DNA of 64,000 nt. It comes from Acetohalobium arabaticum DSM 5501. GTDB taxonomy: Bacteria; Bacillota; Halanaerobiia; Halobacteroidales; Acetohalobiaceae. Within the stretch, counting starts at the first letter, position 1. Each line of letters begins with the position of its first letter. Shown in pieces: positions 1-64,000 of the stretch. Location of the stretch: assembly GCF_000144695.1 (NCBI RefSeq), contig NC_014378.1, forward strand, positions 1,946,043-2,010,042, in the 5' to 3' direction. Below the pieces are notes generated by a model that worked only from the letters and a program-made list of their open reading frames with translations, searched no databases and was not told the DNA's origin. The translations under genes and the position numbers were made by a program.

Positions 1-1081
1 TAATAAAAGTACTGCGAAAGCTTCTTAAGAATAAAAAGAGTATAATAACCGCAAATAATCCTCCAACAAGCACATTCTGCTGGACAGTAGCAATAGACTT
101 TTTGATAAATTTAGACTGATCACGCGAAATGTCTATATAAATATCTGATGGAAGATCCTCTCTTATTTTATCCAGTTTCTCTTTAGCCCGGTCAATAACT
201 TCTACAGTATTGGCACCAGACTGTTTGGTAACCATTGCTCCTACAGTTTTTCTTTCATTAACCCGAACATAAACACTTCGGTCTTTATATCCATCCTCAA
301 TTTCAGCAACATTCTTGATTGTAATCGGCTTCTGCTGACGCATAGTAATAATTACATTTTCTATATCTTCAATACTTTCAAACTGTCCTTCAGTCCGCAG
401 GAGATATTCAGTAGGCCTTTCTGTAATCTCACCACCAGGTAGATTAACATTCTCCTGGTGCAGAGCAGCTGTCACTTGATTAATCGACAAATTATAGCCT
501 TCTAACTTTTTACGATCAACATTGATATTAATCTGCCGGTTTTCTCCACTTACAATTGAAGCTGAAGCTAAACCGGGAATCTTTTCTAACTCATCTTTGA
601 TATTATCCTCAGCAAACTCTTTTAGCTCCAATCCGCTCCGGTGATCAGATGAAATACCAAAAATCATAATCGGTATTTGGTCTAAATCTATTTTCCTTAC
701 TATCGGATCATCTGCTTCATCAGGTAAATGCTCTTTAATTTGACTGACCTGTTCTCTAACATCAACAGCCGCCATATCCATATCAGTTCCCCAGTCAAAC
801 TCCAAAGTTACCTGGGATAGATTTTCTCTAGATGTTGAACTTACGGAATCTATATCATCTACTGTAGCCAATCCTTCCTCTAACGGCCGAGTAACTGACT
901 CTTCTATCTCCTCTGGTGCAGCACCGGAATATCGAGTAGATACTGAAACAACCGGTATCGTCATATCAGGATATAAGTCCACACTCAAACGTGTAAAGGC
1001 AATACCACCTAGTACTATAATAATTAAAATTACCATTACTGTTGTTACAGGACGGTCAACTGAAAAGTCCGATAACTTCAT
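1..1081 (-). CDS. RND-family efflux pump inner-membrane protein, partial (amino-terminal 360 residues)
   Basis: The reverse-strand reading frame is open from its ATG to the window edge, so the carboxy-terminal two thirds are missing. The protein begins MKLSDFSVDRPVTTVM, followed by a hydrophobic first membrane segment (about residues 13-30) and a periplasmic loop with the PLEEGL and IPGLASA stretches typical of AcrB/MexB-like pumps. A second hydrophobic stretch starts near residue 335. The family exports drugs, bile salts or lipophiles using the proton (sometimes sodium) gradient. The start codon overlaps the stop of the adaptor gene (ATGA at 1078-1081), so the two are translationally coupled. 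Substrate unknown. Confidence 0.93.
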   Translation of the reverse strand, partial: MKLSDFSVDRPVTTVMVILIIIVLGGIAFTRLSVDLYPDMTIPVVSVSTRYSGAAPEEIEESVTRPLEEGLATVDDIDSVSSTSRENLSQVTLEFDWGTDMDMAAVDVREQVSQIKEHLPDEADDPIVRKIDLDQIPIMIFGISSDHRSGLELKEFAEDNIKDELEKIPGLASASIVSGENRQININVDRKKLEGYNLSINQVTAALHQENVNLPGGEITERPTEYLLRTEGQFESIEDIENVIITMRQQKPITIKNVAEIEDGYKDRSVYVRVNERKTVGAMVTKQSGANTVEVIDRAKEKLDKIREDLPSDIYIDISRDQSKFIKKSIATVQQNVLVGGLFAVIILFLFLRSFRSTFI

Positions 1082-2220
1082 TCAGTTTCACCCCATTCTG
1101 TAACTTCAACCTCGGTACCGGACTGCAGATTAGCAGGGCCGCGAACAACAGCCTTCTCACCCGGTTTGAGTCCTTCAGTAACTACAATTCGATTATTATT
1201 AGCTGGACCTGTCTCGACATCTCTATTTTCTACAGTTCCATTCTTCACAACTAAAATCTGCTGACTGCTATTCTGCTCTTTGACTGCCGCTTTAGGTACT
1301 ACCAAAACATTTTCTAATTCATCAACTAAGATTCTGCCCGCTGCAAACATTCCCGGCTTAAGCAGTAGTTCTTCATTAGCCAGCTGAACTGTTACTTTAA
1401 GACCGCGATTTGACGGATTTACTGTAGGAGCTACTTTATTGACTTCACCTGTAAAAGTCCGTTCAGGATAACTATCTACTTCAACAGTTACACTTTGGCC
1501 CACTTCAACCTTAGTTAAGTCAGTAGTAGATATACTCCCTTCAAATTCTAATGGTCTCAACTGAACTATTTTAGCTACAGGATTACCGGTTGTGGCCATC
1601 TCCCCTAATTCTACTCTTTTCTGAGCAATAACTCCCTTAATGGGACTTTCGATTGTTGTTTTATTCAATTGAGTCTCGGCTGAATTCAAGGATGCTTTAG
1701 CCTGCTTCAGCTGAGCTCGAGCTACTTCATACTTGCTTTTAGTAGAATCATATTCACTTTTAGAAATTACATTCTTTTCATACAGACTTTTAATCCTTTT
1801 AAACTTTTTACGAGCATTATCTAAACGAGACTTAGCTACTTCTAAATTTCCTTCTACCTTTTCAACTTCTGCCTGTTCCATAGCCTGATCCAGTTTTAAT
1901 AATAACTGTCCCTTATTTACCTGGTCATTCTCTTCAAACTTTATCTCTCTAACAACTCCCGAAATCTCCGGTACAAGATTTACTTCTCGATAAGCTGCTA
2001 ATTCACCAGTAAAGTCCAGTTCTACTTTAAGATCATCTCTTGTTGCTTCAGCTACCTGAACTACTAATTTGCTATCTTTAGAATCTTCTTGTTGTACACT
2101 TTCCTGCTTCTTTGGTTCAGAATCAGCTACTGCCTGTTCACTTTGAGAACTACAGCCAGAAATAACTAGGCTAAAGATAAGTAGACTAGCTAATAAAATA
2201 ACTAACTTTCCATTCTTCAT
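1078..2220 (-). CDS. RND efflux periplasmic adaptor, HlyD/AcrA family lipoprotein
   Basis: A 380-residue protein with a lipoprotein signal: hydrophobic residues 6-20, then VISGC with the lipidated Cys at position 23. A barrel-sandwich half (VNLVPEISGVVREIKF, about 85-100) is followed by a long alpha-helical hairpin (about 110-185), the second lipoyl half (IESPIKGVIAQKRVELGEMA) and the beta-barrel and membrane-proximal domains. This is the usual order for adaptors bridging an RND pump to a TolC channel. It lies between the tolC-like and RND genes in one operon. Lipid anchoring would place it on the outer face of the inner membrane. Confidence 0.93.
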   Translation of the reverse strand: MKNGKLVILLASLLIFSLVISGCSSQSEQAVADSEPKKQESVQQEDSKDSKLVVQVAEATRDDLKVELDFTGELAAYREVNLVPEISGVVREIKFEENDQVNKGQLLLKLDQAMEQAEVEKVEGNLEVAKSRLDNARKKFKRIKSLYEKNVISKSEYDSTKSKYEVARAQLKQAKASLNSAETQLNKTTIESPIKGVIAQKRVELGEMATTGNPVAKIVQLRPLEFEGSISTTDLTKVEVGQSVTVEVDSYPERTFTGEVNKVAPTVNPSNRGLKVTVQLANEELLLKPGMFAAGRILVDELENVLVVPKAAVKEQNSSQQILVVKNGTVENRDVETGPANNNRIVVTEGLKPGEKAVVRGPANLQSGTEVEVTEWGETE

Positions 2221-2266
2221 CTAATACTCCCCTCCCTAAACTGAAGACTATAATAACTAACCCGAC

Positions 2267-3613
2267 TTAATTAGATCTACTTAAATCAGTTTCTGAGTTA
2301 TGTACAGATAAGTAAGACATTCCCATCGACTTTAGTAATGCTGCTTGATTAATATAGTAATCATAAACAGACTGCTGATGATCAGTCTTAGCTTTAGAAA
2401 GCTCAACCTGAGCATCAATTACTTCTGTGTTAATTGCTACTCCTTCCTTATAGCGCAACTTAGCTAATCTTAAGTTTTCCTGGGCGCTTTCTACTCTCTG
2501 CTTAGCAGTTGCTTTCTGTTTTCGGCTTAAATCCAGATTTAAGAAACCCTCTCTAACTTCAAGATCAATAGACTGCTTCTTCTTATCCAGAGCAGATTCC
2601 TGAGCTTCTAAATTAGACTTAGACTGCTCAACTAAGGCTTCATTTTCGCCTCCGTCATAGAGATCCCATTCTAAATTAACTGTTACTGACCAGAACTCAT
2701 CACTCTCAGGATTAAACTCAGAACCTTCTTTCGATACCTTTCCTGATAAAGCCAAATTCGGATTATCACTCTTTTGCGCCCACTTTAATCCCTGACGTAG
2801 AGATTTAAGTTCAGCCTGCAGTGAATTTAAGTCGGACCGCTTATCAAAAGCAGAATCCAACGCTTTCGGCATTGATAAATCCACCTCTGGAAACCCAATA
2901 TCTTCTGTTAACTCTATCTGTTTACTTCCCTTAATTTCTAACTGATTCTTGAAACGCTCCCGGGCTAACTGAAGATTATTCTTAGCCTGTAGAAACTGCT
3001 GTTGGACCTCACTCTTCCGCACCTTCGTCTGCAGCAAATCAGTCTTAACTGCATTTCCTGCTTTCAGATGGGCCCTTGTCTGTTTTAAATGTTCTTTTAC
3101 CTGTTTTAATGATTCCTGATTCACTCTAACTAACTCTTGGGCCTTGAGAATCTCATAATAATTCTGCGTAATCCGATAGGCTAACTGCTTCTTTTGGTGC
3201 TGATACTCTTCTTTTATATTCTGCCACTGGTATTCTTTCTGTTTCACTTTCAATTTAGCCGGCGTCTGATAGAGTAAGTAATTTAGATTCAATTGATGGC
3301 TATATAAATCTTTAGAAGCATTTATAGAGTTTCTGTTTATACGTTGCTCTTCATCAAATCTGGTATAACGAGAATTAATAGAAACTCTCGGCTTCAGTTG
3401 AGCCTCTACTTGTTCTACAGCCGCCCTAGCTGCTTCCATTCTTGATTTTAACTGCTGAAGCGATGAATTACGCTCCAAACCTAGCTTAATTCCTTCTTTT
3501 AAATCTAACTCAATTACTTCCTTCTCTTCTGCCTGAATACTGACTGTACAGTTTAATAGTAGTCCTAACACCAATAATAGAACTAAACCTGTAAGTCTAT
3601 CCTTCTGGAACAT
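2267..3613 (-). CDS. TolC-family outer-membrane efflux protein
   Basis: A 448-residue protein with a predicted signal peptide (residues 1-28, ending SIQA before EEKEV). The long amphipathic coiled-coil segments, rich in Gln, Lys, Leu and Glu, are repeated in two halves, as in TolC/OEP proteins. The carboxy-terminal half repeats the motif style RYKEGVAINTEVIDAQVELSKAKTD, a hallmark of the family. It forms the outer-membrane and periplasmic tunnel for the neighbouring adaptor and pump. Its presence in a Firmicutes-like gene context indicates a diderm cell envelope, as known for Halanaerobiales. It sits 47 bp before the adaptor gene and is probably co-transcribed with it. Confidence 0.9.
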   Translation of the reverse strand: MFQKDRLTGLVLLLVLGLLLNCTVSIQAEEKEVIELDLKEGIKLGLERNSSLQQLKSRMEAARAAVEQVEAQLKPRVSINSRYTRFDEEQRINRNSINASKDLYSHQLNLNYLLYQTPAKLKVKQKEYQWQNIKEEYQHQKKQLAYRITQNYYEILKAQELVRVNQESLKQVKEHLKQTRAHLKAGNAVKTDLLQTKVRKSEVQQQFLQAKNNLQLARERFKNQLEIKGSKQIELTEDIGFPEVDLSMPKALDSAFDKRSDLNSLQAELKSLRQGLKWAQKSDNPNLALSGKVSKEGSEFNPESDEFWSVTVNLEWDLYDGGENEALVEQSKSNLEAQESALDKKKQSIDLEVREGFLNLDLSRKQKATAKQRVESAQENLRLAKLRYKEGVAINTEVIDAQVELSKAKTDHQQSVYDYYINQAALLKSMGMSYLSVHNSETDLSRSN

Positions 3614-3625
3614 AGTATCCCCCCT

Positions 3626-4213
3626 CTAGTTTTTCTCACTGATTCCATTAATAAATAAGTTATAGATTATATCAGTTAACTCTTCTACCTTAGAATCTTC
3701 ATCGGTTGAAGTAAGATAATAATCAAATCCAAAACTGTGAATAATTCCCTGTAGCGCACGCACAGCATCATCTGAAGCCACATCTTCTACTGCTTCAAAT
3801 TCAATTTCTGATTGAATAATTTCTTTAATGACTCCTCTATACTTCTTGCGTATTTTACAAAAAGCTTTCTTAAATTCTTCATCCATACCGGAAAAACCGG
3901 AGATAATCGACTTGGATAAATCAGCCTCCTCAGCAAAATAATTAAGCTCTCTAGTAATAATAGACTTAATCTTAGCTTCAAAGCTACTCTTATTCTCCTT
4001 ATCCTTCAGAGCTCCCTGATAAAGCCTGTTAACTCTGGATACAATCAATGACTTGAATAAATCCTGTTTACTATCAAAATAGAGATAGATCGTTCCTTTA
4101 GCTATATCTGCCTGCTCAGCAATCTCAATTACTGTTGCTTTAAAGAATCCTTGGTCTGCAAAAACTTCTGCTGCTGCCTCTAAAATTCTTTCTTCTTTAT
4201 TATCTAATTCCAT
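3626..4213 (-). CDS. TetR/AcrR-family transcriptional regulator
   Basis: Repressor-like protein with an amino-terminal helix-turn-helix (RILEAAAEVFADQGF ... IAEQADIAKGTIYLYF) and a variable ligand-binding helical domain. The open frame extends 28 codons upstream, but AAAGG nine bases before the ATG at 4213 makes the MELDNKEER start most likely, giving 195 residues. It is the first gene of the efflux operon, ending 12 bp before the tolC-like gene. It probably represses its own operon through the dyad described at 4249-4262, a local-regulator arrangement common for TetR and RND systems. Ligand unknown. Confidence 0.9.
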   Translation of the reverse strand: MELDNKEERILEAAAEVFADQGFFKATVIEIAEQADIAKGTIYLYFDSKQDLFKSLIVSRVNRLYQGALKDKENKSSFEAKIKSIITRELNYFAEEADLSKSIISGFSGMDEEFKKAFCKIRKKYRGVIKEIIQSEIEFEAVEDVASDDAVRALQGIIHSFGFDYYLTSTDEDSKVEELTDIIYNLFINGISEKN

Positions 4214-4248
4214 TACTCCCATCCTTTCTTTAGAAAAATAACCATAAA

Positions 4249-4297
4249 TGACTGACTGGACATTTTTTAGTTTATAGTATATAACCTTTGTTGTCAA
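4249..4297 (-). promoter_or_regulatory. Candidate promoter and TetR-type operator of the efflux operon
   Basis: On the reverse strand TTGACA (4297-4292) is followed after 15 bp by TATAAA (4276-4271), a slightly short spacing. Just downstream, near the expected transcription start, is TGTCCAGTCAGTCA (4262-4249), an imperfect dyad of the kind bound by TetR repressors. Assignment to the adjacent regulator is an inference from position. Confidence 0.4.
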
Positions 4298-4320
4298 GTA
4301 AAAATAACGTCATAAGGAAT

Positions 4321-4350
4321 TAAAAAAGCCATGAGAAAATACCTCATGGC
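4321..4350 (-). terminator. Intrinsic terminator after the mttB-like gene
   Basis: A perfect 8-bp stem GCCATGAG/CTCATGGC with a 7-base loop, followed on the reverse strand by a run of six U. It lies 12 bp past the stop of the methyltransferase gene and insulates it from the efflux operon promoter. Confidence 0.85.
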
Positions 4351-4361
4351 AAATAATAAAT

Positions 4362-5777
4362 TTATAGATTCTCCATAAAATCAGTTAATTTTTTCTCTAT
4401 TACCGGATCTAAGTAAGGTTCTTCATAATCTTCAAGCATCTGCTTCCACTTCTCATTAGCTCGTTCAGCCGCTGTAGTTTTTTCGTCCACGGCACTATAA
4501 CCAGACCGATTATTAATAATCGGTTCTCTATGATCTTTCATGTGATTTAAAGTATGTGATTCTGATAGATAATGGCCTCCGTGTCCAACTTCATCAATCA
4601 AGTCTTCAGCCAATGTATCTTCATTAACCTCAATTTTTCGATGACAATTCTTGACCATACCTAATATTTCTTCATCAACAACAAACTTCTCATAAGACAT
4701 AGTCATATAATTTTCTAGTAATCCTGCACAGTGAATCTGGAAATTGATTCCATAATTCATTGAAGTCATAAAGTTCATCATTGATTCATACCCAGCTTGA
4801 ACATCAGTTACTAACGAATCAGTCAGTACTCCTCCATTCCGGGAAGGCATACCGTAATAACGGGCTAACTGAGCAGTAGCACCAGTATACTTTGTATACT
4901 CTGAACTACCTACAGTTAAAGCTGCTGTCTTCATATCAGTAATTGTCGAAGCAGAACCATAAACTACCGGTGCTCCTGGATTAACCATCTGAGCCAATAC
5001 AACACCAGCTAATACCTCTACATTTTGTAATACTAATCCACCAGCGATAGTTATTGGACCTGTAGAACCACCCATAACTAACGAAGCAATAATAGAAGCT
5101 TGATTATATCTAGCATGTTCCAAAATAGCACCTACCATCTTAGTATCATACTTCAAAGGAGTAGTTGTACTAACGATAGATATATTTATCGTTCTATCAT
5201 CAATAATTTCATCTTCACCGAATAATAAACTAGTCATCTTAAAGCAATCGCGGGCCTTTTTCTCGCCTAAAGCACTACTCATCAGTGATTTATCGGAATA
5301 TTTGGCACCTGCATGAATCATCTTAACATGTCGTTCTTCCTCAGGAATATCATTCATTTCTACTAATACTCCACCCAATGTATCAAGGTGGCCACTTGCT
5401 GCAGACAGCTTAGTAAAGTTAACATAATCTTCATAAGTAGATTCGCGTCTTCCATTTTCAATATCTGTTACATAAGGCGAACCAAATCCTGGAGCAAATA
5501 CAGAATTTTGCCCTCCTACTTCTACTGTATTTTCTGGATTTCTAGCATGTAAAGTAAAAGTTTCTGGAGCTTTTTCAACATAATCTTCAACGATTTTACG
5601 CGGTAAGTAAACTTTCTTGCCCTCAACTTTAGCTCCATTTTCAGCAAAAATTTCTCTTGCTTCCTCATGCAACACCTCCATACCAGTATTCTCAAGTAAA
5701 TTCATTGATGCTTCATGGATCTGTTCTACCTCTTCTTCGGATAAGACATCCTGTGGTTCAAATCTCCGTTCTAGCAT
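4362..5777 (-). CDS. MttB-family (trimethylamine/quaternary amine) corrinoid methyltransferase, non-pyrrolysine type
   Basis: A TIM-barrel methyltransferase of the MttB superfamily, 471 residues from the ATG at 5777, which has AGGAGG ten bases upstream. The frame extends 16 codons further upstream without a ribosome binding site. Family-like stretches include GSPYVTDIENGRR, the Gly-rich VMGGSTGPITIAGGLVLQN and GHGGHYLSESHT near the end. The frame is continuous with no in-frame amber codon, so this is a non-pyrrolysine member. Characterised relatives of that kind demethylate glycine betaine, proline betaine or carnitine onto a corrinoid protein. No corrinoid protein or MtqA/MtvA-type partner is in the window. 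The substrate is not determined. Confidence 0.88.
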   Translation of the reverse strand: MLERRFEPQDVLSEEEVEQIHEASMNLLENTGMEVLHEEAREIFAENGAKVEGKKVYLPRKIVEDYVEKAPETFTLHARNPENTVEVGGQNSVFAPGFGSPYVTDIENGRRESTYEDYVNFTKLSAASGHLDTLGGVLVEMNDIPEEERHVKMIHAGAKYSDKSLMSSALGEKKARDCFKMTSLLFGEDEIIDDRTINISIVSTTTPLKYDTKMVGAILEHARYNQASIIASLVMGGSTGPITIAGGLVLQNVEVLAGVVLAQMVNPGAPVVYGSASTITDMKTAALTVGSSEYTKYTGATAQLARYYGMPSRNGGVLTDSLVTDVQAGYESMMNFMTSMNYGINFQIHCAGLLENYMTMSYEKFVVDEEILGMVKNCHRKIEVNEDTLAEDLIDEVGHGGHYLSESHTLNHMKDHREPIINNRSGYSAVDEKTTAAERANEKWKQMLEDYEEPYLDPVIEKKLTDFMENL

Positions 5778-5840
5778 TTTTATTAACCTCCTTTTAAAAT
5801 CAAACTCATAATAATTTAAATGCATTTTTTATGCCAATGA

Positions 5841-6212
5841 TTAAGTAATAAAATTTTGAGACTGTCTTTCATTCATAGCCATTAAACAGAACGTTCCAAA
5901 GGTTATATTTGAAAATACAATAGAACATACTATAGTTGCCTGCACAGGACATCCCTGCCTCTTTGAACATTGATTACATAAAGCACTTTCACTAGTATCC
6001 CTTACAAACAGATCTGTTTGTTGAGGATTTAACATTAATTGATGGGTTATACAGCCCGGTCCTCCTCGATCATTTATTTCCTCTTGATACTTTCCAGTTC
6101 CTACTAAAACTTCTAGATCATCATCAACTATACAGATTTCATAATCTAAAACGGCCGCAAAAGCATCAGCTACCTGCTGTATAAAATCCTCTATTTCTTT
6201 CAATTTGCTCAT
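5841..6212 (-). CDS. Small stand-alone sensor-like domain protein (Cys-rich), function unknown
   Basis: A 123-residue protein with a good ribosome binding site (AAGGAGG). It has a PAS/GAF-like opening (EICIVDDDLEVLVGTGKYQ), then a Cys-rich segment with Cys in CITHQ, LCNQCSKRQGCPVQ and VCSIVF. It resembles the amino-terminal sensing region of some larger bacterial enhancer-binding regulators, but no ATPase or DNA-binding domain follows. The frame stops 63 bp before the methyltransferase start. It may be a free-standing redox or ligand sensor, or a remnant of a lost regulator. The conserved look and good ribosome site favour a real gene. Confidence 0.6.
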   Translation of the reverse strand: MSKLKEIEDFIQQVADAFAAVLDYEICIVDDDLEVLVGTGKYQEEINDRGGPGCITHQLMLNPQQTDLFVRDTSESALCNQCSKRQGCPVQATIVCSIVFSNITFGTFCLMAMNERQSQNFIT

Positions 6213-6322
6213 TGAACTCCTCCTTGATTATCAATTATGTAATCAATTTACATTATTAATGATATATACCACTGGCATATTTCTACAAATTAATCAAATT
6301 CCCTTCATTATTTCATTCTTAT

Positions 6323-8296
6323 CTATTTTAGTTTAGGTCTGCCCATAGCTATAACTTCAATTACACTCGTTATATATAAATCATCACTTTCACCAGATTG
6401 AGAAAAACTAATATAGACATCATCATGATCAACCATTACTTCTATATCAACAGCTCCAGACTTTTCTACTTGGCTTCTAGCATATTCTTTTCCAGCTTCT
6501 TTAGCAAATTCAACAGCTGACGTTAAATCGGAAAATTCTCTTCTTTCTAATGGAGCATAAGCTATATAACCGCTGCCTGTATCAGGCTTGATTTCTATTT
6601 CTACTCGCTCAATAACCTTACCTGTTACAGTTCCCACGGCGTTAGCTACTTCAGAATAATCTGGTATCTTTAAAGAAGCATTTAATTTATCAGCAATCTG
6701 TGGAAAGTAAGCTTCTACTGGTGCTCCAATGGCAACAATAGGAAGTTTCATTACCGCTGAAAAATCTATTAATTCTTCTAATTCTTGATTACTACCGAAC
6801 ATTTCCTGTAACAAAAACTCAGCCAATGAATCCTGCTCCCATTCAAAATTAATTCCTTTATCCTTAAGCAGCATTTCACTAATTACTAATGCTACTTTAT
6901 AATAGATTTCCTCCCGGACATCAGTAATAAATTCTCCTTGAGTAGTTCCATAACGACTAGTCATTATTTCTACTCCTAATTCTGCTGCCTGCTTATTCCA
7001 TCTATCCAGTTCACCTTCAGCATGTAGAATATCTGTAGGAGTTAAAGAAGCGCGATAGACTGAACCTATATTGACCAACCGTTGCCAGAATAATAAGTTT
7101 GTACTTTTATTTAATTTCTGGCCTAAATGGTACAATGTCTGAGGGCCTTCCTCTTTAATTATCTTTAAAATTTTTGTTTCTGTTCTACTGAGATCAACAT
7201 TTATAGGCTCTTTAATAAAGAAGAGAATATCTGTTGGCTGTGAATTAATAGGAAAGCATTCCCCCTCTTTGATTTCTTTTAGCTGATCTATTAAATATTC
7301 CTCTTCTTCTATAGCCCAAGCTAAAGGATAGACCCGCTGGGGACCGATCTGGAGTATACCATCCTTTGATATCTGGACATAACTATCGCCCCCGACGCCA
7401 ATAGTAACAATATCAACTGCCTGGACTCTAGTCAACCAGCCGCCAACCATAGCACCTTCTTCGTTCAAACTGGGATTTCCATTCTCCAAGAGAGCAACAT
7501 CAGTAGTAGTTCCACCCATATCTACTACTATACCATCTTCTACATCAGTCAGATATGTAGCTCCAATTAAGCTAGAAGCTGGTCCAGATAGGATAGTTTC
7601 AATTGGCTTCTCTTGAGCTACTTCTTCACTCACTAGACTGCCGTCACATTTAACTATCATTAACGGAGCATCGATTCCTTTATTATCCATACTCTCTTTT
7701 ACTGCTTCTATTAATTCAGCAATAATAGGAAGTAAGCGAGCATTTAAGACAGCAGTAGTTGTTCGTTCATGCATTCCCAACGAAGAAGTTAACTCATGAC
7801 CACAAACTATAGAATAATCAGTTATTTCTTGAATTATAGACTTAACCTTTTCTTCATGTTCTGGATTCCGAATACTAAAATAACTAGAAACAGCAAAAGC
7901 ATCTACCTGATCTTTCATAGACTGAACTGCCTCTTTAACTTCTTTTGAATCCAGATTTTCCCGTTCCTCACCTTTAATTGTATGTCCACCGCTAACTTGA
8001 ACTATATGTTCTGTTGGTAGTTCATTTTCAATTTCAAAACCAACCAAAATTAAACCTACTTCACAACCCTGCTCCTCCACAGTAGCATTGGTAGCTAGAG
8101 TTGTAGACAAAGATACCATTTTAATATTATCAAAATCTACTTCATCTAAGTTATTCATACACTTATTAATCCCGACTGCCAAATCTCGGCGGGTAGTAAG
8201 AGATTTTGCTGTATCATAAATTAGTCCTTCTTCTACATCCATAACTACACCATCAGTATAGGTTCCACCAGTATCAATCCCCAGTACAAAACCCAT
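6323..8296 (-). CDS. Hydantoinase/oxoprolinase-family ATPase-fold protein
   Basis: A 657-residue protein starting LGIDTGGTYTDGVV, the phosphate-1 motif of the hydantoinase A/oxoprolinase (ASKHA) fold, with the second phosphate motif VVDMGGTTTDVALLENG near residue 265. No HyuB partner is adjacent. The middle and end depart from ordinary hydantoinases: a winged-helix-like stretch (about 375-420) precedes the last part, so ring-opening of hydantoin or oxoproline is not assured. It sits directly upstream of the sensor-like protein and the MttB-type methyltransferase on the same strand, so a role in methylamine or betaine metabolism is plausible. The ribosome site AAAGGAGGAG is strong. Confidence 0.75.
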   Translation of the reverse strand: MGFVLGIDTGGTYTDGVVMDVEEGLIYDTAKSLTTRRDLAVGINKCMNNLDEVDFDNIKMVSLSTTLATNATVEEQGCEVGLILVGFEIENELPTEHIVQVSGGHTIKGEERENLDSKEVKEAVQSMKDQVDAFAVSSYFSIRNPEHEEKVKSIIQEITDYSIVCGHELTSSLGMHERTTTAVLNARLLPIIAELIEAVKESMDNKGIDAPLMIVKCDGSLVSEEVAQEKPIETILSGPASSLIGATYLTDVEDGIVVDMGGTTTDVALLENGNPSLNEEGAMVGGWLTRVQAVDIVTIGVGGDSYVQISKDGILQIGPQRVYPLAWAIEEEEYLIDQLKEIKEGECFPINSQPTDILFFIKEPINVDLSRTETKILKIIKEEGPQTLYHLGQKLNKSTNLLFWQRLVNIGSVYRASLTPTDILHAEGELDRWNKQAAELGVEIMTSRYGTTQGEFITDVREEIYYKVALVISEMLLKDKGINFEWEQDSLAEFLLQEMFGSNQELEELIDFSAVMKLPIVAIGAPVEAYFPQIADKLNASLKIPDYSEVANAVGTVTGKVIERVEIEIKPDTGSGYIAYAPLERREFSDLTSAVEFAKEAGKEYARSQVEKSGAVDIEVMVDHDDVYISFSQSGESDDLYITSVIEVIAMGRPKLK

Positions 8297-8331
8297 AAGG
8301 ACTCCTCCTTTTAAGATTAAATTCAGATGTA

Positions 8332-8364
8332 CAAAAAAAGCTCCAGGAATAATTCCTGGAGCTT
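8332..8364 (-). terminator. Intrinsic terminator after the DAP aminotransferase gene
   Basis: An 11-bp perfect stem AGCTCCAGGAA/TTCCTGGAGCT with a 3-base loop, followed by seven U on the reverse strand. It ends the dapF-aminotransferase unit 8 bp past the stop and leaves only about 35 bp for a promoter of the downstream hydantoinase-family gene. Confidence 0.9.
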
Positions 8365-8371
8365 AATAAAA

Positions 8372-9613
8372 CTAAAATACAAATTTAGCTCTAGATAATC
8401 TATCTTTAATTTCATCAATTACTTGCTGTTCCTCTTCTTCTCCCTCAGCTACAAAAGTAACAGAAAATCTTACAAAGGAACCAGCATCATCCCAAGGAAC
8501 TGCTGAAATCAGATGTTCCTTAATTAGATATTGACAGAATTCCTCAGCATTCTCAAACTCAATACCATCTTCAGTTCCTTTTGGAATTGGAACATAGAGA
8601 TAAAAGGAACCTTTCGGCTTCTCAGCTTCAAACCCTAAATCCTGCAGTGCATCAACTAACATATTATGACGTCTAGAATACTTTTTAGACGTCTTTTCTG
8701 TAATCTCTGGATGGTTTAAAGCATATACACAGGCTTGTTGAATCGCCTTAAACTGACCAGAATCATTATTATCCTTAACAGTAGCAAAGGCATTCACAAC
8801 TAACGGATTCCCAGCTACAAAAGCCATTCGCCAGCCAGTCATATTGAAGGCTTTGGATAGTGATTGAATCTCAATTCCTACTTCTTTAGCTCCCGGTACT
8901 GACAAGAAAGACAGCGGCTCATAGCCGTCAAAGGTCAATCCAGCATAGGCAGCATCGTGAATTACAATAATATCATTTTCTTTAGCAAACTCTACTACCT
9001 CAGCAAAGAATTCTTTATTGGCTACAGCTCCAGTTGGATTATTAGGATAATTGATATAAAGTAGCTTAGCCCTCTCTTTCTCTTCTTCATTTAAACTGTT
9101 TAAATCAGGTAAGAAGTCATTCTCTTTAAGCAGCGGTAGACTAACTACCTCACCGTCTAACCCTTCTGTATTAGTACCCATTACTGGATAGCCAGGCGTA
9201 GTCATAATCGTAATATCGCCGGGATTAATGAAAGCCGAAGGCAGCATAGCTAGAGCGGGTTTAGAACCAATAGAGTGATTTATCTCCGTCTCTGGATCTA
9301 AACCTTCAACATCGAATACTTCTGCCATATATTCAGCAGCTGCTTCCTTAAAGGCAAAAATACCATTATCTGCATAACCGCGGTTTTCCCACTTCTGAGC
9401 TTCTTCATAAAGCCGTTCAATAACTCCATCATCAGCCATCCAATCCGGCTCACCAACACCTAAATCTATTAATTCAACCTCTGGATTTTCTTCTTTAGCA
9501 GCTTCTTTAGCCCGCTTGATCTTTTCAAACTTATAAAGTACATCTCCTTTACCAAACTGCTCACCACCGATTCTTTCTGCAAACTGCTGTTGAATATAAC
9601 TCTCTTCTGTCAT
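8372..9613 (-). CDS. dapL: LL-diaminopimelate aminotransferase-like PLP enzyme
   Basis: A class I/II aminotransferase of 413 residues. AGGAGG eight bases upstream favours the ATG at 9613 over one two codons earlier. Visible motifs are GVGEPDW, YPNNPTGA, HDAAYAGL (containing the PLP-binding Asp and Tyr) and SLSKAFNMTGWR with the Schiff-base Lys. It lies 40 bp after dapF in the same transcription unit, so a DAP-pathway transaminase converting tetrahydrodipicolinate to LL-DAP is the best reading. The gene symbol rests on that context; another amino acid transaminase is possible. Confidence 0.8.
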   Translation of the reverse strand: MTEESYIQQQFAERIGGEQFGKGDVLYKFEKIKRAKEAAKEENPEVELIDLGVGEPDWMADDGVIERLYEEAQKWENRGYADNGIFAFKEAAAEYMAEVFDVEGLDPETEINHSIGSKPALAMLPSAFINPGDITIMTTPGYPVMGTNTEGLDGEVVSLPLLKENDFLPDLNSLNEEEKERAKLLYINYPNNPTGAVANKEFFAEVVEFAKENDIIVIHDAAYAGLTFDGYEPLSFLSVPGAKEVGIEIQSLSKAFNMTGWRMAFVAGNPLVVNAFATVKDNNDSGQFKAIQQACVYALNHPEITEKTSKKYSRRHNMLVDALQDLGFEAEKPKGSFYLYVPIPKGTEDGIEFENAEEFCQYLIKEHLISAVPWDDAGSFVRFSVTFVAEGEEEEQQVIDEIKDRLSRAKFVF

Positions 9614-9652
9614 ACTCATCTCCTCCTTAGATTAATTTAGTTAAGTAATAAT

Positions 9653-10492
9653 TTATTTTATCCACTCGCCTACAAATACTTCCTCAGCTGGACCAGTCAT
9701 ATAGACATGACTGTCCTCAGTCCACTCTATAGTCAAGTCTCCGCCCAATAGATGGACTTCAACTTTTTGATTAGTATAATCATTTAAAATTGAAGCCACT
9801 GTTGAACCACAGGCTCCGGTACCACAGGCTAAAGTAACTCCTGCTCCCCGCTCCCAAACGCGCATCTTAATTTCGGATCTATTCATTACTTCAATGAACT
9901 CAACATTTGTCTTCTCTGGAAACCGTGGATGCTCTTCAATTTTAGGTCCCACTTCTGTAACTGGAAAATCATCAGCATCATCAACAAAGATAACAGTATG
10001 AGGATTTCCCATAGAAACAGCAGTAATCTCATACTCCTCATTCTCAACTTCTAACTTCTCTTTTATTACTTTATCCTTATTAACTCCGGTAATCGGAATA
10101 TCGGTACTACCCAAACCAGGCTGGCCCATATCTACCTGAACAGCTTCAACTTGGTCTTTCTCAATTATTAACTCAGGAACTATAATTCCAGCTAGAGTTT
10201 CTACTCTGATTTTAGTCTTTTCTGTTAAGTCACGATCATAGAGATACTTACCAAAACAGCGAATAGCATTTCCGCACATTTCCGGTTCACTGCCGTCAGG
10301 ATTGAAGATTCTCATTCTAAAATCAGCTTCTTCCTGCTTTGATGGTAAAATCAAAACTAATCCATCAGCCCCAACTCCAAAATGCCGATCACAAATAGCT
10401 TCAGCTAATTGATTAGGGTCAGCAATATCTTCATTAAATCCATTAACCATCACAAAATCATTGCCTAAACCATGCATTTTAGTAAACTCCAT
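9653..10492 (-). CDS. dapF: Diaminopimelate epimerase
   Basis: Cytoplasmic epimerase converting LL-DAP to meso-DAP for lysine and peptidoglycan. The 279 residues match the family length. Both catalytic cysteines are visible in their signatures, PEMCGNAIRCFG (about residue 73) and ACGTGACGS (about residue 219), together with MHGLGNDFV at the start and MGNPHTVIF. It is transcribed with the downstream aminotransferase. Confidence 0.97.
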   Translation of the reverse strand: MEFTKMHGLGNDFVMVNGFNEDIADPNQLAEAICDRHFGVGADGLVLILPSKQEEADFRMRIFNPDGSEPEMCGNAIRCFGKYLYDRDLTEKTKIRVETLAGIIVPELIIEKDQVEAVQVDMGQPGLGSTDIPITGVNKDKVIKEKLEVENEEYEITAVSMGNPHTVIFVDDADDFPVTEVGPKIEEHPRFPEKTNVEFIEVMNRSEIKMRVWERGAGVTLACGTGACGSTVASILNDYTNQKVEVHLLGGDLTIEWTEDSHVYMTGPAEEVFVGEWIK

Positions 10493-10581
10493 CTAACTTC
10501 TCCTCTCCTCTTATTACTATCAAAAGAATCCATCATTAAAATTACTTCTCTATTCTAACATCTAATCCTGCAAAGTTGTAG

Positions 10582-10610
10582 AAAAAAGCACACAGCAGTT
10601 AACTGTGTGC
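10582..10610 (-). terminator. Intrinsic terminator after pyk
   Basis: GCACACAG/CTGTGTGC, an 8-bp perfect stem with a 7-base loop, followed by six U on the reverse strand, 10 bp past the pyk stop. Confidence 0.9.
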
Positions 10611-10620
10611 AGAAATGATT

Positions 10621-12375
10621 TTACAAAACATTGGCTTCTCCTTTATATACTAAACCGCGGACGCTATCGACAGTTACCAGCTCCCCATCCTCTAACATTT
10701 CCATAGCATCATAAGCACCTACTACTGCCGGAATACCTAAGTTTAAACTAACGATAGCAGCATGAGAAGTAAGACCAGCCTCTTCAGTAATTACAGCTTC
10801 TGCTTTCTTCATTGCTGGTACAAAGTCTCTATCAGTACTATGAGTAACTAATACATCTCCTTCTTTCATCTTCTCGTTAGCTTCATCAGGATCATCTACA
10901 ATACAGACTCGTCCACTGAAAGCAGTCTTGCCGATTCCCGTCCCTCGTACAATAGCTTCTCCGACAATATGCACCCTAAGTAGATTAGTAGTACCGGATA
11001 CACCAACAGGAGTTCCAGCGGTCAAGACAATTAAATCGCCCATATTAATATATCCAGCCTCTAAAGCTCCCCGAACTGAAACTTCAAACATATCATCAGT
11101 AGAAGCAGTATCTTCTACTACAATAGGCTTAACTCCCCAGGATAAAGCTAACTGTTTACAGACTTTAGGATTTGGTGTAGCTGCAATTACTGGAGAATAA
11201 GGACGGTATTTAGAAACCATACGGGCAGTATGCCCAGAGCTGGTAGAAGTAATAATCGCCGAGGCTCCTAAATCATGAGCAGTTTCACAGGTTGAATAGC
11301 TAATTGAATCTGTAACTGTCCGCGGCGGCACCATATTCTTCTGTGCCATCTGTTTAGCATACTGTTCAGATTCTTCGATTTCTTGAGCAATCTTGGCCAT
11401 AGTTTCTACTGATCTTACAGGATACTCTCCCATTGCTGTCTCTCCTGATAACATTGTAGCATCAGTTCCATCTAAAATAGCATTAGCTACATCACTTGCT
11501 TCTGCCCTAGTCGGTCGGGGATTTCGAATCATAGAATCAAGCATCTGAGTAGCAGTAATTACCGGCTTACCTTCCCTATTACATTTATCAATCATCATCT
11601 TTTGGGCTGCTGGAACCTGTTCTGTAGGAATTTCAACTCCTAGATCACCCCGAGCAACCATAATTCCACTAGAAACTTCAATAATTTCATCAATATTTTC
11701 GACGCCTTCTTCACTTTCTATCTTAGATATAATCTTAATATCAGCATCATCTTTTTCTAAAATACGCTTAATCTCTAATACATCGGAAGCTTTACGAATA
11801 AACGAAGCAGCAATGAAATCTACATCCAGTTCAATTCCAAACTTAATATCAGCTGCATCTTTGTCAGTAATTGCTGGTAAATTAACAGAAACTCCAGGCA
11901 GATTTACTCCTTTACGTAATCCTAACTGCCCACCATTAAGCACTGTGCATTCTACCTCAGTATCAGAAATATTATCTATTTCCAATTCAATTAATCCATC
12001 ATCAATCAGAATAGTTCCGCCTACTTCAACATCTTTAGGAAGATCGTTATACGAAACAGATACTCTCTTATCATCACCTTCAATCTCTTCTGTTGTTAGT
12101 ACAAACTTCTCCCCTTCCTTTAGCGTAACCTCCTCATCATTCTTTAACATACCGGTTCTAACCTCTGGACCTTTAGTATCAAGCATAATAGCTACCGGCT
12201 TTCCCTTCTGAGCAGCTAAGTTTCTTACTCTTTGAATCCTTTCTTTATGCTCCTGGTGATTACCATGAGAAAAGTTCATCCGCGCTACATTCATTCCAGC
12301 ATCAATCAACTGTGATAAAGTCTCTTCATCATCACTTCCGGGACCAATAGTACATACAATCTTTGTCCTTCTCAT
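10621..12375 (-). CDS. pyk: Pyruvate kinase with carboxy-terminal PEP-utilizing (swivel) domain
   Basis: Converts PEP and ADP to pyruvate and ATP in glycolysis. The 584 residues exceed the roughly 475 of the core enzyme. The core carries RRTKIVCTIGP, the MLDTKGPEVRTG stretch, SKIES and the signature MVARGDLGVEIP. From about residue 480 there is an extra domain with LTSHAAIVSLNLGIPAVVGA, the PEP-synthase/enzyme I-type swivel domain found in Bacillus-type pyruvate kinases. Last gene of the accD-accA-pfkA-pyk cluster. Confidence 0.97.
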   Translation of the reverse strand: MRRTKIVCTIGPGSDDEETLSQLIDAGMNVARMNFSHGNHQEHKERIQRVRNLAAQKGKPVAIMLDTKGPEVRTGMLKNDEEVTLKEGEKFVLTTEEIEGDDKRVSVSYNDLPKDVEVGGTILIDDGLIELEIDNISDTEVECTVLNGGQLGLRKGVNLPGVSVNLPAITDKDAADIKFGIELDVDFIAASFIRKASDVLEIKRILEKDDADIKIISKIESEEGVENIDEIIEVSSGIMVARGDLGVEIPTEQVPAAQKMMIDKCNREGKPVITATQMLDSMIRNPRPTRAEASDVANAILDGTDATMLSGETAMGEYPVRSVETMAKIAQEIEESEQYAKQMAQKNMVPPRTVTDSISYSTCETAHDLGASAIITSTSSGHTARMVSKYRPYSPVIAATPNPKVCKQLALSWGVKPIVVEDTASTDDMFEVSVRGALEAGYINMGDLIVLTAGTPVGVSGTTNLLRVHIVGEAIVRGTGIGKTAFSGRVCIVDDPDEANEKMKEGDVLVTHSTDRDFVPAMKKAEAVITEEAGLTSHAAIVSLNLGIPAVVGAYDAMEMLEDGELVTVDSVRGLVYKGEANVL

Positions 12376-12455
12376 AAATACTCCTCCTTTATTTCCTTAA
12401 AAACTACCTATATCAATTACCTCCCCTATTATATTATAAAATGTTAGGTGAATTA

Positions 12456-13454
12456 TTATAATGATAAGATATCTGCTAATTTATAGATTTCTTTATTTAA
12501 ATCCTTAGATCTGGTTAAAGACTCTTCGATTGGAAAGCTTTTAACCTCTTCATGAACAACGCCTACCATTTTATTAGTTTCTCCTTCTAATAAAAGATCA
12601 ACAGCTGCTGCACCTAAGCGGCTGCCTAAAATCCTATCCTGAGCTGTGGGAATCCCGCCGCGCTGCAGATGGCCCAAGACAGTAACTCTCGTCTCAAAAC
12701 CGGTTCTATTACTGATTTCTTCTGCTATAGCAAAGGCCTGGCTTTCATTATTATCAGTTGAAGAGGTAAAATCCTGTTCAATCCCTTCCGCTACTAAAAT
12801 AATACTATGCAGTTTACCGCGCTCATAACCATGGTTTAACTTTTCACAGACTTCTTCAAGGCTAAAATCTATCTCCGGTACTAGAATTGATTCTGCTCCA
12901 CCAGCTAATCCAGACATCAAGGTTAAGATTCCAGAATGCCGCCCCATAGTTTCCACTACAAAGGTCCGTTCATGAGAAGTAGCCGTATCTCTAATCTTAT
13001 TAATAGCATCTAAAATAGTATTCATTGCTGTATCATAACCAATAGAATAATCAGTACAGGCAATATCATTATCTATAGTGGCAGGAACTCCAACTACCTT
13101 AATATCCGATTCCTCACTGAGTAACTGAGCTCCCTTAAAAGAACCATCACCGCCGATCACTATCAATCCTTCAATTCCGCCGTATTTTAGCTGTTCAATA
13201 GCTTTTTTACGTCCTGCTTCAGTTCTGAATTCTTCACAGCGAGCAGAATGTAGCATAGTCCCGCCCCGATGGATAATATCAGCTACAGAACCGCGGTCCA
13301 TTACCATAAAATCACTTTCGATAACACCAGTATAACCGCGTTTAATGCCGATTATTTCTAATCCCTCATAGATAGCCTTTCTGGTTACTGCCCTAACAGC
13401 AGCATTCATACCCGGTGCATCTCCACCACTAGTCAAGACACCAATTTTATCCAT
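12456..13454 (-). CDS. pfkA: ATP-dependent 6-phosphofructokinase
   Basis: Phosphorylates fructose 6-phosphate in glycolysis. Signatures are GVLTSGGDAPGMNAAVRA at the start, GGDGSFKGA, PATIDNDIACTDYSIGYDTA with the catalytic Asp, METMGRHSG and the LGHLQRGGIPTAQDRILGSR family pattern. Length 332 is near the usual 320. Gly-Gly-Asp-Gly in the nucleotide site suggests ATP rather than pyrophosphate use. It lies between accA and pyk in the classical Firmicutes order. Confidence 0.97.
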   Translation of the reverse strand: MDKIGVLTSGGDAPGMNAAVRAVTRKAIYEGLEIIGIKRGYTGVIESDFMVMDRGSVADIIHRGGTMLHSARCEEFRTEAGRKKAIEQLKYGGIEGLIVIGGDGSFKGAQLLSEESDIKVVGVPATIDNDIACTDYSIGYDTAMNTILDAINKIRDTATSHERTFVVETMGRHSGILTLMSGLAGGAESILVPEIDFSLEEVCEKLNHGYERGKLHSIILVAEGIEQDFTSSTDNNESQAFAIAEEISNRTGFETRVTVLGHLQRGGIPTAQDRILGSRLGAAAVDLLLEGETNKMVGVVHEEVKSFPIEESLTRSKDLNKEIYKLADILSL

Positions 13455-13487
13455 TGATTAGCCTCCTGATAAATATTAAAGAAACTT

Positions 13488-14444
13488 TTATTCATTATAT
13501 TCCCCAATTCGTCTAAATTTATCATACCTTTGGTCTAACATCTCTTTTATTGATAACTGCTCCACCTCTTGTAGGCTATCTAAAACAGCTTCTTTTAACA
13601 ATTCACCACTTTTAGTAAAGTCTTTATGAGCACCGCCTATCGGTTCAGGAACTATGTCATCTATAATTTCCAATTCTAATAGGTCCTCAGCTGTCAACTT
13701 CAATGCCTTGGCCGCTGTTTTTGCTTCAGCAGCATCCTTCCAGAGAATAGCTGCACAGGCTTCAGGAGAACAGACAGAATAATATGTATACTCCATCATC
13801 ATTACTTTATCGCCAACTCCAATGCCTAAAGCTCCCCCGCTGCCGCCTTCACCAGTAATAACTACAATAATCGGTACTTCTAAGCTTCCCATCTCTCTCA
13901 TATTTCGGGCTATAGCTTCAGCCTGGCCGCGCTCTTCAGCGCCAATTCCAGGAAATGCTCCTGGAGTATTAACTAAAGACAGAATAGGACGATTAAACTT
14001 TTCAGCCTGTTTCATCAACCGTAGTGCTTTTCGATAGCCTTCCGGATGGGCCATACCGAAGTTACGGTTAAGATTATCCTTAGTATCCTTACCTTTCTGA
14101 TGGCCAATAATAGTTAAAGGTTGAGCTCCTATTTTACCTATCCCTCCTATTAAAGCCTGGTCATCTCCAAAATTCCTATCGCCGTGTAATTCAATAAAAT
14201 CATCACAGATTAAATCAATATAATCAAAAGTCGTAGGACGCTCAGCATGTCGGGCCAACTTTAATATCTGCCACGGTTCTAACTCATCATAAATTTCTTC
14301 CTTTAATTGAGCAGACCGATGCTTTAAAGTTTCAATTTCATCAGTTAAATCTATATCCTTTTCCTCCATAAACTGTTTTAATTCTTTAATCTTATCCTCT
14401 AATTCCAACAGTGGTTTTTCAAATTCTAAATTATTATTGGCCAT
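13488..14444 (-). CDS. accA: Acetyl-CoA carboxylase carboxyltransferase subunit alpha
   Basis: Transfers carboxyl from carboxybiotin to acetyl-CoA with AccD, the first step of fatty acid synthesis. Visible: amino-terminal helical region, then the crotonase-type core with [34 protein letters not shown] and [16 protein letters not shown]. The frame also allows a GTG start three codons upstream; the ATG (MANNN) overlaps the end of accD by 11 bp. The biotin carboxyl carrier and biotin carboxylase genes are not in the window. Confidence 0.96.
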
Positions 14445-15342
14445 CTGCCTCACCCCGCAAACTATGAATATCTAAAGTTCTGACTAATATATCCTTCATA
14501 TCTTTCCGATTTACTACTTTATCCACCATACCATGTTCTAATTGAAACTCAGAAGTCTGAAAACCGTCAGGTAGATCCTTATTTATCGTCTGTTTAATAA
14601 CTCTAGGACCAGCAAAACCAATCTTGGCATCAGCTTCAGCAATAATTATATCGCCTAAAGAAGCAAAGCTAGCCGATACTCCTCCATAAGTAGGATCAGT
14701 TAAAACAGATATGTATAAGTGGCCTGCTTTATCCAGTCTGGATAAAGCAAGGCTGGTTTTAGGCATCTGCATCAAGGATAACATTCCTTCATACATTCGG
14801 GCACCACCGCCACCACCGGAAATAATAATCAGAGGCAGCTCTTTATCTAAAGCAGCTTCAATTGCCCGCGTAATCTTTTCACCTACAACCGAGTTCATAC
14901 TTCCCATCAGAAAATTAGCATCAACAATGCCTAAGATTACTTCATGTCCGCCTATCTTAGCTTCACCAGTTACAGCCGCTTCATTTAAACCAGTCTTTTC
15001 TTGATATTTTTTTAACTTTTCTTCATAATCAGGAAAATCTAATGGATTTGTCGTCTCTAATTTCTTATCATATTCTTTAAATTCTCCTTCATCAACTAAA
15101 ATATTTAACCGTTCCTGTGCATTTAACCGAAAGTGATAACCACACTCCAGACAGACTTTTAAATTTTCAGCCAACTTTTTATTAAAGATAATTTCTCCAC
15201 AATTTTTACATTTGGTCCATAATTCTTCTTTTATCTGTCCTTTCCCCTTTTCTTTCCGCTTTTTATTCTCATCATCTTCTTCTCTCTGTCTCTTAACTGT
15301 TACATATTTAGATTTTTTACCGCCAAACCAATCTTTAAACAT
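14434..15342 (-). CDS. accD: Acetyl-CoA carboxylase carboxyltransferase subunit beta
   Basis: Partner of AccA. Shows the amino-terminal zinc ribbon ([10 protein letters not shown] ... VCLECGYHF), then the carboxyltransferase core with [20 protein letters not shown] and the [15 protein letters not shown] segment. A GAGGGG ribosome site seven bases before the ATG at 15342 favours this over a GTG three codons upstream. First gene of the accD-accA-pfkA-pyk cluster. Confidence 0.96.
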
Positions 15343-15496
15343 ATAATTCACCCCTCTAAAGCTAAATATTACCAGATATAATATCTATAATAGTATATCC
15401 TAACATTCATTTTTTAATTCTTGCCCAGTTTTTATCCTCTATATATTATATATATTGAAAGTAATTTACAGCAGTAAAAATATTAAACATAAAATT

Positions 15497-15528
15497 ATGA
15501 GCAGCATAATCTACATTATACTGCCCAT
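15497..15528 (-). repeat. Hairpin related to the downstream symporter terminator
   Basis: A 14-bp inverted repeat around a 4-base loop. In the reverse-strand transcript two of the pairs are G-U, so it folds fully there but has two mismatches in a forward transcript. The stem (containing GCAGCATAAT) resembles that of the hairpin at 15615-15657, suggesting a duplicated or repeated terminator-like element. Confidence 0.6.
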
Positions 15529-15604
15529 AGAAATCCTTTTAATATGAATTTTCTTCTCTATCCTCTATTATTCAAACATAACTACAGAATAAATGATAAA
15601 TCAT

Positions 15605-15657
15605 AAAAAAGCTAAATTATGGACAGCATAGAAATCCAACCTATGCTGTCCATAATT
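15605..15657 (-). terminator. Long hairpin terminator after the sodium:solute symporter
   Basis: A perfect 17-bp inverted repeat (arms 15615-15631 and 15641-15657, core GGACAGCATAG) with a 9-base loop, followed on the reverse strand by a short UAGC and six U. It is the first convincing terminator downstream of the trp operon as well as of the symporter. Confidence 0.75.
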
Positions 15658-15691
15658 ATACCATAAAACAGCTAAATTTCAACTGCTCTAT

Positions 15692-17119
15692 CTAAGTAGA
15701 TTCAGATTCAACAACTTCGTTAGGAATATTGGCTGGTGTTTTATCTAACATACTAACCAATAAAAATGTACCTATAGCAATCGGCCAGGCTAAAAATATA
15801 GGATGTGAAACAATACGAATTGCAGGAACAAAAACCCAAACAAATAAAAAGATAATTCCTGTTCCTATAGTCCAAAAAGCAGCACTCTTTTTACAAAGTT
15901 TTGGCGCAAAAATTGTAAAAAGAACCACAACAGTATAAGCAGTAGTTAAAGTTAAGCCTATAAGCAAAGTATCCAGAATACCTTCAACAGTAATAGCTAA
16001 GAGAAAAGTTAACGCAGTTATTACTACAACTACTATACGAGACATGATGTGTTCTTGTTTTTGTGTTATGTCAGTCTGAATATAATTTTTCCAAATATCA
16101 TTGACAACTAAAGTTGAACTACCTAATAACAACCCTACTGTTGTAGATATACTTGAAGCCCATAAACCAGCCAATGTTAAACCGCTTATTATAGCAGGCA
16201 GGTTCAAAATAACTTTTGGTAAAGCCATAGCAGGATCTTCTAACCCTGGAAACTGAACAGCAGCTACAATACCAAACAAAGCACAAATAAACCCAATAGG
16301 TAAAATAATTAACCCGCCTAAAATAAAGCCTCTTTTAGCTGTTTGTCCGTCCTTCGCAGCAAAAGAAATCTGTACAACAGCCTGTGTTGAATGAGTTTGC
16401 GTAATCATAACTATAAACCAAGCAATTATTATTCCAATACCTACTCCAGCTACAGGATCAAACCACTGTAAACCAACCGGCAGATTAGCAACTATATTTG
16501 ATATCCCTCCAGCTTTACTTATACTCATTATTGCTCCAATAATAACTCCTATATAAATAACTATAACATTAATTAAGTTAGTTAATCCTGCTCCCCAATA
16601 ACCACCAATCAATGCAACTCCGCCTAAAACTATAGCAGTCAATAATGCCCCCATATTAACACTGAAAAGCTCCGGTAACAATGAAGCCAGTATAGCACCA
16701 CCGGCAATATACTGTAGAGAAGTAATAACAATCTGAATAATTATCTGACCAATAACTGCAATTACTCGGCCTGCTTCATCATAATAATTTCCGAATAATT
16801 CAGGAATTGTTGTTACAGTCAAATCCCTTAGTCGTGAAGCAGCAGTAAACCCAACAACAATCGCTCCAACAGCCCAGGCTGCATTATACATACCGGCTGA
16901 AATCCCCTGAGTATAAGCACTTTCAGCAACGCCAATTGTAGATGCACCTCCAACAGCCAAACCGGTTAACATTGCAGCCACAATATATGCTGGAAATCCT
17001 CTATCAGCTAAGAAAAATTCTTCTACAATCTCTTCTCCACTTTTAAGCTTTGTAGAATACCAAGCAAGCCCATATAATAACATTATATAGACAATTACAA
17101 TCAACAAAGTTACATTCAT
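15692..17119 (-). CDS. Sodium:solute symporter family transporter
   Basis: A 475-residue membrane protein with about 13 hydrophobic segments. The SSS-family early segment (EEFFLADRGFPAYIVAAMLTGLAVGGASTIGVAE) includes the conserved Gly/Ser-rich second helix. It imports an unidentified solute with sodium, in keeping with a halophile. It follows trpA on the same strand after 74 bp, with no terminator seen between, so it may be read through from the trp operon. An aromatic substrate would be consistent with that but is not shown by the sequence. Ribosome site AGGAGG is strong. Confidence 0.88.
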   Translation of the reverse strand: MNVTLLIVIVYIMLLYGLAWYSTKLKSGEEIVEEFFLADRGFPAYIVAAMLTGLAVGGASTIGVAESAYTQGISAGMYNAAWAVGAIVVGFTAASRLRDLTVTTIPELFGNYYDEAGRVIAVIGQIIIQIVITSLQYIAGGAILASLLPELFSVNMGALLTAIVLGGVALIGGYWGAGLTNLINVIVIYIGVIIGAIMSISKAGGISNIVANLPVGLQWFDPVAGVGIGIIIAWFIVMITQTHSTQAVVQISFAAKDGQTAKRGFILGGLIILPIGFICALFGIVAAVQFPGLEDPAMALPKVILNLPAIISGLTLAGLWASSISTTVGLLLGSSTLVVNDIWKNYIQTDITQKQEHIMSRIVVVVITALTFLLAITVEGILDTLLIGLTLTTAYTVVVLFTIFAPKLCKKSAAFWTIGTGIIFLFVWVFVPAIRIVSHPIFLAWPIAIGTFLLVSMLDKTPANIPNEVVESEST

Positions 17120-17193
17120 TATATTAACCTCCTGATTTTAAAAATAAATTAATAACTGCAGCTACTTAAAGTTGGAGCTTTATCAACAGAAAT

Positions 17194-17991
17194 CTAAAGA
17201 GCCTTCTTTAATCTTTTAACCAAACTACTTACTTCTTTTAACATTACCTCTTCCCTCTGATCTAAGTTTTCAGCTATTCTATCTATAATAGCGCTACCGA
17301 CAATAACTCCTTCGGCATATTTAGCTACCTGGGCTGCCTGCTTGGGAGCAGAAATACCGAATCCTACTGCTAGCGGCTGATCACTATGCTGTCTTACTCT
17401 AGCTAAAAAACCCTGCAGCTGAGATGATAATTTATTTCTAGCTCCTGTTACTCCCAGAGTAGAAACACAGTAGATAAATCCGTCGCTCTGCTGGTTAACT
17501 AATTCCATCCGTTCTTCAGAACTAGTCGGTGCCAATAAGAATATACTGCTTAATTGATCACCGTTTTTAAACTTCTCTACTTCCTCAGCTTCCTCAGGCG
17601 GCAGGTCAGGAATAATTAAGCCGTCTACTCCTACTTCTTCTGCTTTAGAAACTACTTCCTGCAGACTGTACTTATAAAAAGAGTTATAATAACCCATTAA
17701 AATAATTGGAATCTCCACTTCAGTCCTTACTTCTTCGATTAAACCAAATATCTGCTCAAGATCAGCTCCGGCTGATAAAGCTCGCTGAGCTGCCTGTTGA
17801 ATTGTCGGTCCATCGGCCAGTGGATCAGAATAAGGAACTCCTAACTCAATCATATCAACCCCTGAAGCTTCAAACTCTTTAATTAATTTCTTAGTAAACC
17901 CTAATGTTGGATCCCCAGCAGTAATATAGGGCATTAAAGCCGTCTCTTCCTGCTTCTTTAACTGCTTAAACTTCTCTTCAATTCTATTCAT
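17194..17991 (-). CDS. trpA: Tryptophan synthase alpha subunit
   Basis: Cleaves indole-3-glycerol phosphate to indole, which passes to TrpB. The TIM barrel of 265 residues carries the signature [17 protein letters not shown] with the catalytic Asp, the early catalytic Glu region ([11 protein letters not shown]) and VGFGISAP before the phosphate site. The start overlaps the end of trpB by 8 bp. Last recognisable gene of the trp operon. Confidence 0.97.
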
Positions 17992-19174
17992 CGGCTTCTT
18001 CCTCCAATCTGTTGGCTACTGCTTCTACATCTTTATCTCCTCTTCCCGAAAGATTGAGAACTACAATTTCGTTAGAATCTAACTTAGGAGCTAATTCACT
18101 AAGATATGCCACGGCATGAGCACTTTCTAAAGCAGGAATAATTCCTTCTATCTCAGATAATAACTGAAAGCCCTGCAGTGACTCTTCATCTGTTATTGAT
18201 TCATAATCAGCCCGTCCTGTCTCAAAATAATGGCTGTGTTCAGGTCCGACACCTGGATAATCCAGACCGGCTGAAATAGAATGAGCCGGAATAATCTGAC
18301 CATCACTATCCTGCAAAATATAAGACATCGAGCCGTGTAGAACCCCCTGGCTGCCAGCATTCAGTGAAGCAGCATGTTTTGCGGTATCCAACCCTAAGCC
18401 GGCTGCCTCAACACCGATCATCTCCACTTCTTCATCTTCAACAAAAGGGTAAAAAATTCCCATAGCATTGCTGCCGCCGCCGACACAGGCTACTAAATAA
18501 TCAGGCAGTCTACCTTCTAACTCTAGCATCTGTTCCTTTGTTTCTTCTCCGATTACTGCCTGAAAGTCCCTAACTATTTCTGGATAAGGATGAGGTCCAA
18601 CTACCGAACCGATAATATAATGTGTATCCTCTACATTAGTTACCCAGTCTCTAATTGCTTCATTGGTAGCATCCTTTAAGGTCTTAGAGCCGGACTCAAC
18701 AGGAACAACTTCAGCTCCCAATAATTCCATCCGGAAGACATTCATCCTCTGGCGCTCAATATCCTTAACCCCCATATATATCTCACAATCTAAATTGAAA
18801 AGAGCTGCCGCTGTAGCCGTTGCTACTCCGTGCTGCCCGGCTCCAGTTTCGGCAATAATTCTCTCTTTTCCCATTCGGTCAGCCAATAATACCTGTCCGA
18901 TAGTATTATTGATCTTATGGGCACCGGTATGGTTCAAATCCTCCCGCTTTAGATAAATTTTGGCTCCACCTAGCTTTTTTGTTAATCTTTCAGCATAATA
19001 GAGCGGCGACGGACGACCTACATAATCCTTAAGATAGGACTCCAGCTCAGCCTGGAATTCATCATCTTCTTTGTATTTATCATAAGCTGCTTCCAATTCA
19101 TCTAAAGCAGCCATTAGAGTCTCCGGTACATACCTACCGCCAAATTCTCCAAAATAACCTCTTTTATTCTGCAT
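17984..19174 (-). CDS. trpB: Tryptophan synthase beta subunit
   Basis: PLP enzyme joining indole and serine to give tryptophan. A 396-residue TrpB1-type sequence with [28 protein letters not shown] (PLP Lys), [12 protein letters not shown] and [15 protein letters not shown]. It overlaps trpF by 11 bp and trpA by 8 bp, typical of tight translational coupling in the operon. Confidence 0.98.
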
Positions 19175-19793
19175 ACTCCAACCTCCTTATGTTATTAACT
19201 ACTCTCTTTAATTTTTGCTGGTCCTTCTGTCCCGGACTACTTTCAACTCCACTGTTAATATCTACTCCATAAGGTTCTACCTTTTTGACAGCAGTAGTAA
19301 TATTATCCGGATTCAAACCGCCGGCCAAAATAATCGGTCCTACTTCTTCTGCCTCTACAGCCAGATCCCAGTTGAAGGTCTTACCGGTTCCGCCCAACCT
19401 CTTAGGTTGATAGGTATCCAGAAGATATCCTGCTATTTCATAGGCGGCCATCCTTTTAGGTTCCAACTTTTCCCGCACGCGAAAGGCCTTAATCACCTTC
19501 CATGCTTTCAGCTGCTTACAATACTCCGGCGTTTCAGTTCCATGTAACTGCAGTGTATCTAAACCGCAGTAATCAGCTGTCTTTTGAACCTCCTCAATAT
19601 CTTCATCGACAAAAACTCCTGTTAGGTTAATGAATGGAGGCAGTTTATTTATTATCTGGTGTACCTGCTCAGCAGTTACCTGTCTGGGGCTATTAGCAAA
19701 GATGAATCCTATACTATCTACTCCCAAGCGAACAGCCTGCCTGGCATCATCCAGATTAGTAATACCGCAGACTTTAATTCTAGTTGCTGCCAT
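19164..19793 (-). CDS. trpF: Phosphoribosylanthranilate isomerase
   Basis: Isomerises phosphoribosylanthranilate to CdRP. A TIM barrel starting [16 protein letters not shown] with the catalytic Cys, then [17 protein letters not shown] and [15 protein letters not shown] lies eight bases before the ATG at 19793; two earlier in-frame starts (GTG, ATG) are too close to it. It overlaps trpC by 14 bp. About 210 residues, normal for the family. Confidence 0.96.
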
Positions 19794-20574
19794 TTCCATC
19801 ACTCCTACCCAGCAGTTCAGCTATTCTATTGCTGAGATCATCACTACGCATTAAGGCTTCTCCTATTAAAACAGCATCGACACCAGTATCAGTTAATTTC
19901 TCAATATCATCTTTAGAGGAGATACCGCTTTCGCTAACTATAACTTTATCTGCTGGTAATAATTCCTGCAGCTGCAGCGTCTGTTCTATATCAGTCTCAA
20001 AAGTCTTTAGATTCCGATTGTTGATGCCGACTATTTCAGCACCAGCCCGGCAGGCTGTCTTTAACTCCCCAGCTGTATGGACTTCCACTAATGCTTCCAT
20101 TCCCAGCTTTCGAATTAAACTGATTAATTCTATCAGCTTTTTTTCCGTTAGAATATTGACTATCAATAATACAGCATCGGCGCCATGGGCTTGAGCCTCA
20201 TAAACCTGATAAGGATCAATGATGAAGTCCTTCCGCAGCAGGGGCAGATCTGTTGCTTCTCTTACCTGCTGTAGATATTCAAGGCTGCCCTGAAAGAATT
20301 CTTCATCAGTTAATATTGAAATAGCCTCCACTCTATTTTGGGAATATTTTTTTGCTATCTCCACTGGATTAAAGTCTTTCCTGATCAACCCCTTTGACGG
20401 GGAAGCCTGCTTGATTTCAGCAATCAATCCCAAAACTGAATTAGTTAAGGCTGCTTTGAAGTCTCTGACTTCATCTACTGGACGTAATCTCTCCTTTAAT
20501 TCCGTTAGGCTTATCTCTTCTTTACGCTGCTTTACTTCTTCTTTAGTATTGGCCACTATTTTATCTAGGAACAT
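19780..20574 (-). CDS. trpC: Indole-3-glycerol phosphate synthase
   Basis: Ring-closing decarboxylase producing indole-3-glycerol phosphate. 264 residues with IAEIKQASPSKGLI (catalytic Lys in the IAEIK motif), LTDEEFFQGSLEYL, LLRKDFIIDPYQVYEA, GINNRNLKTF and VSESGI, the full set of signature motifs. Overlaps trpD by 10 bp. Confidence 0.97.
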   Translation of the reverse strand: MFLDKIVANTKEEVKQRKEEISLTELKERLRPVDEVRDFKAALTNSVLGLIAEIKQASPSKGLIRKDFNPVEIAKKYSQNRVEAISILTDEEFFQGSLEYLQQVREATDLPLLRKDFIIDPYQVYEAQAHGADAVLLIVNILTEKKLIELISLIRKLGMEALVEVHTAGELKTACRAGAEIVGINNRNLKTFETDIEQTLQLQELLPADKVIVSESGISSKDDIEKLTDTGVDAVLIGEALMRSDDLSNRIAELLGRSDGNGSN

Positions 20575-21593
20575 TTTTGGTCCTGCTTTCTCTGGGTATA
20601 ATCAATTAATGCTTCTAACTTATCTAAAGCCTGCCCAGTATCTATTACTTCAGCTGCCAGATCGATTCCTTCTTCCAATCTATCGACTTTACCGGCCACC
20701 AGGAAGGCTGCTGCACTATTAAGCAGAATAATCTCCCGTTTAGGCCCTGATTTACCCTGTAAGATATCGAGAGTAATCTGAGCATTCTCTGCTGCATTAC
20801 CACCCTTAATATCTCCTACTTCTGCTAAAGATAATCCAAAGTCACGGGGATGAATAGTAAAATCTTCTACCTCTCCATCAGAAAGATAGCTAACCTTAGT
20901 CTCACCTAAGTTTGAAATCTCATCTAACCCACCGGCGCCGTGAACCACAAAGGCCCTCTTAACTCCTAAATTTCCCAACACATGGGCCAATACCGATGTT
21001 AATTCCGGGTCATAAACGCCCAATACCTGGTATTCAGCACGAGCCGGATTTGTTAATGGTCCCAAAATATTAAATACAGTTCTGATTCCAATCTCTTTGC
21101 GCGGCTTAATGGCGTGCTTCATAGCCTGATGGAAGTTAGGAGCATACATAAATCCAATCCCGATTCTATCTACTGCTTCAGCCACCTGCGGGGCTGTTAA
21201 ATCTAGATTAACCCCAAGCTCTTCTAATACATCTGCACTACCACTTTTACTTGAGACTGAACGGTTACCATGTTTGGCCACTGGAACTCCTCCACCAATT
21301 GCTACAAAAGCAGTCGTTGTTGAAATATTGAAGGTTCCCACGCCGTCGCCTCCTGTCCCGCAAGTATCAATCACATCTGATGTTTTTGGCTTAACAGCAG
21401 TTGCCTTCTTGCGCATCACCTCAGCACAGCCAGTAATTTCAGGCACTGTTTCTCCTTTCATTCGCAATCCAGTGATGAAGCTTCCTATCTGTGCTTTAGT
21501 GGCCTCACCGCTCATAATCAATTCCATTGCTTCTGCTGCCTGACCAACATCTAAGTTCTTACCATTAGTTACCTGTTTAATAAATTTTCTCAT
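20565..21593 (-). CDS. trpD: Anthranilate phosphoribosyltransferase
   Basis: Transfers phosphoribose from PRPP to anthranilate. 342 residues with the GTGGDG PRPP-binding motif, STTTAFVAIGGGVPVAKHGNRSVSSKSGSAD and HGAGGLDE. It is not fused to a TrpG glutaminase domain, as happens in some bacteria, and no trpG lies in the operon. The ribosome site lies within a (G/U)AG triplet array described separately. Confidence 0.97.
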   Translation of the reverse strand: MRKFIKQVTNGKNLDVGQAAEAMELIMSGEATKAQIGSFITGLRMKGETVPEITGCAEVMRKKATAVKPKTSDVIDTCGTGGDGVGTFNISTTTAFVAIGGGVPVAKHGNRSVSSKSGSADVLEELGVNLDLTAPQVAEAVDRIGIGFMYAPNFHQAMKHAIKPRKEIGIRTVFNILGPLTNPARAEYQVLGVYDPELTSVLAHVLGNLGVKRAFVVHGAGGLDEISNLGETKVSYLSDGEVEDFTIHPRDFGLSLAEVGDIKGGNAAENAQITLDILQGKSGPKREIILLNSAAAFLVAGKVDRLEEGIDLAAEVIDTGQALDKLEALIDYTQRKQDQKCS

Positions 21594-21646
21594 CTATCTC
21601 AGCTCCTCTCAGCTAATATTTTTTCTCTTCTCAACTCAATCTACTA
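21594..21646 (-). promoter_or_regulatory. Candidate TRAP-binding triplet array over the trpE-trpD junction
   Basis: In the reverse-strand RNA, UAG at 21646-21644 and 21643-21641 are followed by GAG at 21637, 21632 and 21627 (5-nt steps). After a 9-nt gap come UAG at 21615 and GAG at 21610, 21605 and 21600 (5-nt steps again), then UAG ending two bases before the trpD ATG. The array contains the trpD ribosome site (AGGAG). It matches the pattern of the main TRAP site but is less regular. GAG-rich ribosome sites can imitate such arrays, so it is a candidate only. Confidence 0.5.
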
Positions 21647-23108
21647 ATTCAAGCGCTGCCAGCAGCGCTTCCGCCTTATTTAAGGTCTCATAATACTCAG
21701 CTTCCGGCTGAGAATCAGCCACAATTCCAGCTCCAGCCTGAAGATACACCTTCTGATCATAAAAAAGCATCGTCCGAATTGTAATACAGCTGTCTAGATT
21801 ACCATCAAATCCAAAGTACCCTATAGCTCCAGCATAAGGTCCCCGTTTTGTAGGCTCTAATTCCGATATAATCTCCATCGCCCTGATCTTAGGAGCTCCC
21901 GAAACAGTTCCAGCCGGAAAACAGGCCTTGAGCGCATCAAAACTGCTGTAATTTTCTCTTAACTCTCCTCTGATGTTAGAAACTAAATGCATTACATGGG
22001 AATACTTCTCTATCTCCATAAACTCATCTACTTCCACACTGCCGTACCGACTGACTCTACCGACATCATTGCGTCCCAAATCGACTAACATAGTATGCTC
22101 AGCCCGCTCCTTTTTATCATTCAGCATCTCCTCTGCCAGTGCATTATCTTCTTCTTCAGTCTCGCCCCGCCTTCTCGTACCGGCTATCGGCCGGTTTTCT
22201 ACATTTCCATCTTCTACTCTAACTAACATCTCCGGCGAAGCACCGATTAACTCTAAATCAGCAAAATTAAGATAATACATATAGGGAGAAGGATTAACCC
22301 GCCTAAGGCTTCGATAAACATCAAAGGGCTCAGCTTCAGTAAGAACCTCTAATCTTTGGGAAAGAACCACCTGAAAGATATCCCCAGACTTAATATACTC
22401 TTTAGCCTGCTCTACTTTAGCTGTAAATTCAGACTTAGTTAAATTGGATTTAAACTCAAACTCATTCTGCTTACTCTTCTGGCGCAGAGAAATAGGCGGT
22501 TTCTGCTCACCTAAAGACCGATTCAATCTACTCTTTAGTCCCTCAATCCTTTCAACTGCCTCTTGATAAGCTGTTTTAGGATCGCCATTAACTCTGGCAT
22601 TAGCAACTATCTTGATCTTATGTTTGACATGATCAAAAATTAAGATAGTATCAGTCAGCATAAATAATGCATCCGGGACCTCCAAACCTGACTCAGGCTG
22701 AGGAATCTCTTCAAAAGAAGTTACCAGTTCATAACCAAGATAGCCTACTGCTCCGCCAGAAAACCGCGGCAGTCCATCTACTTCTACTGGCTGATACCGG
22801 TCCAATACTTCCTCAAGCTCCTTTAATGGCTCTTCAGTTCTGTGTTCCTCTACTCTATTCCCTTCTTCAATCTTCACCTTTCCCTGCTGATAGCTAAAAA
22901 TCAAGAAAGGATCTATTCCAATAAAGGAATAACGGCCTACCTTCTCTCCGCCTTCTACACTTTCTAATAGATAGGAATATTCTCCAGTATCGAGCTTTTT
23001 AAAAGCCGATACCGGCGTCTCCAGATCAGCTACCACTTCCGAATAGACAGGAACCAAGTTTCCCTTATCAGCTTTAGCCATAAACTCTTCGCGATTAGGA
23101 TAATACAT
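21636..23108 (-). CDS. trpE: Anthranilate synthase component I
   Basis: Chorismate-utilising enzyme making anthranilate, from ammonia alone or from glutamine with a TrpG subunit. Amino-terminal region carries ESVEGGEKVGRYSFIG, including a serine motif of the type used for tryptophan feedback inhibition. The carboxy-terminal half has FQVVLSQRLEV, NPSPYMYYL, IAGTRRRG, DLGRNDVGRVSRYGSV, FPAGTVSGAPK and GAIGYFGFDGNLDSCITIRT, all typical. The ATG at 23108 has GGAG nine bases upstream; a TTG five codons earlier is less likely. The start lies within the end of aroF (14-bp overlap). Confidence 0.97.
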   Translation of the reverse strand: MYYPNREEFMAKADKGNLVPVYSEVVADLETPVSAFKKLDTGEYSYLLESVEGGEKVGRYSFIGIDPFLIFSYQQGKVKIEEGNRVEEHRTEEPLKELEEVLDRYQPVEVDGLPRFSGGAVGYLGYELVTSFEEIPQPESGLEVPDALFMLTDTILIFDHVKHKIKIVANARVNGDPKTAYQEAVERIEGLKSRLNRSLGEQKPPISLRQKSKQNEFEFKSNLTKSEFTAKVEQAKEYIKSGDIFQVVLSQRLEVLTEAEPFDVYRSLRRVNPSPYMYYLNFADLELIGASPEMLVRVEDGNVENRPIAGTRRRGETEEEDNALAEEMLNDKKERAEHTMLVDLGRNDVGRVSRYGSVEVDEFMEIEKYSHVMHLVSNIRGELRENYSSFDALKACFPAGTVSGAPKIRAMEIISELEPTKRGPYAGAIGYFGFDGNLDSCITIRTMLFYDQKVYLQAGAGIVADSQPEAEYYETLNKAEALLAALELVD

Positions 23109-23910
23109 TTCTATTGGCTCCAATTACCTCTACTAAATCTTCAAATTGAGATAGTGTCAATGACTGGTCTCGAGTACAGAAGGTCTCATCAGTTTCAAAA
23201 TGAACCTCTACCATAACTCCATCGACTCCAGCAGCAAGACCGGCTTTTGCCAGAGGAATTATCAAATCACTTCTTCCCGCTGCCTGACTGGGATCAATAA
23301 TTACCGGCAGATGGCTTAACTGACGGATAATGGGGACAGCACTGATATCCAGCAGATTCTCAGTATACTGCTGAAAGCATTTAATACCCTGCTCACAGAG
23401 AATTACATCCTGGTTACCTGCATCAAGAATATATTCAGCTGCCAACAGCCATTCACGGATAGTTGCACTCATACCTCTTTTCAGAATTACTGGAAGATTA
23501 TAATTGCCTACCTCCCGCAATAAAGGATAATTCTGCATATTCTGCGAACCAATCTGGAGAATATCAACATATTCAGCTATAGATTCAACCTGACGAATAT
23601 CCATTACTTCAGTAGCTATCAATAAACCTGTCTCTTCTTTCACTTCAGCCAGCATCTCTAAACTTAAATCTTCTAATCCTTGACTGGAATAAGGGGATAA
23701 CTGTAATTCATAACGCAATACCTCAGCTCCAGCCTCTTTTAAAGACACAGCAGCAGTAAAGAACTTTTCTCTACTCTCTATAGCACAAAAATCAGCTATT
23801 ACTGTCGGCTCTCCACTTCCAATTCCAATATCTCCAATCCCAATTATACTCTTCTCTAACTTATCACTTTTACCGGCTAAAGGATATAGTTCTTTAGCAG
23901 GTTGACTCAT
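23095..23910 (-). CDS. aroF: 3-deoxy-7-phosphoheptulonate (DAHP) synthase, trp-operon copy
   Basis: First committed step of the shikimate pathway, condensing PEP and erythrose 4-phosphate. 271 residues of the type I-beta (AroFI-beta/KDO8P-like) class, without an added chorismate mutase or ACT domain. Motifs visible are [71 protein letters not shown] and VMVEVHFETDE. The usual PSH with its metal-site His reads PSQ here, and the usual AGPCAVES reads ADFCAIES, so activity may differ from the second copy at 51.0 kb. It heads the trp biosynthetic genes after the TRAP leader. Confidence 0.88.
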   Translation of the reverse strand: MSQPAKELYPLAGKSDKLEKSIIGIGDIGIGSGEPTVIADFCAIESREKFFTAAVSLKEAGAEVLRYELQLSPYSSQGLEDLSLEMLAEVKEETGLLIATEVMDIRQVESIAEYVDILQIGSQNMQNYPLLREVGNYNLPVILKRGMSATIREWLLAAEYILDAGNQDVILCEQGIKCFQQYTENLLDISAVPIIRQLSHLPVIIDPSQAAGRSDLIIPLAKAGLAAGVDGVMVEVHFETDETFCTRDQSLTLSQFEDLVEVIGANRNVLS

Positions 23911-23940
23911 CTAAGCTCAGCTCCTCTCTTCTCTAACCTA
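23906..23940 (-). promoter_or_regulatory. Second TRAP-binding site, over the aroF ribosome binding site and start codon
   Basis: RNA triplets read UAG (23940-23938), then GAG at 23933, 23928, 23923, 23918, UAG at 23913 and GAG at 23908. The last six are spaced exactly 5 nt, and the last triplet lies inside the coding start. The Shine-Dalgarno (GGAG, about 23922-23925) is within the array. Bound TRAP would block ribosome access, as established for Bacillus subtilis trpG and trpP. Confidence 0.75.
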
Positions 23941-23952
23941 ATTTTTTTAACT

Positions 23953-23979
23953 AAAAAAACCTGGCTCAATTGAGCCAGG
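23953..23979 (-). terminator. Attenuator terminator in the trp leader
   Basis: CCTGGCTCAA/TTGAGCCAGG, a self-complementary 20-bp sequence (23960-23979) followed by seven U on the reverse strand, lying between mtrB and aroF. A competing pairing is visible: RNA 24066-24053, inside the TRAP site, can pair with RNA 23981-23968, the 5' arm of this terminator, over 12 of 14 positions including wobbles. TRAP bound upstream would prevent that pairing and favour termination. Confidence 0.88.
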
Positions 23980-24024
23980 GTTACATAAGCTAGTCAAAGA
24001 CTAAATATGCAGTAAATAGACATA

Positions 24025-24087
24025 CTCAGCCTCTATTCACTCTGCTCATCTCACCTAAACTCAACTACTCTAATCTCTTCTAAACTA
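24025..24087 (-). promoter_or_regulatory. Main TRAP-binding site in the trp operon leader
   Basis: In the reverse-strand RNA ten triplets of the form UAG or GAG begin at 24087, 24082, 24077, 24072, 24067, 24062, 24057, 24052, 24047 and 24042, each exactly 5 nt after the last. They are followed by UAG at 24035 and GAG at 24027. TRAP is an 11-subunit ring binding one triplet per subunit with 2-nt spacers preferred, so ten to twelve triplets is the expected size. Further UAG triplets at 24118, 24110 and 24105 overlap and follow the mtrB stop. Confidence 0.93.
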
Positions 24088-24115
24088 TAGACTTAACTTC
24101 ACCTAATCTAAAACT

Positions 24116-24352
24116 CTATTCCGCGTCAACGTCTCCTGATGTTGCCTCACCATGTTCAGTAATAATATCAGCCTTACCCCTTATCTTAATGGCTGAAGTA
24201 TGTTCAGTAAACTGGGCTAACATGACTTCACCAGCATCTAACTTCTCAGTATGATGGAACTTAGTCTGCTCTCCTCTAGTCAAACCGATAATTGTAACTC
24301 CATCTTCTAAGGCTTTAATTACTACATAATCTTCCTCAACTCTATTTGGCAT
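24116..24352 (-). CDS. mtrB: Tryptophan RNA-binding attenuation protein TRAP (MtrB)
   Basis: A 78-residue protein aligning without gaps to Bacillus TRAP over residues 8-59: [31 protein letters not shown] and [14 protein letters not shown]. In Bacillus numbering the RNA-contact residues Lys37, Lys56 and Arg58 and the tryptophan-pocket residues Thr25, Gln47, Thr49 and Ser53 are kept. TRAP forms an 11-mer ring that binds (G/U)AG repeats when loaded with tryptophan. Here the gene has its own strong promoter and ribosome site (AAGGAGG), and its stop codon is followed at once by the TRAP site and the trp genes. In B. subtilis mtrB is elsewhere, with folE (mtrA). Confidence 0.96.
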
Positions 24353-24409
24353 TAATGTTTCCTCCTTAATAAGGAATAACTTATCTTCCTTTTAAGACTA
24401 TATGTCCTC

Positions 24410-24438
24410 ATGATAATATAATTAACTTTTATTGTCAA
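24410..24438 (-). promoter_or_regulatory. Promoter of the mtrB-trp operon
   Basis: TTGACA (24438-24433), 17-bp spacer, TATCAT (24415-24410) on the reverse strand, about 60 bp before mtrB. No second promoter of similar quality was seen between mtrB and aroF, so mtrB is probably the first gene of the trp transcript. Confidence 0.8.
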
Positions 24439-24451
24439 GTAAATTTGTGAA

Positions 24452-25432
24452 CTACTCTAACTCATCTTCATACTTTTCAGCCAAAAATTCAAACAGCTTC
24501 TTTTCTTGTTGATAATCTTCAATCGGTCTAGCAGGAGACCCAATAACAGTCAAACCGGACTCTACTTTGCTTCCATAAGGCACAACAGCTCCTGAGCCAA
24601 CAGTAACCTCGGACTCTATATTAGCAGTATGCACAATGGCATTCGAACCAACCATTACATTTTTTCCAACTGTGCCTCCTACAATAGCACCGCTGCCGAT
24701 AAAAGTACCGCCTTCAATAACTGTAGAGATAACCTTTCGATCATCAGCCGATTCCAACTTAGCCCGTTTGCGACCGACATTGAAGATTCTGGCCAGAGGT
24801 CCGATTCTAATCTTATCTCTAATCGTTACATTACTCTCCAAATTAGCCGCAGTTCCAATTGAAACATCATTCCCGATTTTTACATCACTTCTAATTGTAA
24901 CATTTTCTTCAATCTTAACATTATTTCCAATTTCAACATTGTCACCAATGATAGCTCCAGTACCGATATGACAATTATCTCCAATAACTGTATTACTTCT
25001 AATGATAACTCCGGTTCCCACAAATGTATTCTGCCCAATCTTTACCTCTTCATTTAAAATAGCATTACCAACTACCCGACTTCCGTGGTCTAAATAGACA
25101 CCATCATAGAGTTCAGCCAGAGAACTGACACTGGCACCATCCATTAACGTTACTTTACGCCACTCTCTTATTTCTTTCTGGTCCTTAAAATCTGTTACTG
25201 GAACGATAGTAATAATCGGATCCAGACAGATATTTTCAATTAAAGCCATCATTTCCTCTAGCATCTCACCTTTAACTACAACTGATAAATCAACCTTTCT
25301 TCCTTCAGGTCCTCTAATTACTTTAACTGAATAATGGAGATCATAATCAGAAAGTTTATCCCGTAGTTTATAGCTTTCAGTACCGCCTACAGTAGTTCTT
25401 ATCTGATAATAGTCTGCTTGATTAACTTCCAT
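24452..25432 (-). CDS. Left-handed beta-helix (hexapeptide-repeat) protein, LpxD/acyltransferase-like
   Basis: Residues from about 95 onward are an almost unbroken series of hexapeptide repeats (V.IG.N, such as VKIGQNTFVG, IGDNCHIGTG, VEIGNNVKIE), forming a left-handed beta-helix. It resembles acyl- or acetyltransferases of the LpxD/GlmU group. The first roughly 90 residues are not recognised. The ATG at 25432 has a GGGGGAG ribosome site; the frame opens 8 codons earlier. Diderm Halanaerobiales could use it in envelope glycan or lipid synthesis, but no other lipid A gene is in the window. Substrate unknown. Confidence 0.75.
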   Translation of the reverse strand: MEVNQADYYQIRTTVGGTESYKLRDKLSDYDLHYSVKVIRGPEGRKVDLSVVVKGEMLEEMMALIENICLDPIITIVPVTDFKDQKEIREWRKVTLMDGASVSSLAELYDGVYLDHGSRVVGNAILNEEVKIGQNTFVGTGVIIRSNTVIGDNCHIGTGAIIGDNVEIGNNVKIEENVTIRSDVKIGNDVSIGTAANLESNVTIRDKIRIGPLARIFNVGRKRAKLESADDRKVISTVIEGGTFIGSGAIVGGTVGKNVMVGSNAIVHTANIESEVTVGSGAVVPYGSKVESGLTVIGSPARPIEDYQQEKKLFEFLAEKYEDELE

Positions 25433-25466
25433 ATCGCTCCCCCTTCCATTTAACATTGTAAGGTAT

Positions 25467-25958
25467 TTATGAAATTTCTGCCTGTTCCTGTTCTTCCTGT
25501 TTCAGTTGATGAGCCAGCCTAGCTGATGCTGCGGAAGCAATTCCTGCTACAATGTCATCAAGAAAGGTGTCCACTCTTCCTTGACTATTATCCAGTTTTT
25601 TGATAATTCCTGTCTTTTCTTTATCTAAATATCCAAAACTAGTTACTCCAATAGTACCGTAAATATTTGCTATCGTCATAGCCAAGCTTTCATCAATTCC
25701 ATACAGCGGTTCATCAGTCTTAATAATAGTAGCCAGCGGCTCTTCTAATTTATCATCTTCAGCCATCTTATCTAAGGCTAAACCGGTTAAGATTGTATGC
25801 TGTACTTCCCGTTTTTCAAATACCCGCTCTACATTAATAATACAGTCTTCTAAAGTTAAATTAGGATTATAAGGCACTTGCAGTTCATAAACGATCTCTG
25901 CTATAGCCTTCAATTTAACCCCTCTCTGCTTTAATAAATTAATCACCAGCTCTTTCAT
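25467..25958 (-). CDS. Phosphatidylglycerophosphatase A family protein (PgpA/YutG-like)
   Basis: A 163-residue alpha-helical protein of the PgpA family, with the TGLALDKMAE and GIDESLAMTIANIYGTIGVTSFGYLDKEKTG segments and an acidic VDTFLDDIVAGIASAASARLAHQ end. E. coli PgpA is membrane-bound, but this form lacks obvious transmembrane spans, like Bacillus YutG. YutG-type proteins act in phospholipid or related phosphatase chemistry. It is 10 bp upstream of the hexapeptide protein and 50 bp downstream of dnaE. Confidence 0.75.
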   Translation of the reverse strand: MKELVINLLKQRGVKLKAIAEIVYELQVPYNPNLTLEDCIINVERVFEKREVQHTILTGLALDKMAEDDKLEEPLATIIKTDEPLYGIDESLAMTIANIYGTIGVTSFGYLDKEKTGIIKKLDNSQGRVDTFLDDIVAGIASAASARLAHQLKQEEQEQAEIS

Positions 25959-26008
25959 CTAATCCCCCCCTCTAAACATTAAACCATACAGCTATATTAT
26001 ATGCTTAA

Positions 26009-29000
26009 CTAAGCAAGAATGTAATCTTCCACTCCAGAAATTTCCTGCAATCTATTCTCCAATCCTGGTTCTAATTTAACTGAAAACTGACTACTGGTTG
26101 AAATAATAATCTTCTCTCTGTTTAACTTAAGCACTAAGTAAACAGGTGTAGAACCCGAAAATTTCTTTAATGCTGCAGCCAATTGTTGTAATTCCGCAGA
26201 ACTAATTTCCTTTACTTTCAAATATAATTTCTTTTCTGGTGCTTTCTGCAGACTATGAGCAATTAATTTAGCGCCTTCCTCATTCTGATCTAATCTTCCC
26301 TGCCCCATTATAAACTCATTAGGTATCAATAGTTCTTGAAATTTATTATACTGCTCAGGAAAGACTACTACTTCTAACTGACCTGTCCTATCTTCTAACT
26401 CTAAAAAAGCCATATCTTTTCCATTCTTAGTTATAATCTGATTTATGCTATTTATAATACCTCCAAATCGAACCTCTTCTTTATCAGCTAAATCTTTGAT
26501 GGCCACTATAGATTCAAATCTATTCTCCGCTAATAAGTCCTGATATTTATCAATAGGATGACCAGAAATATAGAGGCCTAAATACTCCCGTTCCATAGCC
26601 AGTAACTGGTCATGGCTGTATTCAGACATCTCCGGCAGCTTTACTTCAACATTACCAAACTCATCAGCATTCAGAAAGTCACCGAAAGACTGCTGTCCAT
26701 TCCCCTTCTCTTTCTGTATTTTATGGGCCTGTTCATAAAGATCTTCTATAACTGTTAACATCTGTGATCGATAAGCCCCTAAAGAATCAAAGGCTCCAGC
26801 CTTAATTAAACTCTCTATCACCCGCTGGTTAACCTTACCTAAGAAGACCTTCTGGCAGAAATCAGTTAAAGATTCAAAAGCGCCTTCTTCCTGTCGGGCT
26901 CTGATTATCTCTTCAATAGCTTTCTGCCCCACATTTTTAACTGCCTCCAGGCCAAATCTAATCCTATCTCCAACTACAGTAAATCTAACCTCACTTTCAT
27001 TCACATCAGGCGGTAAAACTTCTATTCCCATGCGGTTACATTCTTCAATATAGCGGGCAACTTTATCGCTATTGCCCATGATACTGCTTAATAATGCTGC
27101 CATATACTCTACCGGATAATAAGTCTTGAGATAAGCAGTTCGATAAGAAACAAAAGCATAGGCGGCACTGTGGGATTTATTAAAGCCGTAACCACCAAAG
27201 TACTCCATTAAATCAAATAATTCATTGGCCAATTCTTCAGAATATCCTTTATCCAGAGCACCGTCAATAAACTTCTGGCGGTGCTTTTTCAACAGCTCAG
27301 GTTTCTTTTTGCCCATACCCCGGCGGAGAATATCTGCTTCCCCAAGGCTGTAACCGGCTATTTCATTAGCAATCCGCATTACCTGTTCCTGATAAAGAAT
27401 CACACCATAGGTCTCTTCTAAGATCTCTTCCAGATCAGCATGAGGATACTCAACCTCTGCTTCTCCATGGCGCCGTTTGATAAAGTCATCCACCATACCG
27501 CTGCCTAACGGCCCCGGCCTCCCTAAAGCCAATAGAGCAATTAAGTCCTCAAACCGTGTCGGCTTTAAGTCAGCAATCAACCGCTGAAAGAGATTGGATT
27601 CAATCTGAAAGAGACCTTCAGTATTACCGGTCTGCAGCAGTTGATATGTCTGCTCATCATCAAGCGGAATCTCATCTAAATCCAGTTTGATTCCTTGAGT
27701 TCGTTCAATAATTTCTAATGTATTATTAATTACTGTTAAGGTCCGCAGTCCTAGAAAGTCCATCTTTAACAGACCGATAGCCTCTAGGTCTCCCATCGGA
27801 TACTGAGTAGTAACCTCCCCTTTATTCTGCTGGAGGGGAGTATACTCTGTTAATTCCTCTTTAGAAATAACAACTCCGGCTGCATGAGTGGAAGCATGGC
27901 GCGGCAGCCCTTCTAATTTCTGAGCATAATCGATTAGCTCTTTTATCTCATCCTTTTTCTGGCAAAGATCTTTAAGCTCCTGAGAAGACTCCAAAGCCTC
28001 ATCTAAATCAGCATCAAAAGGAATTAACTTTGCTATCTTATCCACCTGAGCATAGGAAAGATCCAGAACCCTTCCTACATCCCTGACTACTGCCCGAGCT
28101 GCCATAGTTCCAAAAGTAATAATCTGGGCTACCCGATCCTGTCCATACTTTTCAGTTACATAATCAATTACTTCATCACGCCGCTGATAACAGAAATCTA
28201 TATCAATATCAGGCATACTCACCCGCTGAGGATTTAAAAATCTCTCAAAGATCAAACCGTGCTCCAGTGGATCTATATCTGTAATCCCTAATACATAAGA
28301 AACTAAACTGCCGGCTGCACTTCCCCGTCCAGGGCCGACCATAATCCCTTTTTCTTTAGCATATTCAATAAAGTCCCAGACAATTAAAAAATAAGCCGGA
28401 TATCCCATTTCGTTAATAATCTCTAATTCATAATCCAGCCGTTCCTGCACTTCATCAGTTACTTCACCATAACGCTTTCTAGCTCCTTTTAAACATAACT
28501 CCCGCAAATAAGAAGATAGATTCTTCTCCTCCGGCACATCATAATATGGAAGATAGGTCTGATCAAAATCTAATTCTACATTACAGCGTTTAGCAATCTC
28601 TACAGTATTCTCAATTGCCTGTGGCACTTCGGAAAAAATATCAGCCATCTCCTGGCCGCTCTTTAAGTAAAATTCATCATTGGGAAACTTCATTCTATCC
28701 TCTGTTGTCAGCAGCTTACCTGTCTGAATACAGAGTAAGACATCATGGGCCTGAGCATCTTCCTGGTTAAGATAATGAACATCATTGGTAGCCACTAACG
28801 GTACATCCATCTCTTCCCCTAACTCGATTAATGAATGATTGATTATCTTTTCTTTTCTTAAGCCCTGATCCTGTAATTCCAGATAAAAATCATTCTCACC
28901 AAATATATCTTGATAAGTGCTGATCATTTCTTTTACCTGCTGTTGCTGTTCATTCAAAAGACCTCTAGCTATTCTACCTGCCAGGCAGCCGCTTAAACAT

Positions 29001-29398
29001 ATTAGTCCTTCATTATATTTTCTAAGCAGTTCTAGGTCAATTTGCGGTTTATAATAAAATCCCTCAAGATATCCTTTAGAAACTAACTTTAATAAATTTC
29101 GATATCCCTGGTTATTTTTAGCCAGTAAAACCAAATGATAAGGACTATCTGCCCGGTTATGTTTCTGATTAAATCTACTCTCTGGGGCTACATAGACTTC
29201 AGAACCGATAATCGGTTTAATTCCAGCATCTTTAGCTGCTTTGTAAAATTCTACTGCCCCATACATATTTCCGTGATCAGTAATAGCTAAGGCTGGCATT
29301 CCATAGTCAGCAGCTTGGGTTACTAATTCTCCAATTCTAGCCGCTCCATCAAGAAGACTATATTCAGTGTGACAATGGAGATGTACAAAACCACTCAT
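26009..29398 (-). CDS. dnaE: DNA polymerase III alpha subunit
   Basis: Replicative polymerase of the DnaE (not PolC) type, 1129 residues. Begins with the PHP domain (FVHLHCHTEYSLLDGAA, ALAITDHGNMYGAVEFY), then palm and fingers with GRGSAAGSLVSYVLGI and the catalytic acidic motif MPDIDIDF (about residue 395). YQEQVMRIANEIAGYSLGEAD follows, then an OB-fold late in the protein (VRFGGIINSINQII). ytrH and ytrI start divergently on the other strand, the same neighbours as in Bacillus. Confidence 0.97.
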   Translation of the reverse strand: MSGFVHLHCHTEYSLLDGAARIGELVTQAADYGMPALAITDHGNMYGAVEFYKAAKDAGIKPIIGSEVYVAPESRFNQKHNRADSPYHLVLLAKNNQGYRNLLKLVSKGYLEGFYYKPQIDLELLRKYNEGLICLSGCLAGRIARGLLNEQQQQVKEMISTYQDIFGENDFYLELQDQGLRKEKIINHSLIELGEEMDVPLVATNDVHYLNQEDAQAHDVLLCIQTGKLLTTEDRMKFPNDEFYLKSGQEMADIFSEVPQAIENTVEIAKRCNVELDFDQTYLPYYDVPEEKNLSSYLRELCLKGARKRYGEVTDEVQERLDYELEIINEMGYPAYFLIVWDFIEYAKEKGIMVGPGRGSAAGSLVSYVLGITDIDPLEHGLIFERFLNPQRVSMPDIDIDFCYQRRDEVIDYVTEKYGQDRVAQIITFGTMAARAVVRDVGRVLDLSYAQVDKIAKLIPFDADLDEALESSQELKDLCQKKDEIKELIDYAQKLEGLPRHASTHAAGVVISKEELTEYTPLQQNKGEVTTQYPMGDLEAIGLLKMDFLGLRTLTVINNTLEIIERTQGIKLDLDEIPLDDEQTYQLLQTGNTEGLFQIESNLFQRLIADLKPTRFEDLIALLALGRPGPLGSGMVDDFIKRRHGEAEVEYPHADLEEILEETYGVILYQEQVMRIANEIAGYSLGEADILRRGMGKKKPELLKKHRQKFIDGALDKGYSEELANELFDLMEYFGGYGFNKSHSAAYAFVSYRTAYLKTYYPVEYMAALLSSIMGNSDKVARYIEECNRMGIEVLPPDVNESEVRFTVVGDRIRFGLEAVKNVGQKAIEEIIRARQEEGAFESLTDFCQKVFLGKVNQRVIESLIKAGAFDSLGAYRSQMLTVIEDLYEQAHKIQKEKGNGQQSFGDFLNADEFGNVEVKLPEMSEYSHDQLLAMEREYLGLYISGHPIDKYQDLLAENRFESIVAIKDLADKEEVRFGGIINSINQIITKNGKDMAFLELEDRTGQLEVVVFPEQYNKFQELLIPNEFIMGQGRLDQNEEGAKLIAHSLQKAPEKKLYLKVKEISSAELQQLAAALKKFSGSTPVYLVLKLNREKIIISTSSQFSVKLEPGLENRLQEISGVEDYILA

Positions 29399-29530
29399 AT
29401 ACCAGCCCTCCTTTATTACCCTAATATGTATTAATTCACGTTAACTACTCTAAAATCCTGCCTCTAAAAATCAGTTCTAAATTAACATTTGAATCAATAT
29501 ATATTATTAACAATTCAAGCAGGTGATAAT

Positions 29531-29842
29531 ATGCAGAGAATAATTATAGCCTTCTTTACTTCACTTGGAGTCTTATTAGGGGGAGTATTAGTCGGAAGTT
29601 TAGCTAGTGCCTTTACACAGCAATCACCAATTAAGCTGATGTTTAAATTAGCCAAAGATATCAAACTATGGGCTATCGCCACTGCTATCGGTGGAACTTT
29701 TTCCAACCTAAGAGTTTTAGAAGGCGGCTTCATGGAGGGAAAAATATCTTTAGTAGCCAAACAGCTATTAGTCTTAATCTCAGCATTTTTAGGAGCCCAG
29801 TTAGCTATCTGGTTAATCACTATTTTAACCGGAGGTAAATAG
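29531..29842 (+). CDS. ytrH: Sporulation membrane protein YtrH
   Basis: A roughly 103-residue protein with three hydrophobic segments, matching YtrH: FFTSLGVLLGGVLVGSLASAF, the loop KLAKDIKLWAIATAIGGTF and a final AFLGAQLAIWLITIL. AGGTGA before the ATG at 29531 decides the start over one 14 codons upstream. In Bacillus subtilis ytrH-ytrI lie beside dnaE, are under SigE, and are needed for efficient sporulation. The same arrangement here indicates a spore-former. A SigE promoter was not confidently seen. Confidence 0.88.
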   Translation: MQRIIIAFFTSLGVLLGGVLVGSLASAFTQQSPIKLMFKLAKDIKLWAIATAIGGTFSNLRVLEGGFMEGKISLVAKQLLVLISAFLGAQLAIWLITILTGGK

Positions 29843-29845
29843 ATT

Positions 29846-30319
29846 ATGAAGTTCAGATTCCTAACTCTTACTCGACATGAACTATATCAATTACTAGCCA
29901 CCTTTATTTTAGGATTAATTATCGGAGCATTAGTAATAAATTTGATTACTGCCCGCCAGATTGATCAATTGATCTATAAGAATAAAGAATTAACAAATCA
30001 GATCCAGGCTCAGAATGATGAATTAGAAAAATTAGAAGAAAGTTTGGCTAATCGAAAGTGGAAAGTAGTCCAGAATATAAAAATTATAATCGAAACTGAA
30101 GAGAACAAACATATCAAGCAGCAGTTAGAAGAAAAATTATATGAATTATTAAAGAGTATTATCGGCCGCCAAATGAATAAGATTGATGGTACTTTAATTA
30201 GTAATACTATTGACGACCGGGTAATCTTAGTTGATAGTGCAAATTATAAAATAAATTTAATCTGGCTGCTACTTCAGCAGGAAACTATAGTTAAGGTTGA
30301 AGCAACTAGCACCGATTAA
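29846..30319 (+). CDS. ytrI: Sporulation membrane protein YtrI-like
   Basis: A 157-residue protein with one membrane segment (about 16-36, LATFILGLIIGALVINLI), a coiled-coil linker (about 40-70) and a small carboxy-terminal domain. It follows ytrH after 3 bp, and the order and architecture match ytrI of Bacillus. Assignment rests mainly on synteny and topology. Its stop overlaps the stop region of the convergent aminotransferase gene by 4 bp. Confidence 0.75.
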   Translation: MKFRFLTLTRHELYQLLATFILGLIIGALVINLITARQIDQLIYKNKELTNQIQAQNDELEKLEESLANRKWKVVQNIKIIIETEENKHIKQQLEEKLYELLKSIIGRQMNKIDGTLISNTIDDRVILVDSANYKINLIWLLLQQETIVKVEATSTD

Positions 30320-31506
30320 GCTTCAATTCCTAATAGATCTTCAATTCTATCCAAGGCTTTAGTTAATTCCGACAGGGAAGCCGCATAAGATAAACGTAGA
30401 TAGCCGGGAGCACCGAAGGCTGAACCGGGTACCACTGCCACTCTAGTTTCAGTAAGCAGAACATCAGCCAACTTATAATCATCAGTAATCTCTTCATCAG
30501 CTACTGTACTTCCTATTAATTCAGTACCATTAACAAATAAATAAAAAGCTCCTTTAGGATTCTGGGCTGACAAACCATTGATTCGATTAATTCTATTTAC
30601 AATATAATTCCTCCGCTCCTCAAAGGCTGCTACCATCTTATCTACAGGATCCTGACTGCCCTCTAATGCAGCTATACTGGCCTTCTGAGCAATAGAGTTT
30701 GGATTAGAAGTACTATGACTCTGCAGTTTCGACATAGCAGACACTATCCTGCTATCAGCAGCTGCATAGCCGATTCTCCAGCCGGTCATGGAATAAGCCT
30801 TAGAAACACCATTGATTAAGATTGTTAAATCCCTAACTTCTTTACCCAGACTGGCTATACTTACCGGCTTCTCGTCATAATATATTTTTTCATAAATCTC
30901 ATCAGCAATAATATAAATTCCATTCTCCACGGCTATTTCAGCAATCTCTGTTAATTCATCCTCAGTATAGACTGCTCCAGTAGGATTGGAAGGAGAATTC
31001 AGAATAACCCCCCGGGTTTTATCAGTAATTCCAGCCCTTAAATCTTCAGGCTTAAGTTTAAAGCCATTCTCTTCTTCTGTCTCAACAATTGCCGCTTCTC
31101 CCCCTGCTAACTTAATCTGCTGGGGATAGCTTACCCAGTAAGGAGTAGGTACGATAATTTCATCGCCGCCTCCACAGATAGCCTGAAGGGTATTATATAG
31201 TGAATGCTTGGCTCCAGAAGAAACAATAATCTCTTCAGGGCTATATTCTAACCCATTTTCTCGTTTCAGTTTATCACAGATAGCCTCTTTTAATTCTAGA
31301 ATTCCGGAAGTCGTAGTATAATTAGTAAATCCAGCTTCAATTGCCTCAATTGCTGCTTCTTTTATATGGTCTGGTGTCTCAAAATCAGGTTCTCCCGCTC
31401 CTAAACCAACAATATCAAGCCCCTGATTTTTCATTTGAGTTGCTTTTGAACTAATTGCTAAAGTAGGTGATTCCTCAATTTTCTGCACCTTGGATGTTAG
31501 ATACAT
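30316..31506 (-). CDS. Class I aminotransferase (aspartate aminotransferase-like)
   Basis: A 396-residue PLP enzyme of fold type I, subgroup I-gamma. Motifs: GLGAGEPDFETPDHIKEAA, NSPSNPTGAVY, ADEIYEKIYYD and the Lys-bearing GVSKAYSMTGWRIGYAA. These are typical of aspartate/prephenate aminotransferases of the Thermus and Bacillus AspB kind. Substrate range cannot be fixed from sequence alone. Monocistronic or first of a unit; convergent with ytrI. Confidence 0.9.
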   Translation of the reverse strand: MYLTSKVQKIEESPTLAISSKATQMKNQGLDIVGLGAGEPDFETPDHIKEAAIEAIEAGFTNYTTTSGILELKEAICDKLKRENGLEYSPEEIIVSSGAKHSLYNTLQAICGGGDEIIVPTPYWVSYPQQIKLAGGEAAIVETEEENGFKLKPEDLRAGITDKTRGVILNSPSNPTGAVYTEDELTEIAEIAVENGIYIIADEIYEKIYYDEKPVSIASLGKEVRDLTILINGVSKAYSMTGWRIGYAAADSRIVSAMSKLQSHSTSNPNSIAQKASIAALEGSQDPVDKMVAAFEERRNYIVNRINRINGLSAQNPKGAFYLFVNGTELIGSTVADEEITDDYKLADVLLTETRVAVVPGSAFGAPGYLRLSYAASLSELTKALDRIEDLLGIEA

Positions 31507-31614
31507 TGGTTTCCCCCTCTCGAATTAATTGCCATTAAAGCTTACTTTCACTACCTAGAATTAAATTTCCTCATTAACAAATGCTTTTCCTGCTCAAAAC
31601 TCAAATAAAGTTAA

Positions 31615-33435
31615 TCAATTCTTATTAGACTTTCTACGCTGCTTAGCATTTAAAATTTTCTTTCTCAATCTAATATTATGCGGTGTTACTTCAACATACT
31701 CATCATCATCAATATAATTTAAGGCTTCTTCCAGACTTAGATCAGTAGAAGGAATTAAGTCGATTGCCTCATCAGCAGAACCAGAACGCATGTTATCCAA
31801 TTTCTTCTGCTTACAGATATTAATATCTAGATCATTCTGCCGGGCATTAGCTCCGATAATCATACCGCGATAGACTCTAGTTCCAGGCTTGACAAAGATA
31901 GTTCCTCGCTCCTGTGCATTAAAGATACCGAATCTTGTTACTTCACCTTCTTCCGTCGCTATTAAAGAACCATGCTGTCTTTCCGGCAGTTCACCCCGAT
32001 AAGGAGCATAATGGGAAAAGGTATGGTTAATAATCCCTTCTCCTTTAGTTATAGTCAAAAAGTCAGATCTAAAGCCGATCAAACCTCGAGCCGGGATCCC
32101 AAACTCCAGTCTAACTCTATCAGCATTAAGCTGAGTCATATTCTGCATCTGGCCCTTACGCTGGCCTATCTCTTCCATAATTGTTCCCATAAATTCTTCC
32201 GGAATATCGATTACTAATTCTTTTATCGGCTCTAACTTCTGCCCATTCTCTTTTTTAGTGATTACATCCGGTTTAGAAACCTGAAATTCATAACCTTCCC
32301 GCCGCATAGTCTCAATTAAGACTGATAAATGCAGCAGTCCCCGCCCTGAAACCCGCCAGGTATCCGGGCTTTCAGTCTCGGCAATATCCAAAGCTACATT
32401 ACTCTCCAGTTCTTTATCAAATCTAGCCTGTAGATGTCGTGAAGTTAAAAATTCACCTTCCTGTCCAGCAAAAGGACTGTCATTAGTAGTAAAAGTCATC
32501 GTCACTGTCGGTTTTTCAATCTCAATAAACGGTAGCGGTTCAGGAGCATCTTTATCTGCAATCGTCTCCCCAATATTTATCTCTTCTAAACCAGCAATTG
32601 CTACTATATCACCAGCCTTGGCCTCTTCTACTTCTTTGCGCCCAAGGCCTGAATATTTATAGAGACTACTTATCTGATCAGTAATAATACTGCCATCTGA
32701 TCTACAGATTGAAACTACAGCTCCATTGGATACTCTTCCTCGTTTGATCTTACCTACTGCCAACCTTCCTACATAATCATTATACTCTATTGTAGTCACG
32801 ACCATCTGCAGCGGAGCAGTTAAATCTACAGCTGGAGGCGGAATTTTAGTAATTATTTCCTGGAATAAAGGTTCTAAATCATTATTCTCTTCTCCTATTT
32901 CTTCTCTGGCGAATCCCTCCAACCCTGAAGCATAAACTACTGGAAACTCCAACTGTTCAGCAGAAGCTTCCAATTCAATAAATAGTTCCAAAACTTCATC
33001 TTCTACTTCATAAGGTCGGGCATTACTGCGATCTATCTTATTAATTACTACTACCGGTTTTAGATCCAAGGCCAATGCTTTTCGTAAAACAAACTTTGTC
33101 TGCGGCATCGGTCCTTCAAAACCATCTACAATCAATAATACGCCGTCTACCATCTTTAAAATTCGTTCTACTTCTCCTCCAAAATCAGCATGGCCGGGAG
33201 TATCGACAATATTGATCTTAGTTCCCTGATAATCAATAGCAGTATTCTTAGATAAGATAGTAATCCCGCGCTCCCGCTCTAAATCATTAGTATCCATCAC
33301 TCGGTTTTCTACCTGCTTCTGCTCATGAAAAACTCCGCTCTGTTTTAACATACTATCAACTAAAGTTGTCTTTCCATGATCAACATGAGCAATAATGGCT
33401 ATATTTCTAATATCATCTCTAGTAATTAATTCCAT
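31615..33435 (-). CDS. typA: Translational GTPase TypA/BipA
   Basis: A 606-residue ribosome-associated GTPase related to EF-G and LepA. G motifs: [15 protein letters not shown] (P-loop), [14 protein letters not shown] and [26 protein letters not shown] in switch I, and the TypA-specific carboxy-terminal domain with [18 protein letters not shown], are present. It assists ribosome assembly and stress or cold adaptation. Confidence 0.97.
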
Positions 33436-33467
33436 AATTATAAGTCTCCTCTATTTAGCCTTAAACT

Positions 33468-34229
33468 TTAAATACTTACTAATTTACGCTGTCGGTCCTT
33501 AAAAGTAGCTATTTTCTCATATCCTATATCCTTTAGAAGGTCTTGTGCTGAATCTAAATTCTCCCCTACCCGCTTAGAAATATGAGCATCTGAACTTAAA
33601 GTTACAGGAATCTCTAACTTATATGCTTCTTCTAATATTTTACGGCTAGGATAGATCTCTTCTACAGGCTTATTAAGCCCATTTGTATTAAGTTCAATAC
33701 AGAGTTTTTCTTTAGCTATTGCTTGCAAAGCTGGCCCCACATACTCTAATATATCACTCTGCGGATGAAAATCAAAGACTTTAATTAAATCAAGATGGCC
33801 TATAATATCAAACAGACCTGATCTGGCAGCCTGAGATAGATAATTAAAGTATCTTTCATAGACTTCATCAATATCACGATTATTATATTCATCAATATAG
33901 TCAGGATGGTCAAACATCCAATCACCAAGATAATGTATAGAGCCGATTACAAAATCAAAATTAAATTGAGTTAAAAAATCAGCAATTTCTTCTTCCTTTC
34001 CAGGAGTATAATCCATTTCAATCCCAAACTTAAGCTCAACATCATTGAACTCTTGGTTGACAACCTGGATATTGTCTAGTTGAAACATATTATGATAACG
34101 GTTATGGTCAGCAATTCCTACTTCCTTAATCCCCTTCTTTTTAGCCTGCTTCACAAACTTTCTTAAGTTGTCTTTTGAATGGTCTCCATCATCGTGAGCA
34201 ATAGGATGAACATGATAATCTACTAACAT
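33468..34229 (-). CDS. PHP-domain phosphoesterase, histidinol-phosphatase family
   Basis: A 253-residue PHP-fold protein with metal-binding patterns DYHVHPIAHDDGDHS at the start, IADHNRYH, GIEMDYTPG, GSIHYLGDW, GHLDLIKVF and SSDAHIS. It matches the HisK-type histidinol-phosphatase family, but no histidine gene is nearby, so the phosphate ester cleaved is uncertain. It lies between typA and yjbQ on the same strand. Confidence 0.85.
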   Translation of the reverse strand: MLVDYHVHPIAHDDGDHSKDNLRKFVKQAKKKGIKEVGIADHNRYHNMFQLDNIQVVNQEFNDVELKFGIEMDYTPGKEEEIADFLTQFNFDFVIGSIHYLGDWMFDHPDYIDEYNNRDIDEVYERYFNYLSQAARSGLFDIIGHLDLIKVFDFHPQSDILEYVGPALQAIAKEKLCIELNTNGLNKPVEEIYPSRKILEEAYKLEIPVTLSSDAHISKRVGENLDSAQDLLKDIGYEKIATFKDRQRKLVSI

Positions 34230-34245
34230 TTCTCTCCTCCTCTAA

Positions 34246-34647
34246 TTACTCTTTTCCAACCAATTTTATCTTTAATTTTCTAGACCGAGGACCATCAAAT
34301 TCACAAAAATAAATCCCCTGCCAAGTTCCTAAAGCCAATTCTCCCTGCTCAATAATTATCTGCTGGCTACAGCCAACTAATGTTGATTTAATATGGGCAG
34401 CTGAATTCCCTTCTAAATGCTGATAATCATCTTCAAAAGGAATTACTTTATTTAATTCTTTTAAAATATCCTGCTGCACTGTTGGATCAGCATTCTCATT
34501 AATAGTAACTGCAGCAGTAGTATGAGGTACAAATAGAGTACAGATTCCGGAGCTTAAACTTAAATCTGAAATTAGACTCTGAACTTTATTGGTTATATCT
34601 ATCATTTCAGTCTTTGAATTGGTGCTTATTGTTAGACCATAAACCAT
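34246..34647 (-). CDS. YjbQ family protein (UPF0047)
   Basis: A 133-residue protein with the family signature CTLFVPHTTAAVTINENADP, HLEGNSAAHIKSTLVG and LALGTWQGIYFCEFDGPR. The E. coli homologue shows weak thiamine phosphate synthase activity; the real role is not settled. It ends 16 bp before the PHP gene and is probably co-transcribed. Confidence 0.9.
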   Translation of the reverse strand: MVYGLTISTNSKTEMIDITNKVQSLISDLSLSSGICTLFVPHTTAAVTINENADPTVQQDILKELNKVIPFEDDYQHLEGNSAAHIKSTLVGCSQQIIIEQGELALGTWQGIYFCEFDGPRSRKLKIKLVGKE

Positions 34648-34754
34648 TCTACCCCTCCTACTAATATTTTAAACAGAACTTTCACCTATTAATTCTTAAT
34701 TGAAAAAATTATTCCTGCAAGATAGATTTTTTATTAGAAAAATTTAAAAAACCT

Positions 34755-34783
34755 TTGACATTTAAAACGAATTTATATATAAT
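34755..34783 (+). promoter_or_regulatory. Sigma-A promoter of the acetate transporter gene
   Basis: TTGACA (34755-34760), 17-bp spacer, TATAAT (34778-34783), both perfect consensus. The untranslated leader would be about 105 nt before the ATG at 34899; no known riboswitch was recognised in it. Confidence 0.9.
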
Positions 34784-34898
34784 CTCTATAATAATATCAA
34801 GAGAAAGGAGAGATTTTGTACTAAATTTGACAAATAATAATACATAATGACAATTAAAATTATTTTATCATTAAAAAATTACAAAGGAGAATTAGTAT

Positions 34899-35480
34899 AT
34901 GGCTAACAATAAGATAGCTAATCCAGCACCATTGGGTTTAGCTGGCTTTGCCTTAACAACTTTTGTTCTTAGTTTTTATAATGCCGAAATCCTGTCAACA
35001 GGAGAAGCAATAGTATTTCCACTGGCATTATTTTATGGTGGCTTAGCTCAATTCATGGCTGGAATGTGGGAATTTAAAACAGGTAATACCTTTGGAGCAA
35101 CTGCTTTTACTTCTTACGGTGCCTGGTGGATGTTCTTCGCTTTATTCGAATATTCTATTACACTAGGCTGGATCGACCTAGGCGCCAATGCTGCCACCTC
35201 CGTAGGATTAGTACTCATTGCTTGGGGGATTTTTACTTTTTACATGTGGTTAGGTACTTTTAAATTAAATAGAGCACTCTGGCTTATCTTCTTGACATTA
35301 TGGATCACTTTTTTCCTTTTAGCTCTCGGAGATCTAGTAGCACCTAAATTCGGAATACTAGGCGGATATATGGGAATTATCTGTGCTCTTATAGCCTGGT
35401 ATACTTCTGCCGCAGAAATAATTAACGACGTCTCAGATGAAACTGTACTTCCTTTAGGAGAAAAGAATATTTCTGCTTAA
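34899..35480 (+). CDS. Acetate uptake transporter (GPR1/FUN34/SatP family)
   Basis: A 193-residue membrane protein with six hydrophobic segments and the family signature NPAPLGLAGFALTTFVLS at the amino end. Homologues are hexameric succinate/acetate:proton symporters or channels. AAAGGAG precedes the ATG. It has its own perfect promoter and a terminator shared with the converging hydrogenase operon. In an anaerobe that excretes acetate the physiological direction may be export. Confidence 0.92.
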   Translation: MANNKIANPAPLGLAGFALTTFVLSFYNAEILSTGEAIVFPLALFYGGLAQFMAGMWEFKTGNTFGATAFTSYGAWWMFFALFEYSITLGWIDLGANAATSVGLVLIAWGIFTFYMWLGTFKLNRALWLIFLTLWITFFLLALGDLVAPKFGILGGYMGIICALIAWYTSAAEIINDVSDETVLPLGEKNISA

Positions 35481-35507
35481 ATCTATTTTATTAATAAATT
35501 TTATAGT

Positions 35508-35537
35508 AAATCCCTTCCTGCGCAGGAAGGGATTTTT
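35508..35537. terminator. Terminator between convergent satP-like and hydrogenase genes
   Basis: AAATCCCTTCCTG/CAGGAAGGGATTT, a perfect 13-bp stem with a 2-base loop. The forward strand follows with five U in total. Only the forward direction has a good U tract; on the reverse strand the stem ends in U-rich sequence that could also serve the hydrogenase operon. Confidence 0.9.
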
Positions 35538-35541
35538 ACTC

Positions 35542-37347
35542 TTAATTATTTTTATCTGCTTCCTTCATCTCTTTACCCTTCTGTTCACTATAACGCTCTT
35601 CGTGAGTATACAGCTGTCTATCCGTATAAGAAGTATGTAACAACTTCTGTGATTTTTCTCCATGCGGCTTCTCAAGAAAGCTATCATATAATTCTTTAAC
35701 AAATGGATTCTCATGAGCGACTTTAATATCTTTTCTTCCATCTGATTTAAGCAGTCCATCTGCTCTTGCTACTCTATCTTCAACCATTCTTGCCCATCGA
35801 TCACGTCCAGAATAAATCGGCTGTCCTCCACCGCCAACACATCCACCGGCTGGACAGGCCATTACTTCTACAAAGTCATAATCAGCTTCACCAGATAGTA
35901 CACGGTGAATCAATTTGCGTGCATTTCCTGTTCCTCTAGCTACTGCTACGTTTATACTCCGGTCTTCATCCAATTTTACTTCAGCTTCATTAAAGTCTTG
36001 ACTTCTTACTTTCTGTAATTCAAAATCCTCTAATCTTTCGCCTGTTAATTTTTCATAAACAGTGCGGAGTGTTGCTTCCATTACTCCACCAGTAGAACCA
36101 AAGATAACTCCAGCACCAGTAGCATAACCCATAGGTTCATCATACTCTTGTTCTGGTAGATTCTCAATATCTATACCTATCTGTTTAATCATCTCCCCTA
36201 GTTCACGGGTAGTCAAAACAGCATCAACATCCTGCCTACCGCTGTCATCCATCTCCGGCCGCTGTGCTTCGTATTTTTTAGCTACACAAGGCATAGTAGA
36301 AACAGAAAATATATTATCAGGGTCAATACCTGCTTTCTCAGCATAATAGGTCTTAGCCAATGCTCCAAATACCTGCTGTGGTGATTTACAGCTAGAAAGA
36401 TTGTCCAACAGCGATGGATAGAAAGATTCACAGAACTTAACCCAGCCGGGACAACAGGAAGTAAATTGGGGTAAATCTTTGCCACTCTCTAAACGTTCCA
36501 TTAACTCACGGCCCTCTTCCATCACAACAACATCGGCTCCAAAGCAATCATCAAAAACTCTATCAAAGCCTACCCTTTTTAGGGCGGATACTAGCTTACC
36601 AGTAACTAAACTCCCTACTTCCATACCAAACATCTCACCGATAGTAACTCTAATTGCCGGAGCAGTCTGAATAACTACATGCTTCGTATCATCAGCTAGA
36701 GCATCCCAGACTTTCTGTTTATCATCCTGTCCGTGCAAAGCTCCCGTGGGACAGACCATAATACATTGACCACAGGTAATACAAGGGGTATCCATCAGAC
36801 TTTCATTAAAAGCAGGGGCAGCAACAGAATCAAACCCGCGTTCATTTATATCATAGATATGTACTTCCTGAATCTCGCTACAGACACTGATACAGCGCCG
36901 GCAGCGGATACATTTGCTCGGTTCTCTAACCAATGCGGGAGATAAATCATCAACGGGAAACTCATTCCGCTCACCATCAAAATCTATATCTCTAATACCA
37001 TGCTGTTTGGCTATTGACTGCAGTTCGCAGTTTTGATTGGCAGCACAGGTCAAACAATCAAAAGGATGATCAGATAATAACAATTCGATCATTTTCTTTC
37101 TAGCTTCTATAACTCCTGGAGTATTAGTCCTCACCTCTAATCCATCAGTTACATTATAAACACAAGATGGTTGATAATTCTCTTCCCCCTCTATTTCAAC
37201 TAAACAGACTCGACAGGAGCCAGGTTCATTCAAATCCTCAAGATAACAGAGAGTCGGAATATCAATATCAAGCTTTTCCGCTGCATCCAATACTGTTGCT
37301 CCTTCTTCTACTTCTACCTCTTGACCATCTACTGTTACACTGACCAC
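35542..37347 (-). CDS. hydA: [FeFe]-hydrogenase catalytic subunit (HydA/HndD type)
   Basis: 601 residues. Amino-terminal 2Fe-2S domain (PTLCYLEDLNEPGSCRVC), His-ligated 4Fe-4S region (HPFDCLTCAANQNCELQ), two 4Fe-4S clusters (CIRCRRCISVC, CITCGQCIMVCPTGAL), then the H-cluster domain. Signatures are TSCCPGWVKFCE, MPCVAKKYEA and MACPAGGCVGGGGQP, with all four H-cluster cysteines present. Reversible hydrogen production in the cytoplasm. The gene order with NuoF- and NuoE-like subunits matches the trimeric electron-bifurcating HydABC/Hnd enzymes that couple NADH and ferredoxin. Bifurcation is inferred. Confidence 0.95.
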   Translation of the reverse strand: MVSVTVDGQEVEVEEGATVLDAAEKLDIDIPTLCYLEDLNEPGSCRVCLVEIEGEENYQPSCVYNVTDGLEVRTNTPGVIEARKKMIELLLSDHPFDCLTCAANQNCELQSIAKQHGIRDIDFDGERNEFPVDDLSPALVREPSKCIRCRRCISVCSEIQEVHIYDINERGFDSVAAPAFNESLMDTPCITCGQCIMVCPTGALHGQDDKQKVWDALADDTKHVVIQTAPAIRVTIGEMFGMEVGSLVTGKLVSALKRVGFDRVFDDCFGADVVVMEEGRELMERLESGKDLPQFTSCCPGWVKFCESFYPSLLDNLSSCKSPQQVFGALAKTYYAEKAGIDPDNIFSVSTMPCVAKKYEAQRPEMDDSGRQDVDAVLTTRELGEMIKQIGIDIENLPEQEYDEPMGYATGAGVIFGSTGGVMEATLRTVYEKLTGERLEDFELQKVRSQDFNEAEVKLDEDRSINVAVARGTGNARKLIHRVLSGEADYDFVEVMACPAGGCVGGGGQPIYSGRDRWARMVEDRVARADGLLKSDGRKDIKVAHENPFVKELYDSFLEKPHGEKSQKLLHTSYTDRQLYTHEERYSEQKGKEMKEADKNN

Positions 37348-37367
37348 TAATTAACCTCCTCTCAAAC

Positions 37368-39170
37368 TTAACCTCTGGTAATTACTTCAAAGGGACACTC
37401 TTCTTCACAAATACCACAACTTTCACAGATCTCAGGATCGATTTCATATCCTTCTTCTTTACTACCTGTAATCGCTGAAACGGGACATTCTTCCTTACAG
37501 ACCCCACAAGCCTCACAAGCTTCTTCATCTATTTTATAACTTGCTAAATCTTTACAGACACCGGCTGGACAATATTTATCAAATACATGGGCTTCATACT
37601 CATCTCGAAAGTACTCCAGAGTACTTAAAATTGGATTAGGGGCTGACTGGCCTAGACCACAGAGAGCTGTCTTTTTTATCTCATGACAGAGTGCTTCTAA
37701 TTTATCAAGAATATTTTCCTCTGCTTCACCGCTGACAATTCTATTCAACATCTCCAATAAGCGTTTAGTTCCTACTCTTCCTGGGGTGCATTTACCACAG
37801 GCTTCATCCTGGGTAAAGTCCAGATAGAAGCGAGCTACATCTACCATACAGGTATCTTCATCCATCACAATCAAGCCACCTGAACCCATCATAGAACCGA
37901 CTTCCAGCAGAGAATCATAATCCATTGAAATATCTAACTTTTCCCTCGGCAGACATCCGCCAGAAGGTCCTCCTGTCTGAGCTGCTTTGAATTCTTTATC
38001 ATCAGGAATTCCACCACCCAGATTAAAGATTACCTCTCTAAGTGTTGTCCCCATAGGCACTTCAATCAATCCGGTATTATGGATATCTCCAGCTAAAGCA
38101 AAGACCTTTGTCCCCGTGCTTTCTTCGGTACCTATATGGCTAAACCAATCGCCTCCATTCAAAATAATCTGAGGAATATTGGCTAAAGTCTCTACATTAT
38201 TAATTACAGTCGGCTGGTCCCATAGACCATCATTAGCTGGATAAGGTGGCTTACCATGTGGATCTCCTCTATCTCCTTGAACTGAATGAATTAAAGCTGT
38301 TTCTTCCCCACAGACAAAAGCACCAGCTCCAACCCTTATCTCTACATTAAAATCAAATCCGCTGCCAAATATATCTTCCCCTAACACTCCTAGCTCTCTA
38401 GCAGATTCAATAGCCTTCTCTAATCTATCCACTGCCAGCGGATATTCAGCTCTAACATAGACATAACCTTGATTAGCTCCAATAACATAGGCTCCAATGG
38501 CCAGTCCTTCAATTACGCTATGAGGGTCTCCCTCTACAATGCTGCGGTCCATAAATGCACCAGGATCGCCTTCGTCAGCATTACAGATAATAAACTTCGG
38601 TGAGCCTTCTGCTGATTTAGTTAGTTCCCACTTAACTCCTGTAGGAAAACCACCGCCTCCTCTACCGCGTAATTTTGAAGTCTTTACTTCGTCAATTATC
38701 TCTTCAGGAGTCATCTCTGTTAGTGCTTTTCCTAGAGCCTGATAACCATCCCGGGCTATATACTCCCTAATATTATGAGGTTCAATTAAGCCGCAGTTTC
38801 TCAATGCAATCCGCTGTTGGTATTTATAAAAACCCATATCCTCATACTGGGCAACTTTACGGCCGGTTTCTGGTTCTTCATACAGTAACTCTTCTATAAT
38901 CTCATCTTTAATTAAATGTTCTTCTACAATCCGCTGGGCATCTTCTGGCTCTACCTGACAATAAAAGATCCCTCCCGGATTATCTTCCTGATAGATTACT
39001 ACTATAGGACCTTTTTCACAGAAGCCGAAACAGCCGGTCTGAACCAATTTCACTTCTCCTGTAAGCCCTTTCTCTTCCAGATTTTCCAACAAATTATTAT
39101 AAATTTCAGGCCCGCCAGATGAAAAACAGCTTGTTCCACTGCAGACTAATACCTCAGCCTCTATCGACAT
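37368..39170 (-). CDS. hydB: NADH-oxidising NuoF-like hydrogenase subunit (HydB/HndC type)
   Basis: 600 residues with fused modules: a thioredoxin-like 2Fe-2S domain at the start (CSGTSCFSSGG ... TGCFGFCEKGP), then the NuoF core with GRGGGGFPTGVKWE (FMN) and ICNADEGDPGAFMDRS. The 4Fe-4S motif CGKCTPGRVG follows, and at the end two ferredoxin-type clusters (CEACGVCKEECP, CESCGICEEECP). It passes electrons between NAD(H), FMN and HydA. It lies 20 bp before hydA. The fused amino-terminal domain corresponds to separate HndB in some organisms. Confidence 0.95.
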   Translation of the reverse strand: MSIEAEVLVCSGTSCFSSGGPEIYNNLLENLEEKGLTGEVKLVQTGCFGFCEKGPIVVIYQEDNPGGIFYCQVEPEDAQRIVEEHLIKDEIIEELLYEEPETGRKVAQYEDMGFYKYQQRIALRNCGLIEPHNIREYIARDGYQALGKALTEMTPEEIIDEVKTSKLRGRGGGGFPTGVKWELTKSAEGSPKFIICNADEGDPGAFMDRSIVEGDPHSVIEGLAIGAYVIGANQGYVYVRAEYPLAVDRLEKAIESARELGVLGEDIFGSGFDFNVEIRVGAGAFVCGEETALIHSVQGDRGDPHGKPPYPANDGLWDQPTVINNVETLANIPQIILNGGDWFSHIGTEESTGTKVFALAGDIHNTGLIEVPMGTTLREVIFNLGGGIPDDKEFKAAQTGGPSGGCLPREKLDISMDYDSLLEVGSMMGSGGLIVMDEDTCMVDVARFYLDFTQDEACGKCTPGRVGTKRLLEMLNRIVSGEAEENILDKLEALCHEIKKTALCGLGQSAPNPILSTLEYFRDEYEAHVFDKYCPAGVCKDLASYKIDEEACEACGVCKEECPVSAITGSKEEGYEIDPEICESCGICEEECPFEVITRG

Positions 39171-39186
39171 CCTTTCCCTCCTTTAC

Positions 39187-39681
39187 CTATTCATATTTGT
39201 CCAATAAATCTGATACTTGATCTTCTTTTAATCTACCGTGAGTATCATCTCCAACCTTAATAACTGGAGCCATACCACAGGCACCTATACATCTAGTAGT
39301 CTCTAAAGTAAATAAGCCGTCCTCTGTTGTTTCTCCAGGCTCTATTTCTAACTCAGTCTTAAACTGTTCTAAAATATCTTCAGCTCCCTTTACATAACAG
39401 GCAGTACCGGTACAGACTTCTATAGTATACTTACCTCTCATCTCTGTAGAAAAAAGCGAATAAAAACTTATTACCGCATATACTTTGCTAAAAGGAATAT
39501 CCAGCCCTTCAGCAATATGAACCTGAATTTTACGCGATAGATGGCCAAATATCTGCTGTGCCTGATGTAAAACATTGATTAAAATTCCTTCCTGGCCTCG
39601 ATTCTGTTCAATAATCTCATCCAATTTCTCAAACTTCTCATCTTCAGATAACTCTTTGATCTCCTCTGTAGCCTGCATCAT
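39187..39681 (-). CDS. hydC: NuoE-like 2Fe-2S hydrogenase subunit (HydC/HndA type)
   Basis: About 164 residues with a thioredoxin-like 2Fe-2S fold. The four ligands are in CTGTACYVKGA and TTRCIGACGMAPV, and the amino-terminal helical part contains LHQAQQIFGHLSRKIQ. AGGAGG five bases upstream of the ATG at 39681 decides the start; a GTG two codons earlier is possible. First gene of the hydCBA operon. Confidence 0.94.
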   Translation of the reverse strand: MMQATEEIKELSEDEKFEKLDEIIEQNRGQEGILINVLHQAQQIFGHLSRKIQVHIAEGLDIPFSKVYAVISFYSLFSTEMRGKYTIEVCTGTACYVKGAEDILEQFKTELEIEPGETTEDGLFTLETTRCIGACGMAPVIKVGDDTHGRLKEDQVSDLLDKYE

Positions 39682-39743
39682 CTGCACCTCCTAACTTTAC
39701 AGTGATTAGTATCTCCGGTTAGAAGGAAAATATACTAAGCAAT

Positions 39744-39777
39744 AAAAAATACCAGGGCGATATCTATCAACCCTGGT
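39744..39777 (-). terminator. Terminator after the Fur/PerR gene
   Basis: ACCAGGG/CCCTGGT stem with a 13-base loop, followed by AUUUUUU on the reverse strand, a few bases past the regulator stop codon and ahead of the hydrogenase operon. Confidence 0.75.
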
Positions 39778-39783
39778 TAATAC

Positions 39784-40182
39784 CTATTCTTCTTCTTTAC
39801 ATTCAGCACAAGTGCCAAAGAATTCTAAACGATGATGACTTATACTGCATCCCATCTCTTCTTCTACCTTTTGATCTAAATCAGAATGGACCGGCTCACT
39901 CACATCACAGATTTTACCGCATTCTAAACAAGTAAAGTGATAGTGATTTTCTGCATTACCATCAAAATGGCTGTGAGAACTACCGTAATTCAACTCCATA
40001 ATTTTTTCCATCTCTTTTAGAACATTGAGATTACGATAAACAGTCCCCAGACTAATATTGGGCATCTCCTGCTTGACTTGATCATAAATCCAGTCAGCAG
40101 TTGGATGAGAATCAGTATTACGCAGAACCTCTAATATCTTCTTTCTCTGTTTAGTCATTCTTCTTTTAGGCTGAGTTCCCAT
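39784..40182 (-). CDS. Fur-family metalloregulator, PerR-like
   Basis: 132 residues: winged helix (NISLGTVYRNLNVLKE), then the metal and dimer domain with SHSHFDGNAENHYHFTCLECGKICDV and a second Cys pair CAEC near the end, giving the structural zinc site CxxC...CxxC. The HFDGN stretch resembles peroxide-sensing PerR proteins more than iron-sensing Fur. In an anaerobe it would control peroxide or iron genes. It is upstream of the hydrogenase operon on the same strand but separated by a terminator. Confidence 0.88.
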   Translation of the reverse strand: MGTQPKRRMTKQRKKILEVLRNTDSHPTADWIYDQVKQEMPNISLGTVYRNLNVLKEMEKIMELNYGSSHSHFDGNAENHYHFTCLECGKICDVSEPVHSDLDQKVEEEMGCSISHHRLEFFGTCAECKEEE

Positions 40183-40227
40183 TTTCTACACATCCTTTAC
40201 AATTAATAGTAACAATTATTTATGTTA

Positions 40228-40256
40228 ATTATATCAACTAATATTTAAAGTGTCAA
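40228..40256 (-). promoter_or_regulatory. Promoter of the Fur/PerR gene
   Basis: TTGACA (40256-40251), 17-bp spacer, TATAAT (40233-40228) on the reverse strand. Downstream, an AT-rich imperfect dyad around 40203-40220 (TAATTGTTACTATTA) could be an autoregulatory Fur/Per box; this last point is weak. Confidence 0.85.
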
Positions 40257-40559
40257 AATCAAACCAAAATATAATATATAATGTGAAATAATTTCATTAA
40301 TTCAAAGGATTTATCTAAAACATCCAAAGAAAACTCCATCCAAATATTTTATTTGGGTGGCGATGAATTTAGATAATATTTGAAGTTTAAATATCTTCAA
40401 ATATTAAAGTCAGTATGATATAATATTATTAACAAGATTATAAAAAACAGTAATGTTAACTCACTATCAGTGGGTTCGACCCCTTGTTAAAGGTATTTAT
40501 TATATACTAAAAATAAATTTCTAAGTTATGTTCTAATATAGAGGAGGTGACTTATCTAA
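40257..40559. other. Intergenic region with three dyad or hairpin structures
   Basis: No gene supported. Contents: an 11-bp hairpin with one G-U pair at 40336-40360, an 11-bp inverted repeat AATATTTGAAG/CTTCAAATATT at 40376-40406, and the tRNA-like segment 40429-40490 listed separately. GGAGGTGA just before 40560 is the nfu ribosome site. A TATAAT at 40418-40423 may be the nfu -10 element. Confidence 0.5.
40429..40490 (+). other. tRNA-like 62-nt segment (acceptor-like and T-arm-like), not a functional tRNA
   Basis: The ends TTAACAAG and CTTGTTAA pair over 8 bp, and just before the 3' strand is GGGTTCGACCC, an ideal T-arm. No D-arm or normal anticodon arm can be placed in the space left, so a working tRNA is unlikely. 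It could be a tRNA remnant or a small structured leader of nfu. Confidence 0.35.
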
Positions 40560-40778
40560 ATGAAAGAAGAAGTAGAAGCTGCTTTAGATAAAATCAGGCC
40601 ATCATTAGAAGCAGATGGCGGTGGTGTTGAATTAATTGACGTTGAAGAGGGAGTTGTTAAGGTAAAGTTAACAGGAGCCTGTGGCGGCTGCCCCATGTCG
40701 CAAATGACTCTTAAAAACGGTATCGAACGAGTACTCAAGGAAGAAATTCCTGAAGTTGAAAAAGTAGAATCAGTATAG
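40560..40778 (+). CDS. NifU-like carboxy-terminal domain protein (Nfu)
   Basis: A 72-residue single-domain Fe-S carrier. The motif [13 protein letters not shown] holds the CxxC that binds or transfers a 4Fe-4S cluster, and the opening [20 protein letters not shown] is typical. Standalone Nfu domains of this length are common in Firmicutes and archaea. Followed directly by a strong terminator. Confidence 0.94.
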
Positions 40779-40781
40779 AAC

Positions 40782-40817
40782 AAAAAGACCTTGCTGAAAT
40801 TTCAGCAAGGTCTTTTT
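40782..40817 (+). terminator. Intrinsic terminator after nfu
   Basis: A perfect palindrome-like stem (AAGACCTTGCTGAAA/TTTCAGCAAGGTCTT) with flanking A and U tracts, so it may work in both directions. Confidence 0.95.
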
Positions 40818-40837
40818 GATTTTTTTAATTTTTACCC

Positions 40838-40866
40838 TTGACGAAAAGCAAAAAATCCTTTATAAT
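40838..40866 (+). promoter_or_regulatory. Promoter of the tRNA pair
   Basis: TTGACG (40838-40843), 17-bp spacer, TATAAT (40861-40866), about 38 bp before tRNA-Pro. Confidence 0.9.
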
Positions 40867-40904
40867 TTATATTGTCGTCATTTTGAAAAGAAATTTTAAT
40901 TTAT

Positions 40905-40982
40905 CGGAGCATGGCGCAGCTTGGCTAGCGCACCTGGTTTGGGACCAGGGGGTCGCAGGTTCAAATCCTGCTGCTCCGACCA
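40905..40982 (+). tRNA. tRNA-Pro (anticodon TGG)
   Basis: A 78-nt cloverleaf with CCA encoded. Acceptor CGGAGCA/TGCTCCG, anticodon stem CCTGG/CCAGG around TTTGGGA, T-arm GCAGG-TTCAAAT-CCTGC, discriminator A. Confidence 0.97.
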
Positions 40983-40999
40983 TTTCAACTCCATATTAT

Positions 41000-41086
41000 G
41001 GAGGGGTTCCCGAGTCCGGTCAAAGGGAGCAGACTGTAAATCTGCCGGCGATGCCTTCAGAGGTTCGAATCCTCTCCCCTCCACCA
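41000..41086 (+). tRNA. tRNA-Tyr (anticodon GTA)
   Basis: An 87-nt class II tRNA with a long variable arm and encoded CCA. Acceptor GGAGGGG/CCCCTCC, anticodon loop containing GTA (GACTGTAAATC), T-arm GAGG-TTCGAAT-CCTC. It follows tRNA-Pro by 17 nt. Confidence 0.97.
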
Positions 41087-41106
41087 TTTATCACTATCAA
41101 AATCTT

Positions 41107-42771
41107 TTAAGCTGTTTCAAACTCTTCAACATCATGGAGATTATAATTTTCAATTGCTCTTTCACGCAATTTATATTTCTGGACCTTGCCACTTGCTGTC
41201 ATTGGATAATTATTGACAACCTCAATCTTCTTAGGCAGTTTATGCCAGGAAATCCGATCTTTAAAGTAATTAAAAATTTCTTCTGCAGTAGCTTCTTCTC
41301 CATCTTTGAGCTGAATATAAGCCATGACTTCTTCTCCATACTTTTCATCAGGAATACCTACAACCTCTACATCTTTAATCTTAGGATGATCATAGAAATG
41401 TTCTTCAACTTCCCGAGGATATACATTCTCTCCACCGCGAATAATCATATTTTTAAGCCGTCCTGTAATTTTACAGTAGCCGTCCTTATCCATAATAGCT
41501 AAGTCACCAGTATGCAGCCAACCATCACCATCAATAGTCTCTTCTGTCTCCTCCGGCATCTTATAATAACCTTCCATCACATGGAAGCCACGCGTACATA
41601 ATTCTCCCTGTACTCCAGGCGGTACTTCTTTACCGGTATCAGGATTTACAATCTTAACTTCCACATTAGGCAAAGCTCTACCAACAGTAGATACTCTCCG
41701 TTCCAAGGAATTATCAGTTCTTGTCTGTGTAATTACTGGTGATGCTTCTGTCTGTCCATAAGCAATAGTAATCTCTTCAGCTCCCATCTTATTAATAACC
41801 TGCTTCATTACTTTCATAGGACAGGGCGAACCAGCCATAATTCCTGTCCGTAATGAACTTAAATCATATTGATCAAAGTCCGGATATTCCAGTTCCGAGA
41901 TAAACATAGTCGGTACACCATGAACCGCTGTGCATTCCTCAGCTTCAATAGTTTCTAATACAGGCTCCGGTTTAAACTTAACTATCGGCACCATCGTTGC
42001 TCCTTTAGTTACACAAACTAAAGTCCCTAATACACAACCGAAACAGTGGAAGAATGGTACCGGAATACATAATCTATCTTCATTAGTAAATTCCATACAG
42101 TCAGCTATATAATTTGCATCGGCTATAATATTAGTATGAGTTAACATTACTCCTTTAGGAAAGCCGGTAGTTCCAGAAGTATACTGCATATTAATTACAT
42201 CATCAGGATTTAAACTATTCTGTCGCTTTCTTAATTTAACATTGGATGCTTGTTTACCTAATTCCATAATATCATTCCAATGATACATTCCAGCAGGTAC
42301 ATCTCCATCCCCAATATAAATTACATTCTTAAGATGAGGGAGATTCTCTGATTTCAGCTCACCAGGTTCACTGCTCTTTAACTCAGGACAGATTTCATAT
42401 AATATTTCAGGATAATCGGCTCTCATCCCCTCCGACAGAATTAAGGTTTCGGCATCTGACTGTTTTAATAAGTATTCTAACTCCATAGCCCGATAATTAG
42501 TATTAACTGTAACTAAAACCCCACCCATCTTACCAGTAGCAAACTGTGTTATTAACCACTCTGGCTGATTATGGGCCCAAATTGCTACATGATCACCAAC
42601 ATCAATTCCTAACTCCATAAATCCCTTAGCTGCCTGATTACAGACATCTCTAAATTCTCGATAACTATACCTAATTTCCTTCTCAGTATAAACTACAGCA
42701 TCATTCTCAGAATACTTAATTGCTTGCCTGTCCAACAATTCACCTAAAGTCATCTCCAGCACTTTTGGCAT
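41107..42771 (-). CDS. AMP-dependent acyl-CoA synthetase (acyl-CoA ligase)
   Basis: A 554-residue member of the ANL adenylating superfamily. P-loop motif MQYTSGTTGFPKGVMLTH, then FFHCFGCVLG, IAYGQTEASPVITQT, GWLHTGDLAIMDKDGY and the hinge RLKNMIIRGGENVYPREVE. The final catalytic Lys lies in MTASGKVQKYKLRE. It activates a medium- or long-chain fatty acid or other carboxylate to the CoA thioester. Its substrate and its role in this fermentative organism are not evident. It converges with the tRNA pair. Confidence 0.92.
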   Translation of the reverse strand: MPKVLEMTLGELLDRQAIKYSENDAVVYTEKEIRYSYREFRDVCNQAAKGFMELGIDVGDHVAIWAHNQPEWLITQFATGKMGGVLVTVNTNYRAMELEYLLKQSDAETLILSEGMRADYPEILYEICPELKSSEPGELKSENLPHLKNVIYIGDGDVPAGMYHWNDIMELGKQASNVKLRKRQNSLNPDDVINMQYTSGTTGFPKGVMLTHTNIIADANYIADCMEFTNEDRLCIPVPFFHCFGCVLGTLVCVTKGATMVPIVKFKPEPVLETIEAEECTAVHGVPTMFISELEYPDFDQYDLSSLRTGIMAGSPCPMKVMKQVINKMGAEEITIAYGQTEASPVITQTRTDNSLERRVSTVGRALPNVEVKIVNPDTGKEVPPGVQGELCTRGFHVMEGYYKMPEETEETIDGDGWLHTGDLAIMDKDGYCKITGRLKNMIIRGGENVYPREVEEHFYDHPKIKDVEVVGIPDEKYGEEVMAYIQLKDGEEATAEEIFNYFKDRISWHKLPKKIEVVNNYPMTASGKVQKYKLRERAIENYNLHDVEEFETA

Positions 42772-42905
42772 TACTATTAACTCCCCCTATGATACACTTC
42801 TTACTACTTGATGATCATTAATAGCCCTGAAAAATATAAAATATCTTCCGCCGCTAGTTTATTGATTTTAGCATATTAATGAAAATTAATCAAGAGAATC
42901 AAATA

Positions 42906-43409
42906 TCAACTCCACTCAATTACTCCACAGGCTAGCCTCTTTCCAGCAGCTCCTGCTGGTTGACTGCGGTAATCATCAGGATTCTGATGAATAATTACTG
43001 ATCTGCCTATCACATCTTCCACTTCAAATTTATTAGTAAAAAATGACATTCGAGCAAAACCATTATTTGAAAAAAGCACCGGCAGATCACCAGCATGGTT
43101 TCCATGGGGCTGATTAGTTGGATTATAATGGTCTCCTGCTGCCTGAAAGGGATCATCAGGATCACCTACTTTACAGGTACCAAACTCATGAATATGAAAA
43201 CCATGCGGACCTATAGGCGGCTGGTCATTCTGAGCTGCTTGAAAAGGCGGTAAACCCTTAACTTCTACTATAACTCTAGTTCCCCCTGGTACAGCTTTAA
43301 AATAAACAACTCCTTTGAGACCTGGAGCCAATGGTCCTCCTTTAATAATTGCTTTTGCTATTCTATCAGAATTCTTAAAGTCCACTTCCTCTTTTAACTT
43401 TATCATCAT
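42906..43409 (-). CDS. Cu/Zn superoxide dismutase family protein
   Basis: A 167-residue SODC-fold protein. Metal ligands are visible in GFHIHEFGTC (two copper His), AAGDHYNPTNQPHGNHAGDLP (bridging His, zinc His and Asp) and SVIIHQNPDDY (last copper His). The disulphide Cys pair is Cys in GTCKVG and ACGVIEW. There is no signal peptide, unusual for a bacterial SODC, which is normally periplasmic; it may be cytoplasmic. AGGAGGGAG precedes the start. Bordered by a dispersed repeat upstream. Confidence 0.9.
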   Translation of the reverse strand: MMIKLKEEVDFKNSDRIAKAIIKGGPLAPGLKGVVYFKAVPGGTRVIVEVKGLPPFQAAQNDQPPIGPHGFHIHEFGTCKVGDPDDPFQAAGDHYNPTNQPHGNHAGDLPVLFSNNGFARMSFFTNKFEVEDVIGRSVIIHQNPDDYRSQPAGAAGKRLACGVIEWS

Positions 43410-43497
43410 AACTCCCTCCTTTATTCTTCACTATATGCTTTTAAGATGCTGTATGATAAAAAAATAAAAGAGATACATCAACTTAAGATGATTTTTA

Positions 43498-44012
43498 ATT
43501 GCAGATTATAGTCAACAAATCTCTTACGCTTGCCATTCGTTCGACGTCCTGTCTCACTCATTATCAAAAACAGTTTGGAGCCATGGAGGGTCCGCAGGAT
43601 TATTAATCCTTGCTCCTAGCCTTGTAAATTAGAGAAATAATACTGTTTTTTTGCTTCATGAGTTTCTCCCATAGCCAGTATTGGTCTTTATGCTGGCTAT
43701 GCGGAAAACTGTTTTTTGACAGTGAGCGAAACAGGACGTTGAGCGAACGACAAGCAGCGGATACATATTGACTATTTATAGCACAGAAATTTCATTAATC
43801 TGGTTTTAAACACGCCCTCTCAGATAATTTTGCACAATTTAGTTAATATCTTGCAAAAAGCGACTTTAAAGCAGTCCCACAAGAGAAAATAGTTAACATA
43901 TAAAGCGGAATCTTTAAATCATAACACTAAGATTTATTTACTACTGAGTGACTAGGACTGATTTCTGGAGCGTTTGCAAGATATCAACTCTAAACTGCAA
44001 CAATACATCAAT
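43498..44012 (+). repeat. Composite dispersed repeat, copy a
   Basis: Fills most of the 725-bp gap between the SOD and DUF4349 genes. Parts in order: inverted arm 43507-43575, core 43576-43703 (with CATAGCCAG...CTGGCTATG hairpin), opposite arm 43704-43776 ending CATATTGACTAT, and then a module (43777-44012) shared with copies at 55.9 and 59.0 kb. The right end AAACTGCAACAATACATCAAT matches the terminal repeat of the other copies; the left terminal repeat is truncated. No coding frame. Confidence 0.85.
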
Positions 44013-44097
44013 TTAATTCTAAATTAATTATTATCTTCACTTAAACTCTTTCTTAATATCAACCTTCATACTATCAAGTTTCTTAAGCAATAAGAAA

Positions 44098-44125
44098 CCC
44101 CTGATTTTCAAAATGAAAACCAGAG
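44098..44125 (-). terminator. Possible terminator after the DUF4349 gene
   Basis: In the reverse-strand RNA CUCUGGUUUUC pairs with GAAAAUCAGGG (11 bp with two G-U) around a 5-base loop, followed by GUUUCUU. The U tract is weak. Confidence 0.5.
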
Positions 44126-44135
44126 TTAAATATAA

Positions 44136-44981
44136 TTATTTTCTTTTAACTTTAAAAATAAAATAACCTACCATTAATATTAAAAATAAAAATAAAAGCC
44201 ACGGTAACAGAGCCCCTATCAAGATAATAATTAAGTTAATGCTCTTTACAAAACCTCTTACTGCATCTTTAAAACTATTAATAATCTGCCAGTTACTTCC
44301 TATTATTGGTGACGGCTGCACAATTTGAACATTAATCGTTGCTAAATCAACCCGATTATCATAATACTTTAACTGGCCCTCGAGCTGCTCAATCTCGGTT
44401 CTAACTCGGTTTAATTCCTTTTCTATTTTAAGTATATCTTCCACATCTTTTGCTTGGTCTAACAATTCTAAATATCTTTCTTCCTGGGCTTTAAAGTTAC
44501 TCAACCGAGCCTTGAGATCAATATATTCTCTAGTTACATCCCGTCCGGTAAACCGTTCATCCTTAAGCTTACCTAAATCTTTAAGCCCAGCAATTGCTGA
44601 ATCAAAATTCTGCTGAGGAATACGTAAAGTATAGCGGTAATACTTCTTCTGATTATTATTCTGCCACTGATGGGAATCTATAATATATCCATTATACTTC
44701 TTAACTAATTCTTGAACTTCTTCATAAGCTTCTGCCAAATCATTCCGTTCCAGATTAAGATTAGCCTCTTTAATTATCTTTCTATCTTTCCCTGTAGACT
44801 GTAATTCTTCCTCAGTTAATAATTCTTTTCCCTTTTCTTTAGTTTGGACTGGCCTTTTTAATGACTGAGGTTCTACTGAATCTTGTAGTCCAATAGAAGG
44901 TGCTCGACAGGAAGTGGTGACCAGTACAATTAATAAAATTCCTAGCAGAATAATCAAACCTTTACATTTTAAAATTCTCAT
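44136..44981 (-). CDS. DUF4349 domain lipoprotein
   Basis: A 281-residue protein with a lipoprotein signal (hydrophobic 8-23, then VTTSC with Cys at about 25). A DUF4349 domain starts RKIIKEANLNLERNDLAEAYEEV and includes RIPQQNFDSAI and FTGRDVTREYIDLKARL. A coiled coil (about 160-205) and a carboxy-terminal membrane helix (about 245-275) ending KVKRK follow. Envelope protein of unknown function. Confidence 0.88.
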   Translation of the reverse strand: MRILKCKGLIILLGILLIVLVTTSCRAPSIGLQDSVEPQSLKRPVQTKEKGKELLTEEELQSTGKDRKIIKEANLNLERNDLAEAYEEVQELVKKYNGYIIDSHQWQNNNQKKYYRYTLRIPQQNFDSAIAGLKDLGKLKDERFTGRDVTREYIDLKARLSNFKAQEERYLELLDQAKDVEDILKIEKELNRVRTEIEQLEGQLKYYDNRVDLATINVQIVQPSPIIGSNWQIINSFKDAVRGFVKSINLIIILIGALLPWLLFLFLILMVGYFIFKVKRK

Positions 44982-45107
44982 CTAAAAACTCCCCCATGTA
45001 TATAAACTTTAATTTTATTATATCATAACTTATAAAGAATGGGTATTCTATATAGGCATTACTGTTATTTTCCAATCAGCTTCTTAATAAAAAAATTGCT
45101 CATATTT

Positions 45108-45136
45108 TTGACAAACTGATCATAATATGTTAAAGT
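45108..45136 (+). promoter_or_regulatory. Promoter of the cold-shock gene pair
   Basis: TTGACA (45108-45113), 17-bp spacer, TAAAGT (45131-45136), giving a leader of about 40 nt. This is short compared with the long cspA leader of E. coli. Confidence 0.8.
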
Positions 45137-45181
45137 TATAGTTGTACTAAAATTATAAGAGAAATAGGAGGAATTAGCTTT

Positions 45182-45382
45182 ATGGCAACAGGAACAGTAA
45201 AATGGTTTGATTCTAACAAAGGTTATGGATTTATTGAACGACCAGAGGAAGACGATGTATTCGTTCACTTCTCTGCTATCCAGGACGATGGTTTCAAAGA
45301 CTTAGAAGAAGGCGAAGAAGTAGAATTTGAAGTAGTTGAAGGCGACAAAGGACTACAAGCTGAAAACGTAGTCAAGCTGTAA
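45182..45382 (+). CDS. Cold-shock protein (CspA family), copy 1
   Basis: A 66-residue single cold-shock domain with RNP1 KGYGFIE and RNP2 VFVHFSAI. Binds single-stranded nucleic acid. Ribosome site AGGAGG. The second copy 57 bp downstream differs at only a handful of residues, a recent tandem duplication. Its many acidic residues are consistent with a salt-adapted proteome. Confidence 0.97.
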
Positions 45383-45439
45383 TTAACTAAATCTATGTAG
45401 TATAACATAGATGAACAAAAATAGGAGGAATAATTTATA

Positions 45440-45640
45440 ATGGAAACAGGAACAGTAAAATGGTTTGATTCTAATAAGGGTTATGGATTTATTGAACGAC
45501 CAGAGGAAGACGATGTATTCGTTCACTTCTCTGCTATTCAGGAAGATGGTTTCAAAGACTTAGAAGAAGGCGAAGAAGTGGAATTTAACATAGTTGAAGG
45601 TGACAAAGGCCTACAAGCTGAAGACGTAGTTAAGCTGTAA
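45440..45640 (+). CDS. Cold-shock protein (CspA family), copy 2
   Basis: Near-identical paralogue of the preceding gene, 66 residues with the same RNP1 and RNP2. Differences cluster at residue 2, around residue 37 (QED against QDD) and in the last third (FNIVEGD against FEVVEGD, EDVVKL against ENVVKL). It has its own AGGAGG ribosome site. It shares the upstream promoter, and a strong terminator follows. Confidence 0.97.
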
Positions 45641-45667
45641 TTAGATCTATATCAGCCTAATATAGAT

Positions 45668-45699
45668 AAAAAGGACTTCCGTTAACGGAAGTCCTTTTT
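45668..45699 (+). terminator. Terminator after the cold-shock pair
   Basis: GGACTTCC/GGAAGTCC stem around GTTAAC, with preceding A tract and a following run of seven U on the forward strand. Confidence 0.95.
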
Positions 45700-45707
45700 T
45701 TATTTAA

Positions 45708-45739
45708 AAATAAAAGGTACCACCATAACTGGCAGCACC
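45708..45739 (-). terminator. Terminator after iorAB
   Basis: Reverse-strand RNA GGUGCUGCC pairs with GGUGGUACC (9 bp with wobbles) around AGUUAU, followed by UUUUAUUUUU. Lies 30 bp past the iorB stop. Confidence 0.75.
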
Positions 45740-45769
45740 TAATTAATAGTTAATTATCCAGCACAAAGA

Positions 45770-46345
45770 TTAATATTCATTTCCAGCATTAAAAGCCTTT
45801 AAATTAAGATCTACTGTTTTAGGTGGAACGCTTTCTTTAACTACTTTCTTAAATACTTCCTGCGATATCTCTGAAAAATTAGTGAACTGTCCAATTAGAA
45901 CAGTATTAACTACTTTTTGATTTCCTAAATCTGTAGCAATATCCAAAGCATCAATGCTTATTATTTCATAGCCTGTCTCCTCTAACCTATCCATAATATT
46001 AGCTGGATACTCTGCTTCACCGATAGCTACCGGCAACGGATCTATTCGCTGTGTATTGGTTATAATCTTGCCGTCTGATTTCAAGTAATTAGCCCATCTT
46101 AAAGCTTCAAGCGGTTCAAAAGCCAGTAAAAGATCGGCCTCTCCCTTGGCAATCAACGGTGAATAAACCTTTTCCCCATAGGTTACATTACTGACTACAC
46201 TGCCGCCTCGCTGGGCCATGCCGTGAACTTCTGACTTTTTGACATCAAAACCTTCTTCTAAAGCTGCCTGAGAAATAATCTCACTAGCCAACAGTACTCC
46301 CTGACCGCCGACACCGGTTAACATAATATTAGTAGTCTTACTCAT
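45770..46345 (-). CDS. iorB: Indolepyruvate:ferredoxin oxidoreductase beta subunit
   Basis: About 191 residues of the pyruvate:ferredoxin oxidoreductase gamma-domain fold: TGVGGQGVLLASEIISQAA, HGMAQRGGSVVSNV and LLAFEPLEALRW are family motifs. With IorA it oxidatively decarboxylates aryl-pyruvates from aromatic amino acid degradation to aryl-acetyl-CoA, reducing ferredoxin. The ATG at 46345 overlaps the iorA stop by 8 bp; another ATG four codons earlier cannot be excluded. Confidence 0.92.
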   Translation of the reverse strand: MSKTTNIMLTGVGGQGVLLASEIISQAALEEGFDVKKSEVHGMAQRGGSVVSNVTYGEKVYSPLIAKGEADLLLAFEPLEALRWANYLKSDGKIITNTQRIDPLPVAIGEAEYPANIMDRLEETGYEIISIDALDIATDLGNQKVVNTVLIGQFTNFSEISQEVFKKVVKESVPPKTVDLNLKAFNAGNEY

Positions 46346-48095
46346 CACTACCACCATCCCTTACGATAGCATCAAAGACACAGATTTCTGTACAAACACC
46401 ACAGCCGGTACATAAATAATCATTAATCTTAGCCTCACCCTCTTCTTTAACTAAAGCCGGACAGCCAATATCAAGACACTGTCCACAGTCCTGACATTTA
46501 TCGGAATCTACAGTATACGGAGCCTTGCGTTCAACACTGTCCAATAGAACACAGGACCTTTGGGCTACAACTACAGAAATTTCATCCTTCTCTAATTCCT
46601 CAGTAATAACTTTTTTGGTCTCTCCAAGGTCATAAGGGTCAACTGTTCTTACATTTTCAACTCCTAAAGCTTTATTCAGCTCAACTAAATCAACTTCGAC
46701 TGTATCTTCGCCCATTAAGGTCTTACCAGTAACAGGATTCTCTTGATGGCCTGTCATAGCAGTAATCCGATTATCCAAAATTACAATAGTAGAAGCACCC
46801 TTATTATACATAATATCGATTAAGCCTGTAATTCCAGAATGCATATAGGTTGAATCACCGATAACCCCTACTACGTCTCCTTTAATCTTATCGCCTAAAG
46901 CTAACTCCAGACCAAAGGCATTACCAATACTGGCCCCCATACAGACTAATGTATCCATAGCCGACAGCGGCGGTACTACTCCCAGGGCATAACAGCCGAT
47001 ATCACCAGTAACTGTTACCCCTAACTTATTTAAGCTATAGAAGACACCGCGGTGGGGGCAGCCAGGACAGAGTGCAGGAGGTCTAGGAGGCAGTTCTTTG
47101 CTTTCTTCTACTATAGTATCCTCTACTTTTTCTTCAATAAACGACTCTCTAATTACTTTAGTATTCAATTCATAAGTAAGCGGCAGTTTATCCTTACCAG
47201 TTACTTCAATCCCCATGGCCTTAATCTGATTTTCTAAGAATGGATCCAGCTCTTCGATTACATAAAGTTTATCAACCTGCTTAGCAAACTTTTTTATCTT
47301 CTTTTCCGGCAACGGATAAGTAATTCCTAACTTCAAGAATGAAGCCTCAGGAAATACTTCTTTAGCATGATTATAGGTTACTCCACTGGTAATAATACCA
47401 AGCTCTTGATTCTGCCCTTCAACTCTATTTAATGGTGAAGTTTCAGCATAGTCACCAACTCTATTCAGCCTTTCCTCTATTTTAGGATGGCGCTTGTATG
47501 CATTAGCCGGTACCATCACAAATTTATCAGGATCTTTTTCAAACTCCTCAGGAACTGAGTATTCCTCTCTCCCACCTGGTTCAACTACTGTTTTAGCATG
47601 TGAAATTCGAGTGGTAGTTCGTAAAATTACCGGAGTATCGAACTCTTCACTGATATCTAAAGCATAGCCAACAAAGTCTTTAGCCTCCTGACTATCAGCC
47701 GGTTCTAACATAGGTACTTTAGCAAACCGAGCATAATGACGGTTATCCTGTTCATTCTGAGAGCTATGCATGCTGGGATCATCAGCTGAAACTACTACTA
47801 ATCCTCCTCTAATTCCGGTATAGGAAAGAGTCATAAACGGATCAGCAGCCACATTCAATCCGACATGCTTCATTGCTACTAAAGATCTAACCCCTCCAAA
47901 AGCTGCGCCAATAGCTACTTCCATCGAAACCTTCTCATTTGGCGACCACTGACAGTGGATATCATCTTTATACTGGACTATATTCTCGAGTATCTCTGTA
48001 CTGGGAGTGCCGGGATAAGCTGTAGCTACTTTTACTCCTGCTTCATAAGCTCCCCGAGCAACAGCTTCATTACCTGATAAGAGCACTTTCTCCAT
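46338..48095 (-). CDS. iorA: Indolepyruvate:ferredoxin oxidoreductase alpha subunit
   Basis: 585 residues: amino-terminal domain (LLSGNEAVARGAYEAGVKVATAYPGTPSTEI), TPP-binding half with CPGCPHRGVFYSL, GDIGCYALG and VIGDSTYMHSGITGL, and a carboxy-terminal pair of 4Fe-4S motifs (CQDCGQCLDIGCPAL, CTGCGVCTEICVFDAI). Links catabolism of aromatic amino acids to ferredoxin, which could feed the hydrogenase at 35.5-39.7 kb. Own promoter upstream. Confidence 0.95.
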   Translation of the reverse strand: MEKVLLSGNEAVARGAYEAGVKVATAYPGTPSTEILENIVQYKDDIHCQWSPNEKVSMEVAIGAAFGGVRSLVAMKHVGLNVAADPFMTLSYTGIRGGLVVVSADDPSMHSSQNEQDNRHYARFAKVPMLEPADSQEAKDFVGYALDISEEFDTPVILRTTTRISHAKTVVEPGGREEYSVPEEFEKDPDKFVMVPANAYKRHPKIEERLNRVGDYAETSPLNRVEGQNQELGIITSGVTYNHAKEVFPEASFLKLGITYPLPEKKIKKFAKQVDKLYVIEELDPFLENQIKAMGIEVTGKDKLPLTYELNTKVIRESFIEEKVEDTIVEESKELPPRPPALCPGCPHRGVFYSLNKLGVTVTGDIGCYALGVVPPLSAMDTLVCMGASIGNAFGLELALGDKIKGDVVGVIGDSTYMHSGITGLIDIMYNKGASTIVILDNRITAMTGHQENPVTGKTLMGEDTVEVDLVELNKALGVENVRTVDPYDLGETKKVITEELEKDEISVVVAQRSCVLLDSVERKAPYTVDSDKCQDCGQCLDIGCPALVKEEGEAKINDYLCTGCGVCTEICVFDAIVRDGGSDE

Positions 48096-48127
48096 AACTA
48101 ATTCCTCCTCAATTCTATATTATTACT

Positions 48128-48156
48128 AGTATAATATCTGTTATTGGAAATTTCAA
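48128..48156 (-). promoter_or_regulatory. Promoter of iorAB
   Basis: TTGAAA (48156-48151), 17-bp spacer, TATACT (48133-48128) on the reverse strand, about 35 bp before iorA. Confidence 0.75.
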
Positions 48157-48271
48157 TAATTAAATAATATGTCAACATCTATACCAATATAATAAATTAT
48201 CACTTATCTCCAACTCCACTTCTCCTTGCTGATAAAGTAAACTAAGGTAAGCTTGAGCAATAGTCTTAATG

Positions 48272-48303
48272 AAAAAACCTGCCCTGAATCAGCTCAAGGC
48301 AGG
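48272..48303 (-). terminator. Terminator after the flavin reductase-like gene
   Basis: CCTGCC/GGCAGG base with an inner UUGA/UUCA pairing, followed by six U on the reverse strand, 10 bp past the stop. Confidence 0.9.
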
Positions 48304-48313
48304 AAGAGATTAG

Positions 48314-48823
48314 CTACTCCGTCAGATAAGATTTTACAATCTCTCCAAAGTAAAGAGTATGGTAATCATCCTCTGGATACCACTCTGCTTGATAATCAGC
48401 ATCCAGATTATCTTCATCCATTACCTGTGTAAACTTAATCTTACATTCATAATGCAGATCACAGCCGCCGATAACAGGAGTCTCAACTACCTGACCGGAA
48501 AGAGCTGTTAGACTACATTCAATAAATTTATCATAATTTCTACCGGATTTAGTACCGCAGAAGTTTAATTCTTCTCTCATATCACTCTCTAAAGGAATAC
48601 TTACTGTAAATTCATCCGTTTTTTCTATTAATTCAAAAGTATGACGAGAATGTCTTACTAAAACAGTAAAGAAAGGCTTACCCCAGATATAACCTACATT
48701 TGCCCAGCCGATAGTCATAGTATTTAACTCTCCACCGGCTTTGACAGTCAGAAAGGCTCCTTTGGAAATAGCATCTAAAGCCTCAGTCAGATACTGGTTA
48801 TACTCAACTTCCTGCACTTTCAT
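48314..48823 (-). CDS. Flavin reductase-like domain protein
   Basis: A 169-residue FMN-binding split-barrel protein (flavin reductase/flavoredoxin type): GAFLTVKAGGELNTMTIGWANVGYIWGKP, TVLVRHSRHTFELIEKTDEFTVSIP and LNFCGTKSGRNYDKF are typical. It binds FMN and may reduce flavin, ferric iron or an electron carrier. It starts 5 bp after the tautomerase gene and is probably translated with it. Confidence 0.88.
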   Translation of the reverse strand: MKVQEVEYNQYLTEALDAISKGAFLTVKAGGELNTMTIGWANVGYIWGKPFFTVLVRHSRHTFELIEKTDEFTVSIPLESDMREELNFCGTKSGRNYDKFIECSLTALSGQVVETPVIGGCDLHYECKIKFTQVMDEDNLDADYQAEWYPEDDYHTLYFGEIVKSYLTE

Positions 48824-48828
48824 CCCTC

Positions 48829-49020
48829 CTAATCTTTCTTCTTCTCAGACAGCAATTCACCGCCGACACCTACATTCTCACTTTCTGTTTCCTTTAACAT
48901 AACTATAAACTTCTCCTCTGGAAACCCAATAACTTCACTAGCACTTTCTGTAAAAGACTTAACTAACTCTTTTTTCTGCTCCTTGGTTAATTCAGGTCCT
49001 TCTAAAGTAATGATCGGCAT
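48829..49020 (-). CDS. 4-oxalocrotonate tautomerase family protein
   Basis: About 63 residues beginning MPIITLEGPELTKEQKKELV; the catalytic proline becomes the amino terminus after Met removal, which fixes the start at 49020 rather than three codons upstream. Small hexameric isomerases of this family act on enols or on unknown substrates. Adjacent to the flavin reductase-like gene. Confidence 0.9.
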   Translation of the reverse strand: MPIITLEGPELTKEQKKELVKSFTESASEVIGFPEEKFIVMLKETESENVGVGGELLSEKKKD

Positions 49021-49109
49021 TAATTTCACCTCCAGAATAATTATTAATCCTTCTGCAAGTAAATAATAACATATTCTACTATAGAAAGCCAGAATTACAA
49101 ATCCACTTA

Positions 49110-49568
49110 TTAAACTAAATTATCAAATCCATTCTGCCGCAGAGCCTCATAAAGAATAATGGATACTGAATTGGCTAAATTCAAGGCTCGAACCTCTTTA
49201 AGCATCGGAATTCTAATACAGTTCTCTTTATATCGCTCAGTAATCTCCTCAGGAAGTCCTGCTGTCTCTTGACCAAAGACTAAAAAATCATCACTTTTAT
49301 ACTCTATTTCTGTATAAAATTTAGATGCAAACTTGGTAGCAAAATAGAAGTTATGATCACTATACTTCTCTTCTAACTCTCTAAAACTATCATAATAATT
49401 AACATCCACCTTATCCCAGTAATCTAGCCCGGCCCGTCTGACTGCTTTTTCATCTGTAGAAAATCCAAGCGGTCTAATCAAGTGCAGTGACGCTCCGGTA
49501 CAAGCACAGGTACGGGCAATATTGCCTGTGTTCGGTGGAATCTCAGGCTGATAAAGTACTATATTCAC
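49110..49568 (-). CDS. trmL: tRNA (cytidine/uridine-34 2'-O) methyltransferase TrmL
   Basis: A 152-residue SPOUT-fold enzyme: MNIVLYQPEIPPNTGNIARTCA at the start, LHLIRPLGF, FLVFGQETAGLPEE, IRIPMLKEVRALNLANSVSIILYEALRQ at the knot. Methylates the wobble ribose of certain leucine tRNAs. Starts 27 bp after the DUF523 gene. Confidence 0.95.
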   Translation of the reverse strand: MNIVLYQPEIPPNTGNIARTCACTGASLHLIRPLGFSTDEKAVRRAGLDYWDKVDVNYYDSFRELEEKYSDHNFYFATKFASKFYTEIEYKSDDFLVFGQETAGLPEEITERYKENCIRIPMLKEVRALNLANSVSIILYEALRQNGFDNLV

Positions 49569-49595
49569 TAGTCTATCCCTCCCAACTGACCAACA

Positions 49596-50051
49596 TCACA
49601 GCAATTTACCTATTTCATCCTCATTATAGACTTTAATTCCATTCCTTTTAAATAAAGCTGTAGTTACTCCATCTCCATCTTTTAGGTCACCACTAAAATC
49701 TCCAGTATAAATCCTTCCTTTTCCGCAAGAAGGGCTGCGTGATTTTAAAACTACTGCAGTAATACCATTCATCCTTACCTGTTGTAGAGACTGATAGGCG
49801 CCTTCAATGAATTCATTGGTTACATCTCTACCCTGTTTATCTACAACTTGTGCTCTACCATCTAAAACATCATGTCCATCACCGTTCTTAATCTCTGCTG
49901 GAGGCCGTGGAGTAGGCAGCTGCCCAAGCTCTTCTGGACAGATAGGAATTACTGGCTTGATTTCTGTAAGCTTTAATACTTGCTTATCTTCATTATCCCC
50001 CCCATTATACTTACAGTCACAGCCTAATAAACAGGAACTAACTGCTAACAT
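49596..50051 (-). CDS. DUF523 family protein
   Basis: About 151 residues with the family motifs AVSSCLLGCDCKYNGG, ICPEELGQLPTPRPPAEI and KSRSPSCGKGRIYTG. The Cys pairs suggest metal or Fe-S binding. Function not known. Starts 20 bp after the phosphorylase gene. GAGGAG seven bases before the ATG at 50051 favours this start. Confidence 0.9.
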   Translation of the reverse strand: MLAVSSCLLGCDCKYNGGDNEDKQVLKLTEIKPVIPICPEELGQLPTPRPPAEIKNGDGHDVLDGRAQVVDKQGRDVTNEFIEGAYQSLQQVRMNGITAVVLKSRSPSCGKGRIYTGDFSGDLKDGDGVTTALFKRNGIKVYNEDEIGKLL

Positions 50052-50071
50052 CCTCATTCTCCTCTCAAGAA

Positions 50072-50917
50072 TTATTCTCCGCAGTTTTCTTCTTTAATCA
50101 AGGTAGGCTTTCTAAGTTCACTACAATTACAGTCTTGATCAATATCTATTTTACGTAAAGCCTCCAGTAAAATATTCCCGATTACTTCTCCTTCATTATG
50201 GAACAGCTCCTTCAGTTCATCATGGCTCCAGTCCTTAACTACTCCTTCAGCATAATTAACTACCAGATAAACTCCAGCATAACAGGCGCCGATCTCGCGG
50301 GCCAGATATACTTCTGGACAGAGCGTCTGCCCAATAACATCCCCGCCGGCCTGTTTATACATCTCAACCTCGGCAGGACTCTCAAAATGTCGTCCATCAG
50401 TAACTACATAATTGCTCCGCCTAAAAGCACGGCCGATAGGATTATCCTGAGCACCTTCATAGAGAACCTGATGAAGCTCAGGACAGATTGCCTGGCGCAT
50501 CATTAATAGATACCCCTGATTTAAGTCTACATCCCTGCGCATGGACTGGTCTATATAATCAGTCGGTACTACTATATCTCTCGGCTCCAGTAGATGATTG
50601 ATGGCTCCTACTCCACCTTCAGCCATTACCCTTTTAACTCCAGCCTGCATAAAGACCCAGAATACCTGTTTAGATGCCTCAGCCCTACTTAAGTCTTCCT
50701 GCCACTTGCGCCAGCCGTGCATTTTGCAGGTCAAGACCCTCTTCTCTCCTACAGTAAATAATTTAAACTCTGGACTATCACCGTAGGGAGTAGAAAAAAT
50801 CAACCCCTTACCTACTACCTCGATATCATCTCCGTCTAAATCCTCAGGAAAATCAAGTGCATAAGTGCTGGAACCACCGATAACTCCAAAATTAGCTTCA
50901 GGAATCTCATCATTCAT
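50072..50917 (-). CDS. S-methyl-5'-thioadenosine/purine nucleoside phosphorylase family protein
   Basis: A 281-residue MTAP-like enzyme: FGVIGGSSTYALDF, LLEPRDIVVPTDYIDQSMRRD, YVVTDGRHFESPAEVEMYKQAGGDVIGQTLCPEVYLAREIGACYAGVYLVVNYAEG. These match the phosphate- and purine-binding regions of MTA phosphorylases. It splits MTA, or another purine nucleoside, with phosphate. The carboxy tail has extra cysteines (DCNCSELRK...NCGE). Confidence 0.88.
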   Translation of the reverse strand: MNDEIPEANFGVIGGSSTYALDFPEDLDGDDIEVVGKGLIFSTPYGDSPEFKLFTVGEKRVLTCKMHGWRKWQEDLSRAEASKQVFWVFMQAGVKRVMAEGGVGAINHLLEPRDIVVPTDYIDQSMRRDVDLNQGYLLMMRQAICPELHQVLYEGAQDNPIGRAFRRSNYVVTDGRHFESPAEVEMYKQAGGDVIGQTLCPEVYLAREIGACYAGVYLVVNYAEGVVKDWSHDELKELFHNEGEVIGNILLEALRKIDIDQDCNCSELRKPTLIKEENCGE

Positions 50918-51017
50918 TATTATCTATCACCTCTATTCTATATTGGCTTTAGCTTATCCTGTTATCTTACAATATATTATTATTCTAGATTTTCTTGTTC
51001 CTTCCTTTAAAAATTAG

Positions 51018-51836
51018 TTAAACAGCTAATCTTTTATCTACAGCCTGAGCAACTCGATTCAGTTCATCAACTAATTGGGAAAAATCATCGAGAGTTAACG
51101 ACTGCTGCCCATCACAGAGAGCCTCTTCTGGATTAGGATGCATCTCTACCATGATACCGTCGGCTCCAGCACTGATTCCTGCTTTAGCCATCGGACTGAC
51201 TAAATTTCTTTGACCGGTACCGTGGCTGGGATCTATAATCACCGGTATATTTAATTTATCCTTAATCAGGGCAATTCCATTCAGATCCAAAGTGTTTCGA
51301 GTTGCAGTCTCAAAAGTTCTAATCCCCCGCTCACAGAGAATAACATTATCATTGCCGTGAGAAATAACATATTCGGCTGCCATTAACCACTCTTTAATAG
51401 TAGCTGCATAACCTCGCTTCAACATTACTGGTGTATCCACTTCTCCTAATTTCTTCAACAGACCATAATTCTGCATATTTCGAGATCCGATCTGTAGAAT
51501 ATCAGTATAAGAATTGACTAATTCAATATCATCTGAGTACAATAATTCAGTAACTATCTTAAGACCTGTTCTCTCTCTAGCTTCAGCCAGATACTCTAGT
51601 CCTTCTTCTCCTAATCCCTGGAAGCTATAAGGAGAAGTCCGCGGTTTGAAAGCACCGCCTCTCAAGATCTGTCCGCCTTCTTTAGCTACATGGTCTGCTG
51701 CTGTAAGCAGCTGCTCTCTACTCTCTACTGCACAGGGGCCAGCCATAATTGCCAAGTCTTCGCCGCCAATCTTTACATCTCCAACCTCTACAACTTCCTT
51801 ATGATCCGACACATCCAATTCAGTTAACATTTTCAT
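51018..51836 (-). CDS. aroF: 3-deoxy-7-phosphoheptulonate (DAHP) synthase, T-box controlled copy
   Basis: Second type I-beta DAHP synthase, about 272 residues, with the complete family motifs: [92 protein letters not shown] and MVEMHPNPE. Unlike the trp-operon copy it keeps the PSH metal His and the AGPCAVES motif, so it looks like the conventional enzyme. AGGGG eight bases before the ATG at 51836 decides the start. Expression is expected to depend on the two T-box leaders upstream. Confidence 0.96.
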
Positions 51837-51861
51837 TTTATTCACCCCTAATTATTAATTA

Positions 51862-52135
51862 CAAAAGACCTATCCTGCTGCCCGATTAGGACGCAACAAG
51901 ATAGGTCTTATTTCGCGGTACCACCTAATTAGATTATACTACAGCCAGTAGCATAATCCACTCAGTTTAATTAACGGCTTAACTGCCGGTAGAACTTACT
52001 AAAGTTTAGCCCTACAGCTCCAGAGCGAAATTTCAATCAAAGTTCTGTTGAAGATGCTTGCAGCCGAGGACATCTTCTCTCTTAGAAACTTTCCTTTAAT
52101 CTACTTAACTCTTTCGCAGCTTTTGATTATATTTA
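51862..52135 (-). promoter_or_regulatory. T-box riboswitch 2 (proximal), putative Phe specifier
   Basis: Reverse-strand RNA shows a Stem I region with GAUUGAAA, a putative specifier UUC (52029-52027) and then GCUCUGGAG. The T-box core AGGUGGUACCGCG follows, with UGGU (51923-51920) complementary to an ACCA tRNA end, then a terminator (51862-51909) whose outer 10-bp stem is AAGACCTATC/GATAGGTCTT. It opens 26 nt before the DAHP synthase start. A TATAAT at 52131-52126 might give it an additional weak promoter. Confidence 0.9.
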
Positions 52136-52218
52136 GCTTTGAAGAAAAATTAACAAACCTCTCCTGCTTATCATTCGTACGACGTCATGTTTCACTACAA
52201 TAATTTCCTAGCTAAATC

Positions 52219-52512
52219 AAAAAAACTCTCCGTCTCTGTTTCAGAAACGAAGAGTTTGGTTTCGTGTTACCATTCTGATTGGTCAACTGCTATAGTTAAC
52301 CCGCTCTTATAGGATACGGAGTAAAACTACTCTTATATCCCTTCCCTAGATAACGGAGGATTTCCGGCTTAGCCTACTTATTCTTCAGCCAGCAACTCCA
52401 GAGGGAACTTCAATCTTAAACTTCAAGCTAAGCTCTCACCGTCCTTAGCTCGCTGTCGTTTCGCCTAAGATCTACTTTCCTCTTTCAACGCTATTGAAAC
52501 TTATATGATGTT
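52219..52512 (-). promoter_or_regulatory. T-box riboswitch 1 (distal), putative Phe specifier
   Basis: A complete leader: AGAGGAAAGUAG and GGUGAGAGCUUAGC in Stem I, GAUUGAAG followed by a putative UUC specifier (52407-52405) and CCUCUGGAG, and the T-box core with AAUGGUAACACGAA (UGGU at 52272-52269). It ends in a 15-bp-stem terminator followed by a U tract (52219-52257). Its core deviates from the consensus GGUGGNACCGCG, but the UGGU bulge is kept. Confidence 0.85.
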
Positions 52513-52519
52513 GTTAAAT

Positions 52520-52548
52520 ATTGTAACAGAAGAATCGGACTCTGTCAA
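52520..52548 (-). promoter_or_regulatory. Promoter of the T-box/DAHP synthase transcript
   Basis: TTGACA (52548-52543), 17-bp spacer, TACAAT (52525-52520) on the reverse strand. The -35 element overlaps the last codon and stop of bioA. Confidence 0.9.
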
Positions 52549-53900
52549 GAGGTAATCTCTTTAATTGATTCATAAATTATCTCTAACATATCCAGCAACT
52601 GCTGTTCTGTACTACAGAGCGGCGGCATAAAGACTACTATATTTCCTAAAGGACGAATAATCATTCCTTTTTCTCTAGCTTTCATAGCAACTTTAACTCC
52701 CATTTTCTCTTTCCAGTCATAGGGTTCTTTAGTTTCTTTATCTTCAATTAATTCAATCCCTATCATTAATCCCTTCTGGCGAATATCGCCGACATGGTCT
52801 AACTCTCTAAATTCGGCTAACTTATCAGCTGCTATTTTTATTTTAGGAGGCATCTTCTCAATAATCTTTTCTTCTTTAAATAATTCTATATTGGCTACTG
52901 AAACTGCTGCTGCCAGAGGATTTCCGGTATAGGAATGGCCGTGGAAGAAGGTTTTCTGGGTTTCATAATCATCATAGAAAGCATCATAGATCTCATCTGT
53001 AGTTAATGTAGCTGAAATAGGTAGATAACCTCCGCTAATTCCTTTAGCTACTGTCATAATATCCGGCCTTACATCTTCATGTTCACAGGCAAACATCTTA
53101 CCTGTTCGCCCAAAGCCAGCGGCTACTTCATCAGCCAACAGCAGAATATTATACTCAGAACATAATTCCCGCACCTTGGCTAAATAGCCATCAGGTGCTA
53201 CAATCATTCCCCCGGCTCCCTGAACCAGCGGTTCAATTACCATAGCTGCTACTTCATGATGATGCTCCTGCATCATACTTTCTAATTCTTTTATACAGCT
53301 GAAGTTACAACTCTCCTTTTCCTCATCAAAGGGACAGCGGTAACAGTACGGAGATGGAGCTTTTAAACTATCGAATAAGAGAGGTTTATAGATCTCATGG
53401 AAGAGATCTACTCCACCGACGCTGACTGAACCAACTGTATCACCGTGATAAGCATTGGTTAGAGTTATAAATTTATCCTTAGCCCCGAAATCATGGTCTA
53501 TTTGCTGCCAATACTGGAAGGCCATCTTCAGCCCTATCTCTACAGCAGTAGAACCGCTGTCGGAATAGAATACTTTATTTAAACCCTCTGGGGTTAACTC
53601 TACTAACTTTTCAGCCAGCTCAATTGCCGGCTTATTGCTCAAGCCCAACATAGTAGAATGGGCTATCCTGTCCAACTGGTCAATAACTGCTTCATCCAGC
53701 TCTTCTTTCTGATGGCCATGGACATTCAACCAAATAGAAGAAACGCCGTCATAATATTCATTACCCTCTGTATCATACAGCTTAATTCCTTCACCGCGTT
53801 CGATAATTAGTTGATCATCCTCAACCCATTCCTTCATCTGAGTAAAAGGATGCCAGAGATACTCCTTATCTTTCTCTAACAGCGATAATTCATCTTCCAT
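52545..53900 (-). CDS. bioA: Adenosylmethionine-8-amino-7-oxononanoate aminotransferase
   Basis: A class III PLP aminotransferase, 451 residues, making DAPA in biotin synthesis. Motifs: WHPFTQMKEW, YYDGVSSIWLNVHGH, SDSGSTAVEIGLKMAFQYW, TLTNAYHGDTVGSVSVGG, LLADEVAAGFGRTG, TVAKGISGGYLPISATL with the PLP Lys. Last gene of bioB-bioD-bioA. Spacing to bioD is 23 bp. Confidence 0.96.
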   Translation of the reverse strand: MEDELSLLEKDKEYLWHPFTQMKEWVEDDQLIIERGEGIKLYDTEGNEYYDGVSSIWLNVHGHQKEELDEAVIDQLDRIAHSTMLGLSNKPAIELAEKLVELTPEGLNKVFYSDSGSTAVEIGLKMAFQYWQQIDHDFGAKDKFITLTNAYHGDTVGSVSVGGVDLFHEIYKPLLFDSLKAPSPYCYRCPFDEEKESCNFSCIKELESMMQEHHHEVAAMVIEPLVQGAGGMIVAPDGYLAKVRELCSEYNILLLADEVAAGFGRTGKMFACEHEDVRPDIMTVAKGISGGYLPISATLTTDEIYDAFYDDYETQKTFFHGHSYTGNPLAAAVSVANIELFKEEKIIEKMPPKIKIAADKLAEFRELDHVGDIRQKGLMIGIELIEDKETKEPYDWKEKMGVKVAMKAREKGMIIRPLGNIVVFMPPLCSTEQQLLDMLEIIYESIKEITS

Positions 53901-53923
53901 CTCAATTCCTCCTTATGTAATCT

Positions 53924-54670
<747 letters not shown>

Positions 54671-55651
54671 TTACATCAAACCTAAATCTTTGACCATCTG
54701 AATATCCTTCTCTACTCCCTGGCCTTCGGTGGTTAAGTACTGATCAACTAACAATCCATTAACGCCGGCTACCAAACCTAGCGGCTGTAAACTCCTTAGA
54801 TTATCTTCCCGCCCTCCAGCATATCTAATCATCTTATCCGGCAGAATAAAGCGGAAGATAGCAGTTGTTTGTAGAATCTCCAGCGGCGGTAGAGAATCAC
54901 TATATTCCAGTGGTGTGCCCTCAACAGGATTCAAGATATTAATTGGAACTGAATCTACATCCAGATTTTTTAACTTAAAGGCCAGTTCAATTCTATCTCT
55001 AAAGCTCTCACCTAAACCGATAATTCCGCCGCAGCAGACCTCTAATCCGGCTGCTTTAACATTCTTAACAGTTGTTACCCGTTCACTATAATCATGGGTA
55101 CTGCAAATTTCAGGAAAGTAATTAGCCGAAGTTTCTAAGTTATGATGGTACCGTTCTAAACCGGCTTCTGCCAACAATTTAGCCCGCTTAATACTTAACT
55201 TCCCTAATGAAGCACAGATCTTCAATCCAGTCTCTTCAGTCAACTCTTTAACGGCTTCTAATATCCTCTGAAATTCTTCTTCACTCAATATCTCTTTACC
55301 GCTAGTTACGATTCCAAAATGATCAGCACCTTTATCCTCCATCTCTTGGGCTCTACTGATAATCTCTGCTTTTGAAAGCAGTGAATATTCTTCAACATTT
55401 GTATCATAATAAGCAGACTGCGCACAGAACTTACAGTCCTCTGAACAGCTGCCTGATTTAGCATTCACAATAGAACAGAGGTCCACTTCTTTATCTCCTA
55501 TAAACTCCTCTGTTATTCTGCGGGCCAGCATAATTAACTGCCAAACTTCCTCGCTATTTAGCTGACTTAATTCTTCAGCTTCAGCAGCTGTTACCTCTTC
55601 TCCATTTATGACCCGGTTATATATTTCTTTAATCCGATCCATCTTTTCCAT
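54671..55651 (-). CDS. bioB: Biotin synthase
   Basis: A 326-residue radical SAM enzyme inserting sulphur into dethiobiotin. The SAM-cluster motif NAKSGSCSEDCKFCAQSAYY (CxxxCxxC) is present, with YHHNLETS, CCGGIIGLGES and RYAGGRE, which carries the Arg ligand of the 2Fe-2S cluster. First gene of the bio operon, directly behind a BirA-type operator. Confidence 0.97.
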   Translation of the reverse strand: MEKMDRIKEIYNRVINGEEVTAAEAEELSQLNSEEVWQLIMLARRITEEFIGDKEVDLCSIVNAKSGSCSEDCKFCAQSAYYDTNVEEYSLLSKAEIISRAQEMEDKGADHFGIVTSGKEILSEEEFQRILEAVKELTEETGLKICASLGKLSIKRAKLLAEAGLERYHHNLETSANYFPEICSTHDYSERVTTVKNVKAAGLEVCCGGIIGLGESFRDRIELAFKLKNLDVDSVPINILNPVEGTPLEYSDSLPPLEILQTTAIFRFILPDKMIRYAGGREDNLRSLQPLGLVAGVNGLLVDQYLTTEGQGVEKDIQMVKDLGLM

Positions 55652-55666
55652 CTTTAGCCCTCCTAT

Positions 55667-55698
55667 TTGTTAACTATATTATAATTAAATGTTAACAA
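55667..55698 (-). promoter_or_regulatory. BirA operator of the bio operon
   Basis: TTGTTAAC (55667-55674) and GTTAACAA (55691-55698) form a perfect 8-bp dyad with a 16-bp spacer, the classic form of the bifunctional BirA operator in Firmicutes. A TATAAT (-10) on the reverse strand lies inside (55683-55678), so binding of biotinyl-AMP-loaded BirA would block transcription. birA is not in the window. Confidence 0.9.
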
Positions 55699-55850
55699 TG
55701 AAGATAAAAAATAATACCTGTTAGATAACTATTAGTTATTATATACAGAATAACCCATTATGTCAACCAGTAATATATTTTAGTTAACAAAGGGCAGAAT
55801 AGACTATCGGCCATTCTCTATAAATTTAACTTTACTACTTTTAAAAGAAT

Positions 55851-56484
55851 ATTGATATATTGTTGCAGTTTAGAGTTGATATCTTGCAAACGCTCCGAAA
55901 ATCAGCCCTGATTAATTAGTAATAAATTAACCTTAGAGCTACTGTTTGAATACCCTACTTTATATGTTAGCTATTTTCTCTTTTGGACTGCTTTAAAGTC
56001 GCTTTTTGCAAGATATCAACTAAATTGTGCAAAATTATCTGAGGAAAGCGTTAAAACCCAAACCAATGAAATTTCTGTTCTGTAATACCGCAAATAGTCA
56101 ATATATGTTTACAGCCACTCCTATTAGTGATAACCATAGTAATATATTTTATTAGCAATATTCAATATGTGTTTATAGTGACTCTCATTGGTGATAATAA
56201 TTTATTACAAATAGTCAACATTTCTCTGAAGCGACTCTTAAAACTGATTCGGAACCATGGAGGCTGTAGAGAAACTGATTTTAGCTCTTTGTCTTTAAAT
56301 CAGAGCTTTAATATTATCTCTTGGCTCAGTAAGTTCATCCCATAGCCAGCATTGGTTTGTATGCTGGATATGGTGGAGAATCAGTTTTTGAGAACGAATG
56401 AGGCAGGACGCCGAATGAGTGGCAAGCGTAAGAGATTTGTTGACTATAATCTGCAATATCTTGAAAGTGACACATAATATCAAT
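55851..56484 (-). repeat. Composite dispersed repeat, copy b (reverse orientation)
   Basis: Fills the gap between bioB and queG. Starts with the terminal repeat ATTGATATATTGTTGCAGTT. The shared module (to about 56090) reads opposite to copies a and c and carries GATATCTTGCAA ... TTGCAAGATATC. A degenerate repeated unit follows (56095-56240), then a core (about 56245-56375) and an inverted arm (56385-56450), ending ATAATATCAAT. Compared with copy a, the core lies in the opposite orientation relative to the arms. Confidence 0.85.
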
Positions 56485-56490
56485 TAAATT

Positions 56491-57609
56491 TCACGACGAA
56501 AGCTTTTGAATCGCTGATCTAAGTTCTTCAGTTACCTGTTTGGTCTGCTCAATCTGTAAAGCCTGCTCTAAATCAGCTACCACATTAGCAACCCCGATTT
56601 CTCCTAAGGCCCAGGCTGAATGGGCCCGTACAATAGGTTTAGAATCTTTCAATCCCTCTATCAGATACGGAATAGCTTTGGGATTCTTAAGATTTCCCAT
56701 AATCACAGCAGCATTACGCTGAATCGGCCGTTTGCCGCGCCAATTCATAGCTGTCGGCCCAAACTTTTCTTGATACTCTCTATCTGTAAGCGTTAATAAA
56801 TCTGGTAATTGAGGATAAACCTCTATAGTCTGCGGCTGAAACTCACTGTGATTACCGCTTTCAGCTTCTTGATTGTAGGGACAGACCTCCTGGCAAGTAT
56901 CACAACCCCAGAGTCTAGTTCCCATTGTCTGTCTCTCTTCTTCTTTAAGATATCCCCTGCTTAAAGTAACATACCCCAAGCATTTACTGCTATTTAAAAG
57001 ATATGGTTCCTCTAAAGCTCCGGTAGGACAGGCTTCAATACATTTTTGGCAGTCACCACATTTATTCTCCAGGGGCAAATCCAGCTTTAATTCTAAATCA
57101 GTAATAATACCTCCAATAAAGATCCAGGAACCGTACTCTGGATGAATAATACTACAGTTCTTACCCTGCCAACCTATTCCAGCCCGTCTGGCCAAAGCTC
57201 GATCTACTGTCGGTCCGGTATCTACAAACTTCTTTGTTTTAACTGCTGGCACCTGCTGATTAAGAAAGTCTATTAATTGATCTAGCTTCTTTCCCAATAC
57301 ATTATGGTAATCCTCTCCCCAGGTAAATCTAGACAGCTTCCCCCGCAATTCTTCCTTCAAATTAGGCTTTTGATTTATATCCACTTGATAAGAAATAGCA
57401 GTTACAATTATTGATCTGGCTGTTGATAATACCTGTTTAGGATCAGTAATTAAATCTAAATCACCTTTAACAAATTTAGAAAGCTTATCTTCTTCCTTCA
57501 TTTTAAACAAAAAGTCTTTAACTGCTGGAAAAGGCTCAGCAGCTGTTATCTTTACTTCATCAAGGCCAATTTTCTTGCCCTGCTCTTTTATTTTTGTTGT
57601 TAGATTCAT
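56491..57609 (-). CDS. queG: Epoxyqueuosine reductase QueG
   Basis: A 372-residue cobalamin and Fe-S enzyme catalysing the last step of queuosine tRNA modification. Motifs: FVDTGPTVDRALARRAGIGWQGKNCSIIHPEYGSWIFIGGI, ferredoxin-like clusters CGDCQKCIEACPTGAL and CDTCQEVCPYN, and carboxy-terminal HEAT-type repeats (PIVRAHSAWALGEIG). Stands alone between a dispersed repeat and a divergent amidohydrolase gene. Confidence 0.95.
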   Translation of the reverse strand: MNLTTKIKEQGKKIGLDEVKITAAEPFPAVKDFLFKMKEEDKLSKFVKGDLDLITDPKQVLSTARSIIVTAISYQVDINQKPNLKEELRGKLSRFTWGEDYHNVLGKKLDQLIDFLNQQVPAVKTKKFVDTGPTVDRALARRAGIGWQGKNCSIIHPEYGSWIFIGGIITDLELKLDLPLENKCGDCQKCIEACPTGALEEPYLLNSSKCLGYVTLSRGYLKEEERQTMGTRLWGCDTCQEVCPYNQEAESGNHSEFQPQTIEVYPQLPDLLTLTDREYQEKFGPTAMNWRGKRPIQRNAAVIMGNLKNPKAIPYLIEGLKDSKPIVRAHSAWALGEIGVANVVADLEQALQIEQTKQVTEELRSAIQKLSS

Positions 57610-57790
57610 GATTTTATTTCACCTACCTTATTTATCATATCACCTTTGAAGCCATTTTGACAAGCTATGAAACGTATGTAATCTTGTCGTACATAGTTAC
57701 AGTATTTCTTACTTAAACAAGGTTTTTCAGATAAAACATGGAATATAAACACAAAAGATAGTCAATGTATAACTGAAAGGAGTAATTAAC

Positions 57791-58999
57791 ATGACAATAA
57801 AGAAGATAACTGATAATCAACAAGCAATAATCTTAGCCGGAAGTATTATTGACGGTACCGGAGCTAAACCTAAGACTAGACAAGCTATTATTATTGATAA
57901 CCAAAAGATTAAAAAAATCATTCCCGAACAGCAGCTAACTGATTCTACTGAACTACAAAATTATGAAAAAATTGATCTCAATGACTATACAATACTGCCG
58001 GGTTTAATTGATTCTCATGTTCATCTGGCTTTAGATGGTATCGATTTCAAAAAGGTTACGGATGAATGGAATTCAATATCTAAAACTAAAGAGAGAGTAA
58101 ATAAAGAACTTAAAAATACATTAAAAAACGGTGTAGTAGCCGTTCGCGACGGCGGTGATAGAGCCCAGATCAGCTTTATTGCTAAACAGATGGTCGAAGA
58201 AAAGGAAGCTTTAGGCCCTGACATAGTTACTACCAATTATGCCCTCTCCAAAAAAGAATACTACGGCTCATTCCTTGGGCCAGGAATTGAATCAAAAGAT
58301 GAAATAAAAGCAGAAGTGACTAAGTTACACCAATCTAATATCGACCAGCTTAAAGTCTTAGCCTCAGGCATTGTTAGTTTCAGTGAATACGGAAAAGTAG
58401 GAGCAGTCCAATTCAGCATCGATGAATTAAAGCATATTGTAAATCTAGCTCATGAATATGATCTACAGGTAATGGCCCATGCCAGTTCTGAAGAAGCAGT
58501 TCAAACCTGTATTCAGGCAGGAGTCGATACTCTAGAACATGGTTATTTTTTAAGTGAAGACTCTCTAAAAGAATTAGCTGCCAAAGAAATCCCCTGGATT
58601 CCTACTGTAGTTCCTGTCGCCAATCAGCCCAATGATAAAGATTTATATTCTGAAAAAGAATTAGTAATCATTAAACAGACCTATGAATTACAACTAAAAA
58701 TGATAGATAAAGCCCAAGATTTAGGAGTTAAGTTAGGTATCGGCACCGATGCTGGTGCTTACCAAGTGCGGCATGGCCTTTCCTACTTTAGGGAATTGGA
58801 GTTATTTAATCAGACCTCTCTTTCTCCACTAGAGATTATCAAGATTGCTACTAAGAATAATTCTGAAATTATAGAACTAGATCATAAGTTAGGAAGTATT
58901 GAACCTAATAAAAAACCGGAATTAATTGGAGTAAAAGGTGATCCGTTAAAGGATTTATCGCTATTGGATAATCCAGAAATCATAATTCATGCTGCTTAA
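57791..58999 (+). CDS. Metal-dependent amidohydrolase (imidazolonepropionase/prolidase-like)
   Basis: 402 residues of the amidohydrolase superfamily: GLIDSHVHLALDG (first metal His pair), a candidate metal-bridging Lys in NIDQLKVLASG, MAHASSEEAVQTCIQAGVDTLEHGY (His pair) and GTDAGAYQVRHG (catalytic Asp). Relatives include aryldialkylphosphatase-like, Xaa-Pro dipeptidase-like and imidazolonepropionase-like enzymes; the substrate cannot be told. Ribosome site AAAGGAG. Cytoplasmic, no signal peptide. Confidence 0.88.
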   Translation: MTIKKITDNQQAIILAGSIIDGTGAKPKTRQAIIIDNQKIKKIIPEQQLTDSTELQNYEKIDLNDYTILPGLIDSHVHLALDGIDFKKVTDEWNSISKTKERVNKELKNTLKNGVVAVRDGGDRAQISFIAKQMVEEKEALGPDIVTTNYALSKKEYYGSFLGPGIESKDEIKAEVTKLHQSNIDQLKVLASGIVSFSEYGKVGAVQFSIDELKHIVNLAHEYDLQVMAHASSEEAVQTCIQAGVDTLEHGYFLSEDSLKELAAKEIPWIPTVVPVANQPNDKDLYSEKELVIIKQTYELQLKMIDKAQDLGVKLGIGTDAGAYQVRHGLSYFRELELFNQTSLSPLEIIKIATKNNSEIIELDHKLGSIEPNKKPELIGVKGDPLKDLSLLDNPEIIIHAA

Positions 59000-59041
59000 T
59001 CATAGGCGCTAGGTTAAGCTAAATTTCAAAAATGCAGCTTT

Positions 59042-59436
59042 ATTGATATATTGTTGCAGTTTCAAGATATTGCAGTGATAGTCAATATGTATCCGCCGCT
59101 TGCCGTTCGCTCAACGTCCTGTTTCGCTCACTGTCAAAAACTGCCCCTCCGTCGTCCATGACTCCGGGTCAGTTTTAAGAGTCGCTCCGGACACATATTG
59201 ACTATTTGTAGCACAGAAATTTCATTGATCTGGTTTTAAACGCTTCCTCAGATAATTTTGCACAATTAGTTGATATCTTGCAACAAGCGACTTTAAAGCA
59301 GCCCCAAAATAGAGAATAATCACCATATAAGCTATAATTTTAAATGTAGCTATAAAATTAATTTATTGCTAATTGATTGGGCTGATTTTCGGAGCGTTTG
59401 CAAGATATCAACTCTAAACTGCAACATTATATCAAT
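59042..59436 (+). repeat. Composite dispersed repeat, copy c (shortest)
   Basis: Bounded by nearly perfect 21-bp terminal inverted repeats (59042-59062 and 59416-59436, one mismatch). Inside are a shortened arm/core unit flanked by ATAGTCAATATGT and its inverse (59078-59205) and the shared module (59206-59415). The module includes AGATAATTTTGCACAATT, AGTTGATATCTTGCAA and its inverse TTGCAAGATATCAACT. No coding frame. Confidence 0.88.
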
Positions 59437-59581
59437 TATGTTTTAGCAAATTTTAAAACCTCTATCTAAAATTTAACTTTAAAAGCGAATATTTCATTCA
59501 TAATTTCCTAACCTTTAGGTTACATTAATACTAGAAACAAGATCAATATTTAATAATTTACCTCCCCTCCTCTAAACTAAC

Positions 59582-59632
59582 GGCAGTATAGAAGGTTTTC
59601 TCCCCTTACTTTCTATACTGCCTATTATTTTT
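59582..59632 (+). terminator. Hairpin before parA, terminator-like
   Basis: GGCAGTATAGAA/TTCTATACTGCC, a perfect 12-bp stem with a 17-base loop, followed by TATTATTTTTGC on the forward strand. The nearest forward gene (amidohydrolase) ends 580 bp upstream, with repeat c between. Confidence 0.55.
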
Positions 59633-59700
59633 GCTAAAATATTTAAATCCCCTTAATTAAATGGTATAATAAGGAAAAAGAAAAAAGGGGGCCGGTTATA

Positions 59701-60471
59701 ATGGGACAAGTACTTGTAATTGCTAACCAAAAGGGAGGCGTAGGAAAGACTACTACTACCCTCAATTTAGGTGCAATATTAAACGAATTGAATAAAGAGA
59801 TATTATTAGTCGATTTGGATCCCCAGGGAGGATTAACTTTTCACTGCGGTTATGAACCGGAGGAATTAGAATCTACTATCTATGATGCTCTAAAGGATGA
59901 AGAGATGACTGATGAAATTATTCTTGAAACCGGCTTTGGACCTGAACTTCTTCCTGCTAATGTTGATCTTGCTGTCAGTGAAATGGAACTGATGAATACA
60001 GTAGCTAGAGAAAGACGGCTGACTGCTGTTTTAAATCCGCTAAGGGATAAATATGACCTAATAATTATTGACGGACAGCCCTCCTTAGGACTTCTGACAC
60101 TTAATGCCATGACAGCAGCTAATCAAGTCATTATTCCTATTTCCTGTGAATACTTAGCGTTGCGAGGAGTAAATGGCCTAATGAAGATGATTAAAAAAGT
60201 CCAGGGACAGTTAAACAGCAGTCTAAAAATCAATGGAGTTTTACCGACTATGTTTGATCGAAGAACAAACCATACTGAATGGGCTCTAAAACAGATTCGC
60301 GACCGCTTTGAGCCAGAAATTAAAGTATATAACCATATCATCTACCGCAGTATTAGATTTGCGGAAGCAGCTGAAGCACAGGAACCGATAATACATTATG
60401 CCAAGAACATCCCAGGTGCTGATGGTTACCGTAATCTAGCCCGAGAATTAATCAAAAATGGTACAGTTTAA
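59701..60471 (+). CDS. ParA/Soj family ATPase
   Basis: A 256-residue deviant-Walker ATPase: VIANQKGGVGKTTTTLNLGA, LLVDLDPQGGLTFHCG, LIIIDGQPSLGLLTLNAM and VIIPISCEYLALRGVNGL. No parB is adjacent and the gene is alone, so it may be an orphan ParA working in chromosome or protein positioning rather than part of a parAB operon. The usual DxPP signature reads DGQPS here. A TATAAT lies 30 bp upstream. Confidence 0.92.
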   Translation: MGQVLVIANQKGGVGKTTTTLNLGAILNELNKEILLVDLDPQGGLTFHCGYEPEELESTIYDALKDEEMTDEIILETGFGPELLPANVDLAVSEMELMNTVARERRLTAVLNPLRDKYDLIIIDGQPSLGLLTLNAMTAANQVIIPISCEYLALRGVNGLMKMIKKVQGQLNSSLKINGVLPTMFDRRTNHTEWALKQIRDRFEPEIKVYNHIIYRSIRFAEAAEAQEPIIHYAKNIPGADGYRNLARELIKNGTV

Positions 60472-60492
60472 AAAAGCAGGCCCAAAGCCTGC
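60470..60492 (-). terminator. Terminator after the FmdB-like gene
   Basis: GCAGGC/GCCTGC stem with a 5-base loop followed by UUUUUA on the reverse strand; it also lies just past the parA stop on the other strand. Confidence 0.75.
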
Positions 60493-60498
60493 CTATAA

Positions 60499-60717
60499 TT
60501 AATCACAAGTATCACAGCTTGTAGAACTACAGGACCCACATTCACTATCATTATCACTACTACTGATAGTAGGTCCTTTTGCACTAAAGGTTGAAAGAAG
60601 CTTCTTTAAATCCTCCCCCTTACATTCAGGACAGCAGTCCGGCTTCTCATCACTCGAACCACATAGTGCTTCAAATTCATGACCACAATCCTTACACTTA
60701 AATTCATAAATAGGCAT
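60499..60717 (-). CDS. FmdB-family zinc ribbon protein
   Basis: About 72 residues: MPIYEFKCKDCGHEFEALC with a CxxC zinc knuckle, a second pair in CCPECKG, and a Cys/Ser-rich tail (ECGSCSSTSCDTCD). The start at MPIYE (60717) is the family norm. The role is unknown; homologues are small regulatory or metal-handling proteins. Confidence 0.92.
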   Translation of the reverse strand: MPIYEFKCKDCGHEFEALCGSSDEKPDCCPECKGEDLKKLLSTFSAKGPTISSSDNDSECGSCSSTSCDTCD

Positions 60718-60843
60718 TAATCTCACCTCTCCCTATATTTACTTATATTAACTAAAGTTATTTTACCATATATTATGTAGAATATCCAAACCCTTTACGC
60801 AAATTTTTATAAGTAACCAATTTACCGTTAAATACAATTAGTG

Positions 60844-60888
60844 TTTTATTCCAGTTATTATAGTATTCTATAATTAATTGGAATAAAA
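60844..60888. repeat. Imperfect dyad upstream of the broken kinase gene
   Basis: TTTTATTCCA (60844-60853) and TGGAATAAAA (60879-60888) are perfect inverse copies, with an inner TTATAG/CTATAA pair. It could be an operator or a transcript hairpin of the interrupted gene at 60976. Confidence 0.5.
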
Positions 60889-60900
60889 TAAAGGGATTTA

Positions 60901-60940
60901 CTTCAAAGTGTTCAATATAGCTTCAAAGTGTTCAATATAG
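60901..60940. repeat. Exact tandem duplication of a 20-bp unit
   Basis: CTTCAAAGTGTTCAATATAG occurs twice head to tail with no difference, just before a TATAAAA sequence and 36 bp before the broken kinase start. It might change promoter spacing or duplicate a binding site. Confidence 0.95.
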
Positions 60941-60975
60941 TATAAAAAGATATTTGAAATCAGGAGGATATTATT

Positions 60976-61158
60976 ATGTTAACCAAAATATTCAATAAAT
61001 TAAGCAGTATTAAAATAAAATTAATGTCTCTGATATTAATTATTCTATTAATTGCTCTCAATATCGGTATTGGTTGCTTTACCTTTTTTGTTCTAACAGA
61101 TATAAAAGAACATATTTATCAGGAAAAGAAAAAACAGGGTGAACTACTCGACATTGAA
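60976..61158 (+). pseudogene. Amino-terminal fragment of a membrane sensor protein, interrupted
   Basis: Good ribosome site (AGGAGG), then about 60 residues: a short basic start, one membrane helix (about 14-40, LMSLILIILLIALNIGIG) and the beginning of an extracytoplasmic or linker helix (LTDIKEHIYQEKKKQGELLDI). After that the frame runs into the mobile-element end and stops at 61203. It could be the front of the histidine kinase whose catalytic end is at 62836, or of a chemoreceptor. The middle of the gene is missing. Confidence 0.75.
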
Positions 61159-61290
61159 ATACCGAGCTTCATGGTCGCCTGCTTTTATGGGAGTTACCCG
61201 TAACATCAAGCAAGTTACCCATTCGGCGTGTCCAACGCCACTACTCCTATCCAGTTAATACTGGCTGGACTTGGAGGTACTTTTAAACTA
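61155..61290 (-). ncRNA. Probable omega-RNA (TnpB guide RNA scaffold) at the element's right end
   Basis: The 130 nt after the tnpB stop are rich in small hairpins: CCAGT/ACTGG, GGCGT/ACGCC (in GTGGCGTTGGACACGCC) and GTTAC/GTAAC. They end in ATGAAGCTCGG and then host-like sequence. This is the place where TnpB omega-RNAs are encoded, with the guide running into the flank. No covariance test was possible; assignment rests on position and structure. Confidence 0.55.
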
Positions 61291-62584
61291 CAAATTGATA
61301 GTCATTCCAGCTATATTTAACTGGATTTGATAAACCTTTAACCTGCAAAGTAATATCTTTTCCTTTACGTCGCTGCTGTAAGTATTTGCGTAAGATATTA
61401 AATGAACCTACACTATCGGCATTAAAGGCTTGATTATTATTTTTGTCTACATATAAGCCGCGTTTAATACGATTAGACTTATCGGCATATTTCTTAGTTA
61501 CTTTTTTACTGTAAGGGCTGCATTGACTGGTATATTTTTCACTCTTCTTGATTAAAGTAATCCCCTGTAAATTAAGTTTATACTCTAGTTGGTGATAGAT
61601 AATATCAAAAGGTAGTTTATGGAGTTTTTGGTTGTTCTGTTTGCCTAAGTTAGCATCATCACGAATATTTTTTATATCACCAACTATTACTCTAGATATA
61701 TTATGTTTAATACAATAGTCAACTACTTTTTTAGTTGCACTATGGATTAAATGAAAAAGCTGCTTGCGTCGTTTTTTATATAATTGTTGGATACGTTTAG
61801 AAGTCTTTTTACCTTGACCATTCAAAATAGATTGATAATGTTTGATTTTTTTATCAAAATAACGATTAATAGCTAAATATTGTCCACCGTCAATAATAAA
61901 GCTTTCCTGATTTTGATTACTGTAACAAGTCATTAGATTATTAATGCCTAGATCAATACTTAAATAATTACCATTATCTTCTTTAATAGTAGGAGTATCT
62001 ACTTTATAAGTTAAGATTACCTTATAAGTATCATCGCTTAAAGGTTTAAACTCAATTCTAGTAGTTGAGTTAAGAACATCTCTATTACTGGATAACAGCT
62101 CATTAGGCACTCTTATCCATAAGAATTTGTTGGTAATAGAGTATTCCTCTTTTAGATACTTTTTTAACTGTTTAGGAATAGATAATCTTAACTTACCATC
62201 AATAATTTTAAAACCATTATTGAGATAACGGAAGTTAAATTTGCTGTCTTTAGGTTTATAGTTAGGTGGATTAGGCTCACCGTTATATTTATCAGAATTA
62301 TCTTGATAATCCTCCATACTTTGATAAAAACTATCCCAGTTATCAGATAAAATTTTAAGTGTTTCCTGTGCTGTCTGGGAGGGTAAGTTTTTATACCAAA
62401 AGTTAGTTTTTAATTGCTTTTTTTGTTTATACCAATCAGGATAATCTTTAGCACTATCTTTAGACCAGTTTTTACGTTGATAATTACCGATATTATATAA
62501 TCTAGCACTAGCATAGGCTAAACAACCTAATACAATTTGTTGGGTTTGATTAGTTTTATGGATAAAATACTTAGCTAGCTTCAA
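61283..62584 (-). CDS. tnpB: TnpB-type RNA-guided nuclease (IS605 OrfB family)
   Basis: 433 residues. Amino-terminal helix-turn-helix/wedge part, then RuvC-like core: first Asp in YLSIDLGINNL (Asp211), the second motif VIVGDIKNIRDD where an Asp (303) stands in place of the usual Glu, and the last Asp in FNADSVGSFNIL (390). The zinc-ribbon region reads TSQCSPYSKKV...RIKRGLYVD and lacks the paired cysteines of classic TnpB; this form occurs as a regular subfamily of OrfB. The frame is intact. Whether it is nuclease-active is open. Confidence 0.88.
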   Translation of the reverse strand: MKLAKYFIHKTNQTQQIVLGCLAYASARLYNIGNYQRKNWSKDSAKDYPDWYKQKKQLKTNFWYKNLPSQTAQETLKILSDNWDSFYQSMEDYQDNSDKYNGEPNPPNYKPKDSKFNFRYLNNGFKIIDGKLRLSIPKQLKKYLKEEYSITNKFLWIRVPNELLSSNRDVLNSTTRIEFKPLSDDTYKVILTYKVDTPTIKEDNGNYLSIDLGINNLMTCYSNQNQESFIIDGGQYLAINRYFDKKIKHYQSILNGQGKKTSKRIQQLYKKRRKQLFHLIHSATKKVVDYCIKHNISRVIVGDIKNIRDDANLGKQNNQKLHKLPFDIIYHQLEYKLNLQGITLIKKSEKYTSQCSPYSKKVTKKYADKSNRIKRGLYVDKNNNQAFNADSVGSFNILRKYLQQRRKGKDITLQVKGLSNPVKYSWNDYQFVV

Positions 62585-62753
62585 TTAGTTCACCTCCTTA
62601 TGATAGCCAACATTATAAACAGATGTTCCAATATGAATTAGATTATTTTGGTTACTCAATTGTTATCACCTTTTATATATAGTATATCATATAATGCCTT
62701 AGATAGCAATAATATCAAGACTTAATACAATTACATATAGTTAATATTTAAAC

Positions 62754-62795
62754 AAAAAATAACCTATTCTTTAATATTGAATCAAAGAATAGGTT
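62754..62795 (-). terminator. Hairpin with U tract in the element's 5' flank
   Basis: AACCTATTCTTT/AAAGAATAGGTT, a perfect 12-bp stem with an 11-base loop, followed by AUUUUUU on the reverse strand. It would stop reverse-strand transcription entering the element toward tnpB. Confidence 0.7.
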
Positions 62796-62835
62796 AGTAA
62801 ATTCATCACCCATATAAATAAGGGTGGGTTCTTTA

Positions 62836-63600
62836 CTTTTTGTCCTAAAAACTCCATTGAATTTAATCTTTTCTGCTTTGCAGATGTTAAATTCTGCTCA
62901 AAAGAATAAATCCAAAGAAGGCAACGAAAAAATTGAAAGATATACCAATATTATTGAACAGAATAGTCAAAGGTTATTGAGATTAGTAAATAATATAGTA
63001 GATATTACTAAAATAGAAGCTGGTTCTTTCACTTTGAATCTCCAAAACTATGATATAGTCAAACTGATTAAATCCATTACTTATTCAGTTAGGGAATATA
63101 TAGAACATAAAAATAAGATATTGGAGTTTAATACAGATAGCGAACATAAAGTAATTGCCTGTGACGCTGTTAATATTGAACGCATTATGTTAAATCTGTT
63201 ATCTAATGCCGTAAAATTCACAGATGAAGGAGATAAAATCACAGTAAGTCTTGATGATAAAGAAGATTCAATATTAATTTCAATTAAAGATACAGGAATA
63301 GGTATTGAAGAAGAAAAACAGGAAATAATCTTTCAACAATTTGGACAAGCCAATAAATCTTTTGACCGAAATAATGAAGGCAGCGGAATTGGATTATCAA
63401 TTGTTAAATCATTAGTAGAATTACATGACGGCGAAATCAGATTAAATAGTGAATACAGTGCAGGAAGCGAATTTATTATTGAATTACCAGCTAAAAAGAT
63501 TTCTGAGAAGGATAATTCAACCGCTAATTCTAATAAACATCAAACTCAAAATCTCACTAATAAGATAAATATAGAATTTTCGGATATCTACGAATTATAA
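62836..63600 (+). pseudogene. Carboxy-terminal fragment of a sensor histidine kinase
   Basis: Begins exactly inside the H-box: the residues KTPLNLIFSALQML that normally follow the phosphorylated His are present, but the SHE part is replaced by element sequence. The rest of the dimerisation helix pair and the full ATPase domain follow: N box NIERIMLNLLSNAVKFTDEG, G1 DTGIGIEEE, F box, G2 NEGSGIGLSIVKSLVELHDG. With no His it cannot autophosphorylate. A GTG at 62824 could start a peptide, but no ribosome site supports it. Confidence 0.85.
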
Positions 63601-63629
63601 AAAGCCGAAGATAGCAAGTAGCTATCTTC
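63597..63629 (-). terminator. Terminator for the reverse-strand chemoreceptor remnant
   Basis: GAAGATAGC/GCTATCTTC, a perfect 9-bp stem with a 5-base loop, followed on the reverse strand by GGC and five U. It sits 35 bp past the stop of the remnant at 63664-63829 and directly behind the kinase fragment. Confidence 0.75.
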
Positions 63630-63663
63630 AACCTGCTAAATTCAAACCTTAAAGCTACATTAT

Positions 63664-63829
63664 TTATACATCTATCTGCTTTACTAACTTTTTATTCAAA
63701 TACTCTGAAACTTCATCCAGGCGGTCAGCTAAACTGGCTATCTTTTCTGCTATCATATCTACATTGCTGACTATATTATTAAATCTATCTTCAGTCGATA
63801 GAATCAAGTCTTTACTAGAAAAAAATTAA
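63664..63829 (-). pseudogene. Carboxy-terminal remnant of a methyl-accepting chemotaxis-like protein
   Basis: About 55 codons on the reverse strand ending DEVSEYLNKKLVKQIDV before a TAA stop, preceded by SKDLILSTEDRFNNIVSNVDMIAEKIASLADRLDEV. Its heptad character resembles the cytoplasmic tail of chemoreceptors or other coiled-coil sensors. An in-frame stop lies just upstream and there is no start codon, so only the gene's end survives. Family assignment is tentative. Confidence 0.55.
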
Positions 63830-63859
63830 GTAACTATTTTTTAATATTCATATATTTAT

Positions 63860-63889
63860 TTAACACTTTTATCGATTCCCTAATATAAT
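63860..63889 (+). promoter_or_regulatory. Promoter of the peroxiredoxin gene
   Basis: TTAACA (63860-63865), 18-bp spacer, TATAAT (63884-63889), about 35 bp before the start codon. Confidence 0.65.
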
Positions 63890-63923
63890 ATTTATAAATT
63901 TTTGTGAAAAAGGAGGGAAGTAA

Positions 63924-64000
63924 ATGGCTAACCAGCAACAAAATGATACACCGAGAGCCTGTCTGCCGCAGATCGGCGCTGAAGCTCCAGGTTTTACAGC
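63924..64000 (+). CDS. Peroxiredoxin, partial (first 25 residues)
   Basis: Starts MANQQQNDTPRACLPQIGAEAPGFTA after a strong AAGGAGG ribosome site and runs off the window. The CLPQIGAEAP.F.A pattern is the amino-terminal region of 2-Cys (AhpC/TSA-type) peroxiredoxins, which reduce peroxides. The catalytic Cys lies beyond the edge, so the class is judged from this short stretch only. Confidence 0.75.
   Translation, partial: MANQQQNDTPRACLPQIGAEAPGFT

Follow-up and report, generated by a model that had tools for sequence, protein, structure and literature searches.

What is a methyltransferase gene of the MttB superfamily doing in the company of a hydantoinase-like ATPase and a lone sensor-like domain, with no corrinoid protein at hand? 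Corrinoid methyltransferases channel methylamines, methanol and betaine into methanogenesis and acetogenesis. The oxidised cobalt of these systems needs rescue, and RamA is the known rescuer. The trio lies in a 64 000-nucleotide stretch of the Acetohalobium arabaticum DSM 5501 genome (here the window), where the ORF listing gives three consecutive minus-strand ORFs in the order ATPase, 123-residue protein, MttB, of the families that a sequence-only reading had described. The features are as follows, with positions counted from the first nucleotide of the window.

8338–8364, minus strand: terminator-like hairpin separating the ATPase gene from a dapL-like gene and lying 42 bases 5′ of the ATPase start codon
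6323–8296, minus strand: ASKHA ATPase gene, 657 residues, HyuA-like with a winged-helix-like insert; forms an operon-like unit with the next two genes
7043–7339, minus strand: winged-helix-like insert of the ATPase, about residues 320–418, lying between the region of the second ATPase motif and the TPTD motif
5841–6212, minus strand: gene for a sensor-like stand-alone domain (SpoVT_C/GAF-like), 123 residues, seven cysteines
5949–5978, minus strand: C-x2-C-x5-C motif of the sensor, residues 79–88
4362–5777, minus strand: MttB-superfamily gene of predicted glycine betaine (MtgB) type, 471 residues from the likely start; the ORF extends to 5825 (487 residues)
4328–4350, minus strand: terminator-like hairpin 3′ of MttB, ahead of a TetR-family gene

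All three ORFs are intact, each with a good ribosome site, and the trio is flanked by two strong terminator-like sites (8364–8338 and 4350–4328), of a kind found 10 times in 7.3 kb where 3.7 were expected. Promoter scans returned chance numbers: 24 sigma-70 matches against 24.5 expected, and 22 sigma-54 matches (window, up to two mismatches) against 19.9 expected, so no promoter is claimed. One sigma-54-like match lies at 5821–5836, immediately ahead of MttB. Riboswitch control was considered and rejected: an Rfam scan at gathering thresholds of the window and four further loci (L030, L031, L034 and L036) gave T-box leaders, tRNAs and PYLIS_3 only, and no cobalamin riboswitch.

The methyltransferase matches the Pfam family MTTB (PF06253) over its full length (502 bits against a cut-off of 25, E 1.2e-150, residues 15–485). 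Its start is probably codon 17 (position 5777), since an AGGAGG at 5792–5787 lies nine bases 5′ of that ATG and three paralogues start at the equivalent place. The closest solved structures are 2qne and 9yce (E about 1e-145, residues 25–484), and its closest likeness is to MtgB, the glycine betaine methyltransferase 9yce scoring 489 bits. It falls outside the pyrrolysine-type trimethylamine methyltransferases: the ORF has no in-frame TAG, and TIGR02369 gives 371.7 bits against a cut-off of 525. From its sequence, then, this is an ordinary MtgB-type enzyme with predicted activity on glycine betaine, differing from MtgB in its setting, where no corrinoid or MtgA gene adjoins. The genome holds nine MttB proteins, this copy included, three of the others being MtgB-type paralogues 60–64% identical to it. 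The host suits such an enzyme, growth of A. arabaticum, a halophilic acetogen, on betaine and trimethylamine being recorded in PMC3035264.

The lack of a corrinoid protein and of an activator, on which the sequence-only reading had built, is real for the window and does not extend to the genome. HMMs built here for corrinoid protein, MtgA, RamA, DUF1638 and BCCT had no match anywhere in the window, translated in all six frames. Elsewhere the genome has ten corrinoid-protein places (B12-binding_2 matches), two RamA-type places (RACo_C_ter, PF14574; at 358485 and 1386355) and methyl-H4F methyltransferases. With so many corrinoid proteins, and with RamA-type activators, in the genome, the partners of the window MttB can, as far as gene content tells, act in trans. 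The trio had been proposed as a non-standard methyl-transfer unit; with an ordinary MtgB-type MttB and these partners encoded elsewhere, that description lacks support. Its strong form, a unit working without any corrinoid protein, draws on the emptiness of the window in this respect and is highly improbable beside an MtgB-like enzyme and ten corrinoid proteins in the same genome.

The 123-residue protein has a single Pfam match, to SpoVT_C, below the cut-off (20.3 bits against 27.5); its relative at locus L031 passes the same cut-off with 29.9 bits. A search of PDB sequences found nothing better than E 1.1, and the fold model is too poor to use (pLDDT 45). The protein is 53% and 46% identical to the N-terminal domains of two A. 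arabaticum sigma-54 activators of 594 residues each that are encoded in MttB clusters, an identity that makes the earlier guess of a sensor a plausible one. C79, C82 and C88 are invariant between the protein, these two regulators and loci L049 and L052. The Sigma54_activat AAA domain is absent from it, and the window holds no other regulator part. By sequence comparison the protein is thus the sensor domain of such MttB-cluster sigma-54 activators, encoded on its own. Its differences from SpoVT C-terminal and GAF-like domains are its sub-threshold score, its solitary state and its C-x2-C-x5-C motif. A gene-neighbourhood survey had been suggested as a check, and it does bring sensor domain, MttB and ATPase together in six loci (L144, L145, L146, L151, L049 and L052), although the sensor there is part of a long ORF.

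The ATPase has the domains of HyuA-type subunits (Hydantoinase_A, 2.4e-36; Hydant_A_N, 1.8e-32), and in fold its whole chain matches acetophenone carboxylase (Z 29.9 over 496 residues) and caprolactamase (Z 29.7). It shares domains, fold and ATP motifs with the HyuA, N-methylhydantoinase A and acetone carboxylase subunits, and differs from them in its insert, its branch in the tree and its gene neighbours. The insert, of about 95 residues, measures 89–116 in all 130 tree-set members of what we call the clade, where each of 26 ordinary HyuA relatives has a stretch of 14 or 19. The tree, which omitted five clade members of at least 780 residues and three shorter than 551, splits the two groups cleanly, the clade forming a separate branch with support 0.975. 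ATP motifs are 94–100% conserved across the clade, and the insert occupies the place of the HyuA active-site stretch. Residues C165 and H425 are specific to the clade. The structure model places helices at 371–383, 388–395 and 405–410 and a strand at 413–417, and there is a weak, below-cut-off match to the winged-helix family MarR (residues 369–396, E 0.071). Pfam, model and tree thus bear out the earlier description of a divergent hydantoinase-like ATPase with a winged-helix-like insert.

RamA (RACE) is likewise an ASKHA-type ATPase tied to the same methyltransferase systems, but the window ATPase has no RACo_C_ter match at E 1 and no ferredoxin-type Pfam match. With the ASKHA reactivases of B12 enzymes it shares the general fold: diol dehydratase reactivase 2d0o scores Z 14.1, where numerous ASKHA entries score Z 12–16, and there are weak matches to the MutL/GlmL family. 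As a Z of about 14 is common to many unrelated ASKHA proteins, this likeness is at superfamily level only.

Clade relatives accompany B12-type methyl-transfer systems in bacteria and methanogenic archaea. We surveyed 398 genomes of the phylum, scoring three candidates per genome and listing matches of at least 186 bits (the clade minimum was 285.9). MttB occurs in 25 of 29 clade-bearing genomes (four have none) and in 31 of 369 others (Fisher 3e-20; the compared genomes are related, so Fisher values overstate independence). At the level of loci, an MttB, corrinoid or MtgA match lies near 25 of 41 clade members and 2 of 25 ordinary HyuA relatives (p 1.3e-5); the controls were a non-random set (11 from clade-holding genomes, 9 from others high in the survey list and 5 from Formimonas), and the marker counts at loci are lower bounds, locus lengths being unequal and many contigs ending early. 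The three markers are all missing at 16 of the 41 clade loci, and at 34 of 80 genome-contig loci (the relatives kept in the search were the best 80 of at least 582); one clade lineage adjoins recO and glycyl-tRNA synthetase genes. Glycine-betaine cassettes include members of the clade, as does a pyl operon. A. arabaticum itself has a paralogue 67% identical to the window ATPase in a run of corrinoid, MttB, corrinoid, MttB, ATPase and MtgA genes, and another, 41% identical, between pylB and pylC; a paralogue of the ATPase lies at 1140458.

A further companion is DUF1638 (PF07796), a family separate from the ATPase clade and its neighbour or fusion partner. It is present at 27 of 121 clade loci and 0 of 25 control HyuA loci, by a model made from four neighbours of clade members, whose own matches are therefore built in; at four loci (L076, L097, L108 and L114) it is fused to the clade ATPase, and 24 of 29 clade genomes carry it against 89 of 369 others. 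Price et al. gave DUF1638 no specific function, while reporting that Phaeobacter mutants are rescued by methionine and that the family tracks RamA, a genetic link to B12 reactivation (PMC5764234). These ties of the clade to corrinoid methyltransferases and to DUF1638 are what make the earlier guess of an activator a fair one. RamA-type proteins are found in 28 of 30 clade genomes, A. arabaticum included, so that replacement of RamA by the ATPase was dropped as an explanation and a second activator needs a reason. The two exceptions are 84% complete in one case and 99% complete in the other, the latter also without MttB. One relative has published expression data: the 668-residue clade member of Formimonas (locus L135) fits Ga0180325_114738, listed as ‘Unknown’. 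Its log2 change in cells grown on dichloromethane, relative to glycine betaine, is −7.20 (PMC9768040, Table 2), which puts its abundance on glycine betaine about 150-fold higher. We found no paper assigning a function or biochemistry to the clade among openly licensed PMC papers.

Could the ATPase instead regulate transcription of methyltransferase genes, its ASKHA part sensing ATP or a metabolite and its winged helix serving as a DNA-binding arm? ROK repressors do combine an ASKHA domain with a winged helix, arranged in another order. To the winged-helix likeness of the insert can be added the regulators near clade members in methanogens, with FilR1_middle matches in 4 of the 105 neighbouring genes that were scanned, and M. 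acetivorans MA4395/MA4396, ‘predicted hydantoinases’ (PMC11619418) and candidate clade members, which adjoin msrDE. Such a role nevertheless seems unlikely: the net charge of the winged-helix core averages −1.0 in the clade (sd 2.3, n 97), though it is +4 in the window protein; the clade gene is usually embedded among the enzyme genes, with MttB on one side and MtgA on the other, and not divergent from them; and the DUF1638 fusions point to B12 upkeep.

Whole-chain similarity to HyuA-type subunits would also suit a metabolic enzyme, akin to hydantoinase, oxoprolinase or acetone carboxylase, whose substrate, once activated with ATP, feeds the methyltransferases. Hydantoinase-type enzymes work as A/B complexes, however, and Hydantoinase_B (HyuB, PF02538) has no match at E 0.1 in this one-contig genome; with the HyuA active-site stretch replaced by the insert, and the clade following MttB and DUF1638, we consider an enzyme of this kind improbable. 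Only slightly better are the prospects of the trio as a decaying duplicate with no present role. The window has lost the parent cassette's genes for corrinoid protein and MtgA, the sensor lacks its regulator and three other MtgB-type copies exist; against decay stand the intact ORFs, the good ribosome sites and the kept ATP motifs, and the window ATPase, on a branch similar in length to those of its relatives and outside a split between sampled relatives (support 0.91), is old yet intact.

The reading that we prefer, at a probability of about one half and on genomic grounds, is that the ATPase is an ATP-driven accessory keeping corrinoid methyltransferases active beside RamA, and that the trio is a satellite of the network through which the cell demethylates glycine betaine. 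The window MttB would demethylate glycine betaine, or a quaternary amine like it, and hand the methyl group to a corrinoid protein encoded elsewhere, from which an MtgA-type enzyme would pass it to tetrahydrofolate. ATP-driven movement of the 657-residue protein would sustain the activity of the corrinoid protein or of its methyltransferase, either by opening their complex and so letting RamA, perhaps with DUF1638, re-reduce the oxidised cobalt, or by reloading the cofactor; the winged-helix-like insert would be its docking module. The 123-residue protein may report the same signal as the sigma-54 activators, or tune them through mixed dimers. More tentatively, and at somewhat less than even odds, the clade may form, in bacteria as well as methylotrophic methanogens, a second class of ATP-driven upkeep factors for corrinoid methyltransferases, distinct from iron–sulfur RamA, working with DUF1638 and its three conserved cysteines, and overlooked as ‘N-methylhydantoinase A’; the window would then show a mobile form, coupled to a methyltransferase of its own and to a sensor domain that stands free.

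The clade is widespread, tracks methyltransferase systems, is fused to DUF1638 and is strongly induced in one published proteome, which makes a missing upkeep part of these systems directly testable, and the common misannotation of its members as ‘hydantoinase’ could be corrected. For A. arabaticum, the trio pairs a spare, predicted betaine-demethylating enzyme with an ATPase, and the company that the relatives of the latter keep with methyl-transfer systems suggests, from genomics, that it helps to keep them active.

Within the window the trio is encoded on the minus strand, between two terminator-like hairpins:

8364-8338, minus strand: strong terminator-like hairpin before the ATPase gene (terminator scan)
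8296-6323, minus strand: ASKHA ATPase gene, first of the trio, open reading frame (ORF) of 657 aa
6212-5841, minus strand: gene for the 123-aa sensor-like protein, second of the trio, ORF
5825-4362, minus strand: MttB-type methyltransferase gene, third of the trio, ORF with likely start at 5777
4350-4328, minus strand: strong terminator-like hairpin after the MttB-type gene (terminator scan)

It is flanked upstream by an LL-diaminopimelate aminotransferase gene and dapF, and downstream by a TetR-family gene and efflux genes. No promoter for the trio could be claimed from scans of the window; since the hairpin at 8338-8364 ends only 42 bases from the ATPase start, there is little room for one, and this hairpin could be an attenuator. 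Two tandem T-box leaders occur elsewhere in the window (51884-52126 and 52240-52497, minus strand). The host genome is a single contig of 2,469,596 bases, and an excerpt of PMC3035264 describes Acetohalobium arabaticum Z-7288 as a halophilic homoacetogen utilising betaine and trimethylamine.

The ATPase belongs to a clade of HyuA-like proteins, bearing a winged-helix-like insert, that separates cleanly from ordinary HyuA relatives: A3-profile scores are at least 286 bits vs at most 227, the tree split has support 0.975, and the insert measures 89-116 residues in 130/130 clade members vs 14 or 19 in 26/26 ordinary relatives. Tested motif residues are conserved at 94-100% across the clade, except C165 (89%). 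Three residues, C165, P385 and H425, are specific to the clade: they occur in 89, 96 and 97% of its members and in 0% of the 26 ordinary relatives used as controls. From this conservation, C165 and H425 of the window ATPase (6323-8296) are possible metal or corrinoid contacts. Its AlphaFold2 model (pLDDT 91.8) found HyuA-type subunits as best relatives in a structure search; no HyuB was detected in the A. arabaticum genome. One Thermoplasmata record (L122 7404-10754) encodes a 1116-residue member whose ∼450 extra N-terminal residues give no Pfam match at E 0.001, and several methanogen records hold tandem or paired copies (L058, L064, L085, L087, L094, L101, L103, L120, L124).

A. arabaticum has an ordinary relative (36% identical, at 1903955) and two clade paralogues, one 67% identical at ∼1140458-1140461, directly 3′ of MttB and 5′ of MtgA, the other 41% identical at 389750, within the pyl operon. 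There PYLIS_3 matches at the TAG of the pyrrolysine MttB copy (385133), and after this copy come a corrinoid gene, pylSn, pylSc, pylB, the ATPase paralogue of 665 aa, pylC and pylD; the clade ATPase sits between pylB and pylC (L030 9763-16736). Three relatives within the same family (L144, L145, L146) have a cassette running, with small variations and sometimes reversed, as sensor regulator, corrinoid, MttB, (corrinoid,) MttB, ATPase, MtgA, BCCT. The window ATPase falls inside the clade of cassette ATPases (support 1.0), branching before L145, L144 and the 1140458 paralogue (support 0.91).

MttB and the network around it are already known. METHYLTRANSFERASE, the window MttB-type protein, matches PF06253 over its full length, and its top solved relatives are 2qne and the glycine betaine methyltransferase 9yce. 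Among nine MttB places in the genome it and those at 1001910, 1132761 and 1303056 form a group of four with 60-72% identity, and the surroundings of the other three hold corrinoid and MtgA-type genes; MtgA, corrinoid and BCCT names were verified for one own-genome cluster, L034. Two 210-codon corrinoid genes of that cluster (L034 11090-11722 and 13233-13865) differ once over the first 70 residues compared, suggesting that they arose by recent duplication or were matched by gene conversion. Residues 1-123 of the 594-aa regulators at 479842 and 993553 share 53% and 46% identity with the 123-aa protein; both regulators lie in MttB clusters and combine PAS and sigma-54 activator domains with a Fis-type domain. 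C79, C82 and C88 are invariant among the 123-aa protein, both regulators, L049 and L052, and all other copies of the domain among fetched loci lie within long ORFs.

The sequence-only reading had the corrinoid partner and reductive activator absent. This stands for the window, where no corrinoid, MtgA, RamA, DUF1638 or BCCT gene was found, but not for the genome, which has ten B12-binding_2 places (open frames of 211-238 aa), two RamA-type places, one of which may serve CO dehydrogenase, and two DUF1638 places. With corrinoid and RamA-type places elsewhere, the trio is not corrinoid-free merely for want of a neighbouring corrinoid gene.

Across the phylum the clade occurs in 29 of 398 genomes, and MttB in 25 of these 29 vs 31 of the 369 others. 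In 41 neighbourhoods (all 37 clade loci of those genomes, own excluded, plus four from Formimonas), 25 have an MttB, corrinoid or MtgA match vs 2/25 ordinary HyuA loci, these counts being lower bounds as many contigs end early; in named genomes the figure is 46/80 loci for the best 80 of 582 relatives. Adjacent genes without such matches (105 scanned) include URO-D (6), MtaB (4), DUF1638 (4), FilR1 (4) and RACo (2). Counted against the link are the four clade genomes without MttB, RamA-type proteins in 28 of 30 clade genomes, and the 16/41 loci without any marker, whose neighbours (68 scanned) include recO, glycyl-tRNA synthetase genes, CO dehydrogenase and EutH, besides three genes for DUF1638 and three for B12-binding proteins. 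In one lineage (L162, L185, L190 and neighbours) the clade member directly precedes recO, near glycyl-tRNA synthetase genes. At L079 the gene at 9341-9997, four bases before the clade member, matches the MetH B12 activation domain weakly (E 0.00034, under the cut-off).

DUF1638 is present in 27/121 clade loci vs 0/25 controls, and in 24/29 clade genomes vs 89/369 others. By coordinates, DUF1638 is a separate gene no more than ∼110 bases from the ATPase in 12 of these 27 loci, lies further off in 11 and is fused to it in four, the fusions coming from records of Zipacnadia (two), Armatimonadetes and Brocadiaceae:

L076 669-3488: DUF1638-ATPase fusion, DUF1638 N-terminal, Pfam-confirmed
L097 7948-10740: the same
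L108 1684-4512: the same
L114 21-3107: the same

Three cysteines of DUF1638 are strongly conserved (89-93% of 28 sequences). According to excerpts of PMC5764234, methionine rescues DUF1638 and RamA-like mutants of Phaeobacter inhibens and the two families track each other across genomes, but its authors made no specific proposal for DUF1638. A 2025 paper, likewise in excerpt, draws the connection again for growth on glycine betaine (PMC12478193).

In the published Formimonas proteome (PMC9768040 Table 2) the protein Ga0180325_114738, printed as ‘Unknown’, is about 150-fold more abundant on glycine betaine than on dichloromethane (log2 change -7.20, dichloromethane versus glycine betaine). By ORF lengths and neighbour order, it probably corresponds to the 668-aa clade member at L135 9001-11007: neighbours and order agree, five of nine lengths are exact, 488 is exact too, and three differ through start codon choice.

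As the most likely reading, at a probability of about one half, we propose that the ATPase, through ATP binding and hydrolysis, remodels a corrinoid protein or the methyltransferase complex it belongs to, which would allow inactive cobalt to be reduced again or the cofactor to be reloaded. The insert, whose mean charge is not positive, would be the docking module. Sequence, clade membership, gene association, the DUF1638 fusions and the induction of a relative are observations, while all that is said of activity is inferred. In openly licensed PMC papers we found no function for the clade, which is printed only as ‘hydantoinase’ or ‘Unknown’; we infer an activity that would place it among the ASKHA ATPases that serve B12 enzymes.
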